Part shown: in pieces, positions 1 through 64,000 of the stretch
Layout of the letters: every line of letters begins with the position of its first letter
Numbering within the stretch: the stretch's first letter is position 1
From: Halorubrum salinarum
Lineage (GTDB): Archaea > Halobacteriota > Halobacteria > Halobacteriales > Haloferacaceae
DNA length: 64,000 nucleotides
Direction: 5' to 3'
Assembly: GCF_013267195.1 (NCBI RefSeq)
Contig: NZ_CP053941.1
Coordinates: 1,054,001-1,118,000 of the forward strand
Notes under the pieces: model-generated
What the model saw: the letters and a program-made list of their open reading frames with translations, nothing else
Told to the model about the DNA's origin: nothing
Database searches by the model: none
Position numbers and translations under genes: made by a program

Positions 1-29
1 TTTTCCACGCGCCCGCCCCATCTGTGCGT

Positions 30-623
30 ATGAAAGCAGGCGTCATCGCCGTTCAGGGCGACGTGGCCGAACACGCCGCCGCGGTCCGCAACGCCGCGGC
101 CGCCCACGACGAGTCCGCGGAGGTCGTCGAGGTCCGGGACGCGGGGATCGTGCCCGACTGCGACGTCCTCCTGATGCCGGGCGGGGAGTCGACCACCATC
201 TCCCGGCTGATCCACCGCGAGGGGATCGCCGCCGAGATCGAGGAACACGTCGCGAGCGGGAAGCCCGTCCTCGCGACCTGCGCCGGGCTCATCGTCTGCT
301 CGAACGACGCGAAGGACGACCGGGTCGACCCGCTGGGGCTGGTCGACGTCTCCGTCGACCGCAACGCGTTCGGCCGACAGAAGGACTCCTTCGAGGCGAA
401 GGTGCCGGTCGCCGGCCTCGACGACCCCTTCCACGCCGTGTTCATCCGCGCGCCCGCCATCGACGACGTGGGCGACGGCGTCGAGGTGCTCGCGACCGTC
501 GACGACCGCCCGGTCGCGGTGCGCGACGGCCCGGTCGTCGCCACCGCGTTCCACCCGGAGCTCACCGACGACCCGCGGATCCACGACCTCGCCTTCTTCC
601 CCGAGCGGGAGGTGGTCGCGTGA
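30..623 (+). CDS. pdxT: Pyridoxal 5'-phosphate synthase glutaminase subunit PdxT
   Basis: Glutaminase half of the deoxyxylulose-independent vitamin B6 synthase: it hydrolyses glutamine and passes ammonia to PdxS. The 197-residue product has the class I glutamine amidotransferase triad expected of PdxT: Cys84 in TCAG, His175 and Glu177 in HPE, with the PGGEST loop at residues 50-55. I chose the ATG at 30; a GTG two codons upstream is possible. The stop overlaps the hisE start by 4 bases, so the two are probably translated together. No pdxS lies in this window, so the partner subunit must be elsewhere. Cytoplasmic. Identification is firm from motifs and length. Confidence 0.96.
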   Translation: MKAGVIAVQGDVAEHAAAVRNAAAAHDESAEVVEVRDAGIVPDCDVLLMPGGESTTISRLIHREGIAAEIEEHVASGKPVLATCAGLIVCSNDAKDDRVDPLGLVDVSVDRNAFGRQKDSFEAKVPVAGLDDPFHAVFIRAPAIDDVGDGVEVLATVDDRPVAVRDGPVVATAFHPELTDDPRIHDLAFFPEREVVA

Positions 624-949
624 GCGATCAGGGTCCGGAATCCGGCGAGGAGTCGGCGGCGCCGCCCGACGCGGTCCTCGACGAGCTGTTCGCCACCATC
701 GAGTCGCGGAAGGAGGAGCTGCCGGAGGGGTCGTACACGACTTCCCTGTTCACCCACGAGAAGGGCGAGAACGCCGTCTTAGAGAAGATCGGCGAGGAGA
801 CGACGGAGGCGATCCTCGCGGCGAAGGACGACGACCGCGACGAGCTCACCGCGGAGAGCGCCGACCTCGTCTACCACCTGCTCGTGCTGTTCGCGATGAA
901 GGACCTCGACGTCGACGACCTCCGCGGAGAGCTCCGCGACCGTTTCTGA
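620..949 (+). CDS. hisE: Phosphoribosyl-ATP pyrophosphatase HisE
   Basis: Second step of histidine biosynthesis: hydrolyses phosphoribosyl-ATP to phosphoribosyl-AMP and pyrophosphate. The 109-residue protein is the usual size for stand-alone HisE. It carries the MazG-like helical core with the acidic GEETTEAILAAKDDD stretch and the ESADLVYHLL motif that bind Mg and nucleotide. It starts with GTG at 620, inside the pdxT stop (GTGA overlap). No other his gene is nearby, so histidine genes are dispersed here. The acidic N-terminal 15 residues are ordinary haloarchaeal decoration. Confidence 0.95.
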   Translation: MSDQGPESGEESAAPPDAVLDELFATIESRKEELPEGSYTTSLFTHEKGENAVLEKIGEETTEAILAAKDDDRDELTAESADLVYHLLVLFAMKDLDVDDLRGELRDRF

Positions 950-952
950 TCC

Positions 953-1378
953 TCAGCGCTCGCGTTCGAGCTCGCGGTCGATGTCGTCGACCTCCTCGGT
1001 CTCTAACTCCTCGCCGATGCGGCGCTCGAACTCGGCCTCGCTGATCTGTCCCTCGACGTACTGCTGGCGGAGGCGGTCCTGCCGGCTCGTCGCGGCGTCG
1101 GCGGAGGCGGACGACGAGGACCCGATCGAGTCGAGGGCTTCGCCGCCGACCGCGTCGCCGTCGCCGAGCAGCCACGAACCGGCCTTGTACGCGGCGTACG
1201 CGAGCCCCGCCAGCACCGCGAGCGTGACGATTCCGGAGATGATAGCCGACACGAGGCCCAAAAGGGCCGAGACCACGCTGACGACGACGCTGACTCCGAC
1301 GAGCACCGCGATCGCGATCGCCGCGTAGTAGAGGGCCTGCTTCCCGTCTATGCCCCGGAATCGGGGTGCCGGCCGCAA
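953..1378 (-). CDS. SHOCT-domain membrane protein
   Basis: Small membrane protein of unknown role. From the N-terminus it shows two closely spaced hydrophobic segments (about 50 residues rich in Val, Ala, Ile), a Ser/Asp-rich linker, and a C-terminal amphipathic helix of the SHOCT type (RLRQQYVEGQISEAEFERR). SHOCT domains are short oligomerisation or targeting modules common in haloarchaeal membrane proteins. The start is uncertain: no ATG lies before the first membrane segment. I used the TTG at 1378, which keeps both segments complete; a GTG inside the first segment is the alternative. It is convergent with hisE, with 3 bases between the stops. Confidence 0.75.
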   Translation of the reverse strand: MRPAPRFRGIDGKQALYYAAIAIAVLVGVSVVVSVVSALLGLVSAIISGIVTLAVLAGLAYAAYKAGSWLLGDGDAVGGEALDSIGSSSSASADAATSRQDRLRQQYVEGQISEAEFERRIGEELETEEVDDIDRELERER

Positions 1379-1471
1379 ATACCTTCTCCCGGGCGAGCGC
1401 GGTCGCCGGCCGAGCCTCGCCGACCGCGAACTTTTGTCCGCGGGGCCGAACTGCCCCACGAGGACGGCCCC

Positions 1472-2404
1472 GTGACCGACCCCAGCGCCCCCGACGCGGC
1501 GACCGCCCCGTCCCGCAGAGCGGTGCTTCGGCGGTGGGGGTCGCTCGCGGTCGGCGGGGCGGCGACCGCGGGGTCCGCCGCCCTCGCGGGCTGCGCCGGG
1601 CGCGACGGCGACGAGACGACCGGGGCCGACGGCGACCGCGGCGCCCCCGACCCGCCCCTGATCGCGCACCGCGGCTTCGCGGCCGAGAACCCGGAGAACA
1701 CCGTCGCGGCGGTCGAGGCGGCCGCGGCGACGACCGACCGGATCGAGCTCGACGTGCGCCGCTGCGGGACGGGCGAGCTCGTCGCCTTCCACGACGCGAC
1801 GCTCGGCCGGGTGACGGACGCGACCGGGCGCGTGAGCGAGACGCCGTACGAGCGGCTCGCGGCCCTCTCGGTCGAGGGGTCCGGCGAGCCGGTGCCGACG
1901 CTCGCGGACGCGCTCGACGCCGCCCCGGCGGACGCGTGGGTCATGCTCGACCTGAAGGAGCGGGGCGTCGCGGCGGACGCGGTCGCGGCCGGCGCGGACC
2001 GCGACCACGGCGTCGCCGTCGCCGCCGACGACCCGGCGGTGATCGAGGCGGCGGCCGCGGCCGCCCCGGCGGTGCCGACCGTCTACGGCGTCCGCGAGTC
2101 GGTCCCGGCGCGGGCCCTCCGACCCTTGGTTCCGGGACCGGTCGGCGGCGCGTCGCCGCCCCAGTGGGCGTATCCGCCGCAGGACGTGGCAGGGATGATC
2201 GAGACGGCGACCGATCTGGGGTGTGCGGCCGTCTCGCCGCGGTACGAGCTGTGTCTCGGGACCGACCTGGTTCCCCGGGCGCGGGACGCCGGACTGCGGG
2301 TGCTGCCGTGGACCGTCGCGTCGGTCCGGGAGTACGAGGCCGTCGCGGCCGCCGGCGTCGACGCCGTCGTCTCGGACGTCTCCCGCGGCCGCCGCGAGAC
2401 GTGA
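1472..2404 (+). CDS. Glycerophosphodiester phosphodiesterase, Tat lipoprotein
   Basis: Hydrolyses glycerophosphodiesters to glycerol phosphate and an alcohol, probably at the outer face of the membrane. The GTG start gives 310 residues: a twin-arginine signal (SRRAVLRR, residues 14-21), a hydrophobic stretch, and a lipobox LAGC with Cys41. The GDPD domain follows, with HRG (His66, Arg67), PENT, the metal-ligand pair Glu92 and Asp94 in ELDV, and His107 in FHD. These are the catalytic and metal residues of the family. Length and order are normal. The next gene also encodes a Tat lipoprotein, 69 bases downstream. Substrate in vivo is not deducible. Confidence 0.9.
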   Translation: MTDPSAPDAATAPSRRAVLRRWGSLAVGGAATAGSAALAGCAGRDGDETTGADGDRGAPDPPLIAHRGFAAENPENTVAAVEAAAATTDRIELDVRRCGTGELVAFHDATLGRVTDATGRVSETPYERLAALSVEGSGEPVPTLADALDAAPADAWVMLDLKERGVAADAVAAGADRDHGVAVAADDPAVIEAAAAAAPAVPTVYGVRESVPARALRPLVPGPVGGASPPQWAYPPQDVAGMIETATDLGCAAVSPRYELCLGTDLVPRARDAGLRVLPWTVASVREYEAVAAAGVDAVVSDVSRGRRET

Positions 2405-2473
2405 CAACCGAGACGAAAGAGCGGCGCAGGGGCGACAGAAAGGTTATTCGTCCGGCTCTCATGGTTCCACGGA

Positions 2474-4786
2474 ATGGATCGGCACTCCGACGCCGGCGAC
2501 GGCGCGGCCGGGGGCGACCGGGGCGGAGCGCTCGGCGGCGAATCGAACGAAGCGTCCGACGGGACGACCGCGACCGGCGTCGACCGCCGGACGGTCCTCG
2601 GCGCGCTCGCGGGCGCCGGGAGCGCCGCGGTCGCCGGCTGCTCGGGCTCGCAGCCGGACGACGCCGCGACCATCGAATTGGAGTCGGACCGGCTCGACGA
2701 GCTCGCGGCGCAGTTCGCGCCGACGCTGTACTTCGACGCCGCGGAGCCGTGGTTCCCGACCGACCCGCGGCCGTACACGGTCGAGGAGGACGGCGAGACG
2801 GTCGTCGACGGGTTTGAGGCGTTCAACGGCTACCACGAGCGGTACGACGAGGCGGGCGAGCCGCCGGCCCCGACGGTGTTCTACAACGGGATGCGGTACG
2901 AGGACTCCCCGCTCGCGGTCGTCCAGTTCTGGTTCTACTCCGCGTTCGACCAGTTCACGGCGAACTTCCACTGGCACGACTGGGAGGTGCTCCACGTGTT
3001 CGTCGACCTCGACACGGGCGACCCCCAGCTGTACGTCGCCAGCTCGCACTCCCGCAGCGTCCCGAACAACGAGTTCCTCGACCCGGACCCGAACGTGGTC
3101 CCGCGGATCCTCCCCGAGCTCGGCTCGCACTCCAGCACGCTCTCGGTCAACGAGGAGGCGGACACCTTCCAGCGCGTCGGCGAGGAGGGGCTCCTCGCGG
3201 ACATCACGAACACGACGATAGACACCGTCGAGGACCTCCTCGGGATCCCGATCGCGTACGGCCTCCCCCGGGACGAGGGGGCGCGGCTCCCCTTCGTCGT
3301 CCCCGAGTACGAGGGGGAACCGATCTACGACCACCCAGACCTCCCCGCCGTCAGCGAGGGGTCGCTCGTCGACGGCGCCCTGACGATCCGCTCGCTCGAC
3401 GCGCTGCGCTCGCCGCCGACCGACCTCCCGCTCCGCGAGACGGGGGTGGCCTTCCGGCACGCCGAGCGCCCGGCCGACGGCGAGGACGCCGCGCTCGCCG
3501 AGGAGGCCGCCGAGTCGGTCGTCGAGTACGACCTCATCGAGAGCGCCGAGCTGGAGGGCATCTCGGCGTTCACCGGCCCGCAGCTCAGCTTCGAGTTCGC
3601 GGTCCCGCAGGCCGTCGAGGACGCCGTCGCGAGCCACATCACGACGACCGGCGTCCCGTGGGACCAGCCCCGCTACGAGAACCCCGCGCTCGACATCACG
3701 GCCGGCAACCACCGGTCGGAGATGGCGGCCCGGTACGACGCGATCGCCGACGACCCCTCGTTCGGCGACGGCGCCGCAGAGGCCCTCGACTCGGTCGTCG
3801 CCCGGGTCACGCGGGCGACGGAGAGCGACGAGGCCCCCGACGGCGAGGGGCTGACGACGACCGGGTCGAGCGTCGAGTCGTTCGTCCTGATCGAGAGCGA
3901 CCCCGAGGCGGTCCCGACGTTCGCCGGCGGCGTCGCGGTCGCGAACGGCGTCCCCGAGGGCGACCACCGCGTCACGGTCAACGGCGCCGGGCGCGCGCCG
4001 CACAGCGAGACCCTGACCGTCTCGGCGGACGAGCCCGTGACGACCGCGGGCGTCGACGGCGAGATCCCGCTCGTCGCCCGCGAGGACGCGCGGAAGGTGG
4101 AGCTGTCGGACGCCGACAGCGACGTCGACCTGACCCGGACCGCGATCGAGGACGACTTCGCCGGGCGGATCTACGACTCCGCGATCGACGGGAGCGACGC
4201 GGCCTACGTCCACGCCGGCGGCGCGTACACGACCGAGGTCCGCGACGCCGACGACGAGGTCGGCGCCTACCGGGTCAATCCGGACCCGGCGGTGTCGGCC
4301 GGCGACGGTGACGGCGACGCCGGCGGGCCCGACCCGATCCGGATCGAGCGGCCGGAGACGGGCGCGGCCCCGCTGGCCGGCTACGTCGCCGACGTGGCCG
4401 AGGAGACCCGGGCCGCGGTCGCGGCGGTGGGAGGCGACGGCGACAGCGACGGCGACGACGGCGGGGAAAGCGGCTCCGGGGGCGGCGACTCCGGGAACGG
4501 AGGCGGCGGCTCCGGCGGCGGCCCGTCGAACGCCGTCAACGGGCTCGAACGGGCGCTCGCCGCGGCGGTCGACCAAGCGAGACGGGCCGAGGAGCGGGCC
4601 CGGGAGGGCGACGCCGAGGGGACGGAGCGACAGCTCGCGAACGTCGCCGACCGGATCGCTCGGATCGAGGAGCGCCTCGCGGCCGCGCGAGAGGGCCTCC
4701 CGCCCGGGCTCGCGAACGCGACCGGGAAGCGCGTCGAACAGGCGACGAAGCGCGTCGAGCAGGCGCAGAACGCCGACAAGCTCTGA
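2474..4786 (+). CDS. Vps62/NPP1-like Tat lipoprotein
   Basis: Large exported protein (770 residues) of unknown function. An unusually long N-region precedes a twin-arginine signal (Arg38-Arg39) and a lipobox at Cys56. Residues 80-180 hold the FAPTLYFDAAEPWFPTDP stretch and the HWHDWE motif (166-171), which resemble Vps62-related and NPP1-like families; I infer membership from these motifs. A beta-rich section near residues 470-530 looks like a carboxypeptidase-regulatory or Ig-type module. A Gly/Ser/Asp-rich hinge then leads into an Ala/Glu/Arg coiled coil over the last 100 residues. It probably stands on the cell surface on a membrane anchor. Ligand or enzyme activity is unknown. Confidence 0.8.
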   Translation: MDRHSDAGDGAAGGDRGGALGGESNEASDGTTATGVDRRTVLGALAGAGSAAVAGCSGSQPDDAATIELESDRLDELAAQFAPTLYFDAAEPWFPTDPRPYTVEEDGETVVDGFEAFNGYHERYDEAGEPPAPTVFYNGMRYEDSPLAVVQFWFYSAFDQFTANFHWHDWEVLHVFVDLDTGDPQLYVASSHSRSVPNNEFLDPDPNVVPRILPELGSHSSTLSVNEEADTFQRVGEEGLLADITNTTIDTVEDLLGIPIAYGLPRDEGARLPFVVPEYEGEPIYDHPDLPAVSEGSLVDGALTIRSLDALRSPPTDLPLRETGVAFRHAERPADGEDAALAEEAAESVVEYDLIESAELEGISAFTGPQLSFEFAVPQAVEDAVASHITTTGVPWDQPRYENPALDITAGNHRSEMAARYDAIADDPSFGDGAAEALDSVVARVTRATESDEAPDGEGLTTTGSSVESFVLIESDPEAVPTFAGGVAVANGVPEGDHRVTVNGAGRAPHSETLTVSADEPVTTAGVDGEIPLVAREDARKVELSDADSDVDLTRTAIEDDFAGRIYDSAIDGSDAAYVHAGGAYTTEVRDADDEVGAYRVNPDPAVSAGDGDGDAGGPDPIRIERPETGAAPLAGYVADVAEETRAAVAAVGGDGDSDGDDGGESGSGGGDSGNGGGGSGGGPSNAVNGLERALAAAVDQARRAEERAREGDAEGTERQLANVADRIARIEERLAAAREGLPPGLANATGKRVEQATKRVEQAQNADKL

Positions 4787-4808
4787 GGCGGCGTCGGCGC
4801 TCGCCCGG

Positions 4809-5588
4809 CTACTCCGCGAGCTCGTCGACGAGGAGGCAGATGTCGGAGACGGCCGACTCGACGAGCGCTTCCCCCTTCTCCGCGGTCGCGACGGTCGGAT
4901 CGCCGATGTTCCCGGCGGGCGTCAGTTCCCCCATGTCCCTCGCCGTCAGCGACCAGCCGACCTCGTTCTCCCCGAGCGCGTCGTAGTCGGTCAGCGGCAG
5001 CGACTCCGCGGGCGGGTCGACGTTCTCCGCCCGGTCCATGTGGACCAGCTCCGGGAACAGCGCGAGCATGATGCTGGTCTCGAACTCGGAGGCGTGGAAG
5101 GAGACCTCGCCCGTTCGGACCTCCTCGGCGACGTCGGCGAAGACGTTGACGAGCGGGACGTGGAACGCCCACACGTCGCGCTCGGAGCGGAGCCGCCGGA
5201 CGACCACCTCCAGTTCGGGGTCTTGTGCGAGGTAGTGGCCGTTCAGCAGGAGGACGTTCTCGATCCCCCACTCGCTCGCGGAGGCGCAGATGTCGAAGAG
5301 GTACCGCTGGAACGTCTCGGTCGAGACGGTGAACGTCCCCGGCTTGAACGTGTGGTGCGGGCTCACGCCGTACCAAACCGGCGGCGCGAGCAGCGCCGAG
5401 CTCCGCGCGATCACGCGCTCGCCGATCGCCTCCGGCATGTACGCGTCGACGCCGAGGGGCATGTGGCGCCCGTGCTGTTCGGTGCTGCCCACCGGCACCA
5501 GCAGCGTCCGGGTCTCCTCCAAGGCGGCCTCGATCTCCGGCCACGTCATCTCGGCGACGCGTCCCGATCCGGGCTTCGTGTCGGACAT
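4809..5588 (-). CDS. Creatininase-family amidohydrolase
   Basis: Metal-dependent amidohydrolase of 259 residues. The family signature GSTEQHGRHMPLGVD (residues 34-48) supplies metal ligands Glu37, His39 and Asp48; the NGHY motif lies near residues 116-119, and an HASEFETS segment supplies a further Glu. The family includes creatinine amidohydrolase and the archaeal deformylase ArfB that acts early in riboflavin and F420 synthesis. ArfB-like function is possible, since ribK, ribB and ribE occur in this window, but they are over 40 kb away and the link is weak. I chose the ATG at 5588 because upstream codons are Arg-rich and non-conserved in character. Confidence 0.85.
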   Translation of the reverse strand: MSDTKPGSGRVAEMTWPEIEAALEETRTLLVPVGSTEQHGRHMPLGVDAYMPEAIGERVIARSSALLAPPVWYGVSPHHTFKPGTFTVSTETFQRYLFDICASASEWGIENVLLLNGHYLAQDPELEVVVRRLRSERDVWAFHVPLVNVFADVAEEVRTGEVSFHASEFETSIMLALFPELVHMDRAENVDPPAESLPLTDYDALGENEVGWSLTARDMGELTPAGNIGDPTVATAEKGEALVESAVSDICLLVDELAE

Positions 5589-5679
5589 ACCGCTGCGTCG
5601 GACGGCGGAGATAAAACGCGAGCGGTGCGGCCGCTCGCCGCCCGCGGGGCGGTGTGTCACGGGCCACCAGTGGATGGAA

Positions 5680-5714
5680 AGCTATACGACGCCGAACCGA
5701 CCACGAGTATATAA
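5680..5714 (+). promoter_or_regulatory. Two candidate TATA boxes ahead of leuS
   Basis: AGCTATACG at 5679-5687 lies about 35 bases before the leuS ATG and would give a very short leader. A stronger match, GTATATAA at 5707-5714, is only 5 bases from the ATG, so a start 25 bases further on would fall inside the gene. The upstream box is therefore the likelier promoter. Confidence 0.5.
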
Positions 5715-5718
5715 GCAG

Positions 5719-8403
5719 ATGTCTCAGGAGGGATACGACCACGCGACGGTCGAAGAACGCTGGCAGGAGGCGTGGGAGGACGCAGACGTGTACCACGTCC
5801 CGGACGACGCCGACGATCCGACGTACGTCCTCGGGATGTACCCGTATCCGTCCGGGAAGCTCCACATGGGGCACGTCCGCAACTACACCATCACGGACGC
5901 GTACGCCCGCTACCGACGGATGCGCGGCGACGACGTGCTCCACCCGATGGGGTGGGACGCGTTCGGGCTGCCCGCCGAGAACGCCGCCAAGGAGCGCGAC
6001 ACGAACCCCCGCGACTGGACGTTCGACTGCATCGACACGATGCGCGGGCAGATGAAGTCGATGGGGTTCGGCTACGACTGGGACCGCGAGGTCACCACCT
6101 GTACCCCCGAGTACTACCGCTGGAACCAGTGGCTGTTCCGCCGCTTCCACGAGGCCGGCCTGGTGGAGCGCCGCGACGCCGAGGTGAACTGGTGTCCCTC
6201 CTGCGAGACCGTCCTCGCCGACGAGCAGGTCGAGGGCGACGCGGAGCTGTGCTGGCGCTGTGACACCCCCGTCGAGACCCGCGAGCTCGACCAGTGGTTC
6301 CTGAAGATAACCGAGTACGCCGACGAGCTGCTGGAGGCCATCGACGAGCTGGAGGGGTGGCCCGACTCCGTCCGGCAGATGCAGCGCAACTGGATCGGGC
6401 GCCAGTACGGGAGCGAGGTCGACTTCGAAGTGGAGGGACACGGCCCCGTCACCGCGTTCACGACCCGGATCGACACGATCCACGGCGCGACGTTCTTCGC
6501 CGTCGCGCCCGACCACCCGATCGCCGAGGAGCTGGCCGCGGAGGACGACGACGTGCGGCGGTTCATCGAGGAGGAGGCCGACCCCGACGGCGACGAGCCG
6601 AACGGCGTCGAGACCGGCCTCACGGCCACCAACCCCGTCACGGGCGAGGAGATCCCCGTCTACGTCGCCGACTTCGTCCTCTCGGACGTGGGGACGGGCG
6701 CGCTGATGGCGGTCCCCGGCCACGACGAGCGCGACCACACGTTCGCGACGAAGAAGGGCGTCGAGATCCGGCCCGTGATCGCGCCGGAACCGGACGACTG
6801 GGACGGCGAGACGGTCCCCGACGCGCCCGACGTGACGGAGGAAGCATTCACCGACGACGGTGTGGTGATCGACTCCGGCGAGTACACCGGTCTCGACAGC
6901 GAGACCGCGCGGGAGCGGATTACGGAAGACACCGACGGCGCGAGCGAGGCGACCCAGTACCGCCTGCGCGACTGGGGCATCTCCCGGCAGCGCTACTGGG
7001 GGACGCCGATCCCGATCGTCAACTGCGACGACTGCGGGGCGGTCCCGGTGCCCGACGAGGACCTGCCCGTCGAGCTGCCGGAGTTCATCAACACGACCGG
7101 CAACCCGCTGGACGCCGCCGACGAGTGGCAGGCGACGACCTGCCCCGAGTGCGGCGGGCCCGCGACCCGCGAGACGGACACGATGGACACGTTCGTCGAC
7201 TCCTCGTGGTACTTCCTGCGGTACGTCTCGCCGGATCTGACGGACGCCCCGTTCGACCTCGACCGCGCGAACGACTGGATGCCGGTCGACCAGTACGTCG
7301 GCGGCATCGAGCACGCCGTGATGCACCTGCTGTACTCGCGGTTCTTCACGAAGGTGCTGGCCGACGAGGAGGGCCTCGACCACCGCGAGCCGTTCACAAA
7401 CCTGCTGGCGCAGGGGATGGTCCAGCTGGAGGGCGAGAAGATGTCCAAGTCGAAGGGGAACGTCGTCTCGCCCCAGCGGATCGTCGACGAGTACGGCGCC
7501 GACACCGCGCGGCTGTTCATGATGGAGGCCGCCCAGCCCGAGCGCGACTTCGACTGGTCCGAGGAGGGCGTCCGCTCCACGCACCGCTTCCTGACCCGCC
7601 TCAGCGACCTCGTCGAGGCGTACGCCACGGGCGAGGTGGCGCTCGCCGGCGACGGCGACGCCGAGGCCGCCGACCGCGACGAGATCGACGACTACGTCGC
7701 CGACGAGACCGACGCCGCGGTCGCCATCGCGGGCGCTGAGTACGACGACCTGACGTTCAACGTCGCGCTGCGGGAGGCCCAGGAGCTGGTCCGCACCCTC
7801 CGGAGCTACCGCGAGGGCGCCGACCCGCACCCGGCCGTCTTCGAGCGCGGGCTGGACGTGGCCGTGCGCCTGCTGGCGCCGGTCGCGCCGCACCTGGCCG
7901 AGGAGCTGTGGGAGACGCTCGGCCGCGACGGGTTCGTCGCCGAGGCCGAGTGGCCGACCGCGAGCGTCGACCGCGACACCGTCGAGCGCCGGCGCCGGCT
8001 GGTGGCGAACACCCGCGAGGACGTGCGCGACATCGTCGACGTGGCGGGGATCGAGGACCCCGAGCGGATCGACGTGGTCGTCGCCCCCGACTGGAAGTAC
8101 GACGCCCTACAGATCGCGATCGACAGCGACGCCGACAACCTGATCTCGGAGCTGATGGCCGAGAGCCACATCCGCGAGCGGGGCGACGACGCCGCCTCGT
8201 ACGGCCAGGACCTCCAGGCGAACCGCGAGGCGCTGCGCGAGACCCTCGACGGCGACGCCGAGTACGACGCCCTGCGCGCGGCCGCGTGGCTGATCGAGCG
8301 CGAGTTCGACGCGCCGGTGCGCGTCGAGCGCGCCGCGGACGCCGACGAGGGCGTGGTCAGCAAGGCGGAGCCCGGCCGCCCCGCCATCGACATCGTCGAG
8401 TAG
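5719..8403 (+). CDS. leuS: Leucyl-tRNA synthetase
   Basis: Class I synthetase that charges tRNA-Leu. The 894-residue protein opens with the YPYPSGKLHMGH signature (residues 41-52), followed by zinc-binding CPSC and CWRC pairs, the CP1 editing domain (GATFFAVAPDHP), a second CPEC zinc site, and the KMSKS loop at Lys574. A C-terminal tRNA-binding region closes the protein. Notably the sequence resembles the bacterial-type LeuRS common in haloarchaea (YPSGKLHMGHVRNYT), which suggests an old transfer from bacteria; this last point is from family knowledge. The ATG at 5719 gives a normal N-terminus. Confidence 0.97.
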   Translation: MSQEGYDHATVEERWQEAWEDADVYHVPDDADDPTYVLGMYPYPSGKLHMGHVRNYTITDAYARYRRMRGDDVLHPMGWDAFGLPAENAAKERDTNPRDWTFDCIDTMRGQMKSMGFGYDWDREVTTCTPEYYRWNQWLFRRFHEAGLVERRDAEVNWCPSCETVLADEQVEGDAELCWRCDTPVETRELDQWFLKITEYADELLEAIDELEGWPDSVRQMQRNWIGRQYGSEVDFEVEGHGPVTAFTTRIDTIHGATFFAVAPDHPIAEELAAEDDDVRRFIEEEADPDGDEPNGVETGLTATNPVTGEEIPVYVADFVLSDVGTGALMAVPGHDERDHTFATKKGVEIRPVIAPEPDDWDGETVPDAPDVTEEAFTDDGVVIDSGEYTGLDSETARERITEDTDGASEATQYRLRDWGISRQRYWGTPIPIVNCDDCGAVPVPDEDLPVELPEFINTTGNPLDAADEWQATTCPECGGPATRETDTMDTFVDSSWYFLRYVSPDLTDAPFDLDRANDWMPVDQYVGGIEHAVMHLLYSRFFTKVLADEEGLDHREPFTNLLAQGMVQLEGEKMSKSKGNVVSPQRIVDEYGADTARLFMMEAAQPERDFDWSEEGVRSTHRFLTRLSDLVEAYATGEVALAGDGDAEAADRDEIDDYVADETDAAVAIAGAEYDDLTFNVALREAQELVRTLRSYREGADPHPAVFERGLDVAVRLLAPVAPHLAEELWETLGRDGFVAEAEWPTASVDRDTVERRRRLVANTREDVRDIVDVAGIEDPERIDVVVAPDWKYDALQIAIDSDADNLISELMAESHIRERGDDAASYGQDLQANREALRETLDGDAEYDALRAAAWLIEREFDAPVRVERAADADEGVVSKAEPGRPAIDIVE

Positions 8404-8481
8404 CGGCCGACGCCCGGCGAGGGATCCGGCGGGCGCGGCCGACCCCGGAAACGCTTAGTCGCCGGCGCGGTCCCTTCCCGT

Positions 8482-9909
8482 ATGGACGACCCGTACGCTC
8501 CCGCGCGCGAGGCGCTCGCGGGCGAGGGGCTCGGTAGCGGCGGCCCGGACGACGGCGACGCGGACGGCGCCGACCCCGCCGTCCTCGCCGCCCGGCTCGA
8601 CGACGCGGACCCGCTCACCGGGTTCGCGGACCGGTACCGGATCCCCGACGACCTGCTCTACATGGACGGCAACTCGCTCGGCCCCGCGAGCGACGCCGCC
8701 CTCGCGAGCCTCGACCGCGTCGTCGACGAGTGGCGCGACCTGCTGATCGCGGGGTGGACCGACGCCGACCCGCCGTGGTTCGAGGTGGGCGAGCGGCTGG
8801 GCGACGCGCTCGCGCCGCTGGTGGGCGCCGACCCGAGCGAGGTGGTCGTCGGCAACTCGATCACGGTGAACATCCACACCCTCGTCGGCACCTTCCTCGA
8901 CGAGCTGCTGGCCGGGAACGGCCCGGACCGCGAGGGGTTCGAGCGCGCCGACGGTGAGTGGGCGCCGGGCGGCGACACCGAGGTCGACCCCGCGATTCTC
9001 GTCAACGAGCTCGACTTCCCCTCGGACCACTACGCGATCCGCGCCCAACTCCGCCAGCGGGGGATCGACCCCGACGAGAAGCTCCGGGTCGTGCCGAGCC
9101 GCGACGGGCGGACGATCGACCCCGGAGACGTCGAGGCCGCGCTGGACGCGCACGACGACGTGGGGATCGTCTTCATGCCGACCGCGCTGTACCGGTCGGG
9201 GCAGCTGTTCGACGTGGAGCGGATCACCGAGGCGGCCCACGAGGCGGGCGCGTACGCCGGCTTCGACGCGGCCCACTCCGCGGGCGCCGTGCCCCACGAG
9301 TTCGACGCGGCGGGCGTCGACTTCGCGGTGTGGTGCACGTACAAGTACCTCAACGCCGGCCCCGGCTCGATCGGCGCGCTGTTCGTCGCGGAGCGGCACC
9401 ACAGGGTCACGCCCGCGCTGGCCGGCTGGTGGGGCCACGAGAAGGCGACGCAGTTCGAGATGAACATGACCTACACGCCGGCCGACTCCGCGGGTGCGTG
9501 GCAGATCGGCACGCCGCCGCTGCTCGCGGCCGCGCCGCTGGAGGGCGCCGTCGAACTCCTGCGGGAGGCCGGGATCGAGCGCCTCCGCGAGAAGTCGCTC
9601 GCCCTGACCGACTTCCTGATCGCCCTGGTCGACGACCGGCTCCCCGCGGTCTCGGTCGGGACGCCGCGCGAGCGCGACGCCCGCGGCGGGCACGTCGCCC
9701 TCGAACACCCCGAGGCGGAGCGGCTGAGCGCGACGCTCAAGGACCGCGGCGTCGTCGTCGACTTCCGGCCGCCGAACGTGGTGCGGGTCTGTCCCGCGGC
9801 CCCGTACACCTCCTTTGCCGACGTGCTGGAGGTCGTCGACGAGATCGAGTCGATCCTCGACGGCGGCGCGCACGAGGAGTACGCGACGAGCGAGGGCGGC
9901 GTGACGTGA
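8482..9909 (+). CDS. kynU: Kynureninase
   Basis: PLP enzyme that cleaves kynurenine to anthranilate and alanine. The 475-residue protein shows the substrate-side YMDGNSLGP motif, FDAAHSAGAVPHEFD with the PLP-pyridine Asp, and WCTYKYLNAGPGS holding the Schiff-base lysine (Lys288). The GWWGH and FEMNMTY segments typical of kynureninases follow. Start is the ATG at 8482; a gap of 78 bases separates it from leuS, so they may share a transcript. No tryptophan dioxygenase or formamidase lies in this window. The repeat element at 9941 begins 31 bases after the stop. Confidence 0.93.
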   Translation: MDDPYAPAREALAGEGLGSGGPDDGDADGADPAVLAARLDDADPLTGFADRYRIPDDLLYMDGNSLGPASDAALASLDRVVDEWRDLLIAGWTDADPPWFEVGERLGDALAPLVGADPSEVVVGNSITVNIHTLVGTFLDELLAGNGPDREGFERADGEWAPGGDTEVDPAILVNELDFPSDHYAIRAQLRQRGIDPDEKLRVVPSRDGRTIDPGDVEAALDAHDDVGIVFMPTALYRSGQLFDVERITEAAHEAGAYAGFDAAHSAGAVPHEFDAAGVDFAVWCTYKYLNAGPGSIGALFVAERHHRVTPALAGWWGHEKATQFEMNMTYTPADSAGAWQIGTPPLLAAAPLEGAVELLREAGIERLREKSLALTDFLIALVDDRLPAVSVGTPRERDARGGHVALEHPEAERLSATLKDRGVVVDFRPPNVVRVCPAAPYTSFADVLEVVDEIESILDGGAHEEYATSEGGVT

Positions 9910-9923
9910 TCGGCGCGAACGGC

Positions 9924-9935
9924 TATTTATAAACC
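9924..9935 (+). promoter_or_regulatory. TATA box upstream of repeat copy A
   Basis: GCTATTTATAAACC just before copy A of the dispersed element. Copy B is preceded by nearly the same string (GCTATTTATAAA). A plus-strand transcript from this box would start near 9954, within the first hairpin. Confidence 0.5.
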
Positions 9936-9940
9936 GAACT

Positions 9941-10168
9941 GCGGTGGCGCGTGCCTCCGAGTGGCCGCCGAAGGCGGCCGCGAGGAGCACGCGCGAGGGA
10001 GTCGCGAACGAAGTGAGCGACGAGGCTGGGGAGGCGTGAGGAGCCGTGCGGTGGGACTCAAAGGGGCAGTCGCGAGGACGGCGCACGCTCGCCGCGCTCC
10101 TCGTCGCTCGCGTTGCTCGCTCCTGCGGTACTCGCGTCGCCTGCGCCGTCCTCGCGACTGGGGCTTTG
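9941..10168 (+). repeat. Dispersed structured element, copy A
   Basis: First of three related elements (see 32109 and 51597), filling most of the 384-base gap between kynU and the helicase. Hairpins in order: 9947-9954 with 9987-9994 (8 bp); 9961-9969 with 9973-9981 around a GAA loop; 10001-10005 with 10017-10021; then the block GAGGCTGGGGAGGCGTGAGG at 10022-10041, and GGGACTCAAAGGGGCAGT leading into a 19-bp stem, 10067-10085 with 10142-10160. The 56-base segment inside that stem (10086-10141) is the reverse complement of the matching segment in copies B and C. No protein is supported here. It may be an RNA gene or a palindromic mobile element. Confidence 0.85.
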
Positions 10169-10225
10169 AAGATCGCCACCGGTGCGGTGGTAGTGTGTGA
10201 GCAGACGGCTACCGCTCCGTACGAG

Positions 10226-10240
10226 ATTGATAAGCAAACC
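10226..10240 (-). promoter_or_regulatory. Possible minus-strand TATA box facing copy A
   Basis: Read on the minus strand, GGTTTGCTTATCAAT resembles a TATA box pointing back into copy A. Similar boxes face copies B (32467-32476) and C (51925-51940). This leaves the direction of any transcript open. Confidence 0.3.
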
Positions 10241-10293
10241 ACGTATAGCGACGGGCTTAATCGCCCGAGCGCCCAATCGAGAACGATCACACA

Positions 10294-13209
10294 ATGGCGG
10301 AACCGTCGGGCATGGACGCGTTCGCGCACCTCGGGAGCGAGGTCCGCGAGGCGCTCTCGGACCGGGGGTTCACGACGCCCACGGAGCCCCAGCGCGAGGC
10401 GATCCCGCCGCTCGCGGCCGGGCGGAACGCGCTCGTCTTAGCCCCCACCGGCACCGGGAAGACGGAGACCGCGATGCTCCCCGTCTTCGACGCGCTCGCC
10501 GAGGCCCGAAACTCGCCCGGCGACCCGCCCCGCGAGGGGATCTCCGCCCTCTACATCACCCCCCTCCGCGCGCTCAACCGCGACATGATGGACCGGCTGG
10601 AGTGGTGGGGCGAGACCCTCGGGGTCGAGGTCGCGGTGCGCCACGGCGACACCACGCAGTACGAGCGGTCCAAGCAGGCGGACGACCCGCCGGACGTGCT
10701 CATCACGACGCCGGAGAGCCTCCAAGCGATCCTGACGGGCTCGAAGATGCGGGCCGCGCTCGAAGACGTGGCGCACGTCGTGGTCGACGAGGTCCACGAG
10801 CTGGCCTCGGCGAAGCGGGGCGCCCAGCTCACGGTCGGCATGGAGCGGCTCCGCCGCGTCGCGGGGCCGTTCCAGCGGATCGGGCTCTCCGCGACGGTGG
10901 GCGACCCCGAGGAGGTCGGCCGGTTCCTCGTCGGGACCGGGACGCGCGACCCGGACCGCGAGGGGGACCGCGACTTCGAGACGGTCGAGGTCGCGGCCGG
11001 GACGCGGACCGACGTGCGCGTGCTGGACCCGTCGATTACCGAGCGCGACACGACGCTCGCGGGCGAACTCGCGGTCGACGAGACGACCGCGAGCCACGTG
11101 CGGACGATCCGCGAGATCGTCGCGGACAACGAGTCGACGCTGATCTTCGTCAACACGCGACAGACCGCGGAGGCGCTCGGCTCGCGGTTCAAGACGCTCG
11201 CGGAGAAGGAGCGGGAGCGCGGGGTCGACGACCCCACGGAGATCGAGCTCCACCACGGGTCGCTCTCGAAGGAGGTCCGGATCGACGTGGAGGACCGGTT
11301 CAAGTCGGGCGACCTCGACGGGCTCGTCTGTACCTCCTCGATGGAGCTCGGGATCGACGTGGGGCGCGTCGACCACGTGGTCCAGTACGGGAGCCCGCGC
11401 GAGGTCGCCCGGCTGCTCCAGCGCGTCGGGCGAGCGGGCCACCGCCGCGACCTCGTCTCCGAGGGGACCGTCGTCGCGCAGGGGGGCGACGACACCCTCG
11501 AAGCGATGGCCATCGCGCGGCGGGCGGGCGAGGAGCTCGTCGAGCCCGCGAACATCCACCACGGCAGCCTCGACACGGTCGCGAACCAGGTCGTCGGCCT
11601 CGTGATGGACGAGGGGGAAATCCACGCCCGCGAGGCGTACCGGACGATCACGGACGCCTACCCGTTCAGGGACCTCTCCGAGCCGCGGTTCCAGGAGGTC
11701 GTCCGCGAGCTCGACGGCAACCGACTGCTGTGGCTCGACGAGGAGACGGACACCGTAGAGAAGTCGGGCGGCACCTGGCAGTACTTCTACGCGAACCTCT
11801 CGATGATCCCCGACGAGGCCACCTACGAGGTGTACGACATGTCCTCGCGGCGGGGTATCGGAACCTTAGACGAGCAGTTCGTCGTCAACTTCGCCGGGCC
11901 GGGCGAGACGTTCGTCCAGCGCGGTGAGATGTGGCGGATCACGGAGATCGACGAGGAGGAGGAGCGCGTGAACGTGACGCCGATCCCGGACCCGACCGGC
12001 GAGGTCCCCTCGTGGGTGGGCCAGGAGATCCCCGTCCCGAAGCCCGTCGCCGAGGAGGTGGGCCGGATCCGCGGCGAGGCCGCGGCCGCGCTGGAGGCCG
12101 GGTCGACTCCCGAGGCTGTCGCCGCCGACCTCGCCGAGCGCTACCCGACCGACGCGGAGACGGTCGCGGCCGCGCTGAAGTCCGTCGTTGACCACGTCGA
12201 CGCCGGCCACCCGGTCCCCACGGACGAGCGGATCGTGATCGAGGGGAGCGCGCGCACCGTCGCGGTCAACGCCGCCTTCGGGCACGAAGTCAACGAGACC
12301 CTCGCGCGCCTGCTCGCGGCGCTGGTCGGCCAGCGCGCCGGCTCGTCGGTCGGCATGGACGTCGACCCGTACCGGATCGAGTTCGAGGTCCCCGGCGGCG
12401 TCGGCCCCGGGACCTTCCGCGAGGTGCTGGAGACGACCGACCCCGACCGGCTGGAGGCGTACCTCGAACTCGCGGTGAAGAAGTCGGACGCGCTGAAGTT
12501 CACGCTCGCGCAGGTCGCCGCGAAGTTCGGCGCCGTCAAGCGCTACAAGGAGGGGCGAGGGAAGTTCGGCGGCGACCGCCTGCTCGCCGCCCTGGAGGAC
12601 ACGCCCGTCTACGACGAGGCGCTCCGCGAGGTGTTCCACGCCGACCTCGCCGTGCCGGAGACCGCCGACCTGCTCGCGGCGGTCCAGGACGGCTCGCTCG
12701 ACCTCGCGATCGCCCGCGAGCGGACGCCGCTCGGCACCGCGGGCCGGTCCGCCGGCACGGAGTTCCTCGTCCCCGACAACGCCGACGCCGACGTGATCGA
12801 GACGGTCAAGGAGCGCATACAGGACGACCGCGTCATCCTCTTTTGTCTCCACTGCGCGGACTGGAAGCAGACGACGAAGGTCCGGCGCGTCCGCGACCAG
12901 CCCGAGTGCCCCGAGTGCGGGTCGACGCGGATCGCGGCGCTGAACCCGTGGGACGACGAGACGGTCGCCGCGGTGCGCGCGCCCGAGAAGGACGACGAGC
13001 AGGAGCGCCGCACCGAGCGGGCCCACCGCGCCGCGAGCCTCGTCCAGACCCACGGGAAACGGGCGGTGATCGCCCTCGCCGCCCGCGGCGTCGGCCCCCA
13101 CAACGCCGCGCGGATCATCAACAAGCTGCGCGAGGACGAAGACGAGTTCTACCGCGACGTGCTCCGCCAGGAGCGGGAGTACGCGCGCACGCAGTCGTTC
13201 TGGGATTAG
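10294..13209 (+). CDS. lhr: Lhr-family ATP-dependent helicase
   Basis: Superfamily 2 helicase of 971 residues for DNA or RNA unwinding, probably in repair. Walker A is APTGTGKT (50-57), motif Ia TPLRALNRD, motif II DEVH (165-168), motif III SAT, motif VI QRVGRAGH. The TTPESLQ and DEVHELASAKRG strings and the long C-terminal winged-helix/Lhr-core region mark the Lhr family rather than RecQ or Hel308. A zinc ribbon near residues 850-880 (FCLHC then CPECG) is typical of the aLhr2 branch. A TATA-like CTTAATCG lies about 33 bases before the ATG. Exact substrate is not deducible from sequence. Confidence 0.93.
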   Translation: MAEPSGMDAFAHLGSEVREALSDRGFTTPTEPQREAIPPLAAGRNALVLAPTGTGKTETAMLPVFDALAEARNSPGDPPREGISALYITPLRALNRDMMDRLEWWGETLGVEVAVRHGDTTQYERSKQADDPPDVLITTPESLQAILTGSKMRAALEDVAHVVVDEVHELASAKRGAQLTVGMERLRRVAGPFQRIGLSATVGDPEEVGRFLVGTGTRDPDREGDRDFETVEVAAGTRTDVRVLDPSITERDTTLAGELAVDETTASHVRTIREIVADNESTLIFVNTRQTAEALGSRFKTLAEKERERGVDDPTEIELHHGSLSKEVRIDVEDRFKSGDLDGLVCTSSMELGIDVGRVDHVVQYGSPREVARLLQRVGRAGHRRDLVSEGTVVAQGGDDTLEAMAIARRAGEELVEPANIHHGSLDTVANQVVGLVMDEGEIHAREAYRTITDAYPFRDLSEPRFQEVVRELDGNRLLWLDEETDTVEKSGGTWQYFYANLSMIPDEATYEVYDMSSRRGIGTLDEQFVVNFAGPGETFVQRGEMWRITEIDEEEERVNVTPIPDPTGEVPSWVGQEIPVPKPVAEEVGRIRGEAAAALEAGSTPEAVAADLAERYPTDAETVAAALKSVVDHVDAGHPVPTDERIVIEGSARTVAVNAAFGHEVNETLARLLAALVGQRAGSSVGMDVDPYRIEFEVPGGVGPGTFREVLETTDPDRLEAYLELAVKKSDALKFTLAQVAAKFGAVKRYKEGRGKFGGDRLLAALEDTPVYDEALREVFHADLAVPETADLLAAVQDGSLDLAIARERTPLGTAGRSAGTEFLVPDNADADVIETVKERIQDDRVILFCLHCADWKQTTKVRRVRDQPECPECGSTRIAALNPWDDETVAAVRAPEKDDEQERRTERAHRAASLVQTHGKRAVIALAARGVGPHNAARIINKLREDEDEFYRDVLRQEREYARTQSFWD

Positions 13210-13222
13210 TTCCCGGACACGC

Positions 13223-13230
13223 TCTTTTTT
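13223..13230 (+). terminator. Poly-T terminator after the Lhr helicase
   Basis: CTTTTTT about 14 bases after the helicase stop, in an otherwise GC-rich gap. Archaeal RNA polymerase terminates at such T-runs without a hairpin. Confidence 0.65.
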
Positions 13231-13254
13231 GTGTGGCACGGCCGAAGCGGGGGC

Positions 13255-14760
13255 ATGGACCTCTCCGCCGCCGTCTCGGCAACGACAGCGACCCTCCGTC
13301 GCCGCCCCGCACAGCTCCTCCCCTTCTACCTCCTCGGGACCGCAGTCCCGGTGATCGCTCGCCTCGGCACGTTCGCCGCGCTGGCGGGGATCTACCTCCA
13401 CCTCGAACTCTCCGGGCGGCTCGCGGCCGCCGGCGACGCCCTCGCCGGGGTCGAGCCGCCGCCGGAGACGCAGGACCCGGAGGCGCTTCAGGCGTGGGCC
13501 GAGGGCCTGACGCCCGCGTTCGAGCCCCTGTTGACGCCGACGGTCGGAGCCCTGTTCGTCGCCGGCGTACTCGTCTCGGTCGCCCTCGCGATAGTCGCGT
13601 ACGCCGTCGTCTCGGCGGGGCAGCTCTCCGCGGTGATCACGAGCCTCCGCGACGAGCGGGGGCTCGTCGGCGGGATCGCCGGCGCGCGGTCCCGCTGGCT
13701 CACGTTCCTCGGGGTGTACGTCGCCGAGCTCCTCCTGTGGATCGCCGTCGTCGCGCTCGGGTCGATCGCGGTCGGCGCGGCGTTCCTCGCGAACCCGTTC
13801 CTCGGCGCCGCGGTCGCGGTCGCCGCCCTGCTCGTCGGGTTCGTCGCCTTAGCGCTCGTCCGGATCCTGTTCGCGTTCGCGCCGGTCGCCGTCGTCGTCG
13901 ACGACGCCGGCGTCGTCGGCGCGGTCGAGGGCGCGGGCGGCTTCGTGCGCTCGAACCCCGTCGACGCCGCCGCCTACCTCGTGGTCGCGATCGGCTCGCT
14001 GGTCGCCGTCGCGTCGGTCGCCTCCGGGATCGCGTTCCTCGGCGGCGGCCCCGTCGTGGCGCTCGCCAGCGCGGTCGTCGTCGCGCCCGCGCTCGACCTG
14101 CTGAAGACCGTCCTCTACGGCGACTACCGCGGCACGGTCGACCCCGTCTCGCCGCCCGAGGCCAGCGTCAGGGCGCAGTTCGTCGGCGGAGCCCGCCGCG
14201 GCTGGCGAGCGCTCGGGAGCTTCGTCCGGTCGACGCCCGGCCACCACGCCCTCGCGCTCGCGGTGGCCGTCGGCTTCGGCGCGCTCGGCTGGCTGGCCGC
14301 CGCGCCGTTCGCCGAGACGGTCCCGACCTCGATCGAGTCGCGGCTGGCCGGACAGATCCCGCCCGTGGCGGCGCTGACGTACTTCGGGAACAACTGGGGC
14401 GTCGCGATCGCGACCGCCTTCTCCGGGGCGGGGTTCGTCCTCCCCGCGCTCTCGTCGCTCGCGTTCAACGGCCTCGCGCTCGGCGCCACCGCCGCCTTAG
14501 AGGAGAACCTCCCCGCGCTCGTCGCGTTCGTGGTCCCCCACGGGATCTTCGAGATCCCCGCGCTCGTCGCCTCGGGCGCGCTGGGGGTCCACCTCGGCGC
14601 GGTCTCGTGGCGGACGTTCCGCGGCCGCGCGAGCCGCGAGCGGCTCGCCGACGCCTTGGAGACCGCCTTCTGGGTGACCGTCGGCCTCGGAATCCTGTTC
14701 GCCGTCGCCGCCGTGATCGAGGGGTTCGTCAGCCCGTTCTACTGGCGGCCGTTCATCTAG
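13255..14760 (+). CDS. SpoIIM-like multi-spanning membrane protein
   Basis: Integral membrane protein of 501 residues. The N-terminal half has about six hydrophobic segments with an intervening VVVDDAGVVGAVEGAGGF stretch, like haloarchaeal DUF7847-type membrane domains. The C-terminal half (from about residue 370) matches the stage II sporulation protein M family: FGNNWGVAIA, FNGLALG and VVPHGIFEIPAL. Archaea do not sporulate; this family is presumed to act in membrane remodelling or transport. Start is the ATG at 13255, 25 bases after the poly-T run. The fusion of two membrane domains is seen directly; function is unknown. Confidence 0.82.
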   Translation: MDLSAAVSATTATLRRRPAQLLPFYLLGTAVPVIARLGTFAALAGIYLHLELSGRLAAAGDALAGVEPPPETQDPEALQAWAEGLTPAFEPLLTPTVGALFVAGVLVSVALAIVAYAVVSAGQLSAVITSLRDERGLVGGIAGARSRWLTFLGVYVAELLLWIAVVALGSIAVGAAFLANPFLGAAVAVAALLVGFVALALVRILFAFAPVAVVVDDAGVVGAVEGAGGFVRSNPVDAAAYLVVAIGSLVAVASVASGIAFLGGGPVVALASAVVVAPALDLLKTVLYGDYRGTVDPVSPPEASVRAQFVGGARRGWRALGSFVRSTPGHHALALAVAVGFGALGWLAAAPFAETVPTSIESRLAGQIPPVAALTYFGNNWGVAIATAFSGAGFVLPALSSLAFNGLALGATAALEENLPALVAFVVPHGIFEIPALVASGALGVHLGAVSWRTFRGRASRERLADALETAFWVTVGLGILFAVAAVIEGFVSPFYWRPFI

Positions 14761-14818
14761 GCCGCGGCCGAGCTGCCGCCCGCCCGCAGCCTTATTACCG
14801 CGCGGTCGAAGCGACGGT

Positions 14819-15169
14819 ATGGAGCCGTTCGTCGCCGTCATCCTCGTCGGCGTCCCGCTCGCGTGGCTCGTCGGCTTCGCCGCCTACGCGTACGTCGACG
14901 CGCCCAAGTACGGCATGGACCCGCGGAAGTGGGCGCTGATCGCCTTCTTCGTCCCGCTGTTCGGCTTCTTCGCGTACGTGTTCGAGCGCGACGAGCGCGA
15001 CTACGACCCGGAGACCGACCCGTACGCCGGCGGCGACGACGGCCGCACCGGCGGCTTCGCCGTCCACGAGTCGCGGCAGGGAGAAGAGCGGCTCGGTCCG
15101 GCGGGCACGGAGGCGGACGACGACGGCGACGACGACGAGTGGAACGACCCGGACGGGGTCGACCTGTAG
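14819..15169 (+). CDS. PLDc_N-like small membrane protein
   Basis: A 116-residue protein with two membrane helices (residues 4-25 and 37-54) joined by YVDAPKYGMDPRKW, followed by a basic-acidic turn (FERDERDYD) and a disordered acidic tail. This is the layout of the PLDc_N domain, the membrane hairpin found ahead of phospholipase D-nuclease domains but here free-standing. No catalytic HKD motif is present, so no enzyme activity is expected. It follows the SpoIIM-like gene by 58 bases and may share its transcript. Confidence 0.75.
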   Translation: MEPFVAVILVGVPLAWLVGFAAYAYVDAPKYGMDPRKWALIAFFVPLFGFFAYVFERDERDYDPETDPYAGGDDGRTGGFAVHESRQGEERLGPAGTEADDDGDDDEWNDPDGVDL

Positions 15170-15179
15170 CCCCGGCGGG

Positions 15180-15569
15180 TCAGAGAGCGTCGATCAGGGC
15201 CTTCCGGCGCCGGTCGAGGTCGAACGCGGCGTCGGCGGCGTCGAGCCGGCCGAGGAACGCGAACACGTCCGCGCCCGCCCCCTCGGCGTGGCGGACAAGG
15301 GCCTCGATCGACGCGCGGTTCGTGGCGAACGACTCCAGTTTCCCGCAGCAGAGCGCCAGGGCGATCCCGGCCTCACCGGACGGGAAGGCGGGGTCGACGC
15401 GGGCGAGGTCGGGGTCGTCGGTCGCCGCGTCCGCGACGCCCGCCTCGTCGGGCGCGGCAACGCGGAGACACCGCGTACAGATCGCCGCCGGATCGGCGGG
15501 AGCGTATTCGCGGAGCGCCGGCGGCACCGCGAAGGCGACGGCCTCGGCGCCGCAGTGTGGACAGGACAC
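15180..15569 (-). CDS. Zinc-ribbon protein of unknown function
   Basis: A 129-residue cytoplasmic protein beginning MSCPHCG, with a second CTRC pair at about residue 31, making one four-cysteine zinc ribbon. Two more cysteines (CC in ALCCGKLESF) sit in the helical C-terminal part, which also has an FAFLGRLDAADAAFDLDRR segment. I recognise it only as a conserved haloarchaeal type. It converges with the PLDc_N-like gene, with 10 bases between stops. Nothing in the neighbourhood suggests a role. Confidence 0.75.
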   Translation of the reverse strand: MSCPHCGAEAVAFAVPPALREYAPADPAAICTRCLRVAAPDEAGVADAATDDPDLARVDPAFPSGEAGIALALCCGKLESFATNRASIEALVRHAEGAGADVFAFLGRLDAADAAFDLDRRRKALIDAL

Positions 15570-15673
15570 GCCCGTCGCTACGGGCGGGGCGGGCTAAAAG
15601 CCGACGGCGGGAAAACGAGCGGCGACCGGCGCGGAAGCGGTGATGGCGATTCGAGAGCGGCGCCGCGAGGGCG

Positions 15674-16375
15674 TCAGTCGGCGGGCTCGGGCTCTTCGGT
15701 CTCCGCGGCCGCGACCTCCGCGGTCGCCTCCTCGGCCTCCGCCCGCTCTTCTTCCTCCTTCTTCGCTTTGATCTTCTTCATGCGGAAGATCTCCTCGCGC
15801 TCCTGTTCTTCGAGCTTCTGCTCGATGTACTCCTGGTTCTCGTAGAGCGTCGGGAGCAGCGTGAACTCCAAGGCGTTCACGCGGCGCTTCGTGGTCTCGA
15901 TCTCGGTGAGCATCTTCTTCATCGCCGTCTCGACCTCGGCCGCGAGGATGATCTTCTCTAACAGCTCCTCGTAGGCGTCGGCCGCCTCGTCGATCCGCGC
16001 CGAGGAGCCCAGCAGGCCGTAGCCGCGCTCGTCGAGGCTCTTCTGAACCTTCGAGGACTCGATCTGCGGGACCACGACGCCCATGATGTTCTTCGACTGG
16101 GTCGTGATCTCGGGGTGCTCTTTCAGCGCCGCGGCCGCGCCGCGGACGGCGACGTCGCCCTCCATCGCGCGGGCCATGTCGATCTTGCGCTGGGCCGTCT
16201 CGTAGTTCTCGGAGACCTCGGACCGGACGTCCTGCGCCTGGTCGAGGATGTCCATGAACTCCATGATGAGCCCGTCGCGCTTCTGTTCGAGCGTGTCGTG
16301 ACCGCGCTCGGAGAGCTCGATGCGGTCCTCGATCGCCATCAGGTTCTTCCGCGTCGGTTTGACGTCCTTGGCCAT
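15674..16375 (-). CDS. atpD: A-type ATP synthase subunit D
   Basis: Central rotor-stalk subunit of the archaeal A1Ao ATP synthase; it turns inside the A3B3 head. The 233-residue product is a long antiparallel coiled coil with the family start [14 protein letters not shown] and the C-terminal segment [10 protein letters not shown]. The acidic Glu/Ala tail is normal for halophiles. It lies 138 bases downstream of atpB, unlike the other subunits, which overlap or nearly abut. A poly-T run behind atpB and an A/T-rich box 30 bases before atpD suggest that atpD has its own promoter. Confidence 0.96.
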
Positions 16376-16403
16376 CTTGGGGGAAGCTTCCGCTCCGAGG
16401 CGG

Positions 16404-16414
16404 TTAATTCTTTT
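16404..16414 (-). promoter_or_regulatory. Candidate promoter of atpD
   Basis: On the minus strand AAAAGAATTAA lies about 30 bases before the atpD ATG, in a GC-rich surround; suited to a short-leader or leaderless start. Confidence 0.55.
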
Positions 16415-16495
16415 CAGACGCGGCGGGTCACCCCCGACGACAACTGGGAGCGACGGCGAGCAGCGCCGCTGTCCGGCGGCGGCGTCGCAGGCGTC

Positions 16496-16500
16496 AAAAA
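16496..16500 (-). terminator. Poly-T terminator after atpB
   Basis: Minus-strand CTTTTTGACGC directly behind the atpB stop. It could end or attenuate the operon transcript before atpD. Confidence 0.5.
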
Positions 16501-16513
16501 GTGAGTCGGGCCG

Positions 16514-17935
16514 TCAGTCGGCCGCTTCGAGGACTTCGCGCTCGGACTCGTCCTCGCGGTAGTGCTCCTCGATGAACTCCTCGTCGATCCGGTTGAGGGC
16601 GTCCTTCGGCAGCATCGAGAGGAGGTCCCAGCCGATCGAGAGCGTCTCGTCGATGTCGCGGTTCTCGTCGAAGCCCTGGTCGATGAACTCGGACTCGAAG
16701 GCGTCCGCGAAGTCGAGGTACTTGTTGTCCAGCTCCGACAGCGCCTCGCGACCGACGATGTTCACGAGGTCGCGGAGGTCCTCGCCCTCCGCGTACGCCG
16801 CGAACATCTGGTCTTTCACGTCGGCGTGGTCGGCGCGGGTGAGCCCCTCGCCGATGCCGTCGTCCATCAGCCGCGACAGGCTGGGGAGGACGTTGATCGG
16901 CGGCTGGAGGCCCTGGCTGTTGAGGTCCGGGTCGACGTAGATCTGCCCCTCCGTGATGTACCCGGTCAGGTCCGGGATCGGGTGGGTGTCGTCGTCGCCC
17001 GGCATCGTGAGGATCGGGATCTGCGTGACCGAGCCCTCGCGGCCCTTGATCCGGCCGGCGCGCTCGTACAGCTGCGCCAGGTCGGTGTACATGTACCCGG
17101 GGTACCCGCGGCGGCCGGGCACCTCCTCGCGGGCCGCCCCGATCTCGCGGAGCGCCTCGCAGTAGTTGGTCATGTCCGTCAGGATGACGAGGACGTGGTA
17201 GTCCTTCTCGAAGGCGAGGTACTCGGCCGTCGTCAGGACCATCCGCGGCGTGACCGTCCGCTCGACGGCGGGGTCGTCCGCGAGGTTCATGAACACGACG
17301 GAGCGTTCGAGCGCGCCGGTGCGCTCGAAGTCCTCCATGAACTCGTTGGCCTCCTCCTGGGTGATCCCCATCGCGCCGAAGATGACGGCGAACTCGGAGC
17401 CCTCCTCGTCGTCGCCCTCCTCCTCTTCGGGCACGCTGGCCTGCCGCGCGATCTGCATCGCGAGCTCGCTGTGCGGCTGGCCGGAGCTGGAGAAGATCGG
17501 GAGCTTCTGCCCCCGGACCAGGGTGTTCATGCCGTCGATGGCGGAGACGCCCGTCTCGATGAACTCCTCGGGGTACTCCCGGGAGTACGGGTTGATCGCC
17601 GCGCCGACGATGTCCTGGCGCTCCTCGGGAACGATCTCCGGGCCGTCGTCGATCGGGCGGCCGGAGCCGTCGAGCACCCGCCCGAGGAGGTCCTCGGTGA
17701 CGGGCATCTTCATCGTCTCGCCCAGGAAGCGGACGGACGCGTCTCGGTCGATGCCTGAGGTGCCCTCGAAGACCTGGATGGCGACCACGTCCTCCGAGGA
17801 TTCGAGCACCTGTCCGCGCAGCGTCTCCCCCTGTGCCGTCTCGATCTCGACGATCTCGTCGTAGCCGATCGCCTCGTCGACCTCGGCGTACACGAGGGGA
17901 CCGCTGATCTCGGTGATGGTTTGATACTCTTTCAT
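16514..17935 (-). CDS. atpB: A-type ATP synthase subunit B
   Basis: Non-catalytic nucleotide-binding subunit that alternates with subunit A in the A3B3 hexamer. The 473-residue product has the beta-barrel start [17 protein letters not shown] and the degenerate P-loop region [14 protein letters not shown] in place of a canonical GxxxxGKT, as expected for the regulatory subunit. [14 protein letters not shown] and [21 protein letters not shown] complete the signature. It follows atpA by only 2 bases, so translational coupling is likely. Confidence 0.97.
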
Positions 17936-17937
17936 GG

Positions 17938-19701
17938 TCAGTAGAGGCTCCGGAGCTCCTCGGTGATCTCCGCTTTGAGATCCTCGACGTACTCCTCGTA
18001 GTCCTCTTGGACGCCGATACGGTTAATCCGCGGGGCCGAGTCGATGTCGATGATCTCCTCGACCGGGACGCCGGCGTCGAGCGCGTCGAACGCCTCGTCG
18101 TTGAACGTCTGGATCGTCGTCAGCATGAGGTACGTCTTCTCCGGCGGACAGAACGTGTCGACCGGGTGGAACGCGTTCTGCTGGAGGTAGGCCTCGCGCA
18201 GGTAGCGCGCGACCTCCAGAGTGAGCTGCTGGTCGTCGGGCAGGGCGTCCTTCCCGACGAGCTGGACGATCTCTTGCAGCTCCGTCTCCTCGTCGAGCAC
18301 GTCGACCGCCCACTGGCGCCGCTCGGCCCAGTCGTCGGCGACCTCGTCTTCGAACCAGGGGTCGAGCTGGTCTTTGTACAGCGAGTAGGACTCGTTCCAG
18401 TTGATCGACGGGAAGTGGCGCCGCTCCGCCAGGTCCGCGTCGAGCGCCCAGAACGTCTTCACGATACGCAGCGTGTTCTGGGTGACCGGCTCGGAGAAGT
18501 CGCCGCCGGGCGGCGACACCGCGCCGATCGCCGAGACGGAGCCCTCCGTCCCGTTGATGTTCTCGAAGTAGCCGGCGCGCTCGTAGAACTGCGCCAGGCG
18601 GGCGGCGAGGTACGCGGGGTACCCCTCCTCGCCGGGCATCTCCTCCAGCCGGGAGGAGATCTCGCGCATGGCCTCCGCCCACCGCGAGGTGGAGTCGGCC
18701 ATCAGCGCCACGTCGTACCCCATGTCGCGGTAGTACTCGGCGATCGTTATCCCCGTGTAGATACAGGACTCACGCGCCGCGACGGGCATGTTCGAGGTGT
18801 TCGCGATGAGCGAGGTGCGGGCCATCAGCGGGTTGCCGTTGGCCGGGTCCTCCAGCTCGGGGAAGTCCTCGATGACTTCGGTCATCTCGTTGCCGCGCTC
18901 GCCGCAGCCGACGTAGACGATGATGTCCGCGTCGGCGTACTTCGCGAGCTGGTGCTGGGTGACCGTCTTCCCGGAGCCGAACGGCCCGGGGATGGCGGCC
19001 GTCCCGCCCTTCGCGATGGGGAACAGGCCGTCGAGGATGCGCTGGCCGGACACCAGCGGCGTCCGAGGCGTCTTCTTGTCGTTGGCGGGGCGGGCCTCGC
19101 GCACCGGCCACTCCTGGTGCATCGAGATCTCCTCGCCGTTGTCCAGCTCGACGACCGTCTCGGTCACGTCGAAGCTCCCGGACTCGGCAGCGACGACCTC
19201 GCCGCCCTCGTAGTCCGGCGGCACCATGACCTTGTGGTCGATGGTGACCGTCTCCTCGACGATCCCGACGATGTCGCCGGGCTCGACGACGTCGCCTGCC
19301 TCGACCTCGGGCTCGAACTCCCACTCCTCCTCGAGGTCGATACCGGGCGCGTCGACCCCGCGGTCGAGGTACGGACTGCCCATCTTGCCCTCCAGCACGT
19401 CCAGGGGGCGCTGAACGCCGTCGTAGATGGCGTCCAGCATCCCCGGGCCGAGGTCGACCGACAGCGGCTCGCCCGTGTTCTCGACGGGTTCGCCGGGGCC
19501 GACGCCGGAGGTCTCCTCGTACACCTGAACGGTCGTGAGGTCGCCCTCGATCTCGATCACTTCCCCCATGAGCCCTTCGTCGCCGACGTAGACGACGTCG
19601 TTCATGCGGGCGTTGAGATCGCGGGCGGTCACGACCGGACCGCTCACGCTCTGAATGACGCCGCTGTCTGTCTCGGCGTCGGTTGTGTCTGCTTTGCTCA
19701 T
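17938..19701 (-). CDS. atpA: A-type ATP synthase subunit A
   Basis: Catalytic subunit where ATP is made or hydrolysed. The 587-residue protein has the N-terminal barrel, the roughly 90-residue non-homologous insert characteristic of A/V-type A subunits (residues 110-200), and the P-loop GPFGSGKT (239-246) followed by [19 protein letters not shown] and [14 protein letters not shown] supply further catalytic and signature residues. No intein interrupts the P-loop region, where some archaeal A subunits carry one. The start follows atpF by 1 base. Confidence 0.98.
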
Positions 19702-19702
19702 A

Positions 19703-20032
19703 TTAGTCGTCTTCCTCCATCAGGTCGATGCCGATGGCGCGTTTGATCTGGTCGCGCAGCCCGCCGCTGCCGGCGCCGGAGCCGCCGAGCGTCACGAGGA
19801 CCGGCTCGATGCTCCCCTCGACGGCCTCGCGGGTCCCCCGCGAGAGGTGGTCGAGGTCGTCGTCGTGCATCACGATGATGCCGACGTCGTCGTCGTCGAG
19901 CGTCCGCTCGACGGCGTCGTCGAGCCGCTCGTCCTTCTCGTCGTCCGGCACGTTCTCGAACGCTCGGACGCCGGCGAGGCGGAATCCGGTCGTGAACTCC
20001 GGGCTGCCGACGACCGCTATCTCCTGGCTCAT
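19703..20032 (-). CDS. atpF: A-type ATP synthase subunit F
   Basis: Small rotor-associated subunit that pairs with D and helps regulate activity. The 109-residue product begins [18 protein letters not shown], the usual start of the Rossmann-like F fold, and contains the [14 protein letters not shown] strand-turn. Its start overlaps the atpC stop by 4 bases, and atpA begins 1 base after its stop, so the three are tightly packed. Confidence 0.95.
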
Positions 20033-21075
20033 GTTATCACCAGCTCCGATTCGATCTCCTCGGGCGAGAGGCCGGCCTCCTTCCCGCGGGCGATCGCCCG
20101 GATGTTCTCCGTCTCGCGCTCCTTCGCGAGGATGTAGGAGATCACCGGGGTGACCGACACCGGGTGGATCGTGCCGAGGCGGTCGCCGTACGCCAACAGC
20201 GCGCCGTCGATGGCGTGCTCGAACGCGATGAGGCTGTCCGCCTCCTCGAGCTCGCGCAGCGCGGGCCCGAGCTCGTCGCCGTACTGGCTGTCGCCGATGT
20301 ACTCGACTAGCTCGTCGAGGTTCTGCGCCAGCCGCGCGAGCGACGAGCGGGTGAACAGGTCGCCGCCCTCGATGAAGTACGCCGCGGGGTCGATGTCCGC
20401 GCCCGAGCGGGCGAGCCGGAGCGCGTTCGTCGCGTTCCGGAAGTCGACCTCCGCCTTGAGGAACGCCTCGTACTGCCGGGTCGGCTCGTCGCCGCCGAGC
20501 CCGGAGAGGAGCCGCTCGTAGAACGCGCGGTCGACCGCGTTCTCCAAGGGCACCAGCACGCCCGTCTCCTCGTACTCGGCGAACGCCTCGCGCAGCGGCT
20601 CGCCGTAGATCGTGTCTTCGAGGACCTCGATCACGCCGTCGATCGAGTCCGCCTCCAGCAGCCGACGGACGCGCCGGTCGTCGAACTCGCCGGCGCGGAT
20701 CAGGTCGGCCTCGACGGCCGACTGGTCCGCGTCGGTGTAGACGCCGCGGATGACCGTCTTCACGTTCCAGGCGTCGAACTTCCGGAGGTAGCGGGCGATG
20801 AGGTCGTACAGCGGCCCCTCGCTCCAGTCGAGGATGGCGTCGAACTGCTCGGCGAGGTTCCGGTTCAGCGCGTACTCGATCAGGTCCACGCCGCCGTGGC
20901 GGCTGCCGAGCGCGTTGACCTCCTCGCCGTAGCTCGACTCCTCCATGAACCGGGCGATCTCGGCCGGCCCCATCCGGGTCAGCTTGCGGTACTCCTCGTC
21001 CCCGTAGAGGCTGCCGCGGCGGGCACGAACCCGCGCGACGACGTACTCGGGGTTCGAGCTACCGGCGGCGCTCAT
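20029..21075 (-). CDS. atpC: A-type ATP synthase subunit C
   Basis: Funnel-shaped subunit joining the central stalk to the membrane c-ring (V-ATPase subunit d/C-like). The 348-residue helical protein shows the repeated three-fold pattern of the family, including EYVVARVRARRGSLYGDEEYRKL near the start in pieces, FDAWNVKTVIRGVY in the middle, and PVISYILAKERETENIRAI near the end. It overlaps atpE and atpF by 4 bases each. Confidence 0.96.
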   Translation of the reverse strand: MSAAGSSNPEYVVARVRARRGSLYGDEEYRKLTRMGPAEIARFMEESSYGEEVNALGSRHGGVDLIEYALNRNLAEQFDAILDWSEGPLYDLIARYLRKFDAWNVKTVIRGVYTDADQSAVEADLIRAGEFDDRRVRRLLEADSIDGVIEVLEDTIYGEPLREAFAEYEETGVLVPLENAVDRAFYERLLSGLGGDEPTRQYEAFLKAEVDFRNATNALRLARSGADIDPAAYFIEGGDLFTRSSLARLAQNLDELVEYIGDSQYGDELGPALRELEEADSLIAFEHAIDGALLAYGDRLGTIHPVSVTPVISYILAKERETENIRAIARGKEAGLSPEEIESELVIT

Positions 21076-21650
21076 TGGTCGAACAGCCGCTCCGAGATGT
21101 TCTTCAACTCGTCGTCCCAGACGGACTCCAGGATCGAGTCGAACGTGTTGTTCACGCGAACGCGGGAGGTGTCGCTCTCCGCGACGACGCCGCCGAGGCA
21201 GTCGACCTCGCCGTCGACCTCGGCGTTGCGGTCCGCCACGAGCTCTTCGAGCAGCTCGACGTCCTCGGCGCGGGTGTAGACGGCGACGTCCTCGTCGTCG
21301 TCGAACTCCGCGAGGGTCGCGTCGAGTAAGGCCTCCGTGAGGTCGCGGCGGTCGTCGCCGTCGAGGTCGGCTATCGCCGCCTCGACCTCGTCGTGGACGT
21401 CCTCCAAGACGTCGCGGCGGGCGCCCAGCCGCTCCTGTTTGGCCTCGAGCTTCGCCGACGAGAGCGTCTGTTCGCGCTCCTGGTCGATCTGGCTCTCGAC
21501 CGCTTCGAGCCGCTCCTCGCGGATGCGGTCCGCGTCGGCCTCCGCCTCGTCGATGACCTCGTCGGCCTCCGCCTCGGCCTGTTCTCGGATCTCCTCCGCA
21601 CGCGCGCGGGCCTCATCTTCAACGTCCTCAACGACGGTTTCCAAACTCAT
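21072..21650 (-). CDS. atpE: A-type ATP synthase subunit E
   Basis: Peripheral-stalk subunit that pairs with subunit H and anchors the A3B3 head. The 192-residue product has a long N-terminal charged helix (residues 1-90, heptads of Ala, Glu and Arg) and a globular C-terminal part with LGGVVAESDTSRVRVNNTFDS in the usual place. The stop overlaps the atpC start. It lies 21 bases behind atpK. Confidence 0.95.
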   Translation of the reverse strand: MSLETVVEDVEDEARARAEEIREQAEAEADEVIDEAEADADRIREERLEAVESQIDQEREQTLSSAKLEAKQERLGARRDVLEDVHDEVEAAIADLDGDDRRDLTEALLDATLAEFDDDEDVAVYTRAEDVELLEELVADRNAEVDGEVDCLGGVVAESDTSRVRVNNTFDSILESVWDDELKNISERLFDQ

Positions 21651-21671
21651 TGGTTGAAAAACGCTGGAGAG

Positions 21672-21926
21672 TTACCCGACGATGAAGACGACGACGAGCG
21701 CGAGGATGACGATCGTCTCGGGAAGGACCGTCAGGATGAGCCCGTTGACGAAGAGGTCGTCGTCCTCGGCCATCGCGCCGACGGCGGCCGACCCGATACC
21801 GCGCTCCGCGTAGCCTGCGCCCAGCGCCGCGAGCCCGACGGCGAGCGCCGCCGCGGCGTTGGGGTCAGTCAGCGTTCCACCGGTCGACAGTACGAGGTTC
21901 CCGAGTTCGTTGGTAGCTTCAAACAT
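21672..21926 (-). CDS. atpK: A-type ATP synthase proteolipid subunit K (c-ring)
   Basis: Membrane c-ring subunit that carries the translocated ion. The 84-residue product forms one helical hairpin: AAALAVGLAALGAGYAERG, then LFVNGLILTVLPETIVILA. The ion-binding carboxylate is Glu70 in the second helix. One hairpin of this length is the simple eight-kilodalton type, not a duplicated form. The residues around Glu70 do not show an obvious Na ligand set, so proton coupling is likely (inference). It has its own upstream box, 200 bases behind atpI. Confidence 0.95.
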   Translation of the reverse strand: MFEATNELGNLVLSTGGTLTDPNAAAALAVGLAALGAGYAERGIGSAAVGAMAEDDDLFVNGLILTVLPETIVILALVVVFIVG

Positions 21927-21981
21927 TGGTAGTAGTTGCTGTTGCTCGTCTCCGAACGGTTGCTATTTGCCCCTACAGGAG

Positions 21982-21989
21982 TCATAAAG
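21982..21989 (-). promoter_or_regulatory. Candidate promoter of atpK
   Basis: Minus-strand GCTTTATGAC about 58 bases before the atpK ATG, in the 200-base gap behind atpI. An extra promoter for the high-copy c-subunit and the soluble subunits would make sense. Confidence 0.5.
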
Positions 21990-22126
21990 CTTCCCAAAAC
22001 GACCGAACGGAATCCGGGAGAACGGCGGGGAAAGCGGGTGCTATCCGCGTCAGAACCCGACGGAATTGCCGGGTTCGACCGCGGTCGAAGCGGCGAGACC
22101 GAGCGGCGACCGACGACCGGGCGTCG

Positions 22127-24349
22127 TCAGTCGTCGCGGGTGTACTTCCGGTCGCGGCCGAACGGGAGGTACGCGCGGCCGCCGCCCTCGTAGAAGTTCC
22201 CGAAGAACTCCACGTACTCGAGGCGGACCGCCTGAATGCCGGCGGACGTGACCCCGAGCAGGAGGACGACGACGTGGCCGACGACGGCCACGAGGATCCC
22301 GCCCACCAAGGCGACGATCCCGACCAGACCGATCGAGGCCGGGTCGAACGCCGTGGTGATCCCCGCGAACACGAGCTCGTAGTCCGCGGTCTCTTGCACC
22401 TTGGCGAGGTAGTCCGCGCTGAAGATGAAGTGGAAGCTCCCGTCGCCGCCGTCGTCGATGTAGGCGCCGAACGCGAGCAGGTTGACCGCGAGCGCCATCC
22501 CGCCCTTCGCGAGCAGGACGGCCATGATCCGGGCGTACGAGATGACGTTGACGATCGGCGAGAGGAACTCCGCGAGCTCCGGCGGCTCGCCGATGCCGAG
22601 CAGCACGATCCCGAGCAGGGCGCCGACGGCGCCGGCGATGCCGACGACGACCGGGAACCCGCTGAACGAGACCGCGCCGAACGTCAGGATCGAGACCGCC
22701 TCGAACAGGAAGTCGGGCTTCGGACCGGGCACGTGCTGGCTGAAGATCCAGATCCACGCGCCGTTGAGGATCAGCAGCCACGAGCCGGCCTCGTACACGG
22801 CGTGTTTGAGGTCGTGCTGCTGGGCGGTGCTCACGAACGAGAGCACGTGACCGACGTTCAGGTGGACGATCCCGAACACCACGCTCACGACGAGGAAGGA
22901 CAGCCCCCAGTTGAGGTCGGCGGGCGAGAGCCCCTTCCCGGCGACCGGCCAGTGGATGCCGAGCAGCTGGTAGGCGTGGTAGCCGAACAGGTCGATCCCG
23001 AAGTAGATCCCGAACAGTATCGTGAAGCCGCCGGCCCACATCGCGACGGAGCCGAGCTCGCGGAACGCCCCCTCGTAGTTCGAGTACATGAAGAACCCGA
23101 TGGCGGCGTAGAGGACTCCGTACCCGACGTCGCCGATCATGAACCCGAACATCGCCGGGAACGTGAGGAAGACGAGGAGCGTCGGGTCGAACTCCGAGTA
23201 CTTCGGCCGCCCGAACGCCTGAACGAGGAGTTCGAACGGGCCGGCCGCGCTGCCGTTGTCTTGGACGACCGGCGGGTCGTCGGAGCCGTGCGCCGCGTGG
23301 CCGCCGTCGGTGGCGACCGCCGTCTCCGTCTCGCGGTCCGCGTCAGCGGCGCTCGCGCCCTCGGCGCCGCCCGACTCGTCGTCGACCGGCTCGGCGTGGT
23401 GGTCGCCGTCGGGGGTGAACGAGGCGCGTTCGAGCTCCTCGACCTCGACGTGGTCGCCGACCGCGTCGACGATCGCCGCCTCGAAGTCGGGGTACGTCTC
23501 GGTCGGCACCCACCCCTCCGCGACGAAGGCGTTCTCGGTGGTCGCGAACGAGAGCGGCGCCTCCTTCTTCTCGGCCTCGATGGTGAGCTGCTCTTCCGCG
23601 CGCAGCAGGAAGCCCGCCGCCTCCTCTTTCACCGATTCGAGCTGGCGCTCGACGCCGGCGAGCTCGTCGCGGAGGTCGGCCTGCTCGGCCTCCAGCTCCG
23701 CGACGTACTCCTCCGGGCTGGCGTCGGCGTCCGGCACGTCGAGCAGCGCGATGTCGACGCCGACGAGCGCGTCCTGAACGACGCCCTCGGCGTCGGGGTC
23801 CGTCGGCCGCGCGACGATGGCGAGCACGTCGCCGCCGACGAACACGTCGAAGACGTCGATCGAGTCGGCGTCGGCGAGCGCGGCCTCGACCGCGTCGGGC
23901 TTGGCCTCGCCGACGACGACCTCGACCGAGTCGTAGCCGCGCAGGTACTCGAGGTCGATCCCGAGCTCGGCGAACGGCTCCATCCGGTCGATCTCCTCCT
24001 GGCAGTCGCGGATCGCGGCCTGGAGCTCGTCGCGCTCGTCGTTGAGCTCGTTGACCCGCTCGCGGACCCGTTCGAGCTCGGCGACGAGCTCGTCGTCGTC
24101 GAGCGACCGGGCGACCTCGGCGTCGTCCTCGTCGACGTCGAGGATGCTCTCGAGCGACCGGACCGTGACGAGGCGCTCGTTGACGGTCTCCGCGCCGTCG
24201 AGCGACGTCCCGGGCTCGAACCCCTCGTACCGGTCGTCGTAGTCCGTGACGTGCAGGGAGTGGTGGGCGTACGCCGCCTCGATGACGTCGTCGATGACGC
24301 GCTTCGAGCCCGTCACCGACACCCGGCTCATCTGCTCAGGCCTGAGCAT
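22127..24349 (-). CDS. atpI: A-type ATP synthase subunit I (a-subunit)
   Basis: Large membrane stator subunit providing the ion half-channels beside the c-ring. The 740-residue product has a soluble N-terminal arm with two coiled coils (about residues 90-130 and 240-290), an acidic halophile insert near 330-370, and then about eight membrane helices from residue 400. The motif FPAMFGFMIGDVGYG and the buried-Arg helix region SYARIMAVLLAKGGMALA match the family. Its start MLRPEQMSRVSVTGS overlaps the end of atpH by 14 bases. Confidence 0.96.
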   Translation of the reverse strand: MLRPEQMSRVSVTGSKRVIDDVIEAAYAHHSLHVTDYDDRYEGFEPGTSLDGAETVNERLVTVRSLESILDVDEDDAEVARSLDDDELVAELERVRERVNELNDERDELQAAIRDCQEEIDRMEPFAELGIDLEYLRGYDSVEVVVGEAKPDAVEAALADADSIDVFDVFVGGDVLAIVARPTDPDAEGVVQDALVGVDIALLDVPDADASPEEYVAELEAEQADLRDELAGVERQLESVKEEAAGFLLRAEEQLTIEAEKKEAPLSFATTENAFVAEGWVPTETYPDFEAAIVDAVGDHVEVEELERASFTPDGDHHAEPVDDESGGAEGASAADADRETETAVATDGGHAAHGSDDPPVVQDNGSAAGPFELLVQAFGRPKYSEFDPTLLVFLTFPAMFGFMIGDVGYGVLYAAIGFFMYSNYEGAFRELGSVAMWAGGFTILFGIYFGIDLFGYHAYQLLGIHWPVAGKGLSPADLNWGLSFLVVSVVFGIVHLNVGHVLSFVSTAQQHDLKHAVYEAGSWLLILNGAWIWIFSQHVPGPKPDFLFEAVSILTFGAVSFSGFPVVVGIAGAVGALLGIVLLGIGEPPELAEFLSPIVNVISYARIMAVLLAKGGMALAVNLLAFGAYIDDGGDGSFHFIFSADYLAKVQETADYELVFAGITTAFDPASIGLVGIVALVGGILVAVVGHVVVLLLGVTSAGIQAVRLEYVEFFGNFYEGGGRAYLPFGRDRKYTRDD

Positions 24350-24692
24350 CCACCGCCTCCTCGGCCTGGTCGTGGACCGCCGCCTCGAACTGTTCTACGG
24401 CGTATTCGACGGCCGATTCCACACGGTCGCGGGCCTCGCGTTCGAGCTCGTCGCGGTCGGCACGCCCCGATTCGAGGATCTCCTCGCGCCGCTCCTCGAT
24501 CTCTTCTCGGGCCGCTTCGAGCCGCTCTTGGGCCTCGGCCTCCGCCTCCTCCTCGGCCTCGGCGCGGATCTCGTCCGCGCGCTCTCGAGCTTCGGCGAGG
24601 CGCTCCTCGGCGTCCGCTTCCGCGTCAGCGATGATCTCGTCCGCCTCCCGTTCGGCCTCCTTGATCGAGTTGAGCACCTCTGGTCTCGCCAT
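24336..24692 (-). CDS. atpH: A-type ATP synthase subunit H
   Basis: Peripheral-stalk partner of subunit E (called G or H). The 118-residue product is almost wholly a charged right-handed coiled coil: start ARPEVLNSIKEAEREADEI, then alternating Ala/Glu/Arg heptads. First gene of the operon. I chose the ATG at 24692: a TATA-like box lies 35 bases upstream and the conserved subunit H start fits. The reading frame stays open far upstream, which is an artefact of the high GC content. Confidence 0.93.
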   Translation of the reverse strand: MARPEVLNSIKEAEREADEIIADAEADAEERLAEARERADEIRAEAEEEAEAEAQERLEAAREEIEERREEILESGRADRDELEREARDRVESAVEYAVEQFEAAVHDQAEEAVDAQA

Positions 24693-24723
24693 GCTACTAA
24701 TCGCCTGAAACTCTACAAGCGAC

Positions 24724-24731
24724 GTATAAGG
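24724..24731 (-). promoter_or_regulatory. Promoter of the ATP synthase operon
   Basis: Minus-strand CCTTATACG lies 35 bases before the atpH ATG and would drive atpH-I and the genes behind it. Confidence 0.6.
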
Positions 24732-24838
24732 TGTTTGCGAAAGCCCGCGGGGTTGCGCGCCGATTCCGGGGCGATCTCGCCCGGATTCCGGCCGGGACCC
24801 GGCCGCGACGGCCGGGAGATCCGGGCGCCGCCGCCTAC

Positions 24839-24848
24839 ATTTAAGTAG
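24839..24848 (+). promoter_or_regulatory. Promoter of the MinD-like gene
   Basis: CATTTAAGTAG 26 bases before the ATG at 24870, the spacing of a leaderless haloarchaeal transcript. Confidence 0.65.
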
Positions 24849-24869
24849 CAGTCGCCGGACCCTCACCGT

Positions 24870-26552
24870 ATGGCAACGGTGTATGCGGTCGCGTCGGCGA
24901 AGGGTGGGGTCGGGAAGACCACCACGACGGCCGCGCTGGCGACGATCCTGGCGGACTCGGGCGCCGACGTCGTCGCGATCGACGCCGACCTCGGCATGGC
25001 GAACCTCGCGGGCGCCGTCGGGGTGACGCCCGGCGAGACCACCCTCCACGACGCCCTGGCCGGCGAGGCGGACCCGGAGGATGCGGTCCGCGAGGGGCCG
25101 TCCGGCCTCCGGGTCGTCCCGGGGGCGACCGATCTCGACGCGTACGCCGCCGCGGACCCGTCGGGGCTCCGCCGGGTCGTCGAGGCGTTCGACGACGCGG
25201 ACTACGTGTTCGTCGACGCGGGCGCCGGGCTGTCCCACGACTCCACGCTCCCGCTCGCGATCGCCGACGAGACGCTGCTCGTCTCGACGCCGGAGCGGAG
25301 CGCCCTCGGCGACACCGAGAAGACGCGGCAGCTGACCGAGCGGCTCGGCGGGACCGTCGCCGGCGCCGCGATCACCCGCGTGACCGACGACACCGACGAG
25401 GTCGTCACCGCCCTGCTCGACGTCCCCGTCCTCGGCCGGATCCCGGACGACGAGGACGTGGCTCGGGCCGCGGCGGCGAACCGCCCGCTGCTGGCCGTCG
25501 CGCCCGACGCGCCGGCGACGCGCGCGTACCGCGACCTCGCCCGAGCGCTGACCGGCGCGGCCGTCGACGGGGCCGGGCTCGACGAGCCCGCGGCCGAGGC
25601 GGTCGGCGGCACCGAGGCGCCCGCAGCGGAAGCCGAGGGCGAGATCGATGACGAGGCCGAGGAAGCGCACGAGACGGGCGACGAGACCGAGGACGGACAG
25701 CCGGACGCGCCCGACGACGACGCGGTGATCGTCGACGACGGGCCGGCGGCCGACGACGAGCCCGACGGCGGCGAGGGCGAGGTCGACGAAGCGGAAGAGA
25801 CCGGCGAGCCGGACGAGGCCGACGGGGAGGACGAGGACATCATCGTCGCGGATCCGGACGCGACCGGGGTGGCGGAGCCCGGCGACGGCGACGACATCAT
25901 CGTCGCGAGCGAGAGCGAGGCGACGGGTCCGGACGCGGCCGACGACACCGACGAAGCCGGCGACGACGCGGGTGACGGCGGGAGCGAGGCCTCCGACGAT
26001 GACGGAGGCGAGACGACCGACGAGGGAACAGCCGACGACGGCGACGAGCCGGAGGAGTCCGTCGACGACGGCGACGGGGCGGCTCGCGAGGGCATCGACG
26101 CCGACCGAGAGGCGACCGAGAGCGACGAGGCCGGCGGACCCGACGCCGGCGACGGGTCCGTGAGCGGCGGGAGAGCGGCCGCCGAGCTCGAGGCCACCGG
26201 CCCCGAGGCCGCGACGGACGAGGAGTCGGACGCGATCCCCGACGCGGACGAGACGGCGCGCGGGGCGACCGCCGGGCGCGACGCCGGCGGCGACGGGCCC
26301 GAGGGCGGTTCGGGCGCGGATTCGGAGACCGACGACGACATCGACGACGAGCTCGCGGGCAGCATCCCGTTCCGCGACGACGACACCGGGACGATGAACA
26401 CCGTGCTGTCCGAGGAGGACGGCGAGAGCGGGACGGGCGCGGACGACGAGGAAGGCTCGGCGGACGCGGGCGCCGAGTCGGAGCCGACCGCGGACGCCGA
26501 CGACGACGAGGAGAAGGACGGCGGCTTCTTCAGTCGACTACTCGGCCGGTGA
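24870..26552 (+). CDS. minD4: MinD/ParA-family ATPase with long acidic tail (MinD4-like)
   Basis: The first 230 residues are a deviant-Walker ATPase (KGGVGKTTT, residues 11-19; DADLGMANL with the switch Asp) of the MinD type, which positions proteins at membranes. About 320 residues of Asp/Glu/Gly-rich disordered tail follow, with repeats of the string DDIIVA and similar. The protein ends in GGFFSRLLGR, which could form a short amphipathic membrane anchor. In Haloferax volcanii the homologue with a long C-terminal extension, MinD4, oscillates and positions archaella and chemosensory arrays. The name is inferred from the tail and from its place beside the ATP synthase operon. Confidence 0.85.
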   Translation: MATVYAVASAKGGVGKTTTTAALATILADSGADVVAIDADLGMANLAGAVGVTPGETTLHDALAGEADPEDAVREGPSGLRVVPGATDLDAYAAADPSGLRRVVEAFDDADYVFVDAGAGLSHDSTLPLAIADETLLVSTPERSALGDTEKTRQLTERLGGTVAGAAITRVTDDTDEVVTALLDVPVLGRIPDDEDVARAAAANRPLLAVAPDAPATRAYRDLARALTGAAVDGAGLDEPAAEAVGGTEAPAAEAEGEIDDEAEEAHETGDETEDGQPDAPDDDAVIVDDGPAADDEPDGGEGEVDEAEETGEPDEADGEDEDIIVADPDATGVAEPGDGDDIIVASESEATGPDAADDTDEAGDDAGDGGSEASDDDGGETTDEGTADDGDEPEESVDDGDGAAREGIDADREATESDEAGGPDAGDGSVSGGRAAAELEATGPEAATDEESDAIPDADETARGATAGRDAGGDGPEGGSGADSETDDDIDDELAGSIPFRDDDTGTMNTVLSEEDGESGTGADDEEGSADAGAESEPTADADDDEEKDGGFFSRLLGR

Positions 26553-26611
26553 GGGCGGCGGCTCGTCGGCGGGAGTGAGACGGGAGAACCGGGTGGGCCG
26601 CGGCGAGCCGG

Positions 26612-27583
26612 TCAGGCCTCGGAGGGGGCGCGGGCGCGGTCGCGGATCAGCTCGCGGATCTCCTCGGGGTCGGTGACCTCGGCGAGCTCCTCGCAGGAGA
26701 CGAGGGCGGTGCCGTCGACCGACTCGCGCTTCTCGTCCTCCTCCGTGAAGTACACCGAGCGGGTCCGGGCCACCTCGCCGATGGAGGACATGATCCGGGC
26801 GCGCTTCTCGGCCGCGGCGGTGAACGCCGAGTGGCCGGTGAGCACGCGCGTCGCCGGGCTGTCCTCGTCCTCCGAGACGGCCTTGAACGGGGCGCGAGCG
26901 GTCGGGTGGACGGTGAAGCCCGCGCTCGTGAGCACGTGGAGGACGTGCTCGTCGTCGGGGTCAGCCTCGGGCGCGGAGGGGGTCGGCTCCGAGTCGCGGA
27001 CCTCGTCCGCGCCGTCGAGCACGTCCACCGGGCTGGAGAACGGCTGGTCGAACAGCTCCTCCAGCTGGATCGCCACCTCGATGGAGGCGTTCATCCCGTC
27101 CTCGTACTTCGAGACGGTGCGCCGGGAGACGCCCAGCTCGTTCGCGAGCCGGCCGAGCGACCAGCCGCGCTCCTCGCGCTCGTCGGCCAGCAGGTCGCCG
27201 TCGAGGCTGACGTACAGGCCGCCGGGGGCGGCGTAGATGAGCGGCGGCATCCCCTCGACGAACAGGTCGTAGGCGGTGTCGGGGTTGATCACCGGCACGC
27301 CGTGTCGGAAGTAGACGACGCCGGGCTTCAGCTCCTCGTCGCGGGTGCGGATCCCGATGACCATCGGCGTCCCTCTGAGGTACTCGCCGAGCCGGCGCAT
27401 CTCCGCGCCGGTCTCCGCGTCGAGCGCGTCGACGTTGCCGAGGATCTTCAACAGGAGGAGGTCCTCGTCGCGGCGGGCCGCCACGTCGAAGCTCTTGGGC
27501 CGGACCGCACACCGGTCGCTGACGAGGAACCCTGCGTCCTCCAGCATCGCGGTGACGTTCCCGATGAGCGCAGTCCGGGACAT
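26612..27583 (-). CDS. Archaeal HTH-type transcriptional regulator
   Basis: A 323-residue DNA-binding protein. Residues 1-115 form a nuclease-like fold without a clear active site ([23 protein letters not shown]). A Cro/C1-type helix-turn-helix follows at about 130-190: [23 protein letters not shown]. The rest is a conserved C-terminal region in this archaeal family of putative regulators. A TATA box 26 bases upstream suggests a leaderless transcript. It converges on the MinD-like gene (59 bases apart). Target genes are not deducible; it is divergent from tiaS. Confidence 0.88.
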
Positions 27584-27604
27584 AGCCGGAATAAGCGTCT
27601 CGCC

Positions 27605-27613
27605 GTATATATG
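27605..27613 (-). promoter_or_regulatory. TATA box of the HTH regulator
   Basis: Minus-strand CATATATACG centred 26 bases before the ATG at 27583; leaderless spacing. Confidence 0.7.
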
Positions 27614-27795
27614 CGTTGTGTCGTCGGGATAACGACGAAACTGCCGCCCGCCTGCGATTTCGGCCGTTCGCGGCGGGAAACGGTTAAATACTCGACCGGC
27701 CCCGAAACGCGGTCGGCGAACCGCGGGGTTCCCCTCGGCGGTCGGGGGAGGCCGGCCTCGAAAGGGGCTTGACGCGCCGCCGCGAACGCGGGCAC

Positions 27796-29205
27796 ATGCC
27801 GATCGTCGCCGTCGACGACACCGACTCCCGCGAGCGCGGGATGTGCACGACGTACGTGGCGACGCGGATCGCGGCGCGGCTCGCGGACGGCGGCGCCCGG
27901 ATCCGGCGGCGCCTCCTCGTCCGCCTGAACCCGGCGGTGAAACACAAGACGCGCGGGAACGCCGCGGTCGCGCTCCACGTCTCCGGGGTCGACGCGGAGC
28001 GGGCCGCGGCGGTCGCGGTCGAGGCGGTCGAGGAGTTCGCCGCCGCGGCGGACCCGCGGACCTCCCCCGGCGTCGTCGTCGCCGACCGCGACGCCGACGG
28101 CGACCCCTTCGACCCGACCGGCGCGCCGATCCCCGAGGCGGTCGCCGCGTTCGCGCGGCGCGCGCTCCGCGAGCGGCTCTCCGTCGTGGAGGCGGTCGAG
28201 ACCGCGGAGGAACACGGCTTCCGACACGCCGCGGTCGGCTCGGCCGGCGGGGCGGAGAGAGCGGACGAGGCCGTCGCGGGGCGGGGCCGGATCGGCGCGC
28301 TCGCGGCGGTGGGCGCGCCGGCCGCGTTCGACGACTGGACCTTCGAGCGCATCTCCTACCGCGAGCTGGACCGCTGCGGGACGCCGCGCGAGGTCGACGC
28401 CGACAGCGTCTTCGACGCCGCGGCGGAGGGCTACCCGACGGTCTGGGATACCGTCGACCGCGAGACCGGCGCGGCCGTCTGCGTCCCGAACGCCCCCGGC
28501 CCGATCCTCCACGGGATCCGCGGCGACGACCCGGCCGCGTGCCGCGAGGTCGCGGACGGGATCGAGGGCGAGCCGGTCGAGCGCGCGGCGACGTTCCTGA
28601 CGAACCAGGGCACGGACGCGCACCTCGCGCCCGGCCGGATCGGCGACCTCCGCGACGGCGCCGGCTATCGGGTCGCCGGGAGGATCGCGAGCCAGCCGGA
28701 GACGAAACGGGGGGGACACGTCCACGTCGACGTGGCGGCCGACCGCGACGCGGTCGCCGACGACGGCGCGGCCGACGCCGGGGACGGGACCGACGCCGAC
28801 CGTCTCCGCGCCGTCGCGTTCGCTCCCACGGGTCGGTTCCGCGACCGGGTGCGCGCGCTCCGGCCGGGCGACCGCGTCACCCTCTGCGGCGAACACGAGG
28901 TACGGGCGGACGCGGCGGGGCCCGAGAGCACCCTGAAACTGGAGAAGTTCGCCGTCCGCGACCTCGTCCGGACTGCGCCAGCGGTCCCGACCTGCCCCGA
29001 CTGCGGGCGGTCGATGTCGTCGGCGGGGAGCGGACAGGGGTACCGGTGTCGCGACTGCGGGACGAGCGCGCCGGGGAAGGTCGCGGAACCGATCGAACGC
29101 GACCTCGAACCGGGGTGGTACGAGGTGCCGCCGAGCGCGCGCCGCCACGTCGCGAAGCCGCTCGTCCGCGGCGGGTTCGACGCGCCCGCGCACCCGGAGC
29201 GGTGA
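27796..29205 (+). CDS. tiaS: tRNA(Ile2)-agmatinylcytidine synthase TiaS
   Basis: Modifies C34 of tRNA-Ile(CAU) with agmatine so that it reads AUA codons; essential in archaea. The 469-residue protein starts [19 protein letters not shown], the family signature. It carries the central ATP-dependent domain ([31 protein letters not shown]), an OB-fold near residues 290-380, and a C-terminal zinc ribbon (CPDCG then CRDCG). The ATG at 27796 matches the conserved start. A TATA-like GGTTAAATAC lies about 110 bases upstream, so a leader may be present. Confidence 0.95.
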
Positions 29206-29272
29206 AATCGCGTCCGGCGACCTCGACCGCGTCGCCCGGAGCGATGAAGTGCCTCCGCCGCGAGCGACCGCT

Positions 29273-29626
29273 ATGACCGGCATCGTCTTCCACGCGACGG
29301 AGCGGCGCGACGCGGTCGTCGAGTTCTACCGCGAGCGGCTGAACGCGACCGTGCGGCTCGAACAGCCCGACTGTACGATCTTAGAGTTCGACGGGTTCCT
29401 GTTCGGGTTCTGCGAGCGCGACGCGGCCGACGACTGCGGCATCCTCACCTTCGTCTACCCGGACCGCGACGGGGTCGACGCCGCGAGCGAGCGGCTCGGC
29501 GACGCGGTCGTGACGGAACCGCGAGAGAACGAGACGTACGACATCTACCAGTGTTTCGCCGAGGACCCCGAGGGCCGGACCGTCGAGTGTCAGGTCTTCC
29601 TCGACGAGGGCGTCGACATCGAGTAG
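29273..29626 (+). CDS. VOC-superfamily protein
   Basis: A 117-residue glyoxalase/bleomycin-resistance/dioxygenase fold: paired beta-alpha-beta-beta-beta halves, with IVFHATERRDAVVEFYRERLNA opening the first and YQCFAEDPEGRTVECQVF closing the second. His5 and Glu residues near 36 and 105 could bind a metal, but the substrate cannot be told. It follows tiaS by 67 bases on the same strand. Start is the ATG at 29273 because it places the first strand at the N-terminus. Confidence 0.82.
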   Translation: MTGIVFHATERRDAVVEFYRERLNATVRLEQPDCTILEFDGFLFGFCERDAADDCGILTFVYPDRDGVDAASERLGDAVVTEPRENETYDIYQCFAEDPEGRTVECQVFLDEGVDIE

Positions 29627-29675
29627 GTGCCCGCGCCGCGCGTCGAGGGCCCGTCCTACTCGTCGCAGGCCCGCG

Positions 29676-29906
29676 CTATCCGTCGAGGTCGCGCTTCTCG
29701 CGCCACGCCGTCGCCCGCTCCTCGGCCGCGTCCCGGTCGTCGAACCGCTCGCGCTCGTAGGCCGACTCGTCGGTCGCCTGTTCCATCACGTCGAGGCGGA
29801 CGACGAAGCCGCCGGCCGAGCGCTCGCGGAGCCTGACGGTCGCGTACCCGTCCGATCGCTCCCACTCGGTGACCGTGCCGTCGTCGCGCTCCAGCGACCA
29901 GCTCAT
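29676..29906 (-). CDS. Small haloarchaeal protein of unknown function
   Basis: A 76-residue acidic protein (start MSWSLERDDGTVTEWERSDG) with a predicted beta-sheet front (YATVRLRER, GGFVVRLDVMEQ) and a charged C-terminal helix (DRDAAEERATAWREKRDL). No cysteine pairs, membrane segment or known motif. I chose the ATG at 29906 since upstream codons look like random Arg/Pro translation. It is recognisable as a conserved-looking small protein only by its compact strand-helix pattern. Confidence 0.65.
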   Translation of the reverse strand: MSWSLERDDGTVTEWERSDGYATVRLRERSAGGFVVRLDVMEQATDESAYERERFDDRDAAEERATAWREKRDLDG

Positions 29907-30012
29907 ACCCGGGCGGACGCGCCCCGCGGCTAAAGCGGTGCGGTTCCGCGGCGGCCGAGCGCGCACCGTCCGCCGGCCGGCGGTCCGGGTCGGGCACCCG
30001 GAGTCGATCGGG

Positions 30013-30189
30013 TCAGTCGCCCGCGCTCGGCGACCGACCGGCGCTCGGCGACCCCTCCGCGTTCGGCGACGCGGCGTACCCGCACACCGGGCAGAGGACG
30101 TAGCCGAGCGAGTCGTACGGCACCGACGTCGAGGGGGCGCTCACGTCGCACTCCGGGCAGTCGAAGGTCGCGGCGTTCTCGGTCGACAT
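30013..30189 (-). CDS. 58-residue zinc-ribbon microprotein
   Basis: A short gene whose product reads MSTENAATFDCPECDVSAPS, then about 12 residues, then LCPVCGYAA, and a Ser/Gly/Pro-rich tail with a repeated SPSAG unit. Cys11, Cys14, Cys33 and Cys36 form a standard four-cysteine zinc site. The ATG at 30189 is followed by an in-frame stop at 30013. It lies between the 76-residue gene (same strand, 106 bases on) and the divergent M24 peptidase gene. Such zinc microproteins are abundant in haloarchaea and mostly unstudied. Confidence 0.75.
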   Translation of the reverse strand: MSTENAATFDCPECDVSAPSTSVPYDSLGYVLCPVCGYAASPNAEGSPSAGRSPSAGD

Positions 30190-30254
30190 GCTATCACGTA
30201 ACGACCGATCCGGCCTAGTTATGCGCCGCTTGCTGTCACCGCAAGGCCACCCTA

Positions 30255-30262
30255 CTTATATA
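30255..30262 (+). promoter_or_regulatory. TATA box of the first M24 peptidase
   Basis: CTTATATACC 25 bases before the GTG at 30283, so the transcript is probably leaderless with a GTG start. Confidence 0.75.
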
Positions 30263-30282
30263 CCGAGGCCGAATCCCGGCCC

Positions 30283-31443
30283 GTGACAGACGACGCACAC
30301 GCGGACCGGTCGGGCGGAGAGCGACCGGCCGACGCGCACGAGCGACGGCGCGAGCTGGCGGCGCAGCGGCTGGACGAGGCCGGCGCGGCGGGGCTGGTCG
30401 CGTTCCCGAGCCGCAACCTCCAGTACCTCACCGGCTTCGCCGAGGAGCCGGGCGAGCGGCACTTCTTCCTCGTCGTGCCGGCGGCGAGCGCGGCCGACCC
30501 GGAGCCGGCGCTGCTCGTCCCGGCGCTGTACGAGACGCAGATCCGAGAGGCGACGACCGTCGGGGAGGTGCGGACGTGGAGCGACGGCGACGACCCGGTC
30601 GCGGCGACGCGCGAGCTGCTCGCCGACCGCGGACTCGACTCGGGGCGGCTCCTCGTCGACGACACGATGTGGGCGCGGTTCACGCAGGACCTCCGCGCGG
30701 CGGCGCCGGACGCCGAGTGGGGGCTCGCGAGCGAGGCGCTCGCCGACCTCCGGGTGCGGAAGGACGACGCCGAGCTGACGGCCCTCCGCGAGGCGGCCGG
30801 GGTCGCGGACGCGGTCGTCGGCGACCTCCGCGACCTGGGCGCCGACGCGGTCGGGATGACGGAGGCGGCGCTCGCGGAGTGGATCGCGGACCGGCTGACC
30901 GAGCGCGGCGGGCGCGGGGTCAGCTTCGAGACGGTCGTCGGGGCGGGCGAGAACGGCGCGAAGCCCCACCACGGCCACGGCGACCGCGAGATCCGGGCTG
31001 GCGAGCCGGTCGTCTTGGACTTCGGGACGCGCGTCGACGGGTACCCGTCGGACCAGACGCGGACGCTCGCCTTCGGCGGCGAGCCGAGCGAGGCGTACCG
31101 CGAGGTCCACGAAGTCGTGCGCGAGGCGCAGGCGGCCGGCGTCGAGGCGGTCGGGCCGGGCGTCCCCGCGTCGGCCGTCGACCGCGCCGCGCGCGAGGTC
31201 GTCGAGGCGGCCGGGTACGGCGACGCGTTCGTCCACCGGACCGGCCACGGCGTGGGCCTGGACGTCCACGAGGAGCCGTACCTCGTCGCCGGCAACGACC
31301 GCCCGCTGGAGCCGGGGATGGTCTGCTCCGTCGAGCCCGGAATCTACCTCGACGGGCGGTTCGGCTGTCGGATCGAGGACCTCGTGGTCGTCACCGAGGA
31401 CGGCTGCGAGCGCCTGAACCGGACCGACCGCGGGTGGGCGTGA
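30283..31443 (+). CDS. M24-family aminopeptidase (Xaa-Pro type)
   Basis: Cytoplasmic metallopeptidase of 386 residues. A creatinase-like N-terminal domain (residues 30-160; FPSRNLQYLTGFAEE) precedes the pita-bread catalytic domain. The five metal ligands are visible: Asp in VLDFGT, Asp in SDQTRT, His in HGVGLDVHE, Glu in VEPGIY and Glu in RIEDL. HHGHG provides a substrate-binding His. This is a full-length Xaa-Pro dipeptidase-like enzyme; a second, more divergent one lies at 58350. The GTG start is supported by the TATA box 25 bases upstream. Confidence 0.92.
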   Translation: MTDDAHADRSGGERPADAHERRRELAAQRLDEAGAAGLVAFPSRNLQYLTGFAEEPGERHFFLVVPAASAADPEPALLVPALYETQIREATTVGEVRTWSDGDDPVAATRELLADRGLDSGRLLVDDTMWARFTQDLRAAAPDAEWGLASEALADLRVRKDDAELTALREAAGVADAVVGDLRDLGADAVGMTEAALAEWIADRLTERGGRGVSFETVVGAGENGAKPHHGHGDREIRAGEPVVLDFGTRVDGYPSDQTRTLAFGGEPSEAYREVHEVVREAQAAGVEAVGPGVPASAVDRAAREVVEAAGYGDAFVHRTGHGVGLDVHEEPYLVAGNDRPLEPGMVCSVEPGIYLDGRFGCRIEDLVVVTEDGCERLNRTDRGWA

Positions 31444-31746
31444 CCGGCGGCGAGGCGAGCGGCGGGACCGGCGGCTCGTGGCCGTGGCCGTCGTCGGGGG
31501 GGCGACGCGCCGCTCAGCGTGGGTGTCGCGAAACGGAAGAGGCGGAGACCGGCGTGCCGATGTTCGACACGCGAATACGGGAGTCGTGTGCCGTGCCCCC
31601 AACCGGTAAATGCCGCCGGATGATATAACAGTATTACCGAATTATTCCGGGTGTATTCCCCCAGTCGGACCGGGGGACGTGGCTCGCCCCGCGGGCGACC
31701 GGACGGCATCGAAACCATTAGTGTCGCCCGAGCGGAACCGCGGGGC
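31444..31746. other. Intergenic region with an AT-rich island
   Basis: 303 bases with no supported gene. An AT-rich patch at 31617-31650 is flanked by CCGGA and TCCGG in inverted orientation and could be a regulatory site. CCATTAGTG at 31715-31723, about 28 bases before the next ATG, is the likely TATA region of the following gene. Confidence 0.5.
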
Positions 31747-32046
31747 ATGAGCGACACCGATGCGGACGAGGACGAGGAGGCGGAAGCGGCGCCGGCCGTC
31801 GAACTCGGCGACGGGCCGGACGTGGCCGGCGAGCCGGTCGCCCGCGTCGCGTCGCGGCTCACGTGGCCCGCGACGCGCAGCGACGTCCGCGAACAGGAGG
31901 GCGACGCCGAGATCCGGACGCCCGACGGCCCGCAGACGCTCGACGACGTGCTCGCGGACTCGGAGGTACCCCTCTTCGAGAGCCGGAGCGACTTCCTCCA
32001 AGCGGTCGAGGACGTCGTCGGCCGCGGCCCGGTCGCGACCGAGTAA
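31747..32046 (+). CDS. DUF5789-like small acidic protein
   Basis: A 99-residue protein typical of haloarchaea: a disordered acidic first 30 residues, then VASRLTWPATRSDVREQEGDAEIRTPDGPQTL in sections, and a C-terminal helix (FESRSDFLQAVEDVVG). I recall this pattern as the DUF5789 family, which has no known function. The helix-strand-helix core looks like a small DNA- or protein-binding module, but no catalytic residue is apparent. Repeat copy B begins 62 bases after the stop. Confidence 0.7.
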   Translation: MSDTDADEDEEAEAAPAVELGDGPDVAGEPVARVASRLTWPATRSDVREQEGDAEIRTPDGPQTLDDVLADSEVPLFESRSDFLQAVEDVVGRGPVATE

Positions 32047-32064
32047 GCGACGAGCGCGGCGACG

Positions 32065-32108
32065 CTATTTATAAATAACCGGCGAGACGGCGAGAGACAT
32101 TTATAAAT
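32065..32108 (+). promoter_or_regulatory. Duplicated TATA boxes upstream of repeat copy B
   Basis: ATTTATAAAT occurs twice, at 32068-32077 and 32099-32108, each followed by a CGGCG-type string. The first shares GCTATTTATAAA with the box ahead of copy A. Confidence 0.5.
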
Positions 32109-32438
32109 CGGCGGTCGGCGCGCCCCGGTGAGCGGCCCGAAGGGCCGCGAACCGCCGGTGCGAGGGAGTCAGTCGCCGGAGCGAAGCGACGGCGACTGAC
32201 GAGGCTGGGGAGGCGTGAGGTGCGGTCGCTGTGCGTTGCCGCGAGCGCAGCGAGCGGGAGCACGGAAGTCGCAGCCCGCGCAGCGAACGGAGTGAGCGAG
32301 CAGGAACGTCTTCCGGAGGGGCGGGACGCAAAGGGGCAGTTGCGAGGACAGCGCAGGCGACGTAAGCACCGCAGGAGCGAGTGAAACGAGCGACGAGGAG
32401 CGCAACGAGCGTGCGCTGTCCTCGCGACTGGGGCTTTG
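32109..32438 (+). repeat. Dispersed structured element, copy B
   Basis: Second copy of the element, filling most of the 454-base gap before the antiporter gene. Hairpins: 32132-32138 with 32142-32148 around GAA (sequence differs from copy A but pairing is kept); 32168-32178 with 32190-32200 (11 bp); block GAGGCTGGGGAGGCGTGAGG at 32201-32220; an extra insert of roughly 70 bases absent from copies A and C; GGGACGCAAAGGGGCAGT; then the 19-bp stem 32337-32355 with 32412-32430. In this stem a G-C pair of copy A is replaced by A-T, and one pair is G-U. The 56-base inner segment is 32356-32411. Confidence 0.85.
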
Positions 32439-32466
32439 GCGGTGTTGGCCGCCGATCCGTTGACGA

Positions 32467-32476
32467 CTATTTATAC
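32467..32476 (-). promoter_or_regulatory. TATA-like box facing copy B from downstream
   Basis: CTATTTATAC; on the minus strand GTATAAATAG, a good archaeal TATA box about 35 bases from the right end of copy B. The core is near-palindromic and could serve either strand. Confidence 0.4.
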
Positions 32477-32500
32477 GTGCGCTACGGCACCGCCGAAACG

Positions 32501-33736
32501 CTATCCGTTTACACCGCCGCTGTCCGATCCGTCCCGATCCAGCCACGCGGTCGCGAGCGACTCGAACGGCGCCGAGTAGCTCATCAGCGTCGTCCCGAGC
32601 ACCGCCATCACGAGGACGTAGGCGACCGCGAACGCGTTGATCGTCGCCGCGAGCGCCGGGTCGAACGAGCCGGCCTCCGCGCCGGAGACCGCGACGGTCG
32701 CGATGATGAGCGAGAACTCGCCGCGGGTGGTCATCCCGAGGCCGACGCGCGTCGAGCGCCGGGCGTCGAGGTCGAACGCGCGCCCCGCGAAGTAGCCGGT
32801 GACGGCCTTCGTCGGCGTGGTCACGACGACCGCGAGGGCGACGAGCGCCGCCACGTCGGCGAACAGCGCGGGGTCGGTGACGAGCCCGATCCAGAAGAAG
32901 AACACCGCGGCGAACACGTCGCGGACCGGCTCCAGGATCGTCTCGATGTCGTGGACCCGTCCGGTCGCGGAGAACGCCATCCCGACGAAGAACGCCGCGA
33001 CTGCCTCGCTGACGCCGAGCGCGAGCGCCGCGCCGGCGACGAACACGACCGCGGCGACGGCCCGGAGCGCGACGAACTCCATGTTGTCCGTCGCCACCAG
33101 CCGGTCGAACGCCGGCGTGCCGAAGCGGACGGCGGCGAGTAACACGAGGATGAACCCGACCGCGATCCCGACGTCCGCGGCGGCCGCGGCGACGTCGCCG
33201 CCGCCGAGCACGAGGGCGGACGCGACCGCGAGGTACACCGCGATGAACAGGTCCTCGTAGACGAGGGTGCCGAGCAGCGGCTCCGCCTCGTCGTTGGCGA
33301 TCCAGCCGAGGTCGATGAGCGACTTCGTGATCACCGCCGACGAGGAGATGTAGACGATCCCCGCGATCAGGAACGCCGGGAGGAACGCCCCGAAGACGAG
33401 CCACCCGAGGACGAGCCCGACCCCGAAGTTCGCGAGGTCGATCGTCCCGGCCGTCCCGATCGGGCCCCGCCGGGCGAGCAGCCGGTCGAGGTTGAACTCC
33501 AGCCCGAGGAAGAACAGCAGGAAGACGATCCCTAGCTCCGCGCCGAGGGAGATGAACTCCGTCTCGGGCACGTAGGCGGTCCCGACGACCGGGAGCGAGA
33601 GCCGTCCGAGGACGTACTGCCCGAGGAGCGTCCCGACGAGGATGTACGCGGGGATCACGGACTGGCCGAGGCGGCTCGCGACCGCGCCGGCGGCCGCGAC
33701 CGCGACGAACATGACGCCGACGTCGAGCAGCGCCAC
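32501..33736 (-). CDS. Cation:proton antiporter, CPA2 (Kef-like)
   Basis: Membrane antiporter of 411 residues with about 12 helices, exchanging K+ or Na+ for protons. The first segments (GVMFVAVAAAGAVASRLGQSVIPAYILVGTLLG) and LGIVFLLFFLGLEFNLDRL are typical of Kef/KhtU carriers. Near GTLVYEDLFIAVYLAV the ion-site Asp sits in a membrane helix. No RCK domain is attached; the regulatory subunit is encoded just upstream (33825-34307). It starts with GTG, overlapping the stop of a 30-codon reading frame (TAGTG), so translation may be coupled. Confidence 0.9.
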   Translation of the reverse strand: MALLDVGVMFVAVAAAGAVASRLGQSVIPAYILVGTLLGQYVLGRLSLPVVGTAYVPETEFISLGAELGIVFLLFFLGLEFNLDRLLARRGPIGTAGTIDLANFGVGLVLGWLVFGAFLPAFLIAGIVYISSSAVITKSLIDLGWIANDEAEPLLGTLVYEDLFIAVYLAVASALVLGGGDVAAAAADVGIAVGFILVLLAAVRFGTPAFDRLVATDNMEFVALRAVAAVVFVAGAALALGVSEAVAAFFVGMAFSATGRVHDIETILEPVRDVFAAVFFFWIGLVTDPALFADVAALVALAVVVTTPTKAVTGYFAGRAFDLDARRSTRVGLGMTTRGEFSLIIATVAVSGAEAGSFDPALAATINAFAVAYVLVMAVLGTTLMSYSAPFESLATAWLDRDGSDSGGVNG

Positions 33737-33828
33737 TACCGCCCACCCCGAGCGCCGACGGTCGCGGTCACCGGACCGCCCGGAGCGGCCGCGGCGCCGA
33801 GGGGCGACGCGCCGAGTCCGCCGGTCAT
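33736..33828 (-). CDS. Possible 30-residue coupled peptide
   Basis: A 30-codon frame (MTGGLGASPLGAAAAPGG and on) that exactly bridges the regulatory subunit and the antiporter. Its ATG overlaps the upstream stop (ATGA) and its TAG overlaps the antiporter GTG (TAGTG). The peptide is low-complexity Gly/Ala/Pro and may have no function itself; its role may be to carry ribosomes from one gene to the next. In high-GC DNA chance frames are common, so confidence is low. Confidence 0.35.
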   Translation of the reverse strand: MTGGLGASPLGAAAAPGGPVTATVGARGGR

Positions 33829-34307
33829 TCGGTGAGTATCTCCTCGAACGCCTCGCAGTTCTCCGGCGTGCCGACCCCGATCAGCGTGTCGCCCTCGCGG
33901 AGGGTGGTGCCGGCGCCCGGGCTGTCGAGCACCTCGTCGTCGCGCTGGATGGCGACGACCGCGAGCCCGGTGCGGTTGCCGATGTCGGCGCTCTCCAGCG
34001 TCTCCCCGACGAGCGGCGAGCCCGGGGGCAGCTCGTACCACTCCAAGAGGATGCCGCCCGGCAGCGTCGTCTCTTGGGTATCGGGCTCGACGGGCTGGAA
34101 GTACGCCCCCTCGATGATCGAGCCGATCGTCCGCGCGAGGTCGTCGGAGAACTCGAACGCCTTCTCGGAGTCGGCGTCCGGGTCGGACCGGCGAAACACC
34201 TCGCGTTTGCCCGTGTTGTGGATGACGACGACCATCTCCTCGCCGCCGCCCAGCTCGATCTCGAACTTCTTCCCGACCCCGGGGAGGTCGGACTCGGTGA
34301 TCGTCAT
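33825..34307 (-). CDS. Antiporter regulatory subunit, KhtT-like with RCK_C domain
   Basis: A 160-residue soluble protein. It starts TITESDLPGVGKKFEIELGGGEEMVVVIHNTGKRE in outline, the N-terminal domain of KhtT-type regulators, and ends with a TrkA/RCK C-terminal domain (residues 75-158; LVGETLESADIGNRTGLAVVAI, TLIGVGTPENCEAFEEIL). These bind nucleotides or ions and gate a partner antiporter. The gene directly precedes the Kef-like antiporter on the same strand, as khtT precedes khtU in bacteria. Start is the ATG at 34307. Confidence 0.9.
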   Translation of the reverse strand: MTITESDLPGVGKKFEIELGGGEEMVVVIHNTGKREVFRRSDPDADSEKAFEFSDDLARTIGSIIEGAYFQPVEPDTQETTLPGGILLEWYELPPGSPLVGETLESADIGNRTGLAVVAIQRDDEVLDSPGAGTTLREGDTLIGVGTPENCEAFEEILTE

Positions 34308-34478
34308 ACGGAGCACAGAGAGCCCACCGTAATATGTCTGTACGTCGCCGGGCGAGGGGGACGAGTCAGGTCGACGCGTCGCCCGCTGCGGGCCGTCCGA
34401 GTCCCGGCGGGCGCCCGCGTCGGACGCGCGTCGGTCGTCGCACCAAACGCTAAGTGGGCCGGGTCCGAGGGAACGGGT

Positions 34479-34850
34479 ATGTGGGGCTCCCGCGGGAGTC
34501 GGGACCGGCGGACGGTCGTGTGTATCGCGTGCGGCGAATCGGTGCTGCGGGAGGACGCGCGCGAGTACGACAAGGAAGGCGACCGCTGGAGCCGGCGCGA
34601 CAAGGAGTTCGAGTACCTCTGTGCCGACTGCGACGACGAGATCTGCCACCAGCCGCGCGACGGGCTCGAGTCGCTGCTCCGGTCGATCGAGGCTGACGGG
34701 CTCAGCGACGAGGAGTTCCTCGAACGCTACGTCGACGCGGTGGCGGACGACGGCGCCCGGAGCGACGAGGGCGACGCGGGCGCCCGGTCGGACCGCGGCC
34801 GCTCCGACCGCACGCGCTCGGACCGCGACCGCTCGGACCGCGACCGATAG
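34479..34850 (+). CDS. Zinc-binding protein with RSDRD repeat tail
   Basis: A 123-residue protein. Residues 15-55 hold two cysteine pairs (CIACG and CADCD) flanking a charged stretch and matching a treble-clef or ribbon zinc site. A short acidic helix follows (ESLLRSIEADGLSDEEFLERYVDAV), then a low-complexity tail of tandem Arg-Ser-Asp units from about residue 100. The tail comes from a short DNA tandem repeat (CTCGGACCGCGAC units) and probably varies between strains. The function is unknown; the type is known only from haloarchaea as far as I can tell. Confidence 0.75.
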   Translation: MWGSRGSRDRRTVVCIACGESVLREDAREYDKEGDRWSRRDKEFEYLCADCDDEICHQPRDGLESLLRSIEADGLSDEEFLERYVDAVADDGARSDEGDAGARSDRGRSDRTRSDRDRSDRDR

Positions 34851-34886
34851 TTCTACCAAGCGCGGGTCGGTACCGCGGGGATAGGT

Positions 34887-35744
34887 ATGTGTGCCCTCCA
34901 CGCAGCGACCGCGACGCCGGTTCCGGCCGTCGTCGACTCCCTCGGCTCAGTTCCGACCGCGATCAGCGCCCTCGACCCGGTCCCGACCGCGATCGGCGCC
35001 GGCGCGCTGGTCCTCGGCATCGTCCTCCTCGCGCGCGGCGCGAGCGGCGCCCGCGACGCGGTCCGGGTCCTCCGAACGACGCCGGCCGACCCGGCCGGAC
35101 TCGACGGCGCGGAGCGGGGGATACGGGTCACCGGCCGCGCCGCCGCGGTCGACGACGAGACGCTCCCGGCGCCGTTCGGCGGCGACCCGTGCCTCTGCGT
35201 CGAGTACGACGTATCCGAGCTCCGCAGCCAAGGGAAGGGGCAGTCGTGGGTCGCGATCGACGAGGGGGAGGCCGGCGTCCCGTTCCGGGTCGACGCCGGC
35301 GGGACCGGCGTCCGCGTCGACCCCGCGGCGGCGACGTTCTCGCTCGACGTGGACGAGAAGGTCAAGCTCGACGCCGGCGAGGAGCCGCCCGAGCGCGTCC
35401 GGGGGTTCATCGACGCGTTCGACGATGTCGACGACACGGAGACCGGGTACGAGGTCGGCCCGCTCACGATCGGCGACGACCCGCGGCGACGGTACGTCCA
35501 GCGGGCGCTCCGCCCGGGCGACGAGGTGACGGTCGTCGGCGACGCCGCGGCGTTCCCGGACGCGCCGGTCGGCGAGGTGAAGTCGCGGGTCGCGGACGGC
35601 GCGCCGTTCGTCGTCTCGGACGCGACCGCGCGCCGGACCGCGCTCCGACTGGTCGGGGCGTCGGCGGTCCCGGTCGTCCTCGGCGCGGTCGCGCTCGCCG
35701 TCGCCGCGCTGGCGCTGTCGCCGGCTGTCGCCGCGCTCGTCTGA
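34887..35744 (+). CDS. GIDE-like membrane protein
   Basis: A 285-residue membrane protein: one N-terminal helix (about residues 33-52), a soluble beta-rich domain (60-250), and two closely spaced C-terminal hydrophobic segments. The soluble part resembles the GIDE domain of membrane E3 ligases such as MUL1 (CLCVEYDVSE, SWVAIDEGEAGVPFRVD, RYVQRALRPGDEVTVVGDA). No RING finger is present, so ubiquitin ligase activity is not expected. It may sense or scaffold at the membrane. It starts 36 bases after the zinc protein and may share its transcript. Confidence 0.78.
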   Translation: MCALHAATATPVPAVVDSLGSVPTAISALDPVPTAIGAGALVLGIVLLARGASGARDAVRVLRTTPADPAGLDGAERGIRVTGRAAAVDDETLPAPFGGDPCLCVEYDVSELRSQGKGQSWVAIDEGEAGVPFRVDAGGTGVRVDPAAATFSLDVDEKVKLDAGEEPPERVRGFIDAFDDVDDTETGYEVGPLTIGDDPRRRYVQRALRPGDEVTVVGDAAAFPDAPVGEVKSRVADGAPFVVSDATARRTALRLVGASAVPVVLGAVALAVAALALSPAVAALV

Positions 35745-35841
35745 CCGCGCGCTCCGACGGACCGGGTGCGCCCGACCGAGAGACGACGCCCGCGTCACGC
35801 CGCCCGACAGGCCTTTCTAACGCACCCGCGTTGGTGGAGGT

Positions 35842-37143
35842 ATGTCAGACGACGAGCCGAAGCCGGGGTCCGCCGAGGACCAGGGCCCCGTGACGATCAC
35901 GCCAGCGCTCGCGGACCGACTCGCGGAGAAGCGCGAGGAGCTGTTCGAGGAGTTCGGGATCCGCGACGAGTTCCCGAGCGAGGTCCTCCGCGAGGCCGAG
36001 GCCCGGACCGAGGGCGTCTACGAGGAGATCGAGGCCGAGATCGACGAGCGCGAGGACCTCCGCGACCTCACCACGTGGACGACCGACCCGGTCGACGCGC
36101 AGGACTTCGACGACGCCATCTCCATCGAGCGCGAGGACGGGGCCTACCGGCTGTGGGTCCACATCGCCGACGTGACCCACTACGTCACGCCTGACACCGC
36201 GATGTGGGAGGAGGCCGTCGAGCGGGCGAACACCGTCTACCTGCCCGACTACACGATCCACATGCTTCCGCCGGTGCTGGCGGAGACCGTCTGCTCGCTC
36301 GTCCCGAACGAGGACCGGCTCGCCCACACCGTGGAGATGGAGATCGACGAGGAGACCCTCTCGTTCGAGGACATCGACATCTACAAGTCCGTCATCAACT
36401 CCGACGAGCGGCTCACCTACAAGGAGTGCGAGAACCGGCTCGACGACCCCGACCTCCCCCTGAGCGAGGAGAACCAGCTCGCCTTCGAGCTCGCGGACCG
36501 GATGCACGAGCAGCGCAAGGAGGACGGCTCGCTCGTCCTCAACCCCCGGCGCGACCGCGCGCACACCATCATCGAGGAGTCGATGCTGAAGGCGAACAAG
36601 GCGGTGACGCACACGCTGATGTGGGACCGCGGCGTCGAGGCGATGTACCGCGTCCACCCGCAGCCGACCCCGGACCAGTGGAACGAGGCGCTGAAGGAGA
36701 TCCAGGAGCTCGACGGCGTCTCGATCCCCGGGAACGCGTGGGGCGACGACCCGCGGAAGGCGGTCAACGCCGCCCTCGAAGAGTCCCCGGAGCGCCAGCT
36801 CAACAAGATCCAGCGCGCCGTGCTGAAGGTGATGCCCCGGGCGAAGTATATGAACGACCCGTTCGGCGGTCACCACGCGCTCAACTTCGACATCTACGGC
36901 CACTTCACCTCGCCCATCCGCCGGCTCTCCGACACGATCAACCACTGGATCGTCCACGAGAACGACGTGCCCGAGACGCTCGTCGAGCTGTGCGACCACG
37001 CCAGCGACAAGCAGAAGGACGGCGAGACCGCCGAGCGGCTCTACAAGCAGTTCCTCCAGGAGCAGGGGCTCGACCCCTACGCGGTCAACAACCGCGGCGT
37101 CGAGGTCGTCGAGGACCCCGACGAGGCGAAACACACCGCCTGA
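35842..37143 (+). CDS. RNB-domain exoribonuclease (RNase R-like)
   Basis: 3'-to-5' exoribonuclease of 433 residues. The RNB active site DPVDAQDFDDAIS is at residues 82-94, with Asp82, Asp88, Asp90 and Asp91 as the Mg ligands. HIADVTHYV, the HHALNFDIYGHFTSPIRR motif with its catalytic Arg, and MPRAKYM complete the domain. Compared with bacterial RNase R it lacks the cold-shock and S1 RNA-binding domains, as usual for haloarchaeal forms. Since haloarchaea lack an exosome, this enzyme is thought to be the main 3' exonuclease. Start is the ATG at 35842. Confidence 0.93.
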   Translation: MSDDEPKPGSAEDQGPVTITPALADRLAEKREELFEEFGIRDEFPSEVLREAEARTEGVYEEIEAEIDEREDLRDLTTWTTDPVDAQDFDDAISIEREDGAYRLWVHIADVTHYVTPDTAMWEEAVERANTVYLPDYTIHMLPPVLAETVCSLVPNEDRLAHTVEMEIDEETLSFEDIDIYKSVINSDERLTYKECENRLDDPDLPLSEENQLAFELADRMHEQRKEDGSLVLNPRRDRAHTIIEESMLKANKAVTHTLMWDRGVEAMYRVHPQPTPDQWNEALKEIQELDGVSIPGNAWGDDPRKAVNAALEESPERQLNKIQRAVLKVMPRAKYMNDPFGGHHALNFDIYGHFTSPIRRLSDTINHWIVHENDVPETLVELCDHASDKQKDGETAERLYKQFLQEQGLDPYAVNNRGVEVVEDPDEAKHTA

Positions 37144-37183
37144 GCGGCGAGGGATATACGCCCGTGCGGCCGCAAGTCATGGT

Positions 37184-37627
37184 ATGGACGCCCACGACCA
37201 CGGCGACGCGGACCGACACGCGAAGGACCCGCTCGAACCGACCGGCGACCCCGAGCGCGACGCGGAGCGCGCGGCGACGGTCGGCGGGTTCACCGGGGCC
37301 GTCCTCGGGGCCCGCGGCGGCCCGATCGGCGCCGGCATCGGCGCCTTCCTCGGCGGCTCGACCGGCTACGCGGTCGGCTACGCGCTGAGCGAACTGGAGT
37401 CGGCCGACCGCGACGAGTTCGGTGACGACGACGCGGGCGATCACGAGGCGACGGAGTCCGGACCGGACGCAGTCGACGACGGACCCGTGACGATCGACGT
37501 GGAGTCGGAGGGCGAAGCCGACGGCGACCCCGGCGCGCACGCTCACGAAGGCGACGAGGACGAGGAAGACGACGACCACGAGGAAGAAGTCGCCGACCAC
37601 GAGGCCGACGACGAACACACCGATTGA
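37184..37627 (+). CDS. Glycine-zipper protein with acidic tail
   Basis: A 147-residue protein. A glycine-zipper membrane segment (GGFTGAVLGARGGPIGAGIGAFLGG in outline, residues 34-68) is followed by 75 residues of almost pure Asp, Glu and His. Glycine zippers mediate helix packing and oligomers in membranes. The His/Asp-rich tail could bind metal ions (inference). It lies 40 bases behind the RNB gene and probably shares its transcript. No known family could be named with confidence. Confidence 0.7.
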   Translation: MDAHDHGDADRHAKDPLEPTGDPERDAERAATVGGFTGAVLGARGGPIGAGIGAFLGGSTGYAVGYALSELESADRDEFGDDDAGDHEATESGPDAVDDGPVTIDVESEGEADGDPGAHAHEGDEDEEDDDHEEEVADHEADDEHTD

Positions 37628-37689
37628 CCTCCGCGGCGCGCGGCTGCCGCGGAGCGAACCTTGATTGCCGGCGGCGACGACCCGCCGCC

Positions 37690-39078
37690 ATGGTAACCCA
37701 GCGCATCGTCGACCACTGCCTGTCGGTCGACGCCGAGCGGCCGGACCTCCCGGCGCACCTCCTCGACTGGTTCGCGGTCGCGGTCGGCGGCGCGACGCAC
37801 GCCGACTCCACCCCGGCGATCCTCGACGGCGTCCGGAAGATCGCGGGCCCGACGCCGGACCCCGAGAGCGACGCCGCCGCGACGGTCCTCCCGAGCGGCG
37901 AGCGGCTGACCCCCGCGGACGCGGCGCTCGCGAACGGCGCGCTCGCGCACAGCCTCGACTTCGACGACACCCACCTCGCCTCCTCGCTCCACCCGGGCGC
38001 GCCGGTGATCGCGGCCGCGCTCGCGGCGGCCGAGGGCGAGGGCCCGGAGACGCCCGCGGACCGGTTCCGCGCGGGCGTCGCGGCCGGCTACGACGTGGCC
38101 TGTACCGTCGGCGAGGCGGTCGGGCCGGACGCCCACTACGACCGCGGCTTCCACGTCACCGCGACCTGCGGGACGTTCGGGGCCGTCGCGGCGGCGGGCG
38201 TGGTCCGCGGCCTCGACGCCGACGAACTGCGGGACGCGTTCGGGATCGCGGGGAGCCAGGCGGCCGGATCGCTCCAGTTCCTCGCGAACGGGGCGTGGAA
38301 CAAGCGGCTCCACCCCGGGCTCGCGGCGCGCCGCGGCATCGAGGCGACCGACCTCGCGGCCGCCGGGGTCGTCGGTGCGGCCGACCCGCTCGACGGCGAG
38401 CACGGCTTCTTTTCCGGCTACTCCGACGAGCCGAACCCCGCCGCCGTCGACCGGATCGGCGAGCGCGACGCGGTCGCGGAGACGGGCCGCAAGCCGTACC
38501 CGTGCTGCCGCTACCTCCACGCCGCGGTCGACGGGCTCCGAGAGATCGCCCCCGATGTCGACCCCGACGCGGTCGAGGGGATCGAGATCGCGATCCCGAG
38601 CGCGGGCGTCCGGCTCACGGGCGAGCCGATCGCGGCGAAGCGGCGCCCCGAGGGGTTCGTCGACTGCCAGTTCTCCGCGCCGTTCGCCGCCGCCGTGACG
38701 CTGACCGAGGAGACCGCCGACGCAGAGGCGTTCCTGCGCGCGGTCGGGCGCCTCGACGGGCCGCCGCGGTGGGACGACCCCGAGATCCGCCGGCTGATGG
38801 ACGCGACGAGCGTGGGAACGGATCCGGCGATCGAGGCGCGGTTCCCGGAGGAGTGGGGCGCGCGGGTGACCGTGACCGCCGGCGGCGAGACGCGCGAGGC
38901 GTCGGTGCGCGTCCCGCTGGGCGAGCCGGAGAAGCCGATGTCGGCCGCGGAGACGGAGGCGAAGGCGGCGGGCCTGCTCGCGGGCAGCGGCGTCGACGTA
39001 GACCGGCTGGCGGCCGTCGTCGAGTCGCTCTCCGGGCGGTCCGTCGCGGACCTCGTCGACGCGGCGACGGCGGAGTGA
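37690..39078 (+). CDS. MmgE/PrpD-family protein
   Basis: A 462-residue enzyme of the MmgE/PrpD fold: LDWFAVAVGG near the start, ANGALAHSLDFDDTH with the active-site Asp and His residues, HPGAPVIAAALA, GFHVTATCGTFGAVAAAG, and KPYPCCRYLHAAVDG. Known members dehydrate 2-methylcitrate, decarboxylate cis-aconitate to itaconate, or epimerise iminodisuccinate. Without prpC or prpB nearby the substrate is open. A CoA-transferase and a MaoC hydratase about 9 kb downstream make a C5-acid role conceivable. Start is the ATG at 37690. Confidence 0.88.
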   Translation: MVTQRIVDHCLSVDAERPDLPAHLLDWFAVAVGGATHADSTPAILDGVRKIAGPTPDPESDAAATVLPSGERLTPADAALANGALAHSLDFDDTHLASSLHPGAPVIAAALAAAEGEGPETPADRFRAGVAAGYDVACTVGEAVGPDAHYDRGFHVTATCGTFGAVAAAGVVRGLDADELRDAFGIAGSQAAGSLQFLANGAWNKRLHPGLAARRGIEATDLAAAGVVGAADPLDGEHGFFSGYSDEPNPAAVDRIGERDAVAETGRKPYPCCRYLHAAVDGLREIAPDVDPDAVEGIEIAIPSAGVRLTGEPIAAKRRPEGFVDCQFSAPFAAAVTLTEETADAEAFLRAVGRLDGPPRWDDPEIRRLMDATSVGTDPAIEARFPEEWGARVTVTAGGETREASVRVPLGEPEKPMSAAETEAKAAGLLAGSGVDVDRLAAVVESLSGRSVADLVDAATAE

Positions 39079-39087
39079 GAGGGAGTC

Positions 39088-39540
39088 TCAGTCGTCGTCG
39101 GACGGCTTCCCGACGATGACCGGGCGGTCCGCGTTGAGGATGACGGACTGGCTGACGCTGCCGAACAGCGCCTTCCCGACCGGGGAGCGCTCGCGCATCC
39201 CGAGCACGATCGAGTCGACGTCGCGGTCGGCCGCGACCGCGAGGATCGCGTCCGCGGCGTCGCCGACGTGGAGCTCCCGGTCGTGGGAGATTCCGAGCTC
39301 GTCGAGCCGCGCCTCGACGGCCTCCAGCGAGTCGGGGATCCCGCGGAGGTCCTCGATCGACTCGTTGATCTCGTCGATGACCGACGAGCCCGCCTCGTCG
39401 GCGGGCGCGTCGACGGACTCGTACACGTGTAACAGCGTGACCTCGATCTCCGCGGCGTCGGCCGGGAGCGATTCGAGGATGTCGACCTGCGAGAGCGCGC
39501 GGTCCGTCTCGATGTCGACGGGCAACAGGACGTGGTACAT
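39088..39540 (-). CDS. Universal stress protein (UspA family)
   Basis: A 150-residue cytoplasmic protein of the Usp fold. [14 protein letters not shown] opens the first strand and a conserved Asp, and [21 protein letters not shown] carries the ATP-binding G-2x-G-9x-G(S) type motif. Several haloarchaeal Usp proteins bind ATP and respond to stress; nothing here points to a specific role. It converges with MmgE/PrpD, with 9 bases between stops. Start is the ATG at 39540; 11 further upstream codons are open but look non-coding. Confidence 0.9.
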
Positions 39541-39647
39541 ACGGCGGGATTGAACGCCGCCCTTCTTAAACACCCCCGCCGGATCCGAGGGCCCGCGAAC
39601 GCCGCGCCTCGGCGAGTCAGTCGGGGATGAGGCGACGGCACACCGGA

Positions 39648-40946
39648 TCAGTCCGGGCGCGTCGCGAACCGCGCGACCGCGGTCGCCGCCAGCGCGCCGA
39701 GCGCCGCGATGACCGCCAGGACGACGAACAGCTCGCGGGGCCCGGCGCGGGTGAGGACCGTCCCGGCCAGCGTGGAGCCGAGCGCGCCGATCCCGAAGAT
39801 CCCGACGTACGTGTAGCCGAACGAGAGGCCGCGCGCCTCGCTCGGCGAGTAGGCCGCCACCGTCGCCTGCGAGAGCGGCTGGACCGTGAACAGCGCGACG
39901 CCTAAGGCGAGCGACACCGCGACGAAGGTGGCGACCGCGCCGGTCGCCGGGACGAAGAGCAGCGCGAGCGCCGACAGGACGGCCATCAGCGCGATGAGGC
40001 CCCGCTCCGGCGGGACGCGGTCGGCGATCCGGCCGCCGAGGTACTGGCCGAGCACCCCGACCGTGAGCACCGCCACGTAGAGGTACCGGCCCACGTCGAA
40101 CTGGTCGGCGTAGGGGCTCTCGGGGTCGACGATCTGGAGGTCGACGAGGCCGCCCAGCACGTCGCCGAGCAGGTCCGGGAGGAACGTGAGGAACGTGCGG
40201 TAGTAGAGCCCGCTGAACGTGACGAACGCGAACACGATCAGGAACCCGCCGGCGACGAGGGCCCGCGTGTCCGTCGCGAGCGACGACAGCGAGACCTCGC
40301 CTTTGGTCCCGCCGGCCGAGTCGCTCGACTCGCCGTTCGGATCTTTCCCGTCCGGATCAACCCCGTCCGGATCCTCCACGTCCCCGGACTGAAGCGCCGC
40401 GTCCACGTCGACGGTGACCCCGTACGCCGCGACGGCGAGCGCGGGCAGCGCGAGCGCCGCCGTGACCAGCCGCCAGTCGAACGCCAACAGCAACAGCGCG
40501 GTCGCCAGGGGGCCGAGGGCGATGCCGAGGTTGCCGCCGATCCCGTGGTAGCCGAGCGCGGTCCCGCGCCGCTCGACCGCCTTCGAGAGCAGCGACAGCC
40601 CCGCGGGGTGGTAGACGCTGGCGGTGAGCCCCCAGATCGCGATGGCCGCGGTGAGGACTGGGAGCGTCGGCGCGACGCTCACGAGCAGGAACGACCCGGC
40701 CATCCCGACGAGACAGGCGAGGATGAGCGGCTTCGAGCCGAAGCGGTCGACCAGGATGCCGCCCGGCAGCGCGCCGACGCCGAACAGCCCGTAGCCGAGC
40801 GTGACGACGACGCCGAGCGCGGCGGCGGTCGTCGAGAACCGCTCGACCCACACCGTCAGCAGGATCGGGATCGACAGCTCGTAGGTGTGGACGAGCCCGT
40901 GCGACCCCGCGGTGAATCCGACGATCCGGCGCTCGGCGGCGTCCAT
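39648..40946 (-). CDS. MFS transporter
   Basis: A 432-residue major facilitator with about 12 helices. The loop 2-3 signature is [13 protein letters not shown], and the two halves are joined by a cytoplasmic acidic linker with Asp-Pro-Asp-Gly repeats (about residues 185-215). An insert around [21 protein letters not shown] lies in an outer loop. The substrate is unknown. It is on the same strand as the second MFS gene but separated by 100 bases, so the two may have been duplicated long ago or recruited independently; sequence similarity between them is low. Confidence 0.88.
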
Positions 40947-41046
40947 GTCGGCCGACGGTTCGGCGGGTCGGCTGATAACGTCGGGGGTAGCCGCCGCGGT
41001 TGCCGAGAGTCGGGCGCGCGTCGGCCGGGGGACGGCGACGGGGTCG

Positions 41047-42240
41047 CTACTCCGCCATCGCCGTCTCGCCGACCGGCGGGTCGGCGCGGATGACGGCGAC
41101 GACGAGGACGGCGGCGACGACGCAGATCCCGGCGAGCAGCGTCCAGCTCGCGCGGTACGTGGCGGTGTCCGCGAGGTAGCCGAACGCGGGCGGGGCGAAC
41201 AGCGCCCCGGAGGTCAAGGCGACCTGACAGCCGGCGGTCGCGCTCCCCATCTGGTCGGCCGGGACGAGCGTCGCCATCACGGAGTAGTAGACGCCCGTGA
41301 ACCCGAGGACGAAGAAGCCGAGCGCGGCGAACGCGACCGCGGCGGTCGCCTCCGTCGAGGTCCGGGCGACGACGAGGAACAGCCCCGCGCTCGCGAGCGT
41401 CTGGACGAGCAGGATGCCGCCGATCCGGACCTGCGGGTCGCCGGGGAGGCGGTCGGAGAGCCACCCCCCGAGGAGGCGCCCGCCGCTGCCGAACAGCTGG
41501 ACGACCGCCAGCACGGTGCCGGCGAACGCGACCGACGCGCCGACGGACTCCTCGACGTAGAGGACGGTGTACCCCGTGGTCGTGAAAAGCGCCGCGCCGA
41601 GGAACAGCCCGGCGACGACGAGCAGGACGTACGGCCGGTTGCCCGCCAGGCCGCGGAGGTCCGGCCGGCTCGCCGTCCCGCCGCCCGCGCCGCGGTAGAG
41701 GACCCCGAAGACGAGCGCGACGAGGAAGCCGAACCCCGCGGCGATCAGGAAGCCGGCCTGCCAGAAGAGGTACCCCGCGAGCCCGGTGACGAGCAGCGCG
41801 CTGATCCCGCTCCCGCCGGTGACGCCGACCTGCTTGATCCCCATCGCGGTGTTCTGCCGGCCGGGCTGGACGCTGTCGTATATCGCCTTGTTCGTCCCCG
41901 GCATCGCGACGCTGTAGACGGAGCCGAGCAGGAAGACGGCGACGAGGAGGAGGGCGTAGGAGGGCGCGCCGGCGACGAGGACCATCCCCGCGGCGAGGCC
42001 GACGAGGCCGAGCGAGAGGGTCTTCCGCTCGCCGACGCGGTCGGTTATCGCCCCCACCGGCAGCAGGAACAGCGCGTACCCGAGCGTCAGCGTCGTGACG
42101 ACGAGGCCGACCTGAAGCCGGGAGAGCCCGAACTCGTCGCGGAAGAACGTCGTCGCGGCGAAGACGGTGTAGTAACAGACGCTCGCGGACACCTGCCACA
42201 GCGTCACCAGGGAGACGGTGCGCCAGTAGGAGCGGTCCAT
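41047..42240 (-). CDS. MFS transporter
   Basis: A 397-residue major facilitator with 12 predicted helices and short termini. The loop 2-3 signature is GAITDRVGERKTLSLG. AMGIKQVGVTGGSGISAL in helix 5 resembles organic-anion carriers of the nitrate/cyanate/oxalate-like groups. It is divergent from the acyl-CoA dehydrogenase gene at 42405, so both may be controlled by the 164-base gap between them. The substrate is unknown; a carboxylate is plausible given the downstream CoA enzymes. Confidence 0.88.
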   Translation of the reverse strand: MDRSYWRTVSLVTLWQVSASVCYYTVFAATTFFRDEFGLSRLQVGLVVTTLTLGYALFLLPVGAITDRVGERKTLSLGLVGLAAGMVLVAGAPSYALLLVAVFLLGSVYSVAMPGTNKAIYDSVQPGRQNTAMGIKQVGVTGGSGISALLVTGLAGYLFWQAGFLIAAGFGFLVALVFGVLYRGAGGGTASRPDLRGLAGNRPYVLLVVAGLFLGAALFTTTGYTVLYVEESVGASVAFAGTVLAVVQLFGSGGRLLGGWLSDRLPGDPQVRIGGILLVQTLASAGLFLVVARTSTEATAAVAFAALGFFVLGFTGVYYSVMATLVPADQMGSATAGCQVALTSGALFAPPAFGYLADTATYRASWTLLAGICVVAAVLVVAVIRADPPVGETAMAE

Positions 42241-42404
42241 TCACCGCCCGCCACCACGTCCCGGTTCATAAGCGGTGCCGTCGCGGCAACCCGACGGTGC
42301 GACGACCCCGCGGAGCGACCGCCTCGGGCGCCTCAGAGCGCCCGTTCGGCGGCGCGAACTGCCCGGTCACGAATCCTTATGAGCCGCGGCCGGGAAGTGC
42401 TCCC

Positions 42405-43607
42405 ATGACGCAGGACTGGCGGGACTCGGTCGAACTCACCGAGCAGCAGTCGCTCGTGCGGCGCAGCGTCCGGGACCTCTGCGCCGAGTTCGGCAACGAG
42501 TACTGGCGCGAGCGCGACCGGACGGCGACGTACCCCACGGAGTTCGTCGACGCGCTCGCCGCGGACGGCTGGCTCGGCATGCTCGTGCCCGAGGAGTACG
42601 GCGGCGTCGGCATGTCGACGAGCGAGGCCGTGGTGATGATGGAGGAGATCGCCGCGAGCGGCGGCGGCTTCGCCGGCCCGCAGTCGATCCACGGCGGGAT
42701 CTACAACTCCGTCCCGATCGTGAAGTACGCCGACGAGGGGCTGAAAGCGGACCTCCTGCCGCGCGTCGCCGACGGCGAGGCGCGCATCCAGGCGTTCGGG
42801 CTCACCGAGCCGAACGCCGGCTCCGACTCGACGGCGATGGAGACCAGAGCCGAGCGGGACGGCGACGAGTACGTGGTCAACGGCGAGAAGGTGTGGATCT
42901 CGCGGGTCGAGGACAGCGACTACCTCCTCCTGATGGCGCGGACGACGCCCAGAGACGAGGTGGACAAGCGCACCCGCGGCATCTCGATGATCCTCGTCGA
43001 CCTCGAGGAGGCCTACGGGAACGGGCTGGAGATCGAGCGGATCCCGAAGACCGCGAGCCGCGCGGTCCACTCCTACCAGCTGTACTTCGACGACCTGCGC
43101 GTCCCCGCGCGGAACCTGATCGGCGAGGAGGGCGAGGGGTTCTACCAGGTCCTCGACGGGCTCAACGAGGAGCGGCTGGTGATCGCCGCCGAGTGCCTCG
43201 GGCTCGGCGAGGTCGCCCTGGAGCGCGGCATCGAGTACGCGAACGAGCGCGAGGTGTTCGGCGGCCCCATCGGCGCCAACCAGGCGATCCAACACCCGCT
43301 CGCGGAGGCGTACGCCGACCTGCTCGCGGCCAAGAAGGTGATCTACAGCGCGGCCGACCGCCTCGACGACCTCGAACGCACCGCGGCGGGCGCGGAGGCG
43401 AACGTCGCGAAGTACCTCGCCGCCGAGGCCGCGTTCGAGGCGGCCGACGCCGCGGTCCAGACCCACGGCGGCTTCGGGGTCGCCCGCGAGTACGACGTGG
43501 AGCGCTACTTCCGCGAGGCCCGCCTGACGCGGCTCGTCCCCGTCACCCAGCAGCTCGCCCTGAACTACCTCGGCGAGCGCGTGCTGGGGCTGCCGCGGTC
43601 GTACTGA
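42405..43607 (+). CDS. Acyl-CoA dehydrogenase
   Basis: FAD enzyme that oxidises an acyl-CoA to the trans-2-enoyl-CoA. The 400-residue protein has the family motifs AFGLTEPNAGSDS (130-142), GEKVWISR, and QTHGGFGVAREYDVERYFREAR. At the place where most members have the catalytic Glu of the YEGT motif, this protein reads VPVT. A Glu in LNEERLV (Glu256) matches the alternative base position of isovaleryl- and long-chain-type enzymes, which suggests a branched or bulky substrate. Start is the ATG at 42405. Confidence 0.92.
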   Translation: MTQDWRDSVELTEQQSLVRRSVRDLCAEFGNEYWRERDRTATYPTEFVDALAADGWLGMLVPEEYGGVGMSTSEAVVMMEEIAASGGGFAGPQSIHGGIYNSVPIVKYADEGLKADLLPRVADGEARIQAFGLTEPNAGSDSTAMETRAERDGDEYVVNGEKVWISRVEDSDYLLLMARTTPRDEVDKRTRGISMILVDLEEAYGNGLEIERIPKTASRAVHSYQLYFDDLRVPARNLIGEEGEGFYQVLDGLNEERLVIAAECLGLGEVALERGIEYANEREVFGGPIGANQAIQHPLAEAYADLLAAKKVIYSAADRLDDLERTAAGAEANVAKYLAAEAAFEAADAAVQTHGGFGVAREYDVERYFREARLTRLVPVTQQLALNYLGERVLGLPRSY

Positions 43608-43637
43608 GCGACCGCTCGCGGCGCGGAGACGACGGTG

Positions 43638-43642
43638 AAAAA
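43638..43642 (-). terminator. Poly-T terminator after the TRAP permease
   Basis: Minus-strand CTCTTTTTCACC 66 bases behind the permease stop, in the gap shared with the convergent acyl-CoA dehydrogenase. Confidence 0.5.
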
Positions 43643-43707
43643 GAGAGCGGAGAGGGCGGAAGGAAAGCAGGACGACGGACGGCCGCGGAAGCGGGTCGCC
43701 GACCGGG

Positions 43708-45975
43708 TTACCGCTTCCGGCCTGAGATCATGCCCGCCGCGCCGCGCAGGGTCCCCAGCGGATTCGGGCGGCCGATGACCGTCTGGAGCCCGTACAGCGC
43801 GAGGACGGCCGCCAGGGCGCCGAACTGGACCATCTGCATCGGGTGGACCATCGCCAACACGCCGGCGACGAAGAAGGCGATCCGCAGCCCGTACGTCTGC
43901 CCGCGGCCGAACACGAACTGGTAGTTGATCCCGTGGATGATCGCGAGCGAGCCGAGCATCGCGAGCACGCCGGCGGACAGCGAGGCGTAGTTGAAGCTCC
44001 CGGAGACGAGCTCGGGGTGGTAAGCGAAGGCGAACGGGAGGACGAAAAGCGGCGCGGAGATGCGCAGCGCCTCCTTACAGCTCCCCCAGAAGCCGCCGCC
44101 GGAGATGCCGCAGGTGACCGCGACGCAGGTGGCGATGGGCGGCGTCAGCCCCGCCAGGATGGCGGCGTAGAACACGAAGAAGTGGCCCGCGAACTCGGGC
44201 ACCGCGAACTGGTTGATCAGCGTCGGCGCGACGAGCAGCGCCACGACCGTGTACGCGGCGGTCGTCGGCATGCCGAGGCCGAGGATGATACAGATGATCA
44301 TCGCCAGCATGAACGCGACGATGGCGATGCCGCCCGACAGGTCGAGCAGCGTGAGCGAGATGGCGGTCGGGACGCCCGTCGCCATCAGGATGTCGACGAC
44401 GCCGTTGATCGCCGCGAGGATGATCGTCACCGGCGCGACGACGATGACCCCCTCGCGGAAGCCGTCGATCGTCTGTTCGAGCGTCTCGACGAACGCCTCG
44501 CGGTTGCTCTCGCCGTCGAGGGCCGCCTGGATCTGCGGGACGCCGATCCCGAAGGCGATCATCGACAGCGCGGTGTACAGCGCCGCGGTCATCACCGTGT
44601 ACTGGAGCACGCCCAGCACGTAGATCAGGATGACCAGCGGCACGCCGTACTTCACGGACTCCAAGACCACCGTCCGGCGGTCCATCCGATCGCCGATGAG
44701 GCCGTCCATCTCGGGGTCGTCGATCTGCGGGGCCGCCACGTAGTGGACGGCCATCGCGATGGAGACCACGAGGACCGCGGCGGGGATCAGCCCCGCGATG
44801 ATGACGTCGACGTAGGTGACGCCGGTGATGAGCGACGCCATGATGAACGCTCCCGCGCCCATCACGGGCGGGAGCACCTGTCCGGCCGTCGAGGCGACCG
44901 CCTCGATGCCGCCGGCGGTCTCCGGTTTGATCCCGTTCTCCTTCATCAGCGGGATGGTGAACGAGCCGGTCATCCCGGCGTTGGCGGTCTGGCTCCCGTT
45001 GACGGAGCCGATGACCGCGCTCGCGATGACGGCCGTCTGCGCGATCCCTGAGTCGACGTACTTCGCCGAGCGGACCGCCAGCCGCAGGATGAGGTCGAAC
45101 GCGCCGTACGCCTTCAGCAGGCCCGCGTACAGCAGGAACAACGCGATCCACGCGGCCACCAACCGGGTGAGGAAGCCGAAGAAGCCGTCGACGCTCACCA
45201 CGAGGATCCGGAGGATCCGCGAGGGGCTCAGGCCGCCGTGGCTCAGGGCGCCGGGCATCTGCGGGCCCGCCAGCCCGTAGCCGATGCCGATCAGCACGAC
45301 GGCGAGGAAGGTGATCCCGAACGAGCGCCACGTGAGGTAGATCATCGCGAGCGTGAACGCGAACGCCAGCATGATCTGCGCCTCCGTCGCGCGCCCGACC
45401 GTGTCGATCGCGACCTGCTGGTAGTTCAGGAAGAGGTAGCCGCTCGTTCCCAGGGTTATCAGCCCGGAGACGACGAGCAGCGCCGTCTCGATCCAGTTGC
45501 CCTCGATCAGCGGCTCGTCGAGCTCCGAGAGGACGTACAGCCCGAGGATGCCGCCGAGGAACGCGACCGCGTACTGCCCGCGGGGCATCTGCTGGGTGTA
45601 CGAGTACCACATGACGATCATCCAGAACGGGATCGAGTAGCAGATGAGCGCCATGCGGAGCCGCTCTTCGATGCCGGAGCCGAGCCAGAGGATCGCCGCG
45701 GCCACGACCGCGACGCCGCCGACGCCGGCGATGCCGACCATCGTCGTCGACCCGTCAATCTCGGTGCCCAGCAGCGCGGGCGCGACGACGGTGGGGCCGA
45801 AGACGACGGCCACCCAGAGCGGCAGCGAGAGGAGGTACAGCCAGAGCTGTCTCCTGCCGCGGTCGCCGTCCGCGAGGTCGAGCGACTCCTCGTCGGCGAG
45901 CAGGCTGTCCTCCGCTACGTCGGGGTCAGTCGGCGGATCGGTCGGGTCGGGTGGTGTGTCGGGGTTGGTGGCCAT
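43708..45975 (-). CDS. TRAP transporter fused permease (DctQM, TAXI type)
   Basis: Membrane part of a tripartite ATP-independent periplasmic-type transporter, driven by Na+ or H+. The 755-residue protein joins a small Q-like domain (first 4-5 helices after an acidic Asp/Pro-rich start) to the large M domain. Signatures of the M domain include IGSVNGSQTANAGMTGSFTIPLMK, TAGQVLPPVMGAGAFIMA, and IILGLGMPTTAAY. The fused 4TM-12TM form is usual with TAXI binding proteins, and one is encoded immediately upstream (52 bases). Substrate is probably an organic acid. Confidence 0.94.
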   Translation of the reverse strand: MATNPDTPPDPTDPPTDPDVAEDSLLADEESLDLADGDRGRRQLWLYLLSLPLWVAVVFGPTVVAPALLGTEIDGSTTMVGIAGVGGVAVVAAAILWLGSGIEERLRMALICYSIPFWMIVMWYSYTQQMPRGQYAVAFLGGILGLYVLSELDEPLIEGNWIETALLVVSGLITLGTSGYLFLNYQQVAIDTVGRATEAQIMLAFAFTLAMIYLTWRSFGITFLAVVLIGIGYGLAGPQMPGALSHGGLSPSRILRILVVSVDGFFGFLTRLVAAWIALFLLYAGLLKAYGAFDLILRLAVRSAKYVDSGIAQTAVIASAVIGSVNGSQTANAGMTGSFTIPLMKENGIKPETAGGIEAVASTAGQVLPPVMGAGAFIMASLITGVTYVDVIIAGLIPAAVLVVSIAMAVHYVAAPQIDDPEMDGLIGDRMDRRTVVLESVKYGVPLVILIYVLGVLQYTVMTAALYTALSMIAFGIGVPQIQAALDGESNREAFVETLEQTIDGFREGVIVVAPVTIILAAINGVVDILMATGVPTAISLTLLDLSGGIAIVAFMLAMIICIILGLGMPTTAAYTVVALLVAPTLINQFAVPEFAGHFFVFYAAILAGLTPPIATCVAVTCGISGGGFWGSCKEALRISAPLFVLPFAFAYHPELVSGSFNYASLSAGVLAMLGSLAIIHGINYQFVFGRGQTYGLRIAFFVAGVLAMVHPMQMVQFGALAAVLALYGLQTVIGRPNPLGTLRGAAGMISGRKR

Positions 45976-46027
45976 CCGTCAAAGGGTGAAAGGGGTGGTC
46001 AGGGTGGTTGTGCGCGCGTCGTCGGGG

Positions 46028-47089
46028 CTACTCGTCGCCGCGGCTCCAAGAGTCCTCCCAGACGTCGTTGTCCTCGAAGAAGTTCGCCACGCCGGCGTGG
46101 ATGTCGATCTCCGGGATCACGGTCTGGGTCATCGCTTCGGGCGAGTACTCCAGCGTCGTCGGGTCGGACTCGCGGAGCGTCTCCTCGTGCTCGATGGCGA
46201 GCCGGCAGATCTCCTCGGTCGCGCGGGCCGGGATGTCGGGGCTGAACGCCCACTGGCCGGCGAGCGACCAGGTCGTCATCGTGTCGGTGTAGGCGGTGAC
46301 GTCCTGCTCGTACCCGTACGGCTCGACCTCCTCGAGGATCGCGCCGGGGTGTTCCTCGATGACCGAGCGGAACTCGTCGTCGACCTCCAGCAGGTTCAGG
46401 CCGCCGCCGGAGCGGACGTCGACGTTCTGACACCAGCCGGAGAGGGCGACGCCGTTCGCGCCGTACAGACAGAGCGCGTCGACGCGACCCTCCTCGACGG
46501 CGCCGGGAATGTCGCCCGTGTCGAGGTTGAGGATCTCGTTCGGCTCCCACATGCCGGCCTCCTTGAGGATCTCCTCGGTGAGCAGTCGCGTCCCGAAGCC
46601 GGGCTGGATCGGGTAGATCGTGTAACCGCCCTCGCGGAGGTCGGCGACGGACTCAACGCTGTCGTTGAGGCCGACCCAGTGGATCTGCAGCGAGGTGAAC
46701 AGGAAGCCCTGGTTCGGCAGGGTGTCGACGGGGTCCTCCGCGAACGGCCCCTCCTCGTTGAGCGCCTTCGCCAGCGAGTTGTTGTCGACGCCCATCGCCG
46801 GGATGTCGCCGTTGTCGTAGGCGTACAGGTTCGCCGTCCAGCCCTGCGTCTCCTGAACGGAGATGTTCAGGAAGTCGCTGTGCTGGGAGGCGGCGCGGGC
46901 GAGCGCCTGGCCGGCCGCCTGCGTCGAGCTGCCGGTGGACGTGCCGCCGATGGTGACCGTCACGTCGCCGCCGCCGTCGCCGCCGTCACCGCCGTCGCCG
47001 CCGCCGGAACAGCCGGCGAGTCCGACGGCGCCCATCGCGGCCGCGCCCTTCACAACGTCACGTCGAGTCGTCTTGTCACTATCTACCAT
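46028..47089 (-). CDS. TAXI-family TRAP solute-binding protein
   Basis: Extracytoplasmic binding protein of 353 residues, anchored as a lipoprotein. The Tat signal TRRDVVKG (Arg9-Arg10) leads to the lipobox LAGC at Cys27, then a Gly-Asp linker. The TAXI domain shows VTIGGTSTGSSTQAAGQALARA near its start and SLQIHWVGLNDSVESVADLREG further on. It feeds the fused permease downstream. TAXI proteins bind glutamate, 2-oxoglutarate and other carboxylates; the ligand here is not deducible. Encoded first in a two-gene operon. Confidence 0.94.
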   Translation of the reverse strand: MVDSDKTTRRDVVKGAAAMGAVGLAGCSGGGDGGDGGDGGGDVTVTIGGTSTGSSTQAAGQALARAASQHSDFLNISVQETQGWTANLYAYDNGDIPAMGVDNNSLAKALNEEGPFAEDPVDTLPNQGFLFTSLQIHWVGLNDSVESVADLREGGYTIYPIQPGFGTRLLTEEILKEAGMWEPNEILNLDTGDIPGAVEEGRVDALCLYGANGVALSGWCQNVDVRSGGGLNLLEVDDEFRSVIEEHPGAILEEVEPYGYEQDVTAYTDTMTTWSLAGQWAFSPDIPARATEEICRLAIEHEETLRESDPTTLEYSPEAMTQTVIPEIDIHAGVANFFEDNDVWEDSWSRGDE

Positions 47090-47114
47090 GTAGATCCGCC
47101 AACATCGTGGACCG

Positions 47115-47123
47115 CTAAAAGGG
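47115..47123 (-). promoter_or_regulatory. Promoter of the TAXI-TRAP operon
   Basis: Minus-strand CCCTTTTAGC centred 30 bases before the ATG at 47089. Confidence 0.55.
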
Positions 47124-47224
47124 TATCGTCGCGCCCGAGAATTGACGGAAAGCGAGGGGATCGGCCGGAAATCGAAACTACGGTCCGAGTAACAGTCCGG
47201 GTTTTTTCACTGCTTACGCGTTGG

Positions 47225-47229
47225 AAAAA
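47225..47229 (-). terminator. Poly-T terminator after the CoA-transferase gene
   Basis: Minus-strand CTGTTTTTCC 15 bases behind the stop at 47244. A plus-strand T-run (47201-47206) lies nearby. Confidence 0.5.
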
Positions 47230-47243
47230 CAGATCTCGCGGGG

Positions 47244-48758
47244 TTACGAGTCAGTCGACCCCCACGAGAACGCCGATGGAAGGTGATGCGGCGTGTTTCC
47301 CCCGTCCTCGGCCGCTCGCGCGCGGTACGCCTCCAGGTCCTCGCGGAAGGAGGGGTCGGCCACCGCGATCAGTTCCTCGGCGCGCTCGCGGGGCGACAGG
47401 CCGCGGAGGTCGGCGACGCCGTGCTCGGTGACGACCACGCTCGCGTCGTGCTCGGTGTGGTCGACGTGCGGCGTCAGCGGGACGACCCGCGAGACGTCGC
47501 CGCCGACCGCCGTGGAGGGGAGCGCGACGACGCCGAGCCGGCAGTTGCGGGCGAAGTCGCCGCCGCCGCCGATGCCGTTGACGACGCGGGTGCCGCCGAT
47601 GTGGGTGGCGTTCACGTTGCCGTACAGGTCGACCTCGACGGCGCTGTTGACGCCGACGACGCCGAACCGGTCGATGAGTTCGGGCGCGTTCGACACGTCC
47701 GCCGGGCGCAACACCACGTCCTCGGCGTAGCGCTCGACGTCCGCGAACAGCCGGTCTTGCCCCTCGCTCGACAGCGCCAGCGACGTGGCGCTCGCGCCGC
47801 GGAGGTCGCCCGCGTCGAGCATGTCGAGGAGGCCGTCCTGGACGACCTCGCCCACGTACGCCACGTCGCGGTCGCCGAAGTCCACGTCCGCGAGCGCGCC
47901 CATCAGCGCGTTCCCGAGGCTGCCGACGCCGAACTGGAGGTTCACGGCGTCGGCGAGCAGGGGGTTGCGGTCGAGTTCGGCCTCCAGGAACCCGCCGAGG
48001 TTCGCCGCGATGGCCTCGTCGGTGGCGGAGACCTCGCGGAACTCGTAGGGGTCGTCCGGGCGGTCCGTCTCCACGACCGCGGCGAGCTTCTCGGGGGCGA
48101 ACCCGACCGCCGGGCCGCCGGTCTCGCCGAGGGGGTCGTCGAGCGGGATCGGCGCCCGGTTCGGCGGGTCGTCGCGGACGTGGACGTCGTGGACGCGAGC
48201 CAGGTCGATCGGCTGCGCGCGGTTCACCTCGACGATCAGGCGGTCGGCAGCGTCCGCGTACGCGGGCGTGTGGCCGATGGAAGTGGAGGGGACGAGCCAG
48301 TCGGGCCCGACCGCGACCGCCTCGACGACCGCTACCGTCTCGCCGCGCATCCCCGCGCGGAGGCCGCCGAACCGCACCTCGTCGGCGAGCCGCGAGATGT
48401 GGCGGTCGTGGAAGGCGAGCCGGCCCTCGTTGGCCGCCTCGCGGGCGGTCTCGTTCGGGACGAACGGGTAGCGCCGGGCCATGTCGCCGGACTCGACGAG
48501 GTCGCGGTCGATCTCGTCGCCGACGCCGCCGCCGGAGACCACCGTCAGCTCGCGCTCGCCGTCGGCCGCCGCCAGCGCCTCGGGGACCAGCTTCGGGTAG
48601 CCGACGCCGCCGAAGCCGGAGACGAGCAGCGTCGCGGTCTCGGGGACGAGCGCGGCCGCCTCCTCGGGGGCGGCGAACGGCAGGTCGCCGCCGAGCCGCG
48701 TCGCCGGGACCGGGTCGTCGAGGGTCGGCGCCGCGGGGCCGGAGGGCGCGGGCGTCAC
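47244..48758 (-). CDS. Acetyl-CoA hydrolase/CoA-transferase family protein
   Basis: Enzyme of the Cat1/AarC family (504 residues), moving CoA between acyl groups or hydrolysing acyl-CoA. Visible features: VSGFGGVGYPKLVPEAL near the N-terminus, LQFGVGSLGNALMGAL, the likely covalent-intermediate Glu304 in YVGEVVQDG, and NGIGGGGDFARN. The GTG start at 48758 overlaps the MaoC stop by 4 bases, so the two are coupled. In bacteria, itaconate catabolism uses a CoA-transferase of this family next to a MaoC-type hydratase; that role is a hypothesis here. Confidence 0.9.
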   Translation of the reverse strand: MTPAPSGPAAPTLDDPVPATRLGGDLPFAAPEEAAALVPETATLLVSGFGGVGYPKLVPEALAAADGERELTVVSGGGVGDEIDRDLVESGDMARRYPFVPNETAREAANEGRLAFHDRHISRLADEVRFGGLRAGMRGETVAVVEAVAVGPDWLVPSTSIGHTPAYADAADRLIVEVNRAQPIDLARVHDVHVRDDPPNRAPIPLDDPLGETGGPAVGFAPEKLAAVVETDRPDDPYEFREVSATDEAIAANLGGFLEAELDRNPLLADAVNLQFGVGSLGNALMGALADVDFGDRDVAYVGEVVQDGLLDMLDAGDLRGASATSLALSSEGQDRLFADVERYAEDVVLRPADVSNAPELIDRFGVVGVNSAVEVDLYGNVNATHIGGTRVVNGIGGGGDFARNCRLGVVALPSTAVGGDVSRVVPLTPHVDHTEHDASVVVTEHGVADLRGLSPRERAEELIAVADPSFREDLEAYRARAAEDGGNTPHHLPSAFSWGSTDS

Positions 48759-49333
48759 TCCAAGTCCTCCGGCTGGGTGCCGATCCCCTCGGGCCACCCC
48801 GTCGGCTGCGCCGCGCTCGGCTGCGCGTGCGACCGCTTGAGCACCATCGGCGTGCGCTCCAAGGAGAGCACCAGCTCGTCGTCCTGGTTGTACGTCCGCA
48901 GCTCCGTGGTGACGATGCCGACGTGGTCGCGCGAGGAGGACTCGCGCTTCGCTATCACCTCGGACTCGGCGAACAGCGTGTCGCCGTGGAAGACGGGCGC
49001 GTGGTGGCGGATCTTATCGTACCCGAGGTTCGCGGTCGCGTTCGCCGACACGTCGATGACACTCATCCCGACCGCCAGCGCGATGACGAAGGTGCCGTCG
49101 ACGAGGCGCTCGCCGAACTCCGTCTCGGCGGCGTACGCCTCGTTGAAGTGCATCGGGTTGAGGTTCATCGAGAGGTTGGTGAACCAGACGTTGTCGGTCT
49201 CGGTCACCGTCCGCCCGTAGGGGTGTTTGTACACGTCACCCACCGCGAAGTCCTCGTAGTAGCGCCCCTCCCAGCCGCCGACGAGCCGGCGATCCGTCTC
49301 CTCGCCGTCGTGTGCGTCGCTGTCGCGTGCCAT
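48755..49333 (-). CDS. MaoC-family acyl-CoA dehydratase
   Basis: Hot-dog-fold hydratase of 192 residues acting on enoyl-type CoA esters. GRYYEDFAVGDVYKHPYGRTVTETD and the catalytic stretch NLNPMHFNEAYAAETEFGERLVDG carry the Asn/His hydratase motif (His near residue 62 in place of the more common Asp-x4-His). FHGDTLFAESEVIAKRES is the second conserved strand. It is the first gene of a two-gene operon with the CoA-transferase/hydrolase. Candidate substrates are itaconyl-CoA, mesaconyl-CoA or a 3-hydroxyacyl-CoA. Confidence 0.88.
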   Translation of the reverse strand: MARDSDAHDGEETDRRLVGGWEGRYYEDFAVGDVYKHPYGRTVTETDNVWFTNLSMNLNPMHFNEAYAAETEFGERLVDGTFVIALAVGMSVIDVSANATANLGYDKIRHHAPVFHGDTLFAESEVIAKRESSSRDHVGIVTTELRTYNQDDELVLSLERTPMVLKRSHAQPSAAQPTGWPEGIGTQPEDLE

Positions 49334-49424
49334 ACCGCTCCCGACAACGAACGACTAAAAGAGGATTGCGCTCGCGGCCCCGTCCGCCGGATCGGTCACG
49401 CCGTCGGAACCGGCCGCACCGGCG

Positions 49425-49553
49425 TTACAGCGACGACGTGTACAGCAGCAGGCCGACGGAGATGACGGTGACGAGCAGGATCCACCCGACCATGATGATC
49501 CCCATCTGCCGGTGCGTGAGGTTCGTGCCCTCGAGTATCTCGGAGACGCCCAT
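49425..49553 (-). CDS. 42-residue single-pass membrane protein
   Basis: A very short gene. The product starts MGVSEILEGTNLTHRQMG, has one membrane helix (IIMVGWILLVTVISVGLLLY) and ends TSSL. The mix of a clear charged head, one helix and a stop directly after it argues for a real gene. It sits between the MaoC operon and tRNA-Ala on the same strand. Single-helix proteins of this size often modulate a membrane complex; the partner is unknown. Confidence 0.7.
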   Translation of the reverse strand: MGVSEILEGTNLTHRQMGIIMVGWILLVTVISVGLLLYTSSL

Positions 49554-49642
49554 ACGCCGATGGATTCGCCGAGAGTATTTAATCGCTTCCAACGGACGAA
49601 GCGGACTCGCGGGCCTAACGAGCGAAGGAAGCGAGCGCAGGA

Positions 49643-49773
49643 GTGGACTCGCGACGTTGCTCGCGGCGCAAAAACGTGGACTCGCGGGGGTCCCGCGAGC
49701 GAACGCAGTGAGCGAGTGGGACCACGCGAGGGAACGACTGAACGACTGAAAGGAGTGAAGGAGTGGACTCGCG
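49643..49773. repeat. Three copies of the tRNA-Ala 3' end (att-like)
   Basis: GTGGACTCGCG occurs at 49643-49653, 49676-49686 and, as part of the tRNA gene itself, 49763-49773. Copies 1 and 3 share the longer string AGGAGTGGACTCGCG or close to it. Repeats of a tRNA 3' end next to the gene are what integrase-driven elements leave behind. No integrase is present in the window. Confidence 0.6.
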
Positions 49774-49835
49774 GGGATTTGAACCCCGGGCCTCTTCCTT
49801 GCGAAGGAAGCGATCTGCCACTGATCTACGAGCCC
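49764..49835 (-). tRNA. tRNA-Ala (anticodon CGC)
   Basis: Reads GCG codons. The 72-base minus-strand gene folds fully: acceptor stem GGGCTCG with CGAGTCC (one G-U), D arm GATC/GATC, anticodon stem CTTCC/GGAAG with loop TTCGCAA, T arm CGGGG/CCCCG with TTCAAAT, discriminator A. No intron and no encoded CCA. A TATA-like box lies about 28 bases upstream at 49858-49868. Confidence 0.97.
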
Positions 49836-49857
49836 TCAAGACGAAGCAATCGCCGTT

Positions 49858-49868
49858 CGTATTTGTAC
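49858..49868 (-). promoter_or_regulatory. Promoter of tRNA-Ala
   Basis: Minus-strand GGTACAAATACG, about 28 bases before the tRNA 5' end. Confidence 0.55.
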
Positions 49869-50079
49869 CTTACCTTTCGCCGACCGGTACGCGAGAGGCT
49901 CCCACTCGTCGACCGAACCGATTCGGCCGGTGTCCCCGACACCCGCGAACCCGGCCGGCACCGACGGGATTAGGTACCGCGAGCGCGAATTCGCTGATAC
50001 AACGCGGATTCTCGCCGCCGGTTGTCGATTAACGTTTTTGAGACGCATTCCACATTCGTTACCCTTTTGCCCGCGGACG

Positions 50080-50093
50080 ACCGAGCGTTCGGT
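50080..50093 (+). promoter_or_regulatory. Perfect inverted repeat abutting the ribK start
   Basis: ACCGA-GCGT-TCGGT ends at the base before the ribK ATG. Because RibK proteins with a HTH domain can repress riboflavin genes, this is a candidate self-regulation operator. A separate palindrome, GCGAATTCGC, lies at 49985-49994. Confidence 0.4.
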
Positions 50094-50852
50094 ATGTCAG
50101 ACGCGACGGCGACCGACGCGGCGGCCGACGTGGACCCGGCCGCGCTCGCGGCCCTCAAACACGTCGGGCTGGTCGGCGGCCTCTCCGAGACGAAGGTGTC
50201 GTGCGCGGCGCTGGGCGACCGGCTCGACGCCTCCACGCAGACCGCCTCCCGGCGCCTCCAGACGCTCGAATCCGCGGGCTACGTCGAGCGCGACGTGGTC
50301 AGCGACGGGCAGTGGGTCCGCGTGACGGACGCGGGCGAGGCCGCGCTCCGCGCGGAGTACGCCGACTACCGCCGGCTGTTCGAGTCGGACGTCGAGCTCT
50401 CGCTCCGCGGCGCGGTCACCGGCGGGATGGGCGAGGGGCGCCACTACATCACGCTGCCGGGCTACGCCGAGCAGTTCCGCGAGCGGCTCGGCTACGACCC
50501 GTTCCCGGGGACGCTCAACGTGAACCTCACCGAGGAGAGCGTCCGCCGGCGCGGCGAGATGGCGGGTATCGACGCCGTCCCGATCGAGGCGTGGGAGGGC
50601 GAGGACCGCACCTACGGCGCGGCCACCTGCTACGGCGTCACCCTCGTCGCGGACGGCGAGCGCTACGAGGCGGTCCACGCCATCGTCCCCGACCGGACCC
50701 ACCACGACGACGACCAGCTCGAACTGATCGCGCCGGACCGGCTGCGCGACGCGCTCGACCTCGAAGACGGCGACAGCGTGGAGGTCCGCGTCGAGCCCGC
50801 GAGCCGCGCCGACGAGCAGGGGTCGAGTGCGGTCGAGACGGAGGTCGCCTGA
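50094..50852 (+). CDS. ribK: CTP-dependent riboflavin kinase with HTH domain (RbkR-like)
   Basis: Makes FMN from riboflavin using CTP, the archaeal route. The 252-residue protein has an N-terminal winged HTH (residues 20-95; [30 protein letters not shown]) and a DUF120 kinase domain (105-235) with [14 protein letters not shown] and FPGTLNVNL, the CTP and riboflavin sites. This two-domain form is RbkR, known in archaea as both kinase and transcription regulator of riboflavin genes. It overlaps ribB by one base (TGATG). The inverted repeat just before its start may be its own operator. Confidence 0.94.
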
Positions 50853-51580
50853 TGCGCGCCGACGTCGACGCCGACCCGGACGCGGCGGGGGCCGACGCCG
50901 GCGAGGCCGCCGAGGGGACGGACCCGGTCGAGCGCGCGCTCGACGCCTTCCGCGCCGGCGACCCGGTCTGCGTCCACGACTTCGCGGACCGAGAGGGGGA
51001 GACGGACATCGTCTACCCCGCGGGCGCGGTCGACGAGGCCGCGGTCGCGCACATGCGCAACGACGCCGGCGGCCTGATCTGCGTGGCCGTGAGCGACGCG
51101 GTCGGCGACGCGTTCGACCTGCCGTTCCTCGCGGACGCGCTCGACCACCCCGCGGTCGACGACGACCCCGACTACGACGACCGCTCCTCGTTCTCGCTCC
51201 CCGTGAACCACCGCGAGACGTTCACCGGGATCACGGACGCCGACCGCGCGAAGACCATCGTCGAGGTGGCGAACGCGGCCGCGCGGGTCCGCGACGACCC
51301 GACCGGCTACGGGCCCGAGGAGTTCGCCGCCGAGTTCCGCGCGCCCGGCCACGTCCACGTCCTGCGCGGCGACCGCGACGGCCTCGACGGCCGGACCGGT
51401 CACACCGAACTCGGCCTCGCGATGGCCGAGGCCGTCGGCGCCGCGCCCGCCGCCGTGGTCTGCGAGATGCTCGACGACGAGACGGGCGACGCGCTCGCGC
51501 CGGCGGACGCCGCCGCCTACGCGGCCCGCCGCGACATCCCCTACGTCGAGGGCGCGGCGCTCGTCGAGGCGCTGAAGTAA
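50852..51580 (+). CDS. ribB: 3,4-dihydroxy-2-butanone 4-phosphate synthase RibB
   Basis: Converts ribulose 5-phosphate to the four-carbon precursor of riboflavin. The 242-residue enzyme carries DFADREGETDIVYPA (residues 43-57) with the Mg-binding Glu residues, RNDAGGLICVAV, VNHRETFTGITDADRAKTI, and RTGHTELGLAMAE. Typical RibB reads D-DREnEgD at the first site; here REGETD keeps the acidic pattern. Its start overlaps the ribK stop by one base, so the two are coupled. Repeat copy C begins 16 bases after the stop. Confidence 0.94.
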   Translation: MRADVDADPDAAGADAGEAAEGTDPVERALDAFRAGDPVCVHDFADREGETDIVYPAGAVDEAAVAHMRNDAGGLICVAVSDAVGDAFDLPFLADALDHPAVDDDPDYDDRSSFSLPVNHRETFTGITDADRAKTIVEVANAAARVRDDPTGYGPEEFAAEFRAPGHVHVLRGDRDGLDGRTGHTELGLAMAEAVGAAPAAVVCEMLDDETGDALAPADAAAYAARRDIPYVEGAALVEALK

Positions 51581-51596
51581 CTCCTTCTCACGCTTC

Positions 51597-51890
51597 GCGG
51601 TGGCGCGTGCCTGCGAGCGGCCGCCACCGGCGGCCGCGAGTCAGCACGCGCGAGGGAGTCGCTGGCGCCGGCGGCGCCAGCGACGAGGCTGGGGAGGCGT
51701 GAGGTGCTGTGCTGGGTGGGACTCGAAGGGGCAGTCGTGAGGACGGCGCAGGCGTTCACGAGAGCAAAGCTCTCGTGAGCCAATCAGAACGCTCCGCGTT
51801 CTGATGACGACGCAAGCACCGCAAGGAGTGAGCGTAGCGAACGACTGAGGAGCGCAGCGAGCGTGCGCCGTCCTCGCGGCTGGGGCTTCG
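51597..51890 (+). repeat. Dispersed structured element, copy C
   Basis: Third copy, filling most of the 408-base gap after ribB. The first hairpin matches copy A; then 51617-51625 with 51629-51637 (9 bp); 51658-51669 with 51673-51684 (12 bp, sequence unlike copies A and B); block GAGGCTGGGGAGGCGTGAGG at 51685-51704; GGGACTCGAAGGGGCAGT; 19-bp stem 51732-51750 with 51864-51882 including two G-U pairs. The inner segment is 113 bases because it holds two extra perfect 10-bp hairpins (TCACGAGAGC and ATCAGAACGC arms). The remainder matches copy B in orientation. No clear TATA box precedes it. Confidence 0.85.
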
Positions 51891-51924
51891 GAGGTGTCGA
51901 TCCTCGCCGTTTTCGGGAGTACAC

Positions 51925-51940
51925 TTTGATAAACAAACAG
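51925..51940 (-). promoter_or_regulatory. Possible TATA box facing copy C
   Basis: TTTGATAAACAAACAG; similar to ATTGATAAGCAAACC downstream of copy A. On the minus strand GTTTATCAAA could be a TATA box directed into the element. Confidence 0.3.
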
Positions 51941-51988
51941 GCTCCGTTGACCCGCTCGAAACGAGCACTCCGAACGACACCACCCCGG

Positions 51989-52447
51989 TCAACGACCCGC
52001 CCGTATCGCCGCGCCGAGGGCGAACGACGCGGCGACGACCAGCGGCGACGCGCCGGACCACCCGAAGCGAATCCCGAGGTAGGTGCCCCCCACCAGCGGC
52101 CACGCGAGCACCGCGGCCGCCGGGATCACGACGACGGCGATCGACGACACGTCGGCGAGGGCGACGACGAGGCCGAGGGCGGTGACCCCGGCGAGCGCGG
52201 CGGTCGTGACTGCCCGCGACCGCGACGGCGTCGGGACGCGGTCGGGCGCGAGCGCGACGACGGCCGCGGCGGCGACGTACGCGAGCGCCGGCAGCGCGGC
52301 GACGAACAGCGCCTTGACGACCAATGGCCACGGGTCGAGCGCGAGGAGTCCGGCGACGCCGAGGACGTAGCCGGCCGCGAGGAGCGGGAGGAGGTGCTGG
52401 CGCCGGGGGCGGAGGGCGTCGCGGACGGCCGTGCGGGACCCGGCCAT
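51989..52447 (-). CDS. Membrane protein of unknown function
   Basis: A 152-residue protein with a short basic start (MAGSRTAVRDALRPRRQH) and four hydrophobic helices separated by brief polar turns. There is no signal cleavage site, catalytic motif or cysteine. The positive-inside rule places the N-terminus in the cytoplasm. I took the ATG at 52447 since upstream codons are not protein-like. No family could be named. Confidence 0.7.
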   Translation of the reverse strand: MAGSRTAVRDALRPRRQHLLPLLAAGYVLGVAGLLALDPWPLVVKALFVAALPALAYVAAAAVVALAPDRVPTPSRSRAVTTAALAGVTALGLVVALADVSSIAVVVIPAAAVLAWPLVGGTYLGIRFGWSGASPLVVAASFALGAAIRAGR

Positions 52448-52559
52448 GCCGATATCCCGGGTGTGGTGCGTGATAGGCCTTCGGGGGCACACGGCGACCG
52501 TTCCGGCAGTCCCAGGCCGGTTGTCACAGTTTTAAGCCCGCCGACCGCAACGACGAACC

Positions 52560-53489
52560 ATGGGATTCGACGAGATGGACGTCGACACGATCTGGAAGAA
52601 CGGGGAGTTCCTCGACTGGGAGGACGCGACGACCCACGTTCTGACGCACGCGCTCCACTACGGGAGCGGCGTGTTCGAGGGCGTCCGCTGTTACGACACC
52701 GAGCGGGGGCCGGCCATCTTCCGGTGGGACGAACACCTCGACCGGCTGTTCGACTCCGCGAAGATGTACGACATGGACATCGAGCACTCCCGCGAGGAGA
52801 TAACCGAGGCGACCCTCGAACTGCTCGACCGGCAGGACCTGGAGTCCTGTTACATCCGGCCGATCGCCTACTACGGCTACGACTCGCTCGGCGTCTCGCC
52901 GAAGGACTGCCCGACCGATCTCGTCCTCGCGGCGTGGCCGTGGGGCGCCTACCTCGGCGAGGAGGCGCTCGAAGACGGCGTCGACGTGATGGTCTCCTCG
53001 TGGCGGAAACACGCGTCCTCGCAGGTGCCGACGAACGTGAAGACGACCGGCCTGTACGTCAACTCCATGCTGGCGGGCGAGGAGGCGCGCCGGAACGGCT
53101 ACGTCGAGGCCATCGTGCTCAACAAGGAGGGCAACGTCGCGGAGGGGCCCGGCGAGAACATCTTCATGGTGAACGACGGCGAGATATACACCACCGGGCC
53201 CGCCCAGTCCATCCTCGAAGGGATCACCCGCGACACCGTGATCACCCTCGCCGAGGAGCGCGGCTACGAGGTCCACGACGAGGCCGTCATCTCGCGGGGG
53301 CAGCTGTACACCGCCGACGAACTGTTCTTCACGGGCTCCGCCGCGGAGGTCACCCCGATCCGCTCGGTCGACGACACGGAGATCGGCGCGGGCACCCGCG
53401 GGCCGGTGACCGAGGAGCTCCAGAGCGCCTTCTTCGACCTGGTCGAGCGCCGGACGGACGACCACGACGAGTGGTTCACGTACCTGTAG
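52560..53489 (+). CDS. ilvE: Branched-chain amino acid aminotransferase IlvE
   Basis: PLP enzyme for the last step of valine, leucine and isoleucine synthesis. The 309-residue class IV aminotransferase starts with ALHYGSGVFEGVRCY (31-45), has the PLP lysine at Lys161 in TNVKTTGLYVNS, then EGPGENIFMV and a phosphate-binding ILEGITRDTVI stretch. GSAAEVTPIRSVD completes the family pattern. Start is the ATG at 52560. A stand-alone gene here; other ilv genes are not in the window. Confidence 0.96.
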   Translation: MGFDEMDVDTIWKNGEFLDWEDATTHVLTHALHYGSGVFEGVRCYDTERGPAIFRWDEHLDRLFDSAKMYDMDIEHSREEITEATLELLDRQDLESCYIRPIAYYGYDSLGVSPKDCPTDLVLAAWPWGAYLGEEALEDGVDVMVSSWRKHASSQVPTNVKTTGLYVNSMLAGEEARRNGYVEAIVLNKEGNVAEGPGENIFMVNDGEIYTTGPAQSILEGITRDTVITLAEERGYEVHDEAVISRGQLYTADELFFTGSAAEVTPIRSVDDTEIGAGTRGPVTEELQSAFFDLVERRTDDHDEWFTYL

Positions 53490-53540
53490 CCCGCGCGACC
53501 CCGTCTCGATAGAGCGGTTACTCGCCGGAACTCAAACCCT

Positions 53541-54254
53541 CTACTCGCCGGAACTCCCGCCGTCGGCCGCCGACCCCTCCCCGTCGCTCGGGGTGCCGTC
53601 GGTCCGGACGTGCCCGTAGCCGCCGGGAGCGTCCGCCCCGTCCCCCTCCGCGGGGGCCTCCTCGTGGACGGGCACCTGGTGGGCCGACTCCGCGAACCCG
53701 GCCGAGAGGACGCGCGTCATCCCCTCCTCGACCGTCTCGCCGGTCTCCTCGATCCGCTCCGGCTCGACCTCGATGACGAAGCCGGTGGTGATGTTCGGCG
53801 CGGTCGGCATGAACAAGACGATCTTGCCGTCTCGGGTCTTCTTGCCCGTCCGGAAGGCCGTCATCCGGATCCCCGGCCACGTCTCGATGTACACCGGGCT
53901 CTGGAGCTCGTCCGTGCCGGAGATCGCCGTCTCGATCGCGAGCTTCGAGGCGTTGTACACCACCCGGAGCGCCGGGATCCGGTTTATCGCGTCGTCCACG
54001 GCCGACTCCGCCAGGCGCCCGAGCGTGGTCCGCATGAAGTAGCCGACCGCGAGGACGACGGTCGCGAACACCGCGAACGCGATGACGACGCGCGAGACGG
54101 GCTCCAGGGGCGCGGGAATGATCTCGGGCTGGAGCCCCTCGATCAGCGGGATCGACGCGATGTACTGGTAGATCCAGCGGAGGACCAAGAGGAGGACGAG
54201 GAGCGGCGCCAGCACGATGAGCCCGCTGGCGAAGTCGCGTTTCCACGTGGACAT
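53541..54254 (-). CDS. DUF502 membrane protein
   Basis: A 237-residue protein with two membrane helices (residues 9-27 and 53-73) and a conserved soluble domain: YNASKLAIETAISG, VYIETWPGIRMTAFRTGKK and VLFMPTAPNITTGFVIEV are typical of the DUF502 family. Function unknown; the family is spread across bacteria and archaea. The last 45 residues are a Gly/Asp/Ser-rich halophile tail. Its terminal codons are duplicated 23 bases further downstream (53519-53533 and 53542-53556), so the stop context looks freshly copied. Confidence 0.88.
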   Translation of the reverse strand: MSTWKRDFASGLIVLAPLLVLLLVLRWIYQYIASIPLIEGLQPEIIPAPLEPVSRVVIAFAVFATVVLAVGYFMRTTLGRLAESAVDDAINRIPALRVVYNASKLAIETAISGTDELQSPVYIETWPGIRMTAFRTGKKTRDGKIVLFMPTAPNITTGFVIEVEPERIEETGETVEEGMTRVLSAGFAESAHQVPVHEEAPAEGDGADAPGGYGHVRTDGTPSDGEGSAADGGSSGE

Positions 54255-54335
54255 CTATCGGATCGGTATGTGTCGGCAATCCTTAAGAGGGCTTCCACGC
54301 GGCGGCGGCCCGAGGCCGGTCGGCGGTCGCCCCGC

Positions 54336-55175
54336 CTACCGTCCCAACACCGCCCGCACCGCGAACGTCAGGTTCTCCTTGCGCTCGCGGACGCGGCGGT
54401 AGAAGTACGAGAGCCACTTGCCGCCGTACGGGGCGTACTGGTACACGTCGACCCCCTGCGCGGCGAGGTCGCGCTGGGCGTCCTCGCGGACCCCCATCAG
54501 CATCTGGACCTCGTAGTCGGCGCCGCCCTCGCGCGCGAGCCGGTCGGCGAGCGAGATCATCTCGGGGTCGTGGCTCCCGACCGCGATCCCGCGGTCGCGG
54601 CGCTCGAAGAGGAACCGGAGGTCGTCGCGGTACGCCTCGTCGACGCGCGCCTTGTCGGTGTACGCGATCGACGAGGGCTCGTCGTAGGCGCCCTTCACCA
54701 GTCGGATCTTGCCGGGGACATCGACGAGCCGGTCGAGGTCGTCCGCGGTCCGCTTGAGGTTCGACTGGATGCACTGGCCGACGCTCCACGGGTAGTCGGC
54801 CGCGATGGACTCGAAGGCGTCGAGGGTGGCGTCGGTCGTGTCGGCGTCCTCCATGTCGCACCAGACGAACGCGCCGAGCTCGTCGGCGCGGGCGACGATC
54901 TCGCGGTAGTGCTCCTCGAACAGGTCCGCCGACACGTCCATGCCGATCTGGGAGGGCTTCACCGAGACGCAGGCGTCGAGGCCGCTGTCGGCGATGTCGT
55001 CGAGGAGCTGGAGGTAGGCGTCGGCGTCCGCGCGGGCGTCCGTGGGGTCGTCGTAGTGCTCGCCGAGCAGGTTCAGGATGACCGCGACGCCGTCCTCGTT
55101 CGCCGCCCGAGCGTGGTCAAGGGCGGACGGGACGCTCTCGCCGGCGACGAACCGACTGGCGATGGGGGGAATCAT
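54336..55175 (-). CDS. Proline dehydrogenase
   Basis: FAD enzyme that oxidises proline to pyrroline-5-carboxylate. The 279-residue single-domain TIM barrel shows [51 protein letters not shown] with the FAD-binding Lys, GSHDPEMI, and the C-terminal substrate motif [11 protein letters not shown] with its paired Arg residues. It is a stand-alone form, not fused to the aldehyde dehydrogenase as in PutA. It is divergent from carS. Confidence 0.95.
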
Positions 55176-55279
55176 ACGAACAGTTCCGGTCGGGGCGAAC
55201 TTTACCTTTGTCGACCCGGCGGCGACGACCGCAAGCCCGATCCGGGGTTTATAAAACGCCGCGCGGCGGCAGTGAGGAC

Positions 55280-55822
55280 ATGATCGGTACGCTCGTTGCG
55301 ACCGCGTTCTGGGCGATGCTCCCGGCGTACGTCCCGAACAACGCCGCGGTGCTTGCCGGCGGGGGCCGCCCCATCGACGGCGGCCGCGAGTGGCGCGGCG
55401 CGCGGCTGCTCGGCGACGGGAAGACGTGGCGCGGGACCGTGGTGGGGACCCTCGTCGGCGTGCTGCTCGCGCTCGGACTCAACCGCCTCGCCGACCCGGC
55501 GAGCGCCGCGCTCGGCGCCGACCTGCCGACGTTCGCGCTCCCGGCGGCGTTCGCGCTCGCGTTCGGCGCGATGTGCGGCGACATCGGCGCCTCCTTCCTC
55601 AAGCGCCGGTCCGGGCGCGAGCGCGGCGCCGCGTTCCCCGGGCTCGACCAGTTGGACTTCGTCGTCGGCGCGCTGGTCCTCGCCTTCGTCGTCGACACCG
55701 ACTGGGCGCTCGCGGTGTTCACGCCGCGCGTCCTCGCGGTCGTCCTCGTGATGACGCCCGTCCTCCACGTCGTCACGAACGTCGGCGCCTATCTCCTCGG
55801 CGTCAAGAACGAGCCGTGGTGA
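55280..55822 (+). CDS. carS: CDP-archaeol synthase CarS
   Basis: Activates the archaeal lipid core: joins CTP to digeranylgeranylglyceryl phosphate, giving CDP-archaeol for polar lipid synthesis. The 180-residue membrane protein has about five helices. Signatures: [21 protein letters not shown] and [29 protein letters not shown], the last with the paired Asp and basic residues of the active site. Start is the ATG at 55280. The enzyme for the first ether bond, GGGP synthase, lies 5 kb away at 60876. Confidence 0.95.
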
Positions 55823-55941
55823 ACGCGACGGGGATCTCCTTCCGTGGCGGTCGTCGTACGTCGAAGTTTCGTAGTTGCGCTTCTGTTGTGAAAAACTGAT
55901 CGAACGGTCGCGCAATTCGCAGCGACGAGAACGGCAGAAAG

Positions 55942-55949
55942 ATATATAT
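55942..55949 (+). promoter_or_regulatory. TATA box of the 60-residue zinc protein
   Basis: GATATATATG. Centred 30 bases before the ATG at 55975, it fixes that codon as the most likely start. The ATG at 55948 lies inside the box itself. Confidence 0.7.
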
Positions 55950-55974
55950 GCTGGTGTGGCATACCATGGCACGC

Positions 55975-56157
55975 ATGTCCAGTAGTGCACCCAGCTCGGA
56001 CGACGACGTGTTCGACGAGTTCCTCTCGGATCACGGCCACGAGACAGAGATCGTAAGCTGGGAGCGATCCTATAACAAGCTCCAGTGTCCCGAGTGCGGT
56101 GCGCTCCACGAGGAGGGAACGGCGCGGTGTTCGGTCTGCGACTGGCGGCCGAACTGA
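55975..56157 (+). CDS. 60-residue zinc-ribbon microprotein
   Basis: Small protein with an acidic first half (SSAPSSDDDVFDEFLSDHG) and a C-terminal zinc site: CPECGALHEEGTARCSVCDWRPN, so Cys-x2-Cys and Cys-x2-Cys spaced for one metal. The ATG at 55975 fits the TATA box; longer frames from 55948 or 55966 are less likely. It is followed 86 bases on by another zinc microprotein on the same strand. Such proteins may bind nucleic acid or partners; the actual role is unknown. Confidence 0.82.
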   Translation: MSSSAPSSDDDVFDEFLSDHGHETEIVSWERSYNKLQCPECGALHEEGTARCSVCDWRPN

Positions 56158-56243
56158 CCCCGGCGGCGACGCCGCGGTGTAGGGATTTTCTTTCCGTCGT
56201 ACTCCCCGGTAGTATTATGAGGAATTACTCGATAGTGACTACC

Positions 56244-56402
56244 ATGCCGACCTGTCAGAACTGCGGTTCGTTCGTCACGACAGATTACGTTCGGGTGTTC
56301 ACTCCGAACGAGGTCGATCGGCCCCGCGTCTGTCCGGCCTGCGAGGACCTGGTCCGCGACGGCGCCGACGTCCGCGAGGCCCGCGCCACGCGGAGCAGCT
56401 GA
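56244..56402 (+). CDS. 52-residue zinc-finger microprotein
   Basis: Starts MPTCQNCGSFVTTDYVRVF and continues to RVCPACEDLVRDGADV. Four cysteines in two Cys-x2-Cys pairs make one zinc finger. I recognise this as a widespread, highly conserved haloarchaeal microprotein (annotated DUF7563 in some databases, from memory). The AT-rich GTAGTATTATGAGG stretch about 30 bases upstream is the likely promoter, which supports the start at 56244 over longer frames. Confidence 0.85.
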   Translation: MPTCQNCGSFVTTDYVRVFTPNEVDRPRVCPACEDLVRDGADVREARATRSS

Positions 56403-56508
56403 CGGCCGAGCGGGCGGCGAGGCGCCCGTCCGTCGCGGCCGGACCGGAACTTGGGGCGACGACCGTCGAGCCACGGCGTTTAAGGAGAGTCGGAATCTGG
56501 GGGTAATA

Positions 56509-58353
56509 ATGACTGATACCACGGTGACGCGGCTGTTCGGGGGTCCCGGGAGCGGGAAGACGACCGCGCTCCTGGACCGCGTCGAGGAGATTCTCGACGA
56601 GGAGGGGGCCGACGTGCGCGACGTACTCGTCGTCTCGTACACGCGCGCGGCGGCGGCGGAGATCCGCGAGCGGCTCGCCGAACGGCTCGGCATCTCCCCG
56701 CGCAGCCTCCAGGGGAACGTCAGCACGATGCACGCGAAGGCGTACGAGCTGCTGGACCTCTCGCGCGGCGACGTGGTCGGCGAGGACGACAAGGAGGCGT
56801 TCTGCGAGGAGTACGGCATCGAGTTCGAGGACCAGCACGGCGGCGCCGGCCGCCGCACCGCGCGGTCGACGACCATCGGCAACAAGATCATCGCCACCTC
56901 GCAGTGGCTCCAGCGCACCGAGCGCGACGTGGCCGACTGGTACGACGTGCCCTTCCAGTGGAACGTCGAGGAGGTCCGGCTCCCGCCCGAGGAGGACCCG
57001 AACGCCCAGCAGGGGAACAAGTACACGCCGACGTGGCCCTCCGACGACGACCGCATCGACATCCCGGAGACGATCCGGGCGTGGCGCGCGTACAAGGGCG
57101 ACAACGACCTCGTCGGCTTCGCGGACATGCTCGAACGGGTCGCGCAGCGCTCGCTCGTCCCCAGCGTCGACTACCTGATCATCGACGAGTTCCAGGACAT
57201 CACGACCCTCCAGTACAACGTCTTCGAGGAGTGGCGCCCGCACATGGAGACGGTGCTCATCGCCGGCGACGACGACCAGGTCGTCTACGCGTGGCAGGGC
57301 GCCGACCCCGACCTCCTCCTCGACACCGAGGTCGACGAGGACGTGGTCCTGCCGAACTCCTACCGGCTCCCCTCGGAGATCCTCAACGTCGTCAACGCCG
57401 AGATCCGCCACATCGACAAGCGCCAGGAGAAGGACCTCCACCCGCGCAAGGAGGGCGGCACCGTCGAGGCGATCGAGTCGCCCTCGATGATCGAGCTCGT
57501 CCGGAACGTCCGGTACACCGTCGAGGACGACGAGGGCGACATCATGTGCCTGTTCCGGGCGCGCTACCAGATGTTCGACTTCATCGACGAGTTCATCGAC
57601 CACGGCATCCCGTTCACGATGCTCACCGACGGGCGCATGTGGACCGACCGGGTCCAAGACTACGTCAGCGCCATCGAGAAGGCCGAGGCGGACGAGCCCG
57701 TCACCGGCCTCGAGGCGCGGCGGCTCGCGGACATGCTCCAGGACTCCGCGTTCGGCACCCACGACCGCGAGGAGTTCTACGACTTCCTCGACGACCGCGA
57801 GGAGGCGGCCGACGCCGACGATGTGGCCGAGATCGAGGTCGCCGCCGACACGCTGAACGAGTACATCCCCTTCATGCCGGACACCGCGAGCGCGGACGAC
57901 ATGGTCCGGAAGGTGACGAGCTTCCAGCGCAAGTCGATGGGCGCGTACTTCGACGGCGACTACCGGGGCACAGACCCGACCCGCGTCCGCGTCGGCACCA
58001 TCCACTCGGCGAAGGGCCGCGAGGCCGACCACGTGTTCGTCGCCACCGACCTCACGGAGAAGGTGGTCGAGCAGATGGCGGCCTCCATCGACGACCCGAC
58101 CGACGTCGACGGCGTCGAGGAGTTCACGAAGTCGACGAGCCCCGTGCCGGTCCTCACCGACAACGAGCGCCGCGTCTTCTACGTCGGGATGTCCCGCGCC
58201 CGCGAGCGGCTCGTGATCATGGAGAGCCTCATCAGCGGCGCGCCAACGCTGCCGATCAGCGTCCTCCTCTTTAACGAGCTCCGCGACGAGCCGGCCCAGG
58301 AGCTCGTCGACGAGGTCCAGGCGGAACTGGCGGTCCCCGAACCCGAGCCGTGA
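56509..58353 (+). CDS. UvrD/Rep-family DNA helicase
   Basis: Superfamily 1 helicase of 614 residues, moving 3'-to-5' on DNA, probably in repair. Walker A GGPGSGKT (11-18), motif Ia SYTRAAAAEIRER, motif II IDEFQD (225-230), motif III GDDDQVVYAWQGA, motif V VGTIHSAKGREADHVF and motif VI YVGMSRARERL are all present. The protein is shorter than bacterial UvrD and has an acidic halophile composition. The next gene overlaps it by 4 bases, suggesting shared translation. Confidence 0.94.
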   Translation: MTDTTVTRLFGGPGSGKTTALLDRVEEILDEEGADVRDVLVVSYTRAAAAEIRERLAERLGISPRSLQGNVSTMHAKAYELLDLSRGDVVGEDDKEAFCEEYGIEFEDQHGGAGRRTARSTTIGNKIIATSQWLQRTERDVADWYDVPFQWNVEEVRLPPEEDPNAQQGNKYTPTWPSDDDRIDIPETIRAWRAYKGDNDLVGFADMLERVAQRSLVPSVDYLIIDEFQDITTLQYNVFEEWRPHMETVLIAGDDDQVVYAWQGADPDLLLDTEVDEDVVLPNSYRLPSEILNVVNAEIRHIDKRQEKDLHPRKEGGTVEAIESPSMIELVRNVRYTVEDDEGDIMCLFRARYQMFDFIDEFIDHGIPFTMLTDGRMWTDRVQDYVSAIEKAEADEPVTGLEARRLADMLQDSAFGTHDREEFYDFLDDREEAADADDVAEIEVAADTLNEYIPFMPDTASADDMVRKVTSFQRKSMGAYFDGDYRGTDPTRVRVGTIHSAKGREADHVFVATDLTEKVVEQMAASIDDPTDVDGVEEFTKSTSPVPVLTDNERRVFYVGMSRARERLVIMESLISGAPTLPISVLLFNELRDEPAQELVDEVQAELAVPEPEP

Positions 58354-59714
58354 GCGGGGGCGACGCGACGCCGGGAGACGGCGAGGGAGGACCCCGCCCG
58401 CTCCGGACCGACCTCCGTCCCGTCGTCGAGGCGGTCCGCGAGGCGGACGCGGCCGCGTTCGTCGCCGTCGGCGACCGCGCCGCCGACGACCTCCGCTACC
58501 TGACGCGCTTCTCGGGGCCGGACCGCCCGTACGCGCTGGTCGTCGCGCCGAGCGGCGGAACGACGAGTGGCGATGCCCGCGCGGTCCTCTGTGCCCCCGC
58601 GCTGTTCCGCGAGCAGGCGGAGCGGGAGTTCGTCGCGGGCGCTCGCGCACCGAGCGCGGAGGTCACCGCCGACGCCGAGCCGGCGTTCCACGACGGGGTC
58701 GCTCGCGAGGTCCGGACCGAGGGCGTCGGCGACCACGCCGGCGAGCGCGCGGCCGCGGTCGTGGAGGACCTCGTCGACGGCGCGAGCGCGGCGGCCGAGG
58801 ACGCCGACCCGACCGTCCTCGCGCCCGCCTCGATCCCGCACGACGCGGCGGTGTACCTCGAACGCGCGGGGGTCGAGTTGGCCTCGACCGACGCGGTCGC
58901 CGACGCCCGGGCGCGCAAGGCGCCGGCCGAAGTCGACCGGCACCGCCGCGTCCAGCGCGCGGCGGTCGCCGGGATGGCCCGCGCCGAGGCGATCCTCGCC
59001 GAGAGCGAGGTCGACGAGAGCGAGGGCGGCCCCGGCGAGGAAGGGGAGACGGACCGCCGTCCCCCGCTCCGCTGGAAGGGCGAGCCCCTCACGACCGAGC
59101 GGCTTCGCCGCGAGGTGAACGCGGTCCTCGCCGCGCGCGGGGTCCGCGACGCCGGGAACACGGTGATCGGCGCCGGCCCCTCCGCGGCCGACCTCCACTA
59201 CGTCGGCGACGACCCGATCCGGCCCGGCGAGACGGTGCTGCTCGACGTCTCGCCGCGGGGCCCGGACGGGTACTACGGCGACGTGACCCGGACGTTCGTC
59301 GTCGACGGCGACGGCGGCTGGGAGCGCCGCGCGTACGTCGCGGTCGAGGCCGCCCGCGAGGCGGCGCTCGACGAGGTCGAGCCCGGAGTCCCGGCGAAGA
59401 CCGTCCACGGCGAGGCGGCCGCGGAGCTGGCCGCGTACGGCTTCGACCCGAACGCGGGCGAGGGCGAGGCCGGCTTCACCCACGGCACCGGCCACGGCGT
59501 CGGCGTGAGCCTCCACGAGGGGCCGTCGCTGTCCGGCGCGGGCGAGCTCCGACCGGGACACGTCGTGACCGTCGAGCCGGGCGTCTACGACCCCGAGATC
59601 GGCGGGGTCAGGCTGGAGGACCTGATCCTCGTCACCGACGAGGGGTACGAGATCCTGGCCGAGTACCCGTTCGGTATCGTGCCGGAGAAGCGGTCGGACG
59701 CGGACGCCGTCTGA
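58350..59714 (+). CDS. M24-family aminopeptidase (Xaa-Pro type), divergent
   Basis: A 454-residue metallopeptidase. It starts with GTG, overlapping the helicase stop (GTGA). The creatinase-like N-terminal half is longer and more acidic than in the enzyme at 30283, with an extra Gly/Glu insert near residue 225-240. Metal ligands are LLDVSPRG (Asp), GDVTRTF (Asp), HGTGHGVGVSLHE (His), VEPGVY (Glu) and RLEDLI (Glu). The pairing with a DNA helicase gene is odd and may just be chance packing. Confidence 0.9.
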   Translation: MSGGDATPGDGEGGPRPLRTDLRPVVEAVREADAAAFVAVGDRAADDLRYLTRFSGPDRPYALVVAPSGGTTSGDARAVLCAPALFREQAEREFVAGARAPSAEVTADAEPAFHDGVAREVRTEGVGDHAGERAAAVVEDLVDGASAAAEDADPTVLAPASIPHDAAVYLERAGVELASTDAVADARARKAPAEVDRHRRVQRAAVAGMARAEAILAESEVDESEGGPGEEGETDRRPPLRWKGEPLTTERLRREVNAVLAARGVRDAGNTVIGAGPSAADLHYVGDDPIRPGETVLLDVSPRGPDGYYGDVTRTFVVDGDGGWERRAYVAVEAAREAALDEVEPGVPAKTVHGEAAAELAAYGFDPNAGEGEAGFTHGTGHGVGVSLHEGPSLSGAGELRPGHVVTVEPGVYDPEIGGVRLEDLILVTDEGYEILAEYPFGIVPEKRSDADAV

Positions 59715-59725
59715 AGGCCGGCGAG

Positions 59726-60046
59726 TTACCGTCCCGCCGTCTCGTCGCCGTCGACCGCGGCGGCGTCCGTCGACCCGGACTCGTCGTCGCCCGCTCGACC
59801 CGAAGCCGTCCCGTCGGGATCGCCGCGCAGTTGGCGTGGCAGCAACCCGGATAAGAGCTTCCGGGCGATCCGCGCGGGGTCGAGGAAGTACTGCGGGAGG
59901 ACGACCATCGCGGCGGCGACGACGAGCAGGCCGGCACCGAGCGCGGTCTCGCCGGCGGCCAGCCGGATGATGGCGTAGTTGGCGAGCGGCAGCGCGAAGA
60001 CGAGCGAGGCCGCCAGCCCGATCATGTCCAGCAGTCCGAGTCGCAT
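59726..60046 (-). CDS. Small two-helix membrane protein
   Basis: A 106-residue protein with two membrane helices (DMIGLAASLVFALPLANYAIIRLA, then ALGAGLLVVAAAMVVLPQYFL) and a short amphipathic stretch (DPARIARKLLSGLLPRQL), followed by a disordered acidic tail. I recall such proteins as a haloarchaeal family of unknown role. It converges with the M24 gene, with 11 bases between stops. Confidence 0.75.
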   Translation of the reverse strand: MRLGLLDMIGLAASLVFALPLANYAIIRLAAGETALGAGLLVVAAAMVVLPQYFLDPARIARKLLSGLLPRQLRGDPDGTASGRAGDDESGSTDAAAVDGDETAGR

Positions 60047-60199
60047 CGACCCTCAGTTGATCCCCGGGGGAGAAAAGGTGCCCGGCGCATCCCGCTGCGG
60101 CGCGGCGTGGGACGAGGGCGTGCCGCGGCGTACGACCGGCCCGCCCGGTCGACCGCGCTGACCCAGAACCGATAACCGTCGCCCGCCCCCAGTTCCGGT

Positions 60200-60847
60200 A
60201 TGTTCACCGGCATCGTCGAGGGCACCGGCGCGGTCCGCGAGCGGACCGAAACCGATGACGGACTCCGCCTGCGGATCGGCGTCGACGGGTTCGACGACCT
60301 CCATCACGGGCAGTCGATAAGCGTGAGCGGCGTCTGTCTGACCGTCGAGGAGTACGGGACCGGCGGCGCGGTCGAGGCGAGCGACGGCGGCGAGGCGGGC
60401 GACGAGCCCGACTGGTTCGAGGTGTTCCTCGCGAGCGAGACGGTCGCGAAGACGTACCTCGGCGACGTGCGCGAGGGCGACGCGGTCAACGTCGAGCGGG
60501 CGATGCCCGCGGACGGGCGGTTCGACGGCCACGTCGTTCAGGGCCACGTCGACACGGTCGCCGAGGTCCGGGGGATCGAGCGCGTCGGCGAGGACTGGCG
60601 GTTCACCTTCGCGATCCCCGAGGGGCACGGCGACTACCTCGTCGACAAGGGCTCCGTGACGCTCGACGGCATCTCGCTGACGGTCGCCGAGAAGCGCGGC
60701 GACGAGTTCGACGTCGCGATCATCCCGACCACCTACGACCTCACCACGCTCTCCGAGAAGTCGGTCGGCGACCCGGTCCACCTGGAGGTGGACGTGATCG
60801 CGAAGTACGTCGAGAACATGCTGGACGGGTACGCGGGAGCGGACTGA
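60200..60847 (+). CDS. ribE: Riboflavin synthase (alpha type)
   Basis: Last step to riboflavin: two dimethyl-ribityl-lumazine molecules are converted to riboflavin and a pyrimidine. The 215-residue protein has two lumazine-binding repeats, the first from MFTGIVEGTGAV with SVSGVCLTV, the second from GHVVQGHVDTVAEV with VTLDGISLTV. This is the bacterial-type enzyme, unlike the archaeal pentameric RibC of methanogens, so it was probably acquired from bacteria. Between residues 52 and 70 lies a haloarchaeal Gly/Glu insert. ribK-ribB lie 9 kb upstream. Confidence 0.95.
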   Translation: MFTGIVEGTGAVRERTETDDGLRLRIGVDGFDDLHHGQSISVSGVCLTVEEYGTGGAVEASDGGEAGDEPDWFEVFLASETVAKTYLGDVREGDAVNVERAMPADGRFDGHVVQGHVDTVAEVRGIERVGEDWRFTFAIPEGHGDYLVDKGSVTLDGISLTVAEKRGDEFDVAIIPTTYDLTTLSEKSVGDPVHLEVDVIAKYVENMLDGYAGAD

Positions 60848-60875
60848 GCGGGAGCTGACTGCGCTGTCGACGGTC

Positions 60876-61574
60876 TCAGGCGTCCTGCGCGCCCTTCACC
60901 GTCTCGCGGACGGCGTCGACGCCCTCGTCGTGGAGCAGGTCGCCGACGACGATCACGTCGCTGTGGGCGGCCATCTCGTTGGCCGACTCGTAGTCGTGGA
61001 TGCCGCCGCCGTAGAAGAGGGTGGCGTCGTCCAAGGCGTCGTGGGCGGCCGCGACCTTCTCCGTGTCGCCGAAGGTGCCCGAGTACTCGACGTAGACGAT
61101 CTCCTGGCCGAACATGCGCTCGGCGACCTTCGCGTACGCCCCCACGTCGTCGGCGCTGAGGTCGCAGTCGGCCTCCGTCAGCTGGGCGACCGAGGCCTCG
61201 GGGTTCATGACGATGTACGCCTCAGTGTGGGTCCGGCTCCAGTCGAGGTCGTCGATGCGCACCCACTCCTTGTGGGCGCCCGTGATCCAGAAGGGACCGC
61301 CCGCGTTGAACACGGTGGGGATCAGGTAGCCGTCGAGCGACGGGGAGTCGATCACGACGCCCGGGTTCGACGGCTCCTGGTACAGCGGCACGTCGTACTC
61401 GGCGGCGGCGTCGACGACGCGCGTCATCTTCTCCGCGGTGACGTCGAGGGTCCCGCCGATCTCGATCGCGTCCGTCCCGGTCCGGCACACGTCCTCGAAG
61501 GTCTCGCCCGGGCGGAGGTCCTTGTCGGGGTCGACCTTCAGCACGTGGTCCCAGTCGTCCCACGGGTTAGTCAT
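60876..61574 (-). CDS. Geranylgeranylglyceryl phosphate synthase
   Basis: Makes the first ether bond of archaeal lipids, joining geranylgeranyl diphosphate to sn-glycerol 1-phosphate. The 232-residue TIM barrel of the PcrB/GGGPS family shows [21 protein letters not shown] with the Glu that holds glycerol phosphate, [10 protein letters not shown], and [12 protein letters not shown] and [12 protein letters not shown] for phosphate binding. The ATG at 61574 gives the typical haloarchaeal start [11 protein letters not shown]. It is transcribed towards ribE, with 28 bases between stops. Confidence 0.95.
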
Positions 61575-61648
61575 CGGGCGAAACTCCACCGGGCGTGACC
61601 AAAAAGGTGCGGAACCTGTCTCGCGGGCGGGCGAGGAGAGCGCCGAGC

Positions 61649-62728
61649 CTACAGCAGATCGTCGATCTCGTCGTTCTCGAACGCGGCCGCCGGGTCGGGC
61701 TTCTCCTCGCGCTCGTCGCGGACCGCCTGCCTGGCGCGCTCTAAGAACGCCTCGACGCGCTGGGAGCGCTCGACGCCCGCGAGGAGGACCAAGGCGGCGA
61801 TCCGGTCGGAGTCGAGCGGGAAGTCGCCGCCGCGGACCTGCATCGATCCCGTCTCTTCTTGAAGCCACTTCCGGGCCTTCTCCGCGCCCTTCCGCGAGAT
61901 CCGGTCCGGGTCGCCCGCGACCGCGACGAGGGCGGCGTCGGCGTCGGTCGCGTTCGGCAGCGAGAGCCCCGTCATCACGGCGCTCCGGACAGCGCTGGTC
62001 ACCGTGGTGACGTTCTCCTGCGGGTCCTCGGCCGCCGGCGCCGACGCGAAGCCGACAGCGGCCATCCCGCCCGAGCGGAGCGTGTTTATCACCTCGCTCG
62101 TGTCGACGACCGACTCGCCGACGCCCTCGACCGCCTCGCCGGCGGCGAGGATGAGGCCGATCCGCTTCGCCATCGAGGCGTTGATCGCCTCGTAGCCGCC
62201 CTCGACGGACTCCCCCGCGGAGCGCCACGCGTCGTTGTCCAGCAGGATCGTCGCGTCCGCCTCGCGAACCAGCGTCTTCAGCGACCGGCCGGCGTTCACC
62301 TGGTACATCGTCCCCTCGTCGCGGCCGGGGAGGACGCCGATGGCGTAGACGGGCACGTCGTACACGCGGTTCAGTTCGCGGACGAGGACCGGCGCGCCGC
62401 CGGAGCCGGTCCCGCCGCCGAGGCCCGCGACGACGAACACCGCCTCCGCCTCCGCGGTGACCTTCGGGGCGAGCGCGTCGAGCACCTCGACGGCGTCCTC
62501 GTCCATCACTTCGGCGCCCAGTTCGTTGTCGCCGCCGACGCCGTGGCCGTTGACTCGGGACTGCCCGACGAGGACCGTTTCGAGCGGGAGGGGGTCGAGG
62601 TCGGCCGCGGCGGTGTTGACGGCGAGCGCGTCGAGGACCGCGCCGTAGCCGGCGTCGGCGTCGAACTCGGTGATGGCGGTCGCCAGCTTCCCGCCGGCCT
62701 GTCCGACGCCGAGGAGGACTGCTTTCAT
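61649..62728 (-). CDS. cetZ: Tubulin/FtsZ-family protein CetZ
   Basis: GTPase of the CetZ group, which shapes haloarchaeal cells rather than dividing them. The 359-residue protein starts [19 protein letters not shown], has the tubulin G-box GLGGGTGSG at 102-110, then [20 protein letters not shown] and [20 protein letters not shown] with the T7-type catalytic acidic residue region. The C-terminus is short and acidic ([10 protein letters not shown]). Which of the several CetZ paralogues this is cannot be told from sequence alone. Start is the ATG at 62728. Confidence 0.95.
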
Positions 62729-62802
62729 GCGGGGACGTACCACCCCCCGCGACAATACCCTTTCCCCGAGGTTTAAGAGTGGAACCGCGGGCAACGGGCC
62801 GC

Positions 62803-63390
62803 ATGACCGATCACGCACGCGGGACCGAACCGCCGAGAGCGGAGACGGAGTCGGAGGCCGCGACGCCGACGGACGCGAACGGCCCGAACGACCGGATCGA
62901 GTCCCGGCTCCGCGCCGTCGAGCGCGCGGTGACCGGAGGCGACGCGCGCCCGGCGGACGCGGCAACGGAGGCGCGGGCGACGGCCGAGCGCGAGCGGCTC
63001 GAATCGCGGCTCGACGACGTGGAGGAGCGCGTCGCGGAGTTGGAGGCCGCGACGCAGGCCATCCGCGGCTACGCGGGAGCGGTCAGAGCGGTCAACGACG
63101 AGGTCGAGCGGCGGGCCGACCTGGCGCTGGCGCGGGCGACCGAAGCGAGTCGAGGGGCGGACCGCGACGCCGACCGTGACGACGAACTCGACCAAGATGC
63201 GACCGACGCCGGCCCCGCCGACGGCGCGGTCCCGTCGGAGAGCGCCCTCGACGCCGCCCTGCCGGACGACGGGCCGGGTTCCGGCCCCCGCACCGGCGGT
63301 GAGGGGAGCATCGAGGGCGGCGGCGGCGCGAGCGACGACGGCGGCGCGTGGGCGACGGACGCGCTGGACCGGCTCCGGGAGTCGCTGTGA
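62803..63390 (+). CDS. Coiled-coil protein, DUF7310-like
   Basis: A 195-residue acidic protein. Residues 30-95 form a coiled coil ([45 protein letters not shown]) ending in [18 protein letters not shown], and the last 100 residues are disordered. I recall this arrangement (DUF7310 followed by DUF7311 and a secretion ATPase) as a conserved haloarchaeal gene order; I cannot check it. It diverges from cetZ, and its stop is 8 bases before the next start. Confidence 0.75.
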
Positions 63391-63397
63391 GCGCGCC

Positions 63398-63859
63398 GTG
63401 ATCCGCGTGGTCCTCACGGTCCTCGTGGCGGTCGCGCTGCTGGCGGCGTCGATGCCCGCGGTCGAGACGGCCCGGACCGCGACGACGGCGGAGCGGCTCG
63501 GCGCCGAGACGGACCGGCTGGAGCGAGCGATCGCCGGCGTCGTGAGCGGGTCGACCCCCGTGAGCGACCCGGCGATGGCGGCGGGGACGACGGTCCTCCT
63601 GCGCGTCCCGACCGGGTTCGCCGCGGCCGAGACGGACCGCGTCGCGCTCGTCGGGTCGGCGGGGGGGCCGGGCGGCGTCGCGCTCGCGTACCGGATCGAC
63701 GGCGGACCGAAGCGCACGCTCCGCGTCGGAACGGGACCCGCGGAGACGGCCGTCGACATCGTCGGCGGCCCGATCGAACTCCGACCGGGACCCAACCGGA
63801 TCCGGATCCGGTACGTCGACGACGGGGGACCGACGGTCCGGATCGGTCGCATCGGCTGA
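63398..63859 (+). CDS. Exported small protein, DUF7311-like
   Basis: A 153-residue protein with a GTG start, a short basic N-terminus and one hydrophobic segment (VVLTVLVAVALLAASMPAV) that could be a signal anchor, like the start of a pilin. The rest is a beta-rich domain (TVLLRVPTGFAA, GVALAYRIDGG, IELRPGPNRIRIRYVDD). No type III or prepilin peptidase site is obvious. It lies 8 bases after the coiled-coil gene, so the two form an operon. Possible pilus-assembly role is an inference from gene order. Confidence 0.72.
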   Translation: MIRVVLTVLVAVALLAASMPAVETARTATTAERLGAETDRLERAIAGVVSGSTPVSDPAMAAGTTVLLRVPTGFAAAETDRVALVGSAGGPGGVALAYRIDGGPKRTLRVGTGPAETAVDIVGGPIELRPGPNRIRIRYVDDGGPTVRIGRIG

Positions 63860-63903
63860 AGCTGGTCGGTGGCGGAGAACGGGGGCGAGTGAGCGGGCGA
63901 TCG

Positions 63904-63911
63904 TTTATATA
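63904..63911 (+). promoter_or_regulatory. TATA box of the truncated last gene
   Basis: GTTTATATACC 26 bases before the ATG at 63934; leaderless spacing. Confidence 0.7.
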
Positions 63912-63933
63912 CCGAACCGCGGCCACGGCCGGC

Positions 63934-64000
63934 ATGAACCTCGACCTCACCGAACGACTCGCCGACGGCGACGGCGGGACGACGCTCGGACGGCTCCCGT
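63934..64000 (+). CDS. Start of a gene cut by the window end
   Basis: Only the first 22 codons are visible: MNLDLTERLADGDGGTTLGR and on. The TATA box at leaderless spacing supports the start. In related genomes a secretion-type ATPase often follows the two preceding small genes, but this opening is too short to confirm that. Confidence 0.6.
   Translation, partial: MNLDLTERLADGDGGTTLGRLP

Follow-up and report, generated by a model that had tools for sequence, protein, structure and literature searches.

The window analysed here, a stretch of 64,000 nucleotides from the genome of Halorubrum salinarum, carries three copies (A, B and C) of a multi-hairpin element, the parts of which are located as follows (positions in the window).

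9926 to 9933, forward strand: archaeal TATA-like box TTTATAAA, 5' of the element, copy A
9947 to 9994, forward strand: hairpin P1 (GCGCGTGC/GCACGCGC) of copy A, from sequence and RNA fold
Within P1, forward strand: inner hairpin P1a of copy A, GGCCGCC-GAA-GGCGGCC with a GNA triloop, from RNA fold and triloop statistics
10001 to 10021, forward strand: hairpin P2 (GTCGC...GCGAC) of copy A, ending exactly at the conserved anchor
10022 to 10041, forward strand: conserved anchor GAGGCTGGGGAGGCGTGAGG of copy A, which sets the orientation of the element
10067 to 10085, forward strand: left arm of the main hairpin P3 of copy A, one half of a 19-bp perfect inverted repeat
10086 to 10141, reverse strand: inner segment of P3 of copy A, inverted relative to the family standard (47/56 to copy B as reverse complement)
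10142 to 10160, forward strand: right arm of P3 of copy A, the other half of the 19-bp perfect inverted repeat
10160 to 10168, forward strand: GGGGCTTTG of copy A, whose GGGGC lies opposite the left-side GGGGC, a mismatch conserved at the P3 base
32200 to 32430, forward strand: copy B, with the anchor at 32200-32219, arms at 32337-32355 and 32412-32430, and a standard inner segment at 32356-32411
51684 to 51882, forward strand: copy C, with the anchor, arms at 51732-51750 and 51864-51882, and a standard inner segment that holds a ~56-nt two-hairpin insert

The earlier note on this DNA had claimed that the 56 nucleotides between the arms of copy A match those of copy B only as the reverse complement, and our comparison agreed. 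The reverse complement was identical at 47 of 56 positions, against 14 of 56 in the direct ungapped register, and the best gapped alignments scored +38 and -15, respectively. When copy B was shuffled 20,000 times, the identities to the reverse complement of copy A averaged 18.7 and reached 31 at most. The arms (10067-10085 and 10142-10160) form a perfect 19-bp inverted repeat at exactly these coordinates. The inner segment of copy C (51751-51863), which the note had also likened to B and not to A, reads in the orientation of copy B and carries its extra insert. As the sequences that mark the element beyond the arms (GAGGCTGGGGAGGCGTGAGG 5' of them, GGGGCTTTG or GGGGCTTCG 3' of them) are collinear in A, B and C, the flip is confined to the inside of copy A. 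The same genome holds a second inverted copy (L003, at G000:C1:501132).

Copy A belongs to a Halorubrum family of intergenic elements with several hairpins, which is present in high copy number (~64 copies in this chromosome). Searching the genome (G000) for the anchor CGAGGCTGGGGAGGNGTGAG with up to two mismatches gave 64 copies, and the reversed pattern, used as a control, gave none. All 64 lie on the 2.94-Mb chromosome contig (C1) and none on the smaller contigs C2 and C3 (0.4 Mb), a distribution with a chance of ~3e-4 under uniform placement. A complete element spans ~250-330 nt and comprises, in order, P1 with P1a, P2, the anchor, the main hairpin P3 and GGGGCTTTGG, often with a TATA-like box. 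A TATA-like hexamer was present within 200 nt 5' of the anchor in 91 of 224 elements, mostly 90-120 nt upstream, where shuffled sequences would give 2.2; this count used a loose pattern for the box, since a strict one fitted too few elements. In 163 of the 224 elements, a perfect stem of 5 bp or more (P2) ends at the anchor, with 31 distinct arm sequences; when the position was shifted by 7 nt as a control, six elements had such a stem. The elements are intergenic and avoid divergent gene pairs, lying between convergent genes 20 times and divergent ones five times. Between tandem genes we saw no strand preference (16 elements on the gene strand, 21 on the opposite strand), and on these counts we rejected the view of the element as the 3' tail of an mRNA.

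Individual elements vary around this layout. Some carry a varying number of ~57-nt tandem tail units downstream of P3 (L124, L085, L103), each containing TTATAA and GGCTGGGGCTTTGGCGGTGTTC or a close variant; the genomes G048 and G022, which are compared below, differ by ~112 nt in this region. In some elements, P3 contains inserted arrays of short perfect hairpins (window 51751-51863; L069, L107, L337, L381), which recur in different elements and often have loops of the GCGAAGC type. In truncated elements (L055, L070, L072, L090, L041, L042), P3 is absent, apparently by deletion between repeated GGGGC or CTTTG.

In an order-wide sample, the anchor occurred in all 19 Halorubrum genomes (8-162 copies each), in some genomes of the genus g35 and in single genomes of two other genera. 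Named records with the anchor are mostly from Halorubrum, and also from Haloparvum, Halobellus and Halorussus. The viral contigs searched for the anchor gave no match, and the plasmids searched gave one weak match in Halorussus. A covariance model of P3 matched 108 of 195 genomes and 42 of 66 genera of the order, with weaker, uninspected matches and rough E-values outside Halorubrum; on the strength of these model matches, P3-related hairpins may be general in haloarchaea. Rfam models recognised only a tRNA in the window, and the one match at the element was at chance level, leaving the element with no match above the gathering score. Our literature search, including a text search for the anchor sequence, had incomplete coverage and returned no named haloarchaeal repeat of this kind. 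The multi-hairpin element is apparently undescribed.

The P3 hairpin shows extensive covariation. Among 23 ungapped standard copies, 34 base pairs were formed in 98% of alignment cells, and 20 of the 34 were changed on both sides, a number reached in none of 500 shuffles; the signal collapsed when the partner was slid by 1-3 columns. In the apical part of P3, GA/GA internal loops alternate with covarying 2-bp steps, and the hairpin loops are often GNA triloops. GA/GA was the commonest internal loop in 104 standard copies (179 occurrences), and P1 and P2 contained a further 288 GA/GA loops, with GNA accounting for 241 of 412 triloops. Tandem G-A pairs are known to be stable, and so are GNA triloops, above all in single-stranded DNA. 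The GGGGC on both sides of the P3 base was invariant in the 23 copies. In several other copies (L134, L141, L158, L283-L287), the right-side GGGGC has become GCCCC, which perfects the mismatch at the base as if it had been recopied from the left; in L288 the same change lies in a downstream tail unit.

Since the GA/GA and GNA motifs are conserved on one strand, the conservation is strand-specific, and the inner segment therefore has a right and a wrong orientation. Inversion weakens the fold and converts the GA/GA loops to TC/TC mismatches. When folded with RNA parameters, 98 of 104 standard copies lost stability if their inner segment was flipped in silico, and all 19 inverted copies tested gained stability if flipped back; DNA parameters pointed in the same direction (86 of 104 and 18 of 19, respectively). 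The covarying pairs together with conserved unpaired motifs on one strand are what is expected of a structured single strand, either RNA or single-stranded DNA. The element most likely acts as a structured RNA or as extruded single-stranded DNA.

In 52 genomes of the genus, the exact pattern of the standard orientation had 1207 matches. The mirror pattern had 31, of which five were removed on reading as standard copies with a perfected palindrome (L134, L141, L158), coding (L148) or truncated (L150), leaving 26 true inverted copies in 20 of the 52 genomes (one of them, G014:C102, was judged from the matched string only). The inverted orientation thus makes up ~2% of the copies genus-wide and the standard one ~98%. 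The breakpoints lie at the arm ends, also in copies with arms of 12-13 bp (L138, L139, L155) or with extra hairpins, and inserts were flipped together with the core in L133, L140 and L154. Hairpins are awkward for polymerases and assemblers, and an assembly or sequencing artefact could be suspected at such sites; given that inverted copies occur in 20 independent genomes and that the inner segment of copy A differs from every standard relative compared, this explanation is scarcely conceivable. The latter difference also indicates that the inversion in copy A has aged.

Orthologous loci show that the flips happen in place and leave the inverted repeat of the arms intact. At the L153 locus, the inverted state is found in G048 and the standard one in G022 and G010. 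Once reverse-complemented, the inner segment of G048 equals that of G022 at every position (58/58, against 32/58 directly) and in length; the collinear flanks share 99% and 96% identity, and both bases of one arm pair have changed in a compensated manner. G010 has the same inner segment in the standard orientation plus an insert, and among the loci fetched this inner sequence is confined to the L153 locus. Two further loci gave similar pictures: at L149, inverted G042 matches G022 at 53 of 56 positions in reverse complement, and at L003 the inverted copy of the present genome matches G022 at 52 of 56, with an identical left arm (18/18). The single arm mismatch of G022 at the latter locus is a perfect pair in the present genome, and in two of the three in-place cases (L003 and G042) the arms pair perfectly at a position that is mismatched in the standard ortholog.

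The earlier note had proposed to compare the locus of copy A in close relatives. It is standard in five of them (G001, G003, G019, G047, G050) and standard with inserts in G036, and the inner segment of copy A matches the standard copies at 45 of 56 to 52 of 66 positions as the reverse complement. G023 is inverted at this locus, and its well-supported sister G001 (100/100) is standard, so the orientation has changed at least twice there. It is possible that G000 and G023 share one ancestral flip that was then reversed in G001; given the standard state of G001, such a shared old inversion is not required. At the four other inverted loci examined (L149, L153, L003 and L154), the inverted copy is a singleton among the readable orthologs.

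A different origin for the inverted segments would be the insertion or pasting of a hairpin module from another copy in either orientation, by transposition or ectopic gene conversion. Arm types do differ at orthologous loci, and between G048 and G022 (L335 and L336) the whole of P1a differs, arms and loop alike, next to an identical P2 and anchor, which suggests that hairpins may be exchanged one by one between copies. Nevertheless, random insertion would yield orientations of about 50:50, and the 58/58 match between G048 and G022 represents an unchanged, locus-specific inner segment flipped on the spot, which refutes pasting for that locus. We thus regard module pasting as quite improbable in general. 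For copy A it is possible: because both its arms and its inner segment differ from those of all orthologs, and because hairpins appear to be swapped wholesale, ectopic conversion from another inverted copy may have taken place there.

The earlier note had left a choice between an invertible switch and the trace of an earlier inversion by way of the inverted-repeat arms. The second reading is supported, also by the loci at which the same inner segment is flipped in place. The findings that the note had named as refuting did not appear: the two orientations are far from equally common, the breakpoints fall at the arms, and no alignment in the direct orientation does better. The first reading is not supported. 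A switch flipped by a site-specific invertase would produce phase variation, as at the invertible promoters of fimS and the flg switch, and such loci, well known in bacteria, resemble the present element in that a segment bounded by inverted repeats is found in both orientations. In phase variation, both orientations would be expected at comparable frequency; we counted 1207 standard and 26 inverted copies across genome assemblies, and the inverted copy was a singleton among orthologs at four of five loci. Conserved recombinase sites would be expected in the repeats, but the arm sequence varies freely beside the breakpoint (GACGGCGCA, GCGACCAGA and ACTCGTCACA in different copies), leaving a few outer bases at most as a common site. 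Unlike fimS and the flg switch, the segment is noncoding and strongly one-sided in orientation, we recognised neither a promoter nor a reading frame in it, and its inversion weakens the fold conserved in the family. An invertase is therefore very improbable. The flipped copy A appears as a rare evolutionary accident rather than a genetic switch, and cautions that an inverted segment between inverted repeats need not be a switch.

We consider it fairly probable that copy A is a family member in which the content between the arms of the main hairpin was inverted by a rare flip, most likely through template switching during replication (a loop inversion), and that such flips are usually lost again. 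Replication would stall at the extruded hairpin, and the nascent strand would switch to the complementary template through one arm, copy the loop backwards and switch back through the other arm, leaving the loop inverted and the arms retained. The same arm-templated copying would allow the arms to change in sequence and yet stay complementary, and could explain the few perfected GGGGC/GGGGC mismatches. The inverted state would damage the strand-specific fold and be lost by selection, reversal or gene conversion, so that it would stay near 2%. The predicted structural cost fits inverted alleles that are young and disfavoured.

The main rival, reciprocal homologous recombination (by RadA or strand annealing) between the inverted arms, would give products identical to those of template switching, and for this reason the copying mechanism is one that we can only infer. 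Perfect arms of at least 16 bp are somewhat commoner in inverted copies (16 of 22) than in standard ones (53 of 114; Fisher's test, p=0.035), which speaks for such recombination. On the other hand, for recombination of the RecA type, 12-19 bp is a short arm length at a spacing of only 50-120 bp. Arm recombination alone also leaves the perfected GGGGC/GCCCC arms and the compensatory arm changes unexplained, and we consider it unlikely.

Loop inversion is one of the described products of template switching, and a loop flipped in place is as the mechanism predicts (Monttinen and Loytynoja 2022, PMC8794818). In the RNA genes of that study, as in our family, the loop is reverse-complemented and the stem is kept, sometimes with compensatory changes in the stem, and the events fall mostly on terminal branches. 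The G048/G022 pair shows all of the corresponding features, namely a reverse-complemented loop, retained stem halves and loop length, and collinear flanks. The published cases comprise 69 loop-only events in rRNA, typically with 4-nt loops and also with loops of 7-8 nt, plus a primate microRNA (PMC8794818); unlike these, the segments described here measure ~50-120 nt and were seen in 26 copies of a single archaeal repeat family. The change of GGGGC to GCCCC in several copies, by which mismatched arms become perfect, resembles quasi-palindrome correction in template-switch mutagenesis, judged in our case by comparing sequences.

As high-copy intergenic palindromic repeats with composite hairpins, the elements are reminiscent of bacterial REP, REPIN and BIME sequences. 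REPs and REPINs are short (20-40 bp), often paired palindromes that a RAYT transposase mobilises; the haloarchaeal element is much larger, at ~250-330 nt with several hairpins, and has its own architecture of GA/GA loops and GNA triloops. In an archaeal genus that has been studied well, the family reveals a structured element of high copy number that is apparently without a name. It bears on the question of how stems can stay perfect while changing in sequence, for which template switching has been proposed, with loop-inversion evidence mostly from tiny loops. Across 52 related genomes, the family supplies ~1,200 natural hairpins built to a single design, along with loop flips that are long and unmistakable, in-place pairs of standard and inverted copies, and a structural cost that can be measured. 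It is attractive to speculate that it represents an undescribed haloarchaeal family of structured single strands (non-coding RNA or DNA hairpins extruded in vivo), built from GNA triloops and tandem G-A pairs that stack and present in up to ~160 copies per chromosome, and that template switching during replication renews its hairpins, long loop inversions being the visible by-product; we advance this broader proposal tentatively, as a serious possibility rather than the probable case. If it is true, the family would provide a natural archaeal test bed for the persistence of perfect stems.
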